Positions 1-25,930 of a stretch of DNA of 25,930 nt are shown here, piece by piece (position 1 is the stretch's first letter; every line of letters starts with the position of its first letter). The notes under the pieces were generated by a model. It searched no databases. It saw only the letters and a program-made list of their open reading frames with translations, and was not told where the DNA came from. This DNA is from a virus: positions 1 through 25,930 of IMG/VR virus record IMGVR_UViG_3300025151_000260; one strand, given 5' to 3'. A program made the translations under genes and the position numbers.

Positions 1-264
1 ATCAGGGACAATATAATAATTAGGTTTAATCTTCTCACACCAAATAGCGTATTTGTCAGCATCAAACGCTTCTTTTAGTTCAAAGATAGAATTATCTAAT
101 AGAATTTCTCCATTAGGTACCTTAGCTCTAAATTTTTCTAAAAACCATTCTTTATATTCTTCTTGCTCTTCCATTAAATGAACCAAGCAATATTGATAAT
201 CATTATACTCTACTGACTCTGGTAGTAGAGCTATAGGAGATTCGTGAGACACCTTAATCGTCAT
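1..264 (-). CDS. tRNA-guanine transglycosylase-like protein (partial, N-terminal 88 residues)
   Basis: An open frame of 88 codons runs on the minus strand from an ATG at 262-264 to the window edge, so only the N-terminal part is present. The segment LLDNSIFELKEAFDADKYA (residues 55-73), followed by KIKPNYYIVPD (78-88), resembles the first strands of the TIM barrel in phage tRNA-guanine transglycosylase-like (DpdA-type) proteins, where an Asp-rich LDNS/FE segment is followed by a P-x-Y-x-x-PD segment. Members of that family exchange guanine for 7-deazaguanine derivatives in tRNA or DNA. The family match is from memory of motifs and the catalytic C-terminal half is off the window. A sigma70-like promoter lies directly upstream, which suggests early expression, unlike most neighbours. 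Confidence 0.5.
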   Translation of the reverse strand, partial: MTIKVSHESPIALLPESVEYNDYQYCLVHLMEEQEEYKEWFLEKFRAKVPNGEILLDNSIFELKEAFDADKYAIWCEKIKPNYYIVPD

Positions 265-270
265 ACAAGT

Positions 271-298
271 ATTATAGCGTCTCCACAATAAAGATCAA
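271..298 (-). promoter_or_regulatory. sigma70-like (early) promoter
   Basis: Reading the minus strand, TTGATC (298-293) is followed after 16 bases by a perfect TATAAT (276-271). The start codon comes only 6 bases after the -10 box, so the mRNA should be leaderless or nearly so. No T4-type late box is present here. Confidence 0.6.
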
Positions 299-300
299 GT

Positions 301-313
301 AATAAATAATTAT
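301..313 (+). promoter_or_regulatory. T4-type late promoter box
   Basis: AATAAATA at 301-308 ends 5 bases before the ATG at 314. ATAA-ATAA-TTAT (302-313) is a small inverted repeat that touches the start codon. No Shine-Dalgarno sequence fits in the gap. Confidence 0.6.
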
Positions 314-1165
314 ATGGCTTTTAGCTTTAACACATTTGTAGAAGATCAAGAGCAAGCGGCGAAAGATGTTATACGAGCTGTAACTCCTACACAAGTAAAT
401 CAGCTAGCAGAAGCATATAAAGAAGGTTTAAACGCTAGCCCGAAAGAAGTTATTAATGAGACTATTGAACAGTTTACTGGGGTTGACTTAAGTCAAACAG
501 CAGGTATTGATGGTGTTGGTCAGAAATTAACTGAGTTTGTTAAGAGTCAAGCTGCAGATTTAACCAAACAACTTGAAGCACAATTACTCGGTTGTATAAA
601 TATGCATATTAGGGACTTAATGAATAAAGTTCCAGCTATAGATTTTATTATTAATTTTGAAGATAGAATCAATAATATATTAGGTAATTTTAGAAACAAG
701 CTAGAAAGAAAGATAGATTCAGAATTAAGAAAAGTCGCCTATCAAAAACTAAAAATTCAACAAACTACATTATTCAAGCAACGAATTTCAGCAAAAATTA
801 AAAATATATGTCCTGGAGCTACTCCAGCAAGTACAGCGGAAGTTGAAGCGTTCAATAGTAAAGTAAAAGACCTATTTAATAAACGTAAAGAAGGTACCGC
901 AACTGCTGAAGATGGCTTAACACTAGTACCTGAATCAATAACAAAGACCGCGGAACAAGTACGAGCAGTTCCTAGTAAGATGCGAGAGTTAAGCGAGAAG
1001 TTCAAAAAAGAACATCGCGAGAGTGATAGAAAAGTAAAAGAGACAGCAGTTACTGAAGCTAAAAAAGTACAAGAGGATATAGAGAAAGAAATTGAAGAAC
1101 AGCTAAATAATACTAAAGCAGACGATATTGTTATTGAAGATCTTATTACGAGTAATATTGCCTAA
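314..1165 (+). CDS. putative baseplate/tail-associated structural protein, coiled-coil rich
   Basis: This 283-residue protein is not recognised by sequence. It is highly charged and predicted mostly helical. A region around residues 95-150 mixes hydrophobic helices with Arg/Lys, and a Lys/Glu-rich coiled-coil-like stretch spans about residues 210-270. There is no signal peptide or membrane segment. The stop codon overlaps the start of the gp5-like hub gene by one base (TAATG), so the two are probably translationally coupled and co-expressed late. That pairing suggests a baseplate or hub partner, but this is context only. The start at 314 is chosen because the late promoter box ends 5 bases upstream. 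Confidence 0.55.
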   Translation: MAFSFNTFVEDQEQAAKDVIRAVTPTQVNQLAEAYKEGLNASPKEVINETIEQFTGVDLSQTAGIDGVGQKLTEFVKSQAADLTKQLEAQLLGCINMHIRDLMNKVPAIDFIINFEDRINNILGNFRNKLERKIDSELRKVAYQKLKIQQTTLFKQRISAKIKNICPGATPASTAEVEAFNSKVKDLFNKRKEGTATAEDGLTLVPESITKTAEQVRAVPSKMRELSEKFKKEHRESDRKVKETAVTEAKKVQEDIEKEIEEQLNNTKADDIVIEDLITSNIA

Positions 1166-3528
1166 TGAGTATATATGTAAATAAAAATCCCGATACTAGT
1201 AATACTAAAAAATATTTTGGTAATTATCTAGGTATAGTTATACAGAACAACGATCCAGAAAAAGCTGGTAAAGTTAAAATTTGGATACCTCATATTTCTC
1301 CTACGATATATAAAAACTGGGATGAAAAAAATGAAGACAAAGCTTTTAAGTTTATAGGTAAAAATATTGAAAGTGATCTAACTGATATTGTTGAGGACTT
1401 AAAGAAAGTTTTACCGTGGGCTGATAGTGCAGCTCCTATAGTTGGTAGTGTAGCTCCTGGTAGGTACAATGCGTTTGACCAAAACGCAACAATATCTGAT
1501 TCTAATAAACCTAATTCGTTATACCCAAATGATGACGTAAAGTCAAAGTATAATTTAAATGACGATAACATAGGAGAAAAACCAGCTAGAAAATACGAGA
1601 TACAAGAGTTAAAGGTTAATGACGCTTTTGCTGATAAAGATAGAGTACCATTTAATAATCTTAATAAACATTCTCATAGTTACGTACCATCATCTTACTC
1701 AAATAGCGCTAAAGGTAGTTTTAGTATACCTAATGTGGGTGCTCATGTATGGGTATTTTTTGTCGAGGGAGACCCTAATAACCCGGTATATTTTGCTACT
1801 ACTCATGGAGACTCAGAGTGGAAGTCTATTTATGATAATTATGATTCAGATGGTGTGGATTATCCAGGAGCATTTGAAAACTCTTCTAAAGATTTAGATC
1901 CTAATTATAATCATAATACTGAAACATATAGAAACAAATATGTTATAAATCAAAAAGGAGGTACAATAGAAATAGTTAGTACCGATAATAGAGAGATTTT
2001 AAAACTTACTCATTATTCTGGTTCTTTTAAAGAGTTTAATAATGAAGTAAATATAGAGTTTGCAACTAATAATAATCAAAAACTCGTACAAGGAGATGAG
2101 TTCTTTACTGTAGATGGTACTAAAAATGACTATGTAGGTAAAGACTATGATCAAATAATTATTGGAGATTATTATAAGAAAATAGGTTTACAGTATAGAG
2201 AGGATCAAAAAGACTGGAGAGACTTATTAGAAGCAATAGCTGACGCAAAACAATTATTCGAACTACGTAGAGCAGAGGCAATTGCTGACCCAAATGATTT
2301 TATTAAAAAGACATCTGCTGCTCAGAGTAGAGTTGGTTCGTTTGCAGAGTGTCCTTTATGCACAAGACCTAGCGCGGCTCAAAATATATGGAATAACATT
2401 TATTCATTTACATCTGTTAATCCTAATTTTGATTATAAATATGGTATTAATACGTTCAATCACTCTACTGAGGTTACATCTACCAACTCTGATACCTACA
2501 GTAAATTGTTTATACCTACAGGTGCTGGTAATTTCTTAGGTGATGGATGCCCGGTGTGTGGGGGTACAGGTTTGAGTCCTTCTAGTAGAGATGGAGACTG
2601 GGAAACTGAAGATAAAGATAATCTTATAATTACTTCTCTCAAAGCTCGAATTGAAGATATAATTAATGCGGAAAAAAGATTAGGAATGGGCGGTAGTGAG
2701 ATTGTTAATATAAGTAAACACAAAATAGAGAACATCGGTTTAATGTATAACGATTTCCCATCTATTAGAATAGATGAAGTTGGGAAAATTGAAAACAGTG
2801 AAGTAAAAGTATTATCAAAAGGTGTAGTTACTTCTAAAGAAGCCTCTGCGTTATTAGAGTATGTACATGTAGATGATTTTCCAGGTGGTGATTATACTCA
2901 AACTATAGGTAATAAGTGGAATGTTCTTGTAGGTAGTGGAGGTGTAAGTATAAAATCTACAGGTGGTTTAGATATTGGTGGTACAATAACTAACATTGCT
3001 GGTCAACAGATTAATATTGGCTCTGAGTATGAGACTAATATATCTTCAAAACGCGTTAGTATTGAAGCAGAATTATTAACTCTAAGAAATAAAAACAATA
3101 GACAAGTTCTCGTTGATGGTAATTTAGGTATTAATCAAAATGTTGTTGTAGGTGGTAGTATGCATGTAGAAGGAGAGTTAAGTGTACATCATATAACTGC
3201 TCCTGTTGAAATACAAGAAACTGAGCCTGTAATAGTATATTCTGAATTAGTTACTGGTAAAAAATTTAAGTTAAAACTTGTTACAATTCCTGGTGATCGT
3301 TGGAATGAAGGAGAAACTGGTTTAGTAGAAGTTGTGGCGTATGATGATACTAATATTATTAAAGCTCACGCGCATACCCATCCATTCAAGAATGTACCTC
3401 TTAAGTTAATGGAGTCAAAAGACGATGTAAGAAAGGTAGCGAAGAGAACAACTGATAAAGAAATAAGGACATCAGCCATTCCGGTAATACACGAAAAGAA
3501 AACTGCTGAGACAGGTCCCAGCAGTTAG
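1165..3528 (+). CDS. 5: gp5-like baseplate hub / central spike protein
   Basis: This 787-residue protein starts with an OB-fold typical of T4 gp5 and VgrG hubs (about residues 19-60: NYLGIVIQNNDPEKAGKVKI, then WIPH). A second hub segment lies near residues 190-215 (GAHVWVFFVEGDPNNPVYFA). An internal region carries two CxxC pairs (Cys396/399 and Cys462/465), consistent with a zinc site. The C-terminal part (about 600-710) is rich in short repeated beta strands, as expected for a trimeric beta-helix needle, and is followed by HAHTH at 735-739. HxH clusters bind iron at the tips of phage spikes such as P2 gpV. No T4-type lysozyme domain is visible. The gene overlaps the upstream structural gene by one base. 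The hub assignment is firm; the zinc site and tip metal are inference. Confidence 0.85.
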   Translation: MSIYVNKNPDTSNTKKYFGNYLGIVIQNNDPEKAGKVKIWIPHISPTIYKNWDEKNEDKAFKFIGKNIESDLTDIVEDLKKVLPWADSAAPIVGSVAPGRYNAFDQNATISDSNKPNSLYPNDDVKSKYNLNDDNIGEKPARKYEIQELKVNDAFADKDRVPFNNLNKHSHSYVPSSYSNSAKGSFSIPNVGAHVWVFFVEGDPNNPVYFATTHGDSEWKSIYDNYDSDGVDYPGAFENSSKDLDPNYNHNTETYRNKYVINQKGGTIEIVSTDNREILKLTHYSGSFKEFNNEVNIEFATNNNQKLVQGDEFFTVDGTKNDYVGKDYDQIIIGDYYKKIGLQYREDQKDWRDLLEAIADAKQLFELRRAEAIADPNDFIKKTSAAQSRVGSFAECPLCTRPSAAQNIWNNIYSFTSVNPNFDYKYGINTFNHSTEVTSTNSDTYSKLFIPTGAGNFLGDGCPVCGGTGLSPSSRDGDWETEDKDNLIITSLKARIEDIINAEKRLGMGGSEIVNISKHKIENIGLMYNDFPSIRIDEVGKIENSEVKVLSKGVVTSKEASALLEYVHVDDFPGGDYTQTIGNKWNVLVGSGGVSIKSTGGLDIGGTITNIAGQQINIGSEYETNISSKRVSIEAELLTLRNKNNRQVLVDGNLGINQNVVVGGSMHVEGELSVHHITAPVEIQETEPVIVYSELVTGKKFKLKLVTIPGDRWNEGETGLVEVVAYDDTNIIKAHAHTHPFKNVPLKLMESKDDVRKVAKRTTDKEIRTSAIPVIHEKKTAETGPSS
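3501..3526 (+). repeat. inverted repeat over the gp5-like stop codon
   Basis: AACTGCTG (3501-3508) and CAGCAGTT (3519-3526) form a perfect 8-bp stem with a 10-base loop. The right arm includes the first base of the TAG stop. No T-run follows, so it is not a classic terminator. It could stabilise the 3' end of the mRNA. Confidence 0.5.
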
Positions 3529-3537
3529 CGCTACGTT

Positions 3538-3556
3538 GTTAATTATTTCAATTAAC
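3538..3556. terminator. possible bidirectional terminator between convergent genes
   Basis: GTTAATT (3538-3544) and AATTAAC (3550-3556) form a 7-bp AT-rich stem with a 5-base loop. It lies between the convergent ends of the gp5-like and hsp20 genes and covers the hsp20 stop codon. There is no clear T-run on either side, so the call is weak. Confidence 0.35.
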
Positions 3557-3971
3557 CAACTTGTACATTAATAACCTTTGCCTCTTTACGAGGTTTTCTT
3601 GGAATATCAATGTTTAATACACCATCAGTGATTTTCGCTGTTAACTCTGAACAATTCATATCATTGCCCGGGACAAACGAACGAGTATAAGACTCTTCCT
3701 TTGATCCAGTTTTGGTAGTAATCTTTCTCTTCGCACTCACATAGATGTGATGCGATTCCTCAGAAAAGGTAACCTTAAGGTCTTCCTTTTTTACACCAGG
3801 TAGGTCAATTTCAATGTGCTGTCCTGCTTCACTCTCACTAAATCTAATGTTATCATTAGAGAAAGATGCTGGAGGAGCAAAGTTTCCATCGAAAAACGTA
3901 TTGAACAAGTCAATTGCTGGGCTAACCGCCCCCTGTTTTGGGTATGTTAAGTAATTAAATAAGTTAGACAT
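3552..3971 (-). CDS. hsp20: small heat-shock protein, Hsp20/alpha-crystallin family
   Basis: This 139-residue protein has a complete alpha-crystallin domain: IEIDLPGVKKEDLKVTF, a central HIYVSAKRK strand, the basic SYTRSFVPG segment, and a C-terminal GVLNIDIPRK strand. The length fits bacterial IbpA-type chaperones. These proteins act in the cytoplasm, holding unfolding proteins without ATP. Hsp20 genes are common in T4-like marine phages, where they are thought to help late protein folding or capsid assembly. The short N-terminal arm (MSNLFNYL..) is Phe-rich, as is usual for the family. It lies convergent to the gp5-like gene and has its own promoter region, in which a sigma70-like and a late box overlap. 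Confidence 0.93.
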   Translation of the reverse strand: MSNLFNYLTYPKQGAVSPAIDLFNTFFDGNFAPPASFSNDNIRFSESEAGQHIEIDLPGVKKEDLKVTFSEESHHIYVSAKRKITTKTGSKEESYTRSFVPGNDMNCSELTAKITDGVLNIDIPRKPRKEAKVINVQVG

Positions 3972-3979
3972 AACGTAAT

Positions 3980-4009
3980 TATTTATAGTATATGTCTATA
4001 GAAAGGCAA
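3980..4009 (-). promoter_or_regulatory. overlapping sigma70-like and late promoter for hsp20
   Basis: On the minus strand, TATAAATA (3987-3980) is a perfect T4 late box ending 8 bases before the ATG. The same TATAAA also sits 16 bases after TTGCCT (4009-4004), a moderate -35 match. The gene may therefore be read both early and late. Confidence 0.55.
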
Positions 4010-4011
4010 GA

Positions 4012-4248
4012 TTAAAGTGATCTCTCGATTTTACGACCTGTGCGGATATTTTGAATAATAGATTTTTTTAGAATTCCTATTGTTACAGTGATAGTAACAG
4101 TGTCTCCAGATATTACAGGATGTCCTTCTATTTTCCCTGGAAACCTATATGTTTTGATAATACTTCCTTTAGTAGTATTTCTCACATCGAGTTTTACAGA
4201 GCTACCTTGTTGAGTTGTAACAGCGTAAAATGTCTCGTTTTTATTCAT
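4012..4248 (-). CDS. hypothetical small protein, beta-rich
   Basis: This 78-residue protein is not recognised. It is rich in Val, Ile and Thr in alternating patterns (for example SGDTVTITVTIGIL), which suggests a small all-beta fold, and it ends in a basic tail (NIRTGRKIERSL). There is no signal peptide or membrane segment. A late-promoter box 6 bases before the ATG and its own clean reading frame support it as a real gene. It lies upstream of hsp20 on the same strand and divergent from the fibre-like gene at 4304. Confidence 0.6.
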   Translation of the reverse strand: MNKNETFYAVTTQQGSSVKLDVRNTTKGSIIKTYRFPGKIEGHPVISGDTVTITVTIGILKKSIIQNIRTGRKIERSL

Positions 4249-4262
4249 TATAATTATTTATT
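4249..4262 (-). promoter_or_regulatory. T4-type late promoter box
   Basis: On the minus strand, AATAAATA (4262-4255) ends 6 bases before the ATG at 4248. The ATAA-ATAA-TTAT inverted repeat (4261-4250) is present, as at 302-313. Confidence 0.55.
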
Positions 4263-4289
4263 AAACAGCTTTATTAATGTGCCCTTATT

Positions 4290-4303
4290 ATTAAATATTT
4301 TAT
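4290..4303 (+). promoter_or_regulatory. T4-type late promoter box (variant)
   Basis: ATTAAATA (4290-4297) ends 6 bases before the ATG at 4304. It diverges from the late promoter at 4249-4262. Confidence 0.45.
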
Positions 4304-5338
4304 ATGGCAGAGGTAAAAAAGGCTAGATTATTTTTACGTCGAGGTCTAGACACTGATAGACTATTAACTGTTTTATGTGAAGGTGAGCTCGGCTACTCTA
4401 CAGACGCGTTTCGTGTTGTCGTAGGAGACGGTACAACGCTTGGTGGTAAAAATATTGATTCAAAAGTATTTGTTAAGACAACAGCTAATTACGATACCAC
4501 ATTGTTATCCGCGGCATCAGCTGCTGGATATGCTATGCTTGGAGATTTAGCCGCATTCCCGTCTAATGTATATAATAATGCTGCTGGTGTTGCAAATACT
4601 ATAGATTCTACTCATGCCCTTACAGTAAAAATGCTCACCGGTTCAGATAACTCGGCTGCTGCGAGTTGGGTTAATATAAATGACAATATTCCTTTCGGTA
4701 ATATTTCTGTTAGCGCTGATGATATAACAGGGGATTATCTTTCTGGTGGTACTATATCAGGACCCATAAGTGTTATAGGCTCATCTACTACTTTATCTGG
4801 TGGAGATGTTATTATAGGTGGTAATGGTTCTGCTGAAACATTATATTTATCTGCTGTTGCGTTGAGTGCCGAGGGAGGAGCTGTCCCATCGAACAATATA
4901 TATCCTCTTGGTATAACAAACTCCGGGGCAGTTACTGCTCTTACGGGTGTAGAGAGTTTCACTAATAGAGCTATTGAGCATAGAACATATTATATGTATA
5001 CCTCCACCCCTGATGGTGCAACATATTCTGCCAATGGTATAGATAATGTCGCCGGAGCCACAGTTTCACCGCAGAACGCTGCGATGGGAACCTTTTTATC
5101 AAATGAGTGGCCAGACTCAATAGAAGGAGATACAGCTCAACTTTTATGGGGAGGTTCTGGTAAAATTAAAACTATTAAAACAAAATCATATTTGTTATTT
5201 GACGGCTGGTTAATAGCTAATCTAACTAAATCCTCAGGAGCTGCGAATGTATGGAATGTAGATGAATGGGTAATGTATCGAGATGGAGCTTCTTCGAGCC
5301 CGAACACTGGTTCGCTCGCTACCGGAACAACAGCATAG
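4304..5338 (+). CDS. tail-fibre-like structural protein with Mtd-type N-terminal motif
   Basis: This is a 344-residue protein. Its N-terminus (residues 1-45) has the pattern LFLRRGLDTDR..VLCEGELGYSTD..RVVVGDGTTLGGK. This matches the short domain found at the start of many phage fibre and receptor-binding proteins, including the N-terminal domain of the Bordetella phage major tropism determinant. The rest is Gly, Ser, Thr and Ala rich with short beta strands (for example SGPISVIGSSTTLSGGDVII), as in trimeric fibres. The C-terminus is low complexity (GASSSPNTGSLATGTTA). It is followed after 9 bases by a 2OG oxygenase gene with no promoter box between, so the two are probably one transcript. Confidence 0.75.
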   Translation: MAEVKKARLFLRRGLDTDRLLTVLCEGELGYSTDAFRVVVGDGTTLGGKNIDSKVFVKTTANYDTTLLSAASAAGYAMLGDLAAFPSNVYNNAAGVANTIDSTHALTVKMLTGSDNSAAASWVNINDNIPFGNISVSADDITGDYLSGGTISGPISVIGSSTTLSGGDVIIGGNGSAETLYLSAVALSAEGGAVPSNNIYPLGITNSGAVTALTGVESFTNRAIEHRTYYMYTSTPDGATYSANGIDNVAGATVSPQNAAMGTFLSNEWPDSIEGDTAQLLWGGSGKIKTIKTKSYLLFDGWLIANLTKSSGAANVWNVDEWVMYRDGASSSPNTGSLATGTTA

Positions 5339-5347
5339 TGTTTTTAT

Positions 5348-5806
5348 ATGTTTGATATCATACAAAACAAGATAAAAAACTATACTGATATAATAAAAAA
5401 CGTAGAAAACAACAATTACAAATGGGAACATAGAGATCTTGAAACAAAATTAGGTAAATCCAACTTTCATACACTTCACGAAGATGATATGAATACTGAG
5501 TTACTTAATTTAATATTAATTAACTTTGATAAAAAAACATCTATAGTTTATAAATTTATACAAATACAAAAATACAACCCTGGAGATTATATATTACCTC
5601 ATAAAGATCATGTACAATTAATTTCTAAGCTACATTTATGTACTCTTACAACATCTGATCATGACGGGTTGGTATGTGAAGACGTCGATGGAAAATATCA
5701 TTTTATACCAGACAGAGCTGGTCAGTATATAGACTTTCCTTTTTTTAGTTGGCATTGGGTAAATCCCGTTAGAAATAAAAGATATAGTTTAGTCATCGGA
5801 GAATAA
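5348..5806 (+). CDS. 2-oxoglutarate/Fe(II)-dependent oxygenase
   Basis: This 152-residue protein has the double-stranded beta-helix signature of prolyl-hydroxylase-like oxygenases. The metal ligands are His85 and Asp87 (LPHKDH), the distal His136 (SWHWVNP), and Arg145 (NKRYSLV) is placed to bind 2-oxoglutarate. The length fits the compact phage versions common in T4-like marine phages. The substrate is unknown; hydroxylation of a protein, nucleic acid or small molecule is possible. It sits in the same unit as the upstream fibre-like gene, so a role in modifying a virion protein is conceivable but unproven. No Shine-Dalgarno sequence is evident. Confidence 0.82.
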   Translation: MFDIIQNKIKNYTDIIKNVENNNYKWEHRDLETKLGKSNFHTLHEDDMNTELLNLILINFDKKTSIVYKFIQIQKYNPGDYILPHKDHVQLISKLHLCTLTTSDHDGLVCEDVDGKYHFIPDRAGQYIDFPFFSWHWVNPVRNKRYSLVIGE

Positions 5807-5817
5807 ATAATTTTATT
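5802..5817 (+). promoter_or_regulatory. late promoter box inside an inverted repeat
   Basis: AATAAATA (5802-5809) overlaps the stop codon of the oxygenase gene and ends 8 bases before the ATG at 5818. AATAAA (5802-5807) and TTTATT (5812-5817) pair perfectly around a TAAT loop, with the right arm touching the start codon. Confidence 0.6.
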
Positions 5818-6291
5818 ATGTACGCATTTTTTAAAAAAAGAGATAAGCAGTTTGTTGGTTTTGCAGAAAAAGTTCCAAACCCAGCTGTATATTTATCAAA
5901 AGATGTAGGGGACATAAACCCTCTAGAAAAAAGATGGTTAGGCACATATGAAGAAGGAAAGGTTGTACCTATAGATACCCCTGTAGATGATTATACAGAT
6001 AAGTTTCATATTTATGAATCAAGCTTAAAAGCTGGTGTTGGTAGACGTATAAACGGAGACCATAAATTACCGACTCACAAGCAAATAAATGCCATAATGG
6101 AACAAATAAATTATATGTGCGAACAGTTAAATATAAAAAAGGTAGATAAGTTTGCTAATTGTTATGATACAATAACCGCTGAGCTTGAATCTATGAAGAA
6201 TATTATATCTAATGCTGAAAATCATTCAGACCAATATGAATATATAACTAAAGATAAAATAGAAAAATATCTTATAGATAGATTTGTGTAG
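5818..6291 (+). CDS. hypothetical protein in fibre region
   Basis: This 157-residue protein is not recognised. The N-terminal half has short beta-like strands (YAFFKKRDKQFVGFAEKVPN). The second half (about 85-157) is helical and rich in Lys, Glu, Asn and Ile. A Gly-containing turn (KAGVGRRINGDHKLPTHKQ) lies between them. There is no membrane segment or signal peptide. Its own late promoter and its position after a fibre-like gene suggest a virion or assembly role. Helical proteins beside fibre genes are sometimes chaperones, but nothing in the sequence proves this. Confidence 0.6.
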   Translation: MYAFFKKRDKQFVGFAEKVPNPAVYLSKDVGDINPLEKRWLGTYEEGKVVPIDTPVDDYTDKFHIYESSLKAGVGRRINGDHKLPTHKQINAIMEQINYMCEQLNIKKVDKFANCYDTITAELESMKNIISNAENHSDQYEYITKDKIEKYLIDRFV

Positions 6292-6299
6292 AAAAATAT

Positions 6300-6788
6300 T
6301 TAATGTTCCCATGGGAATACTATCCATTCGTTTTTATCGAATACTCGGACTATATTTTTAGGAAGAAATTGACTATTTGGTTTAAAGTATAGCGTCGCAT
6401 ACGTCCAATACCTACCTTGATTCTCTTTCTCCCAATCAATACTTATTTGTTTTATTTTTCTCAAAGTGAGTCCAGTGTCTGCTAAGTCATCAACTACTAA
6501 TACTTTTTCATCTTTAAGTTCCTCCCAGCCGGGAAAGCTTATTACTTTTACAATATCATCGGTTGTGTGAGCTCCGTCCCGAGGTTTGTCTTCTTGATAT
6601 GATTTAAGATTAGCTGATAGTAGTTTGTTTACTTTTAGTTTTTTTGCTAGAAGGGTTGCTGGTATCATGCCACCGTTTGCTACTCCAATGATACATGTAA
6701 ATTGCTCGCTCTGGAGGTTATTAGCTAAGGTTTCACAGTCGTCTTGTATATTTTGCCAGGTAAGATACGTTTTCTTAGGAGATTTCAT
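6300..6788 (-). CDS. purine-type phosphoribosyltransferase (type I PRTase)
   Basis: This 162-residue protein shows the type I phosphoribosyltransferase fold. An IIGVANGGMIPATLLAKKL segment (33-51) carries the first loop, and VLVVDDLADTGLT (96-108) is the PRPP-binding motif. The closest look is to xanthine/hypoxanthine/guanine transferases of about 150-160 residues, which make nucleotides from bases and PRPP in purine salvage. The exact base cannot be read from the sequence. It starts inside the upstream GTG gene (14-base overlap), so translation is probably coupled. The convergent gene at 5818 ends 8 bases away. Confidence 0.85.
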   Translation of the reverse strand: MKSPKKTYLTWQNIQDDCETLANNLQSEQFTCIIGVANGGMIPATLLAKKLKVNKLLSANLKSYQEDKPRDGAHTTDDIVKVISFPGWEELKDEKVLVVDDLADTGLTLRKIKQISIDWEKENQGRYWTYATLYFKPNSQFLPKNIVRVFDKNEWIVFPWEH

Positions 6789-6948
6789 TCGTCATTTCAA
6801 AATTAATTTCTTCTCCCATATATTTTATCATTTCCTTAAGTTTATCAACTACTTTTTCTTGCTCAGCTGGTTCCATTTTTTTAGACTCTTTATATATTTG
6901 TAATATAAAGTCTGGAGTTATTGTTTTATTCTTTACGGATTTTCTCAC
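6775..6948 (-). CDS. small hypothetical protein with GTG start, coupled to PRTase gene
   Basis: An open frame of 57 codons starts with GTG at 6948-6946 and stops with TAA at 6777-6775. A late-promoter-like box sits 6 bases upstream with the same geometry as other genes here, which decides this non-ATG start. The product is charged and helical (KKMEPAEQEKVVDKLKEM) with no recognised domain. It overlaps the phosphoribosyltransferase start by 14 bases, so it probably leads that two-gene unit. Confidence 0.6.
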   Translation of the reverse strand: MRKSVKNKTITPDFILQIYKESKKMEPAEQEKVVDKLKEMIKYMGEEINFEMTNEIS

Positions 6949-6962
6949 TATAATTATTTACA
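6949..6962 (-). promoter_or_regulatory. late promoter box for the GTG gene and PRTase
   Basis: On the minus strand, TGTAAATA (6962-6955) ends 6 bases before the GTG. TGTAA (6962-6958) and TTATA (6953-6949) pair with one G-T wobble around ATAA, and the right arm touches the start codon. Confidence 0.5.
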
Positions 6963-7002
6963 TAATGTTTATGAACTTCAATCTGTAAAAAATAGGTAAA
7001 TT

Positions 7003-7018
7003 TGTTAAATAATTAATA
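7003..7018 (+). promoter_or_regulatory. late promoter box inside an inverted repeat
   Basis: GTTAAATA (7004-7011) ends 7 bases before the ATG. TGTTAA (7003-7008) and TTAATA (7013-7018) pair around ATAA with one G-T wobble, and the right arm touches the start codon. Confidence 0.5.
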
Positions 7019-10000
7019 ATGGCAAGTTCTATATATAGCGAAGTTACATCTGTATCAACTGGAGTAGGGTACGAAAGAGATAGAGTATTAGACAAATTAG
7101 TTGATGCTACTAAAGATCTACCATATACAGTAGATGATATAACTATAAGTCACAACGATTTTGCTGTTGCAGATGTGATAAATGATAGTATTCGAAAACT
7201 ATATTTAAATTATATTTTCCTTATAGCGAATTCAGAAATTATTAGCGAGAGCTCTCCGACTGATAGTTTATCTACAGTTAGTGTTAATACAAATTATACA
7301 CCCGCTATAGCGGCAATTACAACTACTCCTACTAATACACTATCTTCTCTATCTGCTTATAAAGAAACATTGTTAGTTAATAAAACAGACTCTACAGATA
7401 AACTCACGTTATTTAATTATGCAGTAGATAATTCTGTTGTATTAGATTGTAACACTGATTTGAGTAGTGTAGCAGCGATCCTGTCTGGTAACGAGGTTGA
7501 ATTTAATAAAACGTTTGTCTTTAGAGAGATTGTAAGTGCTGACACATCGGATACATTATTATTTGTATTAGATAGAGGATCTAATACGTGTTATAAGTTT
7601 GATATTTCTGGATTAATAACTAACGATACAGCTATTAAAAGAACAGGTGTTACAGACGAAAAAAGACCGGGAAGATATTTATTAAAAACTATAGGTGGTT
7701 CCGGTTCAGGAGAAACTAAAAACAAATTAGATAGACCATCTGGATTATCTATACATGATAATAAAATATATATCTTAGATAACGGTCATAGTTCTATAAA
7801 AATATTTGATTTAAATTTTAATTTTATAAATGAATTACATATACCTAATATTTTTAATAATGTAAATTATGGAGAACCAGTCTCTATAGTTGTAGATCAA
7901 ATATCAGATACAAATACTAAACCACGAGGATATATTTTAACATCTAGAGGTAAAATAGTAACATATAACATAGATAAAAATACAGCTCAAGAACCTAAAG
8001 ATTTATTCTCCTTTTACGATACAAGATTACAAGTGTTGTCTGCTAAGAGTATAGACGATACATTTTTTAAAATTGTAAACAGTAAGGTGAAAAAGAACGT
8101 AATATATATTGCTAATATAACTGGTATTTACAAATATTATAAAACTCACCTTAACAATTTTGCTGATCAATTAGATATAGAAGGAGTTGGTGGTCCTGGT
8201 CTCGAAATTGGTACCGAAGATAATCAATTACAAATATTATCGTTCGATACTGAAAAACACAATAACAAAGAATATATTGTAGTTACTGCTAGAAAAAACG
8301 GTACCGGTGAAATTATAAACTATTTCTTTATTGATGAGCATATCACCACGAAATTATACCACGACAATTTTTATACAAATTATTTTACTCTTTCAAGTAT
8401 AAACATATTACCGCAAGAAGTAGTAAACAATATTAACCTGAATAAGACGTTTAAAAAATTATCATATAATCATTATTCATTCTTTGAAAATTTAAATAAA
8501 AAGGTTTACAGTTATTATAAAATTTCACGAAACTCAATGTACCCATCGTTATGCACGGTAGTACCTCATAGTTTTACTACACCTACTGAACTACAAGATG
8601 ATAAAAATTTATACATTGGTGTAAATGAGCCTTTACTAACTGATGTAGTGAATAGGCCATTAAAAGCCTTGTACAACCAACAAGTTGCTTTATTTAACTT
8701 AATACAAGAGGAAAGATTAAACTCTAACCCTCCAGTAGATTATACAATACATTTACCAGGGGATACAGAAGTATATCCAAATGTAGTAAGTACTCAGTCA
8801 GATATTACGTCTGCTGGTGGTCAGTTTATTCCTATTACAATAACTAGAACAAATTTATTAACATCTAGACCAGAGTGTAGTTTTAGATATTGGACAACAT
8901 TAGGGCCTAATACATTATCTAGCGATATCTCTTATATTGATGTAAAAAATAAATCTGTAGGTGTGTTTAAGAAGAATGAAGATACACAAACAATAGGTAT
9001 AAGAGTTAAACATTTTTATTCCGGTACTAAATCTTTCTATTTAAATATTGAACCTAACTCAGATTGTATTATAGATGATGATGTTACAACGGTTAATTTA
9101 ACTGCAAATCCTGATTTTTATAATGTTAGTTTATCTGCTTCAACTGGTACAGTTGTAGAGGGCAATTCATATAGGATTGGAGTAGTAAGACAGAGAACTG
9201 ATGGTATTGATGTATGGTATGATCCGGATTTTGATAGTAGTTCGGTGAATATAAAAATTACACCTTCGAGTAATATAGCTAGCGACGAATACACTCCTAA
9301 TGTAGCTGGTGGGTCAGCATATGCATACACGTTTAACGATATCGCAGATTTCCCGCGAACTTCTGTTACTAAACAAGCCTCAGCTAAAGAAGTAGGAAAT
9401 AGAAGTACAATTACATTTACGGAAGATTTAACATCAATAGTATTTGATTTAAGTGCAAGTACAGATGTAAAAGAAAGAAGAGGAGAATATTTTACCGTTG
9501 AGATAACTAATCCATCTACAGGTACATCTTTAATAAATCCAACAAAACAAATTATCAGTCTAACAGACGATATTAAAACTGCATCATTACATGTAAGAGA
9601 TCTATCTGGCTCTTATCGAGCTGACGGAACAAGTACTACTCTGTTAAGTAATATTAATATATGGGAAGCATTATCCGCTAATACTGAGTATCGGGCATAT
9701 TCTGCAACTCATCCATTTAATGTAGATTTTACTATATCTGACCCAATATCAGTGTTTTCAGTTGACACGGCTTCAGCCGCGGTTATGTTTGATGCCAGAG
9801 GTCATGCAGATGTAATTAGTACAGGAGGTACACAAGGAGCTCTACCTATAACAAATAATACTCTTACTATTAACGTTTCAACTGACGCAGCAATAGTAGG
9901 GAAAGCAGGTGATGGTGGTCACGGCACAGTATGGTTGTCTGGTGCTGATTACAGTTTTGACGACCCTGACGCTGCCAATGATAATGTAGAATTTAAAGAT

Positions 10001-10702
10001 GGTGGAGATCCCAATATTGGTGGAGGTATAGGTATTGGAGATATACCAGCAGTTGTAGCATACGATACCTATAATGACCCAGAGGATGGAGAAGTAAATA
10101 TTGATGTAACTAATTCTATAAATATGTTTACAAATAACTTCCCAACATTAACTATTAATAATGCTGGGAAAATATATGGAGGCGCTGGAGGTGGTGCTGG
10201 TGGTTTACCAGCTGTCAGCGCTTCTCTTATGCCTCATGTTTCAGCATTATCCGCTGGTAGCGGTGGAGGAGGAGGAGCTGGTATCCATATTAAAAACAGA
10301 GGTTTAGCTGGAGTAGCAGCAAATGTTTTTGATAGTTCTGCAGACACCTTCACACGAGACACAAATTATGAAGATTTATATTTACAAAACGGTGCTGTTG
10401 GTGGTGTAGACGGTACAGGAGGAGCAGGTGGTGGCTTTAATACCCAGGGATCTGGTTATCCTACGGTTACATTTGATAGTGGTACCGTAGCTATAACATC
10501 ATATGGTATGATGTCAGGTACAGACGGTGGTGCTCTTGGTGTAGCAGGAGAATCAGATACAACGATTGATTTGACCTTTTCACCAGACGGATCCATTAAT
10601 AATATTGATTCAGACCTTTATTTAAGAGCAGGAGGTACTGCAGGTATAGCAATAGATCATCCAAATAAAACTGTAAATAACACGGGAACAATACTTCCAT
10701 AA
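7019..10702 (+). CDS. large virion adhesin/fibre protein with propeller-like and Gly-rich regions
   Basis: This is a 1227-residue multidomain structural protein. Residues about 165-275 contain NHL/beta-propeller-like segments (LDRPSGLSIHDNKIYILDNG, then HSSIKIFD). The stretch from about 275 to 500 has further strand-rich repeats that could complete a propeller. Around 580-890 lie Ig-like or Calx-beta-like beta domains. The C-terminal part (about 1000-1165) has Gly runs such as GGAGGGAGG near 1054 and GSGGGGGAG near 1080. Such runs recall the polyglycine helices of T4-like gp38-type adhesin tips. A receptor-contact role is therefore inferred. There is no signal peptide. It has its own late promoter, and its stop codon is shared with the next promoter box. 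Confidence 0.75.
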   Translation: MASSIYSEVTSVSTGVGYERDRVLDKLVDATKDLPYTVDDITISHNDFAVADVINDSIRKLYLNYIFLIANSEIISESSPTDSLSTVSVNTNYTPAIAAITTTPTNTLSSLSAYKETLLVNKTDSTDKLTLFNYAVDNSVVLDCNTDLSSVAAILSGNEVEFNKTFVFREIVSADTSDTLLFVLDRGSNTCYKFDISGLITNDTAIKRTGVTDEKRPGRYLLKTIGGSGSGETKNKLDRPSGLSIHDNKIYILDNGHSSIKIFDLNFNFINELHIPNIFNNVNYGEPVSIVVDQISDTNTKPRGYILTSRGKIVTYNIDKNTAQEPKDLFSFYDTRLQVLSAKSIDDTFFKIVNSKVKKNVIYIANITGIYKYYKTHLNNFADQLDIEGVGGPGLEIGTEDNQLQILSFDTEKHNNKEYIVVTARKNGTGEIINYFFIDEHITTKLYHDNFYTNYFTLSSINILPQEVVNNINLNKTFKKLSYNHYSFFENLNKKVYSYYKISRNSMYPSLCTVVPHSFTTPTELQDDKNLYIGVNEPLLTDVVNRPLKALYNQQVALFNLIQEERLNSNPPVDYTIHLPGDTEVYPNVVSTQSDITSAGGQFIPITITRTNLLTSRPECSFRYWTTLGPNTLSSDISYIDVKNKSVGVFKKNEDTQTIGIRVKHFYSGTKSFYLNIEPNSDCIIDDDVTTVNLTANPDFYNVSLSASTGTVVEGNSYRIGVVRQRTDGIDVWYDPDFDSSSVNIKITPSSNIASDEYTPNVAGGSAYAYTFNDIADFPRTSVTKQASAKEVGNRSTITFTEDLTSIVFDLSASTDVKERRGEYFTVEITNPSTGTSLINPTKQIISLTDDIKTASLHVRDLSGSYRADGTSTTLLSNINIWEALSANTEYRAYSATHPFNVDFTISDPISVFSVDTASAAVMFDARGHADVISTGGTQGALPITNNTLTINVSTDAAIVGKAGDGGHGTVWLSGADYSFDDPDAANDNVEFKDGGDPNIGGGIGIGDIPAVVAYDTYNDPEDGEVNIDVTNSINMFTNNFPTLTINNAGKIYGGAGGGAGGLPAVSASLMPHVSALSAGSGGGGGAGIHIKNRGLAGVAANVFDSSADTFTRDTNYEDLYLQNGAVGGVDGTGGAGGGFNTQGSGYPTVTFDSGTVAITSYGMMSGTDGGALGVAGESDTTIDLTFSPDGSINNIDSDLYLRAGGTAGIAIDHPNKTVNNTGTILP

Positions 10703-10729
10703 ATAATTGTAAATATTACATCTTATAAT
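10698..10729 (+). promoter_or_regulatory. promoter region of the Clp unfoldase gene
   Basis: CATAAATA (10698-10705) is a late box that overlaps the stop of the adhesin gene. A perfect TATAAT lies at 10724-10729, 14 bases before the ATG, without a good -35 element at the usual distance. This is the only late box in the window with a leader of tens of bases (38) before the start. Confidence 0.45.
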
Positions 10730-10743
10730 AAGTAATAGTACAT

Positions 10744-13125
10744 ATGAAGTTCAGTCAATCGGCGCAAAGCGCCCTGGCTCTATCTAAAAGTTATGCGGAG
10801 GAATTCAATTGTAGATACGCAGGGACGGAGCATTTACTATTAGGGTTAATTGAAAGTAAAGATGAATATTTAGAACAGACATTCAATAGGATTGGTGTGG
10901 ATATACTGCATTTAATAGATGTAGTAAAAAGTATATGTCAATTAGAAGAAAATAATAAGCTGTTTAAATCAAACGCTGGACCGAACTTCACTCCTAGAGT
11001 TTTAAAAATAATTAACTTCGCTAAAGGCTTAGCTCAAAAACTTAATAAAACCAATGTAGATGTCATCCATTTATTTTTATCTCTTCTATATGAAAATGAC
11101 GGAGTTGCTACATCTATATTATCTGAATATGGTTTAAACTTTGATAATGTTAAACTCGCAATACAAAGCGAAATAGGTCCATTACAAAATGAAGATGTAT
11201 CTGGTGGTTTTATTCCAGAAAATTTAGAGCCTTATTTTATAGATCTCACCTATCAAGCTACTACTAACGAACTTCAAAGTACATATGCCCGAGATGCAGA
11301 GTTTGAAAAGATATATTTAACATTAGGTAAAAAGCATAACACTAATATTATTATAACCGGTGAGCCTGGAGTTGGAAAACGATCTGTTGTATATGAATTA
11401 GCCAGACGTATAAGTAAAAAAATTACACCTACTCATTTACATGATAAGCGTATATTAGAATTAAAATTAAAAACCCTTATAGGAGGTACAAAGTTCAGAG
11501 GAGATTTTGAATCTAGAGTAGATCTCTTGCAAGATTTTTTAAAGAAAAATACCAACGTTATTTTATTCATAAATGATATAGCTTTAATAACTCGTTTAGA
11601 TGGGACAGCAAATATAGAAGAATACTTTAGTGAGTTATTTAGTAATGATGATATTAATTTCATAGGTACATGTACAGCAGATGATTACAAAAAATATATA
11701 GATGATATAACTACAATAAGTTCTAATTTTGTAAATCTAACTGTAAAGGAAACTACTGCTGAAGAGACATGTAATATACTAACAAACGTTTTATCTTCTT
11801 ATGAAAAATTTCATGGTGTAAAGTTTGAAAAAAATATTATAGAAGATATGGTTTTATTATCTTCTAGATTTATTACTGATAAAAGTCAACCATCTAGCGC
11901 TTTAGATTTATTAGATGAATGTGGTTCTTATATAAAAAATCAATGTAACAGTACCTCTGAAAAGCTCGTACAAATGCAACAAAAAATAGATGAACTAAAT
12001 AAGTTAAAACTACAAGCTGTAGAAAATTTTGAATTTGAAGAAGGTTTAAAAATAAAAAGAAGAGAGGTTACTCTTACTAACAAATTAAAAAAAGAAATAT
12101 CTAAAAGTAAATTAGAAGAGTTTGAAAAAACTATAGATAAAACTATTGTAAGAGATATTCTAAGTAAAAAAACAGGAATACCAGTAGCGGATATTAATGG
12201 TAATAATTTACCAGATTTACTTAACGTAGAGAAATCTATAAAAGAAAAATATGTATCTCAGCACAATGCGATAGATTCTATATTACAGCATTTTAAAAGA
12301 GTAAAGACAGGATTACAAAACCCGAATAGACCATTAGGTTCATTTTTATTCGTAGGGCCTACAGGTGTAGGTAAAACATATTTGTGTGAATTAATTTCTG
12401 AATATTTTTTCTATAATAATGAGAACTTTTTAAAGATTGATATGTCCGAGTTTATGGAACATCACTCGGTAAGTAAATTAATTGGTTCACCTCCTGGTTA
12501 TGTTGGTTATGGAGATCGATCTGTATTATGCGATTTTATTAAGAACAACCCTTATAGTTTAATTTTGTTAGATGAGATTGAGAAGGCCCACCCGGATGTA
12601 GTTAATATTTTCTTGCAAGTATTAGATAAAGGAGAATTGACAGACAGTGTAGGTAGAAAAATTAATTTAAAAAATTGTATTATTGTTTTTACTAGTAATA
12701 TAGGAGCTGATCTTTTTGATAAAGAGAGTATTGGTTTTGGTGGTTCCGCTATTAGCTCTCTAGATTTAGAAAACTCATTACAAAAGTTTTTTAAACCTGA
12801 GTTTTTGAATAGATTATCAGAAATAATTAGATTTGAGCATTTAACTGAGATTGATATTTATAATTTAGTAGATATCGAAAACAAAAAATTCATTGCAAAA
12901 TTGCAGAAAAGTAATAATATTGAATTTGTACTTAGTGAGGAAGCGCGTGATTACATTGCTCAGCAAGGATATAGCCGCAAATATGGGGCTCGTTTTCTCA
13001 ATAGGTTCTTCGAAAAACATATAGAAACAGAAATAGCGACATTGTTAATTAAAGCTAAAAACAAACCGAAAAAAATAACTTGCATAAGCAAAGAAAATAA
13101 GTTAATATTTGAGCCATGTCTATGA
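10744..13125 (+). CDS. ClpA/ClpC-type AAA+ unfoldase with degenerate first ATPase domain
   Basis: This 793-residue Hsp100 protein has a Clp N-domain (about 1-145, with AGTEHLLLGLI), two AAA+ domains, and a UVR-like coiled coil between them (about 411-445). The second domain is intact: Walker A GPTGVGKT (538-545), pore loop GYVGYG (585-590), Walker B LILLDE (606-611), Asn652, Arg690 and sensor-2 Arg750. The first keeps Walker A GEPGVGKR (206-213), but Walker B reads ILFIND (273-278) instead of ILFIDE. The usual Arg pair before Phe329 is Ser-Asn, so it probably binds but does not hydrolyse ATP. SIGFGG (662-667) sits where ClpA has its IGL ClpP-docking loop. No phage ClpP is in the window, so use of host ClpP is possible. 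The gene overlaps the next one by 10 bases. Confidence 0.88.
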   Translation: MKFSQSAQSALALSKSYAEEFNCRYAGTEHLLLGLIESKDEYLEQTFNRIGVDILHLIDVVKSICQLEENNKLFKSNAGPNFTPRVLKIINFAKGLAQKLNKTNVDVIHLFLSLLYENDGVATSILSEYGLNFDNVKLAIQSEIGPLQNEDVSGGFIPENLEPYFIDLTYQATTNELQSTYARDAEFEKIYLTLGKKHNTNIIITGEPGVGKRSVVYELARRISKKITPTHLHDKRILELKLKTLIGGTKFRGDFESRVDLLQDFLKKNTNVILFINDIALITRLDGTANIEEYFSELFSNDDINFIGTCTADDYKKYIDDITTISSNFVNLTVKETTAEETCNILTNVLSSYEKFHGVKFEKNIIEDMVLLSSRFITDKSQPSSALDLLDECGSYIKNQCNSTSEKLVQMQQKIDELNKLKLQAVENFEFEEGLKIKRREVTLTNKLKKEISKSKLEEFEKTIDKTIVRDILSKKTGIPVADINGNNLPDLLNVEKSIKEKYVSQHNAIDSILQHFKRVKTGLQNPNRPLGSFLFVGPTGVGKTYLCELISEYFFYNNENFLKIDMSEFMEHHSVSKLIGSPPGYVGYGDRSVLCDFIKNNPYSLILLDEIEKAHPDVVNIFLQVLDKGELTDSVGRKINLKNCIIVFTSNIGADLFDKESIGFGGSAISSLDLENSLQKFFKPEFLNRLSEIIRFEHLTEIDIYNLVDIENKKFIAKLQKSNNIEFVLSEEARDYIAQQGYSRKYGARFLNRFFEKHIETEIATLLIKAKNKPKKITCISKENKLIFEPCL

Positions 13126-13343
13126 CAAATTCATATAAGTTCTTGGTAAGGGATATTTATACTAACGAAAAACGTGAGTTTGAATATCAGTCGAACGATA
13201 AGGACCCGCGAATCGTACATAAAGAAGCACTTAAGCAAATTAAGTACGAAGAAGATATCGAAAAAGTGTACACTAATAAGCCAAACGATAAAAAAGAATA
13301 CAACCGTTTAGTTTATGACAAAAGGAAAGGTTTTCTCGACTAA
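13116..13343 (+). CDS. hypothetical small protein downstream of Clp gene
   Basis: This 75-residue protein is not recognised. It is very polar, with many Lys, Glu, Asp and Tyr and a YKFLVRDIYTNEKREFEYQ beta-like start followed by a helix. It starts inside the end of the Clp gene (10-base overlap), and its stop overlaps the start of the next gene by one base (TAATG). The tight packing implies coupled translation. As a small soluble protein in the same unit it could be an adaptor or substrate tag for the unfoldase, but this rests on position alone. Confidence 0.6.
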   Translation: MSMTNSYKFLVRDIYTNEKREFEYQSNDKDPRIVHKEALKQIKYEEDIEKVYTNKPNDKKEYNRLVYDKRKGFLD

Positions 13344-13564
13344 TGAACCCGACTGGTCGTAATATCGTGGATGCCTTAGAGAGTGTCTTTTCGGGAGAAG
13401 AGAAAAAAGCAACAGCGAATCTTTATAATTATCTTTATAATTCTTCTGGTATTGGTGAACATCCTGATGTAGTTGCAGAAGCAAAAAAGTTAGTTGAAGA
13501 GATTGAACACGCAAGACATTGTAAAGAAATAGCCGAACAAATTAAACAACAAATTAATAACTAA
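13343..13564 (+). CDS. hypothetical small helical protein
   Basis: This 73-residue protein is not recognised. It is predicted almost wholly helical, with a Glu/Lys-rich C-terminal half (AEAKKLVEEIEHARHCKEIA). It is the last gene of the Clp unit, overlapping its neighbour by one base and followed by a strong terminator. A purine-rich AAAGGAAAGG lies at 13320-13329, 13 bases before the ATG, which is far for a Shine-Dalgarno site. Confidence 0.6.
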   Translation: MNPTGRNIVDALESVFSGEEKKATANLYNYLYNSSGIGEHPDVVAEAKKLVEEIEHARHCKEIAEQIKQQINN

Positions 13565-13596
13565 AACATTTCCCCTTGTAGTGTTATAGTAGACCT

Positions 13597-13619
13597 AGGT
13601 GCCTTCGGGCACCTTTTTT
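13597..13619 (+). terminator. rho-independent terminator with UUCG loop
   Basis: GGTGCC (13598-13603), loop TTCG, GGCACC (13608-13613) and then six T residues (13614-13619). An A-T pair extends the stem. It ends the Clp unit just before the next late promoter. Confidence 0.93.
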
Positions 13620-13632
13620 ATTAAATAATTAT
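13620..13632 (+). promoter_or_regulatory. T4-type late promoter box
   Basis: ATTAAATA (13620-13627) ends 5 bases before the ATG at 13633 and begins right after the T-run of the terminator. Confidence 0.55.
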
Positions 13633-14061
13633 ATGCCACCTGTAGAAATACTTACAATGTTCGGAGGGTCCGTTGTCGGTTTCTTTTTTAAGTTGGTCGC
13701 TAAAAGAGCTGAGATGGAGCAGAAGAGGTTTGAGATGTTAATGAAGGCTCAAGAAGCTGCGGATAAGTCTGCGGATAAAGCCGTAAAGCGAGTGGGTATC
13801 GAGGCAGGTAAATGGGTTAGACGACTTATAGTTATTAGTGTATTATTTGGGGTTATTCTAGCTCCTTTTATTATTACATTTTTTAATCATCCTATTGTGG
13901 TTGAAGATATTATAACTAAGAAAGTCCTCTGGGGATTACTAGGTACAAAAACAGAACCAGTATTCGTAGAAATTCAAGGCTATTTATTAGTTCCAGAAAT
14001 CAGACAAGCATTAACTGCTATTATAGGATTCTACTTTGGCCAAGCCACAATTAAGACTTGA
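13633..14061 (+). CDS. membrane protein, possible 3TM holin-like
   Basis: This 142-residue protein has an N-terminal hydrophobic stretch (about 7-23, MFGGSVVGFFFKLVAK), then a charged helix (24-65, EMEQKRFEMLMKAQEAADKS). A strong membrane segment follows (about 64-84, RLIVISVLFGVILAPFIITF). A weaker hydrophobic C-terminus (about 125-142, ALTAIIGFYFGQATIKT) ends the protein. This layout resembles phage and gene-transfer-agent holins with a central charged helix, but the match is by architecture only. Its own late promoter and the preceding terminator make it a single-gene late unit, as expected for a lysis or virion membrane protein. Confidence 0.55.
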   Translation: MPPVEILTMFGGSVVGFFFKLVAKRAEMEQKRFEMLMKAQEAADKSADKAVKRVGIEAGKWVRRLIVISVLFGVILAPFIITFFNHPIVVEDIITKKVLWGLLGTKTEPVFVEIQGYLLVPEIRQALTAIIGFYFGQATIKT

Positions 14062-14085
14062 TAATAAGTAATTATTCATTAAAAT
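14058..14085 (+). promoter_or_regulatory. sigma70-like (early) promoter for nrdAB
   Basis: TTGATA (14058-14063), a 16-base spacer and TAAAAT (14080-14085), each one mismatch from consensus. The ATG of nrdA follows 11 bases after the -10 box. A degraded late-like TTAAAATA (14079-14086) overlaps the -10 box. Confidence 0.55.
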
Positions 14086-14096
14086 AATTATTACGA

Positions 14097-16346
14097 ATGA
14101 ATGTACTTAAGCGTGATGGCAGAACAGAAGAATTTGATGCAAATAAAATCCATGAAGTATTATTTTGGGCCACCAAGGATATAAAAGGGGTTAGTGTCAG
14201 CGAAATAGAAATAAATGCTAAACTTCAGCTCTTTGATGGTATTAAATCAGAGAGTATACACCAATTATTAATTCAATCCTCTGCAGATTTAATTACAGCT
14301 GAAACACCAAACTACCAAATTGTTGCAGCTAATCTGCTAAACTACTATCTCCGGAAGCAAGTATTTGGGGTATCCGATAATATGCCTCCATTAATAGATG
14401 TTATTAAGGATAATATTAAGAACGAGGTATATGATAAAGAGATTTTAGAGAAATATTCTGCAGATGAACTCGATCAATTAGATAATTATATTAAGCATAA
14501 TAGAGACTATCTTTTTGTATATGCTGGGCTTCAACAGTTAGTAGATAAGTACTTGCTCAAAGATCGTCATACTAATAAAGTATACGAGACTCCACAATAT
14601 ATGTATATGCTTATCTCAATGGTTCTGCATAGTGATCAGCCTAGTAATATAAGATTACGAAAGATTAAGTCTTTCTACAATGATATCAGTACTTTTAAAA
14701 CGTCTTTGCCTACACCTGTTATGTGCGGAGTTCGGACACCATCACGTCAGTACAGCTCATGTACACTAATAGATGTAGGCGATTCTTTACCATCCTTATT
14801 CCATTCAAACACTGCAGTAGGATATTATACAGCTAATAGAGCTGGTATAGGTTTGAACATGGGCAGGATAAGAGCTGTAGGTTCTAAGATTAGAAACGGA
14901 GAGGTAATACATACAGGTGTTATACCGTTTCTTAAAATGTTTGAATCTACAACTAAGTGTTGTACTCAAAACGGGGTACGTGGTGGATCCTCAACAACTC
15001 ATTTTCCTTTCTGGCATAAAGAGATTCAGGAAATCTTAGTACTTAAAAATAATAGAGGTACTGATGATAACCGTGTCCGAAAGATGGATTATTCTATTCA
15101 GTTTTGTCGATTGTTCTATAAACGATTCGTACAAAATGAAAACATTACATTGTTTAGCCCTCATGAAGTTCCGGATTTGTATGGTGCGTTTGTAAGTGAT
15201 AATGAAGAGTTTGAGAAGCTATATGAGCAATATGAATCTAGTAGAAAAATATCTAAAACAAAAGTACCTGCTAGAAAGCTATTCATGCAATTTTGTCAGG
15301 AGCGAATAGAAACTGGTAGAATGTATGTAATGAATATCGATCATACTAATAGTCATAGTTCGTTTCTTGATAGTGTGAGCATGTCAAACTTATGTCAGGA
15401 AATTACTCTACCAACTAATCCGATAACTCATATAGACGATACTGATTCTGGTGAAATAGCTTTATGTGTATTGTCAGCTATTAATGTTGGTGCTATTAGT
15501 AATCTTGATCAACTAGAAAAGATATGTGAAAATATAGTAACATCTTTAGATTATATTATTGAACATCAGTTCTACCCTGTCGCAGCTGCTCTTCATATGA
15601 AAAAGCGTAGAAGTATAGGAGTTGGTATTACTAACTTTGCATATTTTCTAGCGAAAAACGGAGTGAGTTATGATGATAAAGAGGCTCTTGATTTAGCCGA
15701 TCAATTAGCTGAAGCTATTCAATATTTTCTCCTTAAAGCATCTAACAAATTAGCCCAAGAAAAAGGAGCGTGTGAATGGTTTGATAAGACAAAATATAGT
15801 AAAGGACTATTACCTATAGATACATATTGTAAAGAGGTAGACAAATTAGTAAAACGCAAGCTAACATACGATTGGGAAGCCTTACGAAAAGATATTAAGA
15901 AGTATGGTCTTCGAAATAGCACTCTAACTGCATTAATGCCTTGTGAGAGTTCATCTTTAGTAACTAATTCCACTAACGGCATTGAACCTCCTAGGAGTTT
16001 AGTTACAGTAAAGAAATCTAAGCAAGGATTAATTCCTCAGGTTGTTCCAGAGATACAGAGATTAAAAAACAAATACTCTCTTGCTTATGAAATGAATGAT
16101 AATAAAGGTTATATAAATATTTGCGGTGTACTACAAAAATATTTCGATCAAGCAATTTCTGCAAATCATTATTATAATTTCAGTAGATATGAAGATAACA
16201 ACTTACCATTATCTATTGTAGCGAAAGATATCTTACATTCATATAAAGTAGGTCTTAAAACTTTATATTACGCAAACACAGACGACGGTAAGACAGATAA
16301 TAATCTAGAAGATAATGATTGCCCAGGTGGTGCATGTAAGCTATAA
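14097..16346 (+). CDS. nrdA: class Ia ribonucleoside-diphosphate reductase, alpha subunit
   Basis: This 749-residue protein (E. coli NrdA has 761) makes deoxyribonucleotides from ribonucleoside diphosphates for phage DNA synthesis. It has an N-terminal ATP-cone (about 2-90), the redox Cys222 (YSSC), Asn431-Cys433-Glu435 in the NLCQE motif, and Cys457 (IALC). The radical-transfer pair Tyr724-Tyr725 (LKTLYYAN) and the C-terminal thiol pair Cys742/Cys747 (CPGGACKL) are also present, so all catalytic residues seem intact. The beta subunit gene follows after 11 bases with no promoter between, so the two form an operon. The sigma70-like promoter suggests early or middle expression, fitting a replication role. 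Confidence 0.96.
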   Translation: MNVLKRDGRTEEFDANKIHEVLFWATKDIKGVSVSEIEINAKLQLFDGIKSESIHQLLIQSSADLITAETPNYQIVAANLLNYYLRKQVFGVSDNMPPLIDVIKDNIKNEVYDKEILEKYSADELDQLDNYIKHNRDYLFVYAGLQQLVDKYLLKDRHTNKVYETPQYMYMLISMVLHSDQPSNIRLRKIKSFYNDISTFKTSLPTPVMCGVRTPSRQYSSCTLIDVGDSLPSLFHSNTAVGYYTANRAGIGLNMGRIRAVGSKIRNGEVIHTGVIPFLKMFESTTKCCTQNGVRGGSSTTHFPFWHKEIQEILVLKNNRGTDDNRVRKMDYSIQFCRLFYKRFVQNENITLFSPHEVPDLYGAFVSDNEEFEKLYEQYESSRKISKTKVPARKLFMQFCQERIETGRMYVMNIDHTNSHSSFLDSVSMSNLCQEITLPTNPITHIDDTDSGEIALCVLSAINVGAISNLDQLEKICENIVTSLDYIIEHQFYPVAAALHMKKRRSIGVGITNFAYFLAKNGVSYDDKEALDLADQLAEAIQYFLLKASNKLAQEKGACEWFDKTKYSKGLLPIDTYCKEVDKLVKRKLTYDWEALRKDIKKYGLRNSTLTALMPCESSSLVTNSTNGIEPPRSLVTVKKSKQGLIPQVVPEIQRLKNKYSLAYEMNDNKGYINICGVLQKYFDQAISANHYYNFSRYEDNNLPLSIVAKDILHSYKVGLKTLYYANTDDGKTDNNLEDNDCPGGACKL

Positions 16347-16357
16347 TAACAAAAGAT

Positions 16358-17431
16358 ATGAAGAGTATTATTAACATAAATAACGTTGATACGACTAAAC
16401 AACCATTGTTTTTTGGTGAGGGATTAAATCTGCAAAGATACGACAAGTACAGATATAAAAAGATTTATGATCTATTCTTGCAGCATCTAAGTTTTTTCTG
16501 GCGTCCGGAAGAAGTAGATTTGTCTGGTAAAGAGAAAAACGATTACGAAACTCTTACTGATCATCAAAAGTTTATTTTTACTAAAAATTTAGGCTATCAG
16601 ATTCTTTTAGATTCTGTACAGTCTAGAGGTATTAGTCATTTACTAGAGGACTGTAGTAATCCTGAGCTAGAAGCGTTTGCTAAGACTTGGGAGTTTTTTG
16701 AGACACTTCATAGTTATTCCTATACATATATTATCAAAAATGTATATCCGAATCCATCAGAGGTTTTCGATAGTATTCTTTCTGATCCTGAGATTATTAA
16801 ACGTACGACATCAGTAACAAAATATTATGATAGTTTGATAGATCGTATCCCGGAAGATAGTGTTGACGATAGAAAGAAAAAACTATATCTTACATTAGTT
16901 AGTATTAATATTCTCGAGGGTATTAGGTTCTATGTTTCCTTTGCATGTTCATATTGCTTCGCACAGAACAAGACAATGGAAGGTAATGCTAAGATTATTT
17001 CACTTATTAATAGAGATGAAAATTTACATCTAGCCGCTACTCAAAACATCCTCAAGTATCTACGAGATAATAAAGAGGAAGGTTTTCAGCATATTGTTAA
17101 GGAATGTGAGCCTATTGTTGAAGAGATGTTTAAAAATGCCGCGCAGGAAGAAATGGAATGGGCTAGGTATTTGTTCAAAGACGGTTCAATGTTAGGGTTA
17201 AACGATGAAATATTAATTCAATATATGAAGTTCTTATGTAACAGGAGAACTAAAGCTGTAGGAATAAAAAACGTATTTGAAGATACAGTCAATCCTATCC
17301 AATGGATTAAAAACTGGACTGAGAGTAAGCACGTTCAAGTAGCTCCACAAGAAACACAAATTGAAACATACAAAGTCGGTTCCTTTAAGCAGGATACTTC
17401 TGAAACAGACTTTTCGGATTTTGACTTTTAA
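16358..17431 (+). CDS. nrdB: class Ia ribonucleoside-diphosphate reductase, beta subunit
   Basis: This 357-residue protein holds the di-iron tyrosyl radical used by NrdA. It aligns with E. coli NrdB from the first residues (PLFFGEGLNLQRYD). The metal ligands are Asp85, Glu115, His118, Glu187, Glu221 and His224, and the radical Tyr122 is present in ETLHSYSY. The C-terminal tail (ETDFSDFDF) matches the acidic tail that docks to NrdA. Full conservation points to a normal aerobic, tyrosyl-radical class Ia enzyme. Its stop codon overlaps the stop of the convergent MscS-like gene by 3 bases. Confidence 0.96.
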   Translation: MKSIININNVDTTKQPLFFGEGLNLQRYDKYRYKKIYDLFLQHLSFFWRPEEVDLSGKEKNDYETLTDHQKFIFTKNLGYQILLDSVQSRGISHLLEDCSNPELEAFAKTWEFFETLHSYSYTYIIKNVYPNPSEVFDSILSDPEIIKRTTSVTKYYDSLIDRIPEDSVDDRKKKLYLTLVSINILEGIRFYVSFACSYCFAQNKTMEGNAKIISLINRDENLHLAATQNILKYLRDNKEEGFQHIVKECEPIVEEMFKNAAQEEMEWARYLFKDGSMLGLNDEILIQYMKFLCNRRTKAVGIKNVFEDTVNPIQWIKNWTESKHVQVAPQETQIETYKVGSFKQDTSETDFSDFDF

Positions 17432-17805
17432 TCTTTTTTGTTTTTGTTAAACCTAGAAAGATCTAATTGAGGAAGTGGTTTTTCAATCTTAATGTTTATT
17501 AGTCGTTCGTTTTGGACGACTAATTTACTACCACCTACTATAGATCCATCTACAACATCATATATAAAGAATACAGTTTTAGTTAAACCTACTCTTATAA
17601 TTCTGCCCGGTTTTCCATCAACATAAACTACATCATCTGTTTTATAATCATTACCCCAAAATACAAAAATAGAAGCTACAAGTTTGCGTATACTAGACTG
17701 TAATAATAAAGCGACTACACCGGTTGCAAATATCCAACCATACTCGCTCATTAGCATTCTTACAGCCTCAGTAAGTTGTTGAGGTTGTATATTCTCTGAT
17801 CCCAT
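17428..17805 (-). CDS. minimal MscS-like mechanosensitive channel protein
   Basis: This 125-residue protein starts at the ATG at 17805-17803. A longer frame runs upstream to 17904, but the late box ends 5 bases before this ATG and the extension overlaps the divergent promoter. Residues 23-50 form one membrane segment (GWIFATGVVALLLQSSIRKL, then VASIFVFWG). It aligns with the pore helix TM3 of E. coli MscS (ALQGSLSNLAAGVLLVMF). Residues 51-112 match the MscS beta domain (DVVYVDGKPGRIIRVGL; SKLVVQNERLINIKI). TM1, TM2 and the C-terminal cage are absent. It could assemble into a small pore, mix with host channels, or act in lysis or osmotic control; none of this is shown. Confidence 0.7.
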   Translation of the reverse strand: MGSENIQPQQLTEAVRMLMSEYGWIFATGVVALLLQSSIRKLVASIFVFWGNDYKTDDVVYVDGKPGRIIRVGLTKTVFFIYDVVDGSIVGGSKLVVQNERLINIKIEKPLPQLDLSRFNKNKKD

Positions 17806-17818
17806 ATAATTATTTAAT
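17806..17818 (-). promoter_or_regulatory. T4-type late promoter box
   Basis: On the minus strand, ATTAAATA (17818-17811) ends 5 bases before the ATG at 17805. It sits only 9 bases from the divergent late promoter at 17828. Confidence 0.55.
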
Positions 17819-17827
17819 TGGTTATCG

Positions 17828-17841
17828 CATAAATAATTATG
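17828..17841 (+). promoter_or_regulatory. late promoter box inside an inverted repeat
   Basis: CATAAATA (17828-17835). CATAA (17828-17832) and TTATG (17837-17841) pair around ATAA. The right arm touches the ATG at 17842, while an in-frame ATG at 17839 lies inside it. Confidence 0.55.
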
Positions 17842-18171
17842 ATGAAGAAAATAATTAACATTGTTAAAGAGTATAAAAAAGAGATTGGTGGTCTTCTCCG
17901 ACATGTCGTAACAATCGCAGGCGGTGTTTTAATCGCTAAAGGTTCTCTTACAACAGATAGTTATCATCTAATTATTGGTGCTTCTACAAGTATTATTGGT
18001 ACAGGTTGGTCATTAGCTAATAAAATCGCTCAACGTAAAGAGGTTAAGGTAGCTTTATCAACCGATCCTGTAACCGGTGATGTTACACGTCAGTTTAACG
18101 AAGAGACAAAGACGTGGGAAAGCGCTGATCCTAAAGTAGGAGTTGGTACATCTGTCGGGGTTGGTACTTAA
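17842..18171 (+). CDS. holin-like small membrane protein (Pam3 gp28-type)
   Basis: This protein of 109 residues (110 if the adjacent ATG at 17839 is used) has two hydrophobic helices separated by a short turn. The segment LLRHVVTIAGGVLIAKGSLT leads into the first, and LIIGASTSIIGTGWSLANK forms the second. The pattern RH..T..GG.L..KG followed by a G..WSL helix is typical of the Pam3-gp28-type phage holins. These small inner-membrane proteins open the membrane at lysis. The tail from residue 65 on is polar and ends in a Val-Gly-Thr repeat (VGVGTSVGVGT). The start at 17842 is preferred because promoter spacing elsewhere is 5 bases or more. No endolysin gene is in this window. Confidence 0.72.
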   Translation: MKKIINIVKEYKKEIGGLLRHVVTIAGGVLIAKGSLTTDSYHLIIGASTSIIGTGWSLANKIAQRKEVKVALSTDPVTGDVTRQFNEETKTWESADPKVGVGTSVGVGT

Positions 18172-18202
18172 TTAATATTTTTTAACACAATCTACAGTCT
18201 GC

Positions 18203-18222
18203 GGCATAAATAATTTTATGCC
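18203..18222 (+). promoter_or_regulatory. late promoter box in a start-codon hairpin
   Basis: CATAAATA (18205-18212) ends 5 bases before the ATG at 18218. GGCATAA (18203-18209) and TTATGCC (18216-18222) form a perfect 7-bp stem with loop ATAATT, and the right arm contains the start codon. Confidence 0.6.
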
Positions 18223-18586
18223 TGCAGGCTACCTTTATATTATTTCTAACAAATCTTGGCCCGGATGGATAAAGATAGGGTCGACACGAAACCTCAAATC
18301 CAGACTTCAAACTTATCAAACAGCTTCCCCTAATAGAGACTATGAAATTTTATACTCTATTAAACACCCGCTCTACTTACAAGCTGAAAAAAATATTAAA
18401 AGGCAAATGAAATACTTTGCTAAGCAAATAAAAAACGAATGGTATGAAGTAGATCTAAATATTGCAAAAGTTCGTTTAGCAGAACAACTAGATAATTACT
18501 TTTATGGGGAGTGTGATATACAAGAACAATATCATAATAAACAAGTAGATCATGAGTTTGGATACGAATTACGTGTTGGTACTTAA
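18218..18586 (+). CDS. GIY-YIG-like endonuclease (T5orf172/MUG113-type)
   Basis: This 122-residue protein matches the small GIY-YIG-superfamily domain. It has AGYLYIISN (3-11), then WIKIGSTRNLKSRLQTYQT (18-36) with the conserved Lys/Gly/Arg, and later EWYEV (74-78) with the conserved Glu. Such domains cut DNA and often occur in homing endonucleases of phages. No separate DNA-binding region is visible beyond the C-terminal 40 residues. Its end overlaps an HNH endonuclease gene by 35 bases, so the two are a translationally linked pair. The target is unknown. Confidence 0.75.
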   Translation: MPAGYLYIISNKSWPGWIKIGSTRNLKSRLQTYQTASPNRDYEILYSIKHPLYLQAEKNIKRQMKYFAKQIKNEWYEVDLNIAKVRLAEQLDNYFYGECDIQEQYHNKQVDHEFGYELRVGT

Positions 18587-19151
18587 CAGCGGATGGGTAC
18601 CTATAGGAGTAAAAAGATTAAAAGAAGCCATTACAGCTGTATATGATAATACAGAATGGCAATTACTTCATATTGAAAAAATACAAGATGAACTATCTAT
18701 ACACCCTGTTTCATGGGAAGAGTGGCTACAATTAGAAGCCCCGGATCAATCTAATCATATAAAGACATTAAGAGGTAATATAAAAATACCTACTGTTATT
18801 ATTTCAAAAAATTATTCTAAAGTACATTTTCGAAAATTTAAACCAAACAAAACAGGTATATATGTAAGGGATAAAGGTACCTGTCAATACACAGGTAAAA
18901 AACTTACAAAAACAAATTGCAGTATTGATCATTTAATACCAAAATCTCGCGGTGGTACTAATACGTGGGACAATATGGTATTGTGTGATAAAACTATCAA
19001 CAATAAAAAAGGCTCAAAACTACCAGAAGAGTTTAATATTAAAGTAAAAAATAAACCAAAAGAGCCGCCGGTTGTACCAGCGGCTCAGTTAATTACTACT
19101 CGACATTCAGATTGGGAGTATTTTATTAATTACCAGTCTTTACATGCTTGA
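18552..19151 (+). CDS. HNH endonuclease
   Basis: This 199-residue protein has the N-terminal YVLVLNSGWVPIGVKRLKEA region (7-26) seen in many phage and bacterial HNH proteins. The nuclease core spans about 105-155 (VRDKGTCQYTGKKL, then DHLIPKSRGGTNTWDNMVLC). Asp126-His127 and Asn141 are the first HNH residues, and Asn151 closes the motif. The first zinc-type pair is incomplete (CQYT rather than CxxC), although Cys111, Cys123 and Cys145 remain. It overlaps the GIY-YIG gene by 35 bases and the convergent basic-protein gene by 22 bases. A homing or recombination role is likely but the site is unknown. Confidence 0.85.
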   Translation: MSLDTNYVLVLNSGWVPIGVKRLKEAITAVYDNTEWQLLHIEKIQDELSIHPVSWEEWLQLEAPDQSNHIKTLRGNIKIPTVIISKNYSKVHFRKFKPNKTGIYVRDKGTCQYTGKKLTKTNCSIDHLIPKSRGGTNTWDNMVLCDKTINNKKGSKLPEEFNIKVKNKPKEPPVVPAAQLITTRHSDWEYFINYQSLHA

Positions 19152-19687
19152 TAACGAGGTGTACCTGGTTTAGCAGAACTACATTTATGTCTAGCTCTAA
19201 AACTTTTCCTCCTTTTAGTGTTAGACTTACCCGATACTTTTACTCCTTTTTGACCCCAATGAATGCGTTTGTAGCCTCCGCCCCCAGGCTTTCTCACACA
19301 CTTCATCCATTTTTTACCTTTAGCAGTACTGCTTGCTTTTTTAGTAACCTTCGTGCATTTAGCGCTCTTTTCATTTAATTCATTTTCGCAATGATAATTT
19401 ATAAAACGTTGAGCGGCTTTTGCAGTATTGTTACTTTTGTTTTTTTGTTTAGATTTTATAGATCTCGCTTTAGAGCATGTTACTTTACCTTTGACCTGTC
19501 GCTTGAGTATACCTGGTCTTACAGGATCATGTACATCTTTTTCAGAAGCTATTTTTTTAGCTTGCTTTTTAAGGTTTTTTCTATACTCCGGGTCATTTTT
19601 CCAGGCACTTGAAGTCTTGCCTTTTTTCTTAGCTTTATTTATATTATCCCATAACCCTTCATATAAAGCGTTGAATCTAGGTGTCAT
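19130..19687 (-). CDS. highly basic Cys-containing phage protein
   Basis: This 185-residue protein is extremely rich in Lys and Arg and has six Cys, spread as VTCSKAR, YHCENE, KCTK, MKCVRK, HKCSSA and QACKDW. The start FNALYEGLWDNINKAKKKG and the end RRKSFRARHKC...GTPRYQACKDW resemble a small basic family seen in marine phages and large DNA viruses (DUF5872-type, from memory). The charge suggests nucleic acid binding, perhaps with zinc or disulphides. It could be a DNA-packaged or virion protein. It has its own late promoter 5 bases upstream. Its 3' end overlaps the HNH gene on the other strand by 22 bases. Confidence 0.65.
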   Translation of the reverse strand: MTPRFNALYEGLWDNINKAKKKGKTSSAWKNDPEYRKNLKKQAKKIASEKDVHDPVRPGILKRQVKGKVTCSKARSIKSKQKNKSNNTAKAAQRFINYHCENELNEKSAKCTKVTKKASSTAKGKKWMKCVRKPGGGGYKRIHWGQKGVKVSGKSNTKRRKSFRARHKCSSAKPGTPRYQACKDW

Positions 19688-19700
19688 ACAATTATTTATG
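19688..19700 (-). promoter_or_regulatory. T4-type late promoter box
   Basis: On the minus strand, CATAAATA (19700-19693) ends 5 bases before the ATG. ATAA-ATAA-TTGT (19699-19688) touches the start codon and pairs with one G-T wobble. Confidence 0.6.
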
Positions 19701-19709
19701 GCTTAACAT

Positions 19710-19717
19710 AATAAATA
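19710..19717 (+). promoter_or_regulatory. late promoter box of the 19730-24186 operon
   Basis: AATAAATA (19710-19717) ends 12 bases before the ATG at 19730, a longer gap than at most other late genes here. It diverges from the late promoter at 19688-19700. No other clear late box lies inside the operon. Confidence 0.55.
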
Positions 19718-19729
19718 ATTAAACAATAT

Positions 19730-20368
19730 ATGAAAACCTCGAAGATATTAGATAGTTTATTAGAACAGTGTGATGCATGTAGTGGGGATGCGTATATTCC
19801 ACCTTCTACTAAAATTGCAAAGCACGATGACGCTAGTATGGCTATTAGCGATCTTAGTAATTTAATTGAAAATGCTCAGAAGTTACATGATATGATCCCT
19901 GAGGACTACCCATTAGAAGATTGGGCAGAAGCAAAAATTACAAAAGCTACAGATTATATTAATTCAGTACTCAAATATATTTCTTATGATGTAGAAGGTC
20001 AAGGAGAAGCTCCAACCGACAGTCCTGTTGCTATTTATATTTCTACGTCACCTAATATGATGAAAGAATCAGAAGATTATTATACAGATAAATTGCAATA
20101 TATTACTAATATCTCTTCGAAAATTCATGCTGTAGATATAGATGAAGAAACTGGTAGTATTGTATTAGAGTTTGAAACTAAAGACGGTTATGGTTATTAT
20201 ATTAAATATAATGCAAAGACTGAACAATATGAAGACATAACTATCTCTGAACCCGGTCAATCTAATTATAACAAAGAAATGTCTGAAGATGAGTTTATGC
20301 AAACAGAAATCGCATCTGAGGTTGACAACGAAGTAGATAATTTAAGCCAATACGTATATGAAGTTTAA
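19730..20368 (+). CDS. hypothetical acidic protein, first gene of putative ejected-protein operon
   Basis: This 212-residue protein is very acidic. Residues 35-90 look helical and carry PEDYPLEDWAEAKITKATDY, a pattern I recall from hypothetical proteins of T4-like marine phages. The second half is strand-rich (SKIHAVDIDEETGSIVLEFE). The N-terminus (MKTSKILDSLLEQCDA) has an L-x-E at residues 10-12, where the T4 gp21 protease could cut, but lacks the aromatic residues of the next genes, so its capsid-targeting status is doubtful. The end overlaps the next gene by 11 bases. The function is unknown. Confidence 0.65.
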   Translation: MKTSKILDSLLEQCDACSGDAYIPPSTKIAKHDDASMAISDLSNLIENAQKLHDMIPEDYPLEDWAEAKITKATDYINSVLKYISYDVEGQGEAPTDSPVAIYISTSPNMMKESEDYYTDKLQYITNISSKIHAVDIDEETGSIVLEFETKDGYGYYIKYNAKTEQYEDITISEPGQSNYNKEMSEDEFMQTEIASEVDNEVDNLSQYVYEV

Positions 20369-21218
20369 AAAATATTTTGAAGAAAGTAACTATTACAACG
20401 AAACTTTAAGTAATAAGTTTTGGGATAACTTTGAGTTTAAAGAAGATGTATTAAAACCTATACTTAAGATTGTAGATGACTTTGTAGCTGATGACGATCA
20501 CATTAATGCAGATATGATTGAAGACATCCAGCTTACAGGGTCGCTAGCTAACTATAATTATTCTGATCATTCCGATTTAGATGTACACATACTTTTAGAT
20601 TTTGCGGATATAAATAAAGATGAATCTATAGTTAAAAGGGCTTTAGATGGTAAGCGTTTTATTTGGAATCTAAAACACGATATTACTTTTAATGGACATG
20701 AAGTTGAGTTATATTTTCAAGATATTCACGAACCTCATGTGGCTTCCGGTTTATATAGTCTACAAGATAATAGATGGATTAAAAAGCCTAAATTCGAAGC
20801 CCCGGAGGTAGATCATGGTGATGTAGTTAAAAAGGCTGATGCTTTTAAAAAAGAGCTTGATCTTTTGAAGGAAGCAATGGATAATGCTTCTGATGAAAAG
20901 GAGTTTAGTCTCGTTAATAAGAGAGCGAAAAAATTAAAAGATAAGCTTATGAAAATGCGTAAGGATGGTCTAGCAAGTAAAGGAGAGTTTTCGATTGAAA
21001 ATCTCGCTTTCAAAACTTTGCGTAATAATGAAACTATTAGCCAATTGAATGATATTATTATAAAATCATATGATTATATGTTCGCTAAAGAAGATTTAAA
21101 CGAAAGAGCTGGTTTAGAAGATTGGGAAAAAGCTATGTTGAGTGCTTTAGGTACCAAGAATGATAAAAATGCTCAACACCAAAAAGAACAACCTAAACGA
21201 TACCCTATAGGAATATGA
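20358..21218 (+). CDS. Pol-beta-superfamily nucleotidyltransferase with capsid-targeting-like N-terminus
   Basis: This 286-residue protein has the nucleotidyltransferase signature LTGSLANYNYSDHSDLDVHI. Gly61-Ser62 is followed by the metal-binding Asp73 and Asp75, and HEVELYFQD (114-122) is placed for the third carboxylate. Such enzymes add nucleotides to RNA, small molecules or proteins; MNT toxins and antitoxins and tRNA nucleotidyltransferases belong here. The N-terminus (MKFKKYFEESNYYNE) resembles the cleaved capsid-targeting sequence of T4 internal proteins (MKTYQEFIAEA), with Glu at 8-9. Residues about 150-215 are a Lys-rich helical region. It overlaps the next gene by 4 bases. The substrate is unknown. 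Confidence 0.75.
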   Translation: MKFKKYFEESNYYNETLSNKFWDNFEFKEDVLKPILKIVDDFVADDDHINADMIEDIQLTGSLANYNYSDHSDLDVHILLDFADINKDESIVKRALDGKRFIWNLKHDITFNGHEVELYFQDIHEPHVASGLYSLQDNRWIKKPKFEAPEVDHGDVVKKADAFKKELDLLKEAMDNASDEKEFSLVNKRAKKLKDKLMKMRKDGLASKGEFSIENLAFKTLRNNETISQLNDIIIKSYDYMFAKEDLNERAGLEDWEKAMLSALGTKNDKNAQHQKEQPKRYPIGI

Positions 21219-21673
21219 AAAAATTTAAACAATTTTTTAATGAACAACAAGACGTAAAATGGCATTATACTCTTGTATCAGTTTCTGGAAGACATAGCGA
21301 ACGTCACATTATTGTAAAACCGTACGGTCATGTACCTGATGAAAAAGTACAATCATTAGTGAATTATATTCTAAAGGTTGTAGATGATCAAGGAGAAGCA
21401 GGTACTGGGGAGTATGATGACTTCAATGATATACCTGAAATGTCGGATATGTATAAAGACGTTGATATAGAAAAAGCTGTTGGAGAGTATCTAATTAGTC
21501 TCGATGAATTAATACTTGTAAAACACTTTCCAACTAAAAAACAACTTAAACCTGGTGATACCAATCTTGACCCTTCTGCAAAAAGCGCACTCTTTGCTCT
21601 TCAAGGTCAAGACGTCTCCTGGGGAGATATAGCTAAACAACGCGCAGATGACTTTAATAAGGACAGAATATGA
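21215..21673 (+). CDS. hypothetical protein with capsid-targeting-like N-terminus
   Basis: This 152-residue protein is not recognised by domain. It begins MKKFKQFFNEQQDV, the same Met-Lys-aromatic pattern ending in F-x-E at residues 8-10 as its neighbours. The rest has short strands (WHYTLVSVSGRHSERHIIVK) and an acidic middle (GTGEYDDFNDIPEMSD). It starts inside the previous gene (4-base overlap) with AGGA at 21209-21212, only 2 bases from the ATG, and overlaps the next gene by 4 bases. The signal-like start and operon position suggest a head-internal protein; its activity is unknown. Confidence 0.68.
   Translation: MKKFKQFFNEQQDVKWHYTLVSVSGRHSERHIIVKPYGHVPDEKVQSLVNYILKVVDDQGEAGTGEYDDFNDIPEMSDMYKDVDIEKAVGEYLISLDELILVKHFPTKKQLKPGDTNLDPSAKSALFALQGQDVSWGDIAKQRADDFNKDRI
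21659..21663 (+). promoter_or_regulatory. Shine-Dalgarno site
   Basis: AAGGA lies 6 bases before the ATG at 21670. It is one of few well-placed ribosome sites in the window and contrasts with genes that start right after late promoters. Confidence 0.6.
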
Positions 21674-22734
21674 AAACATTTAGACAATTTTTTAGAGAGA
21701 ATTATATTAAGTTTATAGACCCTGATACTGGTAAAGAAGTAAAGCACAGGGTTTCAGATGAATTTATTAACAGCATTATTAAGCGTAAGTCTGATAAGTT
21801 TGATTCTGCTTCTTATTTAAAAAAGATTAGAGACCATGGAGTTAGAACTGGTGCGTTTGAAAAAGGAGAAGATATTGACTCTAGAGACGTTGTCGCATTT
21901 TTTAATTTTATAAAAGATGCAGTACCTCGTAATCAATTACATAATTTTCTCAAAGAATTACCTCGGAAAGATTTACAAAAGCGGTTTAAAGAAGAATTAT
22001 CTAAATCTAAAATGTTTAGTTTTTTAGATGTTTTAGATACTACATGCGACCCATCATGTAGATTTGCTGACGCTTTAGCAAAACATCCGGTGGTTCTTAA
22101 AATAAGACCAGCGACAGATCGTTATGCAACTCGAGGAGCTGCTGGTCCGGGAGAAGCCTTTTTGGCTTTTATGTTTTCTGGTAAGAAACCATCAGGCGCT
22201 GGAGATTTAGAATTAGATGATATGATCGTTGAACTAAAAGCTAACGGTGGTAGAATCGCAAAAGATCTAGATTTTAGAGGCCAAGGTAAGTTACTTAAAA
22301 GTTTTTATCCAGGTATTAATAGCTCTTATAAAGATGCATTACCATTAATATTAAACCATTTCGATAATCGAGAAGACTTAACTATGTTAGATTTTCTTAC
22401 TGCAGTCTCAGGAGTAGCAGATGGTTTAGATGATATTGACATAAGATACTTTTCAAATAAGCCAATAACTTATTTAGAAAACTTTCCTACATATAGAGAA
22501 TTAGTACAGTTAATAGGTCCTATACAAATGAAAAATTATTTTACTAAAATAGCAGATTTTAATACTATCGCTATTTTTGATAAAGATAAAATAATCGGCT
22601 TTAACAGAGATGTATTACAGAGAAAAAATTCTGAGCAAATTCAAAAAGAGTTTACTAGAGAAGGTGTTATTATAAAGCCTAAGTCTGTTAAAAATAGTGC
22701 TTATGATGCAGCTGGTTTTACCATTAACGTATAG
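21670..22734 (+). CDS. putative PD-(D/E)XK nuclease with capsid-targeting-like N-terminus
   Basis: This 354-residue protein begins MKTFRQFFREN, close to the T4 capsid-targeting consensus, with F-x-E at 8-10. Residues 158-196 show a PD-(D/E)XK-type arrangement: AAGPGEAFLAFMF with Glu162, GDLELDD with Asp179, then VELKANGGRI with Glu188 and Lys190. This is the usual E...D...ExK spacing of endonucleases of this fold. The second half (200-354) is helical with no known domain and could bind DNA or a partner. If packaged and co-injected it would reach the host cytoplasm with the phage genome. It overlaps the previous gene by 4 bases and has a good Shine-Dalgarno site. The nuclease call is a motif reading, not proven. 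Confidence 0.65.
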   Translation: MKTFRQFFRENYIKFIDPDTGKEVKHRVSDEFINSIIKRKSDKFDSASYLKKIRDHGVRTGAFEKGEDIDSRDVVAFFNFIKDAVPRNQLHNFLKELPRKDLQKRFKEELSKSKMFSFLDVLDTTCDPSCRFADALAKHPVVLKIRPATDRYATRGAAGPGEAFLAFMFSGKKPSGAGDLELDDMIVELKANGGRIAKDLDFRGQGKLLKSFYPGINSSYKDALPLILNHFDNREDLTMLDFLTAVSGVADGLDDIDIRYFSNKPITYLENFPTYRELVQLIGPIQMKNYFTKIADFNTIAIFDKDKIIGFNRDVLQRKNSEQIQKEFTREGVIIKPKSVKNSAYDAAGFTINV

Positions 22735-22742
22735 AGAATTAT

Positions 22743-22949
22743 ATGATTACTAAAGTAATGGGTTATAAGGTTGATGTAGAACCTAATCGTGTTTTTATAT
22801 ACGACCATACTGGTGATATATGTAGCGAAGATATACCAAATTCTATAGTTAGCTATCTTATAGAAGAAGGTTTTTGTGATGAATGGATAACGAAAAGTTC
22901 TCCTATAAAAGTAAATATATATAAGAAAAAAAGTAATGATAAACTATAA
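22743..22949 (+). CDS. hypothetical small protein without targeting sequence
   Basis: This 68-residue protein is not recognised. It looks like a small alpha/beta domain (VMGYKVDVEPNRVFIYDHTG, then an acidic helix IPNSIVSYLIEEGFCDEW) with a Lys-rich end. It lacks the Met-Lys-aromatic start of the surrounding genes, so it may stay in the producing cell. It follows the nuclease-like gene by 8 bases and overlaps the ligase-like gene by 14 bases. An inhibitor of a neighbouring enzyme is one possibility suggested only by position. Confidence 0.58.
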   Translation: MITKVMGYKVDVEPNRVFIYDHTGDICSEDIPNSIVSYLIEEGFCDEWITKSSPIKVNIYKKKSNDKL

Positions 22950-24186
22950 AAAATATTTCTTGTTATTTGAAGGTGTTGCTGATACAGTTAATAAACATTT
23001 AACCCATCTCGAAGAACTAATACTTACAAATAAAAAGGAAGGAGCCGAGAGAGCGATAAACTATCTTACTTCTATGGCTCAAGTACTCGACAGTGATACC
23101 CCTAAGTCTGTCAATACAAATATTAAATATGATGGTGCCCCTGCTGTTGTAGTTGGTAAAGACCCTAACGGTAACTTTTTTGTCGGTAGTAAGTCTGTTT
23201 TTAATGCAACACCGAAAATAAATTACAGTATTGAAGATATTAAAAAGAACCACAGCCAAGCACCCGGGTTAGTCGATAAGCTTGTTCAAACGTTTGTACA
23301 CTTAAAAGACTCAAACATTGATAGCGTTTATCAGGGAGACTTTTTATTTGATCAAGAGATAAAAGAAACAAATACTATTGATGGGGAAGAGCATGTTATT
23401 TTTAAACCTAATACAATTGTATATGCTATACCTACAGATAGTGAAGAAGGTCAAAAAGTATTAAATGCAGAAGTAGGTATTGTTTTTCATACTGAGTATA
23501 ATGTAGAGTTAGATGAGAACAATGTGCCTAGATTTGAAACTAAAAAGTTTGGTGTAGATGTTCGTAATTTTAAAGTAAGTCCAAAAGTATATGTCAAAGA
23601 TGCAGACTTTGAAAGTGATGCAGGTTATATAACTTTAACTAACGAAGAGTCAGAAAAGATTGCTGATGTAATCAATACATCAAAAGAAATGATTCAGCAG
23701 ATTAATTTTGAAGATGTACCTGATAATATATTTACAAGTTTAAACACATATATTAATACTGAAATAAGACAAGGAGAGTTTTTAGCTAAGCCTGATGTAT
23801 CCTACCAGCAATATATAGAATGGTTTACATCTAAATTAGATAAAAAAATTGAGAGTTATAAAACAGAAAAAGGTAAAGCTAAAGCTAACGAAGCAAAACA
23901 AGCATTGTTATCTATGCTCTCTTCTCAAAAAGATAATATATTAAAAATATTCAATTTACAAATACAAATTAAACAAGGCAAAGATATATTCATTGAAAAA
24001 TGGAATAATATTATGAGAGAAGTTCAACTTAAACATTACTTGTTTAATGATGATGGAGATTTAATTCCTACCAACCCCGAGGGTTATGTTGCAGTAGATA
24101 TAACTGGCAATGCTATAAAGTTTGTTGATAGATTAGAGTTTAGTAGAGCAAACTTTTCTATTGATAAATCTAAAAAATTTAAATAG
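22936..24186 (+). CDS. ligase/nucleotidyltransferase-like protein (KxDG motif) with capsid-targeting-like N-terminus
   Basis: This 416-residue protein carries NIKYDGAPAVVVGKDPNGNF (62-81). Lys64-Tyr-Asp66-Gly67 fits motif I (KxDG) of ATP-dependent DNA/RNA ligases, where the Lys is adenylylated. FFVGSKS (81-87), VYQGDFLFD (131-139, like motif III) and AEVGIVFHTEY (178-188, like motif IV) follow in the expected order. I recall similar phage proteins with KWDGAPA, of uncertain function. The region about 300-345 is a Lys-rich coiled coil. The N-terminus (MINYKKYFLLFEGV) has L-F-E at 10-12, a good T4 gp21-type cut site. It ends the operon. A nucleic-acid ligase or a relative that has lost activity are both possible. 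Confidence 0.65.
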   Translation: MINYKKYFLLFEGVADTVNKHLTHLEELILTNKKEGAERAINYLTSMAQVLDSDTPKSVNTNIKYDGAPAVVVGKDPNGNFFVGSKSVFNATPKINYSIEDIKKNHSQAPGLVDKLVQTFVHLKDSNIDSVYQGDFLFDQEIKETNTIDGEEHVIFKPNTIVYAIPTDSEEGQKVLNAEVGIVFHTEYNVELDENNVPRFETKKFGVDVRNFKVSPKVYVKDADFESDAGYITLTNEESEKIADVINTSKEMIQQINFEDVPDNIFTSLNTYINTEIRQGEFLAKPDVSYQQYIEWFTSKLDKKIESYKTEKGKAKANEAKQALLSMLSSQKDNILKIFNLQIQIKQGKDIFIEKWNNIMREVQLKHYLFNDDGDLIPTNPEGYVAVDITGNAIKFVDRLEFSRANFSIDKSKKFK

Positions 24187-24203
24187 TTGTTTCCTAAATC
24201 CTC

Positions 24204-24223
24204 CCCGTAAATAAAATTACGGG
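24204..24223 (+). promoter_or_regulatory. start-codon hairpin with late-like box
   Basis: CCCGTAA (24204-24210) and TTACGGG (24217-24223) form a perfect 7-bp stem with loop ATAAAA that directly abuts the ATG at 24224. CGTAAATA (24206-24213) inside it is a weak late box, 10 bases before the ATG. On read-through RNA the stem could hide the start. Confidence 0.5.
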
Positions 24224-24802
24224 ATGACTATAGTCTTTAATTTATTTGATTCTAATTACAACGGTAAGTTTCTTAAATCGTGGGTGAGTTTGACTACCTA
24301 CTTAAACAAGACTGGTATTAAATACTATCTATCCCAACACACGAGCTGCAACGCCTTTTACGCAAAACAAATGTGTCTAGGTGGAAATGTATTAGCTGGC
24401 CCCAAACAGAACCCATATCAAGATAATATTAATTATGATATTCTTGTCTTTATAAGTAACAAGGTTACGTTCACTCCCACACAGTTCGTTAAAATGTATA
24501 ATAAGTTCAAAGGTCATGATTTTTTGTCTGGTAAGTTTGATGGTAGATATAAAGCATTAGAAGAAACAGAGGACACTATTATAGCAGATTATTTAGATTT
24601 TGATTTTGTCTTTATACGCAAAGGGGTATTTGAGCAATTAGATTATCCGTGGTTTAGACCTCATGTAAGTAAAAATCAGTTCGAACAAGAATTTGTAGAT
24701 ATAGATATATGCAATCGTATAAAAAGCATAGACGTTAAACTTACTATAGATAAAGAAATAGAATTACAGGAAGGTAATTTTAATTTCGTAAAAGTAAAAT
24801 GA
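24224..24802 (+). CDS. degenerate glycosyltransferase-like protein
   Basis: This 192-residue protein is a shorter paralogue of the next gene. The two share the N-terminal strand, the central YDILVF/YDYILW strand and the segment GVFEQLDYPWFRP. In this copy the DxD metal motif is lost: VFISNKVTF (residues 75-83) stands where the neighbour has LWLDDDVVF. The C-terminal VGHLKP motif is also absent. It probably cannot use a metal-bound nucleotide sugar, so it may be a binding partner, regulator or decaying copy. The reading frame is intact. Its end overlaps the next gene by 4 bases, so the two are coupled and may form a complex. Confidence 0.65.
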   Translation: MTIVFNLFDSNYNGKFLKSWVSLTTYLNKTGIKYYLSQHTSCNAFYAKQMCLGGNVLAGPKQNPYQDNINYDILVFISNKVTFTPTQFVKMYNKFKGHDFLSGKFDGRYKALEETEDTIIADYLDFDFVFIRKGVFEQLDYPWFRPHVSKNQFEQEFVDIDICNRIKSIDVKLTIDKEIELQEGNFNFVKVK

Positions 24803-25455
24803 ACAAAACAATTGTTATATGTTGCCCAGGTGATTCCTTTTCTGGCAAATTTGTTACATGTCTAACAAATTTAGTTAAGTATCTTACAACTAAAAAGTTT
24901 AAGGTCTTATTTAGTAGTACTTATAGTCGTAATATATATGAGGTAAGAAATAAATGTTTATTAGGTAAGCCAGAAGGAGGTAAAGACCAACCTCTCTTTA
25001 ATGGTCAACCATATGATTATATTTTATGGCTAGATGATGATGTAGTTTTTTCACACGAGGATTTTGAGACTTTATACAAAGAAGATAAAGATGTAATGTC
25101 TGGATTGTATTTAATGGCTAACGGAACTCATTTTGCTGCGGTTGAGTACTGGGATGAGGATTATTTTCAAAAGCACGGATCTTTTCAGTTCATACGAAAA
25201 GAAGACGTTAAGACTAGACTGTTACCATTTAAAGTTGAATATGTAGGTTTTGGTTTCTTATTAGTTAAAGCTGGTATCTTTGAGCAATTGGACTACCCAT
25301 GGTTTGATCCAACATACCTAAAGATACATAAGTGTAGCGACTTCTCTATGGAAGATGTTTCGCTATGCTTAAAACTTAAGAATAAAAAAATAGATGTATT
25401 TGTTAACCCAGATGTTATTGTAGGTCATTTAAAACCTGTAGAGTTGAAGATATAA
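24799..25455 (+). CDS. GT-A-type glycosyltransferase
   Basis: This 218-residue protein has a Rossmann-like N-terminus (KTIVICCPGDSFSG) and a GT-A core. YILWLDDDVVFSHEDF (74-89) supplies the Asp79-Asp81 metal/nucleotide-sugar site. VEYVGFGFLLVKAGIFEQLD leads to the acceptor region, and SMEDVSLCLK is followed near the end by NPDVIVGHLKP, where the His often binds the metal. All expected catalytic residues are visible. The target could be phage DNA, a virion protein or host surface glycan; none is indicated. It is coupled to the degenerate paralogue upstream and followed by a late-promoted fibre gene. Confidence 0.75.
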   Translation: MNKTIVICCPGDSFSGKFVTCLTNLVKYLTTKKFKVLFSSTYSRNIYEVRNKCLLGKPEGGKDQPLFNGQPYDYILWLDDDVVFSHEDFETLYKEDKDVMSGLYLMANGTHFAAVEYWDEDYFQKHGSFQFIRKEDVKTRLLPFKVEYVGFGFLLVKAGIFEQLDYPWFDPTYLKIHKCSDFSMEDVSLCLKLKNKKIDVFVNPDVIVGHLKPVELKI

Positions 25456-25467
25456 GCAGCTAGAGAC

Positions 25468-25475
25468 AATAAATA
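25468..25475 (+). promoter_or_regulatory. T4-type late promoter box
   Basis: AATAAATA (25468-25475) ends 5 bases before the ATG at 25481. The following CTTAC resembles T4 late promoters closely. Confidence 0.65.
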
Positions 25476-25480
25476 CTTAC

Positions 25481-25930
25481 ATGGCAAGTAAGGACTTTAT
25501 TGTAAAAAATGGCCTGTTGGTAGGTGGGTCGTCAGCAACCGGCGGAATTACAGCCGCGAGCGCTAGTTTCCTAACCAGCATGAGCGCTGCAGCTCTAAGC
25601 GGTAATGGTACAGCGTTAACTACTAATTTTACAATTTCTGCAGGCGGAGACGTTGATGATGTAACTAGAAACATTACAGCTCTTAATGGTACGTTTACTC
25701 TTCCGTTAGAACTTAAAAATACAGGTGTTACCGCTAATACGTATGGTAGCTCAACAGCTATTCCTGCTATTACTATTGATGAAGATGGTCGTATTACTGC
25801 AGCGTCGACTAACACTATTTCTACTGATCTTACTATTGCTGCGGATAGTGGTTCTAATGATACTGTATCATTGCTTTCAGATACTTTAACGTTTGCAGGT
25901 ACTAGTAATGAGATTGAAACTACTGTATCT
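25481..25930 (+). CDS. phage fibre/structural protein (partial, N-terminal)
   Basis: This is an open frame of 150 codons to the window end, so the C-terminus is missing. The start MASKDFIVKNGLLVGGS is typical of fibre and virion structural proteins of T4-like marine phages. It is followed by a low-complexity Ala/Ser/Thr/Gly region. GVTANTYGSSTAIPAITIDE (residues 83-102), continuing DGRITAAST, is a recurrent phage fibre motif, and DTLTFAGTSNEIETTVS near the edge begins a further repeat unit. It has a late promoter 5 bases upstream. An antisense frame at 25477-25815 is a shadow. Confidence 0.8.
   Translation, partial: MASKDFIVKNGLLVGGSSATGGITAASASFLTSMSAAALSGNGTALTTNFTISAGGDVDDVTRNITALNGTFTLPLELKNTGVTANTYGSSTAIPAITIDEDGRITAASTNTISTDLTIAADSGSNDTVSLLSDTLTFAGTSNEIETTVS

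Follow-up and report, generated by a model that had tools for sequence, protein, structure and literature searches.

Internal head proteins IPI, IPII, IPIII and Alt of phage T4 bear a capsid-targeting sequence (CTS), are cut by gp21 and are injected. To our knowledge, only a handful of proteins injected by T4-like phages alongside their DNA have been described, and almost all of these belong to phages of E. coli. A locus in IMG/VR record IMGVR_UViG_3300025151_000260, where four neighbouring late-type genes share an N-terminus resembling the T4 CTS, raises the question whether its products are such cargo. The window, by which we mean the whole stretch of DNA analysed, comprises 25,930 nt (positions 1 to 25,930 of the record) and is a genome fragment without gp21. 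Its source is a marine virus of bacteria. A sequence-only reading had pointed out the shared N-termini, and all four ORFs and starts were confirmed at the coordinates first given. The locus contains the following features.

19130..19687 (-): very basic, Cys-containing protein of 185 aa, pI 10.5, start MTPRFNALYEGLW, a loose leader match
19711..19717 (+): ATAAATA, T4-type late promoter core, directly upstream of the first gene of the unit
19730..20368 (+): first gene of the unit, 212-aa ORF, start MKTSKILDSLLEQ, a weak leader match like that of T4 Alt or gp24
20358..21218 (+): Pol-beta-like nucleotidyltransferase, 286 aa, leader MKFKKYFEES at 20358..20384
21215..21673 (+): 152-aa protein, function not assigned, leader MKKFKQFFNE at 21215..21244
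21670..22734 (+): putative restriction-type nuclease, 354 aa, occupant of a hypervariable slot, leader MKTFRQFFRE at 21670..21699
22743..22949 (+): conserved 68-aa ORF without leader, between the slot gene and the DUF6267 gene
22936..24186 (+): DUF6267 protein (PF19782), 416 aa, KxDG ligase-like, leader MINYKKYFLLFE at 22936..22971

The leader was defined by an aromatic residue at positions 4 and 7, a hydrophobic residue at 8 and Glu at 8-12; its strict form is M-x1-3-[FY]-x2-[FY]-hydrophobic-x0-3-E. Among 1930 internal Met codons of T4, HTVC008M, one relative and the window, three fit the strict pattern; under this null the probability of four or more matches in 29 genes is 1.3e-7. The window contains one further strict match, at 314-1165 (MAFSFNTFVED); its Glu is lost in a relative (MAFSFNNFVKN), and it is probably due to chance. 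Leader genes were grouped by coverage-filtered clustering, an earlier clustering having chained 270 proteins into one cluster; the leader was found at 210 of 1279 gene starts versus 26 of 5951 internal Met codons. As a control, the pattern recovers T4 IPII/IPIII (MKTYQEFIAE), Alt (MELITELFDE), gp24 (MAKINELLRE) and gp2 (MAIFQIINES), while IPI begins MKTFKEF. Genetics of the IPIII leader has shown that its first 10 residues are sufficient, residues 4 and 7 being involved in targeting and 8 and 10 in processing (PMC9026906). The operon leaders agree with the IPIII CTS at all four of these positions and have the form of an N-terminal peptide of ~10-19 residues with an aromatic or hydrophobic residue at 4 and 7, MKFKKYFEES being offset by one residue.

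Behind the leader, bodies differ. The slot of the third gene contains, in relatives, at least eight mutually diverged or unrelated bodies, nearly all behind MKTFKQFF-x-E, and mean pairwise identity among slot proteins is 82% in leader columns 1-8 versus 22% for most of the body. Slot leader codons 4, 7 and 8 encode aromatics only and codon 6 is free. A scan of IMG/VR viral contigs gave at least 89 matches in 85 proteins, with 49 unrelated body families among the matches listed; a permuted-leader control gave six matches, all internal to one family and none at a gene start. Bodies tagged elsewhere include SAM lyase, ADP-ribosyltransferase (ART-PolyVal), adenylate kinase, CTP-transferase and zeta-like kinases, as well as a fusion of zeta kinase and CTP-transferase. 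These comparisons support the leader as a swappable module on unrelated bodies. No literature on the leader outside T-even phages was found in the library searched, though it may exist elsewhere.

The leader as a product of chance was rejected on two grounds, the null from internal Met codons and the control with permuted leaders. In a wider form, the shared N-termini would be a functionless peptide that arose by chance or that merely follows from gene starts that overlap and from recombination within a conserved DNA stretch. Genes do overlap by ATGA, the start of the 152-aa gene falling within the stop of the preceding nucleotidyltransferase gene, and slot-gene leader DNA is also similar between phages, so that recombination may help preserve the leader. 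However, changes at positions 4 and 7 are aromatic only, the pattern occurs at unlinked, non-overlapping genes with at least 49 body families, and the control lacks gene starts where the window P is ~1e-7, for which reasons we consider this explanation extremely improbable.

Another explanation with little probability is that the N-terminus is an address or interaction tag of a different kind, for instance for a replication or transcription complex, on enzymes that do their work in the host cytoplasm. The tagged adenylate kinase, CTP-transferase and zeta-like kinases might be nucleotide enzymes of that compartment, and the DUF6267 proteins of cyanophages S-PM2 and S-MbCM7 are leaderless, with a start that coincides with the domain, which means that the enzyme can function without tag. 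Yet the leader is near-identical to the mapped T4 CTS and co-occurs with gp21. In the 127-kb relative G001 the strict leader is found on 4 of 143 genes, all within 118.5-122.3 kb, i.e. only in the counterpart locus of the operon, and in Methylophilales phage Melnitz, whose DUF6267 protein (gene 16) bears the leader, on 4 of 221 genes, none of which encodes a replication protein. In the same genomes no leader is present on the DNA polymerase, RecA, the helicase, the clamp or RNR; a leader on many clearly cytoplasmic proteins, the pattern that would count against the sequence-only reading, is not seen in the replication proteins of G001 or Melnitz.

The operon appears to be expressed late. In 16 of 18 cases, counting the window together with its relatives, ATAAATA lies at most 45 nt upstream of the unit's first gene, versus 2% of random 45-mers of the window, a count behind which only ~5 independent cases stand as many relatives are near-identical. 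Unlike this test of upstream placement, a scan of the whole window for TATAAATA with at most one mismatch is uninformative alone (171 sites vs 137 expected).

The gp21 protease (PF03420) was identified in G001 (E 9.2e-31) and in eight of nine other leader-bearing records larger than 100 kb. Its preference bears on cleavage. The leader ends in F-x-E or Y-x-E, rather than L/I-x-E, in three of the four genes; the predicted cut in the DUF6267 leader, L-F-E/G, is consistent with L/I-x-E, and other DUF6267 leaders mostly end in L-T-E or I-T-E. G001 has the gp23 site CLKE/A and, in its scaffold, 15 L/I-x-E versus three F/Y-x-E sites, which indicates an L/I-x-E protease and counts against cutting of F/Y-x-E leaders. 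Cleavage of those three leaders is therefore uncertain. Of the proposal of T4-like head entry followed by a cut behind Glu, head entry agrees with the targeting match, the modularity, gp21 in relatives and the late core, whereas the three F/Y-x-E sites speak against a cut in each leader. Packaging of the leader-bearing proteins is, as judged from sequence comparison, well supported.

A leader that targets the prohead core could also belong to assembly factors, such as core or scaffold helpers or proteins for DNA end processing in the head, that do their work in the producing cell and are not delivered for use in a new host. T4 gp24 and gp21 have such N-termini and yet function in assembly (PMC9026906), and some DUF6267 leaders retain residues 4 and 7 without Glu. 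We nevertheless regard this as unlikely, given that the bodies are enzyme-like and rapidly swapping, that tagged SAM lyase, ART and further enzyme bodies are implausible as scaffolds and that T4 Ip1-3 are injected (PMC12373910). Our preferred reading, which we hold to be likely, is that the products of the four genes are internal head proteins of the T4 type whose bodies are probably enzymes, and that they are loaded, at least partly cut and injected with the DNA.

In the product of the first leader gene, the nucleotidyltransferase signature, claimed as GS..DxD, is present as GS..SDLDVH (TGSLANYNYSDHSDLDVHI) with G61, S62, D73 and D75 invariant in its alignment. The protein matches phrog_36119 (E 3.8e-37); since PF01909 scores below its 21-bit cut-off (E 0.088, 13.7 bits), it is named Pol-beta-like and not a Pfam member. 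In eight relatives the motif is internal, downstream of a small fused domain, which counts against the leader reading.

The 416-aa protein is a clear member of DUF6267 (PF19782, E 5.8e-87, 292.9 bits vs cut-off 27; phrog_455, E 2.6e-77), a family of cyanophages, pelagiphages and methylophages for which the literature search found no paper and no described function. The family is found in 465 phage records; a viral-contig scan gave 590 matches with the DUF6267 alignment and none with the single protein as query. Unlike in cyanophages the leader is present in most viral contigs: among 76 distinct N-termini the spacing is kept in 63 and spacing plus Glu in 55, with consensus MxSFKQYLTEA. K64, D66 and G67 of the KxDG motif are invariant in 32 homologues. 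The predicted model (pLDDT 80.9; leader part ~31) finds tRNA/RNA ligases as best PDB matches, weakly (E 0.2, prob 0.41), and viral RNA ligases with E 4e-3 and 4e-2. With covalent nucleotidyltransferases such as the RNA/tRNA ligases (Trl1, Naegleria RNA ligase, phage RNA ligases) the protein shares the KxDG motif and possibly, by weak matches, the fold, but without significant sequence or fold score and with the other motifs only partly recognisable. The ligase-like claim is supported by the motif and weakly by the fold matches.

For the slot protein a PD-(D/E)XK-like nuclease had been suggested. The window sequence has G-x-GE followed by GD-x8-ELK, and G159, E162, L165, G178 and D179 are invariant in the slot-gene alignment, some relatives having E-x-G instead of E-x-K. 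The protein has no Pfam or PHROG match, and its AlphaFold model (pLDDT 61.5) found nothing with E <0.5 by Foldseek, a fold test that at this pLDDT has little power, so the nuclease call is kept at motif level. A PDB profile search with the slot nuclease and DUF6267 gave coiled-coil or unrelated matches only.

The small protein of 152 aa, without match in Pfam and PHROG searches, has ~88% identity to counterparts in relatives L020, L031 and L032; a direct search of phage records with it or with the slot nuclease gave no match for either. The 212-aa ORF, which starts MQTTQKLDGYLNE in relatives, likewise has no match in Pfam and PHROG searches. The 68-aa ORF keeps its position with ~38-49% identity across 20 relatives. 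The 185-aa basic protein, starting MTPEFDKLYEG in L003 and MNNTFDTLYEN in L031, is possibly a further internal protein.

The operon and the T4 internal proteins have in common leader spacing and residues 4, 7, 8 and 10, unrelated bodies behind one leader, a polymorphic locus, gp21 (here in relatives) and the late promoter core. T4 internal proteins are small GmrSD inhibitors at separate loci (PMC12373910), whereas here probable enzymes lie in one operon, three of four leaders have F or Y at P3 and one slot is a fast-changing putative nuclease. Polyvalent proteins of phages and plasmids contain several disparate domains per chain and are injected (PMC5512222). They resemble the present case in that enzyme mixtures are delivered with DNA, and ART-PolyVal and the zeta kinase and CTP-transferase fusion occur behind the leader, but the operon consists of separate genes for single-domain proteins, individually tagged.

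If the four genes encode internal head proteins, an N-terminal CTS of 10-18 residues would direct every one of them to the prohead core in late assembly and a gp21-type protease would cut behind Glu in at least some leaders. The mature bodies, a probable Pol-beta-like nucleotidyltransferase, a putative hypervariable restriction-type nuclease, a probable KxDG ligase-like enzyme and a small protein without assigned function, would remain in the head and enter the host along with the DNA. Their most likely targets, minutes after infection begins, would be nucleic acids of the host or of invaders. The fast-changing nuclease would serve attack or counter-defence, and RNA or DNA end repair is a conceivable task for the ligase-like enzyme and the nucleotidyltransferase. 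For an injected processing or counter-defence kit, as had been envisaged, it speaks that SAM lyase and ART bear the tag in other phages; the nuclease and ligase calls are partial, and the purpose is inferred.

We tentatively suggest that in environmental T4-like phages the leader may be a general delivery tag that loads dozens of unrelated enzymes into the head, among them SAM lyase, ADP-ribosyltransferase, kinases, CTP-transferases and the ligase-like DUF6267, and the slot a rapidly diversifying injected restriction-type nuclease directed on entry against resident DNA or serving counter-defence. A leader that can be read from sequence would provide a candidate list of injected proteins across uncultured phages and suggests where DUF6267 is likely to act. 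It also singles out SAM lyase and the hypervariable nuclease, both presumably packaged, as candidates for attack or counter-defence in the first minute of infection.

The window, a 25.9-kb fragment from an uncultured virus record, is of the T4-like marine myovirus type, judging from its gp5-like hub, ribonucleotide reductase, Clp-like protease and DUF6267 genes. Four of its genes probably encode T4-type internal proteins with enzyme-like bodies, arranged in one operon with one hypervariable slot. Their open reading frames and leaders (short N-terminal, capsid-targeting-like sequences) match the sequence-only reading exactly in position and N-terminus.

Genes of the tagged unit and its neighbours
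18218-18586: small protein MPAGYLYIISNKSWPGWIKIGST, by eye of GIY-YIG/T5orf172 type, adjoining the next gene
18552-19151: HNH gene
19130-19687, minus strand: very basic protein (pI 10.5), RKSFRARHKC-type C-terminus, loose leader MTPRFNALYEG, homologues in loci L003 and L031 of other viral records
19730-20368: first gene of the unit
20358-21218: Pol-beta-like nucleotidyltransferase, leader MKFKKYFEES
21215-21673: 152-aa protein, leader MKKFKQFFNE
21670-22734: slot gene, putative restriction-type nuclease, leader MKTFRQFFRE
22743-22949: 68-aa ORF, leaderless
22936-24186: DUF6267 gene, tagged

Packing is tight: the slot gene and the gene for the 152-aa protein both start within the preceding gene's stop, and the 68-aa ORF runs into the DUF6267 gene. 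ATAAATA lies directly 5' of the unit's first gene in 16 of 18 cases against a 2% background, many of the 18 loci being near-identical, which leaves about five independent cases. The 152-aa protein, missing from many relatives, is about 88% identical with those of L020, L031 and L032, the flanking genes being 64-69% identical, which suggests recent exchange or strong constraint.

The leaders very probably target their proteins to the capsid. As the sequence-only reading proposed, they share the pattern of T4 internal proteins; applied to T4, it recovers IPII and IPIII (MKTYQEFIAE), Alt, gp24, gp2 and little else, and IPI starts MKTFKEF. The first ten residues of IPIII are enough for packaging, targeting depends on residues 4 and 7 and processing on 8 and 10, and the prohead protease gp21 cuts after L/I-x-E (PMC9026906). 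In 53 anchored DUF6267 leaders the anchor itself fixes positions 4 (F/Y) and 7 (Y/F); the information comes from positions 8 (L30, F12, I6), 9 (T24), 10 (E32) and 11 (A16), which give L-T-E/A, the gp21 rule. Several DUF6267 leaders (MFSFKGFITTEK and similar) keep the targeting residues with no well-placed Glu. The gp23 site of Melnitz, a Methylophilales phage with a tagged DUF6267, is FLSE/AAPT and agrees with its leaders (LSE/A, IIE/A). That of G001, a 127-kb relative, is CLKE/A, whereas P3 is mostly F in window-type leaders, which makes their cutting less sure than their targeting; whether gp21 cuts all four is an even call.

At internal Met codons of T4, HTVC008M, G001 and the window, the strict pattern (M-x1-3-[FY]-x2-[FY]-hydrophobic-x0-3-E) occurs at 3 of 1930, and under this null at least four strict leaders among 29 genes have P = 1.3e-7. 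A slightly wider pattern on a larger locus set matches 210 of 1279 gene starts, a figure enriched by selection since the loci were retrieved using these very genes, versus 26 of 5951 internal Met codons. As a less biased test, IMG/VR DNA was scanned for MKT[FY]K[QE][FY]-hydrophobic-x-E, yielding at least 89 matches. Among the matches listed, which come from 80 loci, 86 of 89 begin an ORF of at least 60 aa or run off the contig, and the 85 tagged proteins fall into at least 49 body families (44 singletons). A permuted-residue control gave six stretches, which belong to a single protein family and each lie at least 200 codons inside an open frame.

G001 encodes gp21 (PF03420, E 9.2e-31) and has the strict leader at only 4 of 143 called genes, all at 118.5-122.3 kb: the nucleotidyltransferase, the slot gene, DUF6267 and a small gene on the minus strand. 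Of the 9 other records above 100 kb with the leader, 8 also have gp21; shorter ones mostly lack it, as expected of fragments. Of the 221 annotated genes in the complete genome of Melnitz, four have the strict pattern, namely gene 15 and those for a RimK-like ATP-grasp protein, DUF6267 and a CTP-transferase; gene 17 and a zeta-like kinase are among the looser matches. The contrary pattern named by the sequence-only reading, leaders on many clearly cytoplasmic proteins, was not seen on replication proteins there: DNA polymerase, RecA, helicase, clamp and reductase all lack it. Injection of the tagged proteins is probable.

In cyanophages S-PM2 and S-MbCM7 DUF6267 is leaderless, the protein start being the domain start; Melnitz and C48C1 have the leader, HTVC008M a short form, and 55-63 of 76 distinct IMG/VR N-termini carry it. 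Low confidence in the predicted DUF6267 structure is confined mainly to residues 1-21 and some short loops. The slot gene, after the nucleotidyltransferase, differs from relative to relative, with neighbours that remain about 60-79% identical. Slot bodies form eight groups (window/L002/L003; L005-type; L014-type; L007/L020; L008/L015; L031a; L032a/L013; L004/L021), some joined only by weak BLAST matches round a G-x-GE / GD-x-E-x-K core, some not at all. Mean pairwise identity in the slot alignment is 82% in leader columns 1-8, 22% in the other N-terminal part, 43% in the core and 22% in the remainder. Leader codons 4 and 7 are only TTT/TAT, 8 is invariant and 6 free; the leader DNA is similar overall between phages, so recombination at the slot-gene leader may also contribute.

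The enzyme signatures proposed earlier stand as motifs and are less firm beyond them. By its motif the first tagged gene counts as Pol-beta-like; it matches a PHROG family of undescribed function and scores under the Pfam cut-off. In L004, L007, L022-L025, L029 and L031 its leader motif is internal, with a small basic fusion domain (KLKRCVKKVQKQG...AYAICSKS or DUF3008-like) ahead of it; a cut there would release two proteins. The slot gene is restriction-type at motif level and rather likely a nuclease. KxDG is invariant in DUF6267, whose model has tRNA and RNA ligases as best, though weak, structural neighbours; in a viral structure library its own family (including CTP-transferase fusions) comes first, then RNA ligases. 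The slot nuclease model, an informal control for the structural search, had no ligases among its neighbours. We regard a ligase-like DUF6267 as reasonably probable.

Elsewhere the leader is found on adenylate kinase (PF00406, E 1e-38), zeta-like kinases, CTP-transferases, an HNH protein, ART-PolyVal (E 1e-23) and others, and on SAM lyase (PF23780, E 2e-17), a 12-member group of the 85 tagged proteins listed (L169 and 11 more loci within L142-L221, leader MKTFKEFLDESS). The L161 group (23 of the 85 listed, about 190 aa, MKTFKEYLSESKKTYSFKVKIAG; e.g. L143, L165, L193), often with ATAAATA a few bases 5' of the start, is perhaps an abundant internal protein; the one member searched had no Pfam or PHROG match. 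Four-gene tagged runs occur at L162 2357-3910 and L191 6505-9422, and L106 7180-9921 encodes a tagged 913-aa fusion of a zeta-like kinase with a CTP-transferase-like domain. Outside the T4-like marine group, large-genome phages L027, L030, L053 and L054 have similar N-termini (MKKFGNYIKE, MLKYNSFIKE, MIKKYGQFLNE); the protease was not found in the two fragments searched.

SAM lyases are anti-restriction enzymes, and the tagged one would be an injected, SAM-degrading example. Inhibition of GmrSD enzymes is the role of T4 Ip1-3, which are injected and have nothing but the leader in common (PMC12373910). By analogy with these two, its main support, a counter-defence or take-over purpose would be about as probable as its opposite. 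Polymorphic internal proteins with a capsid-targeting sequence are already known from T-even phages; the new part is the enzyme cargo, the operon arrangement and the spread of the operon.
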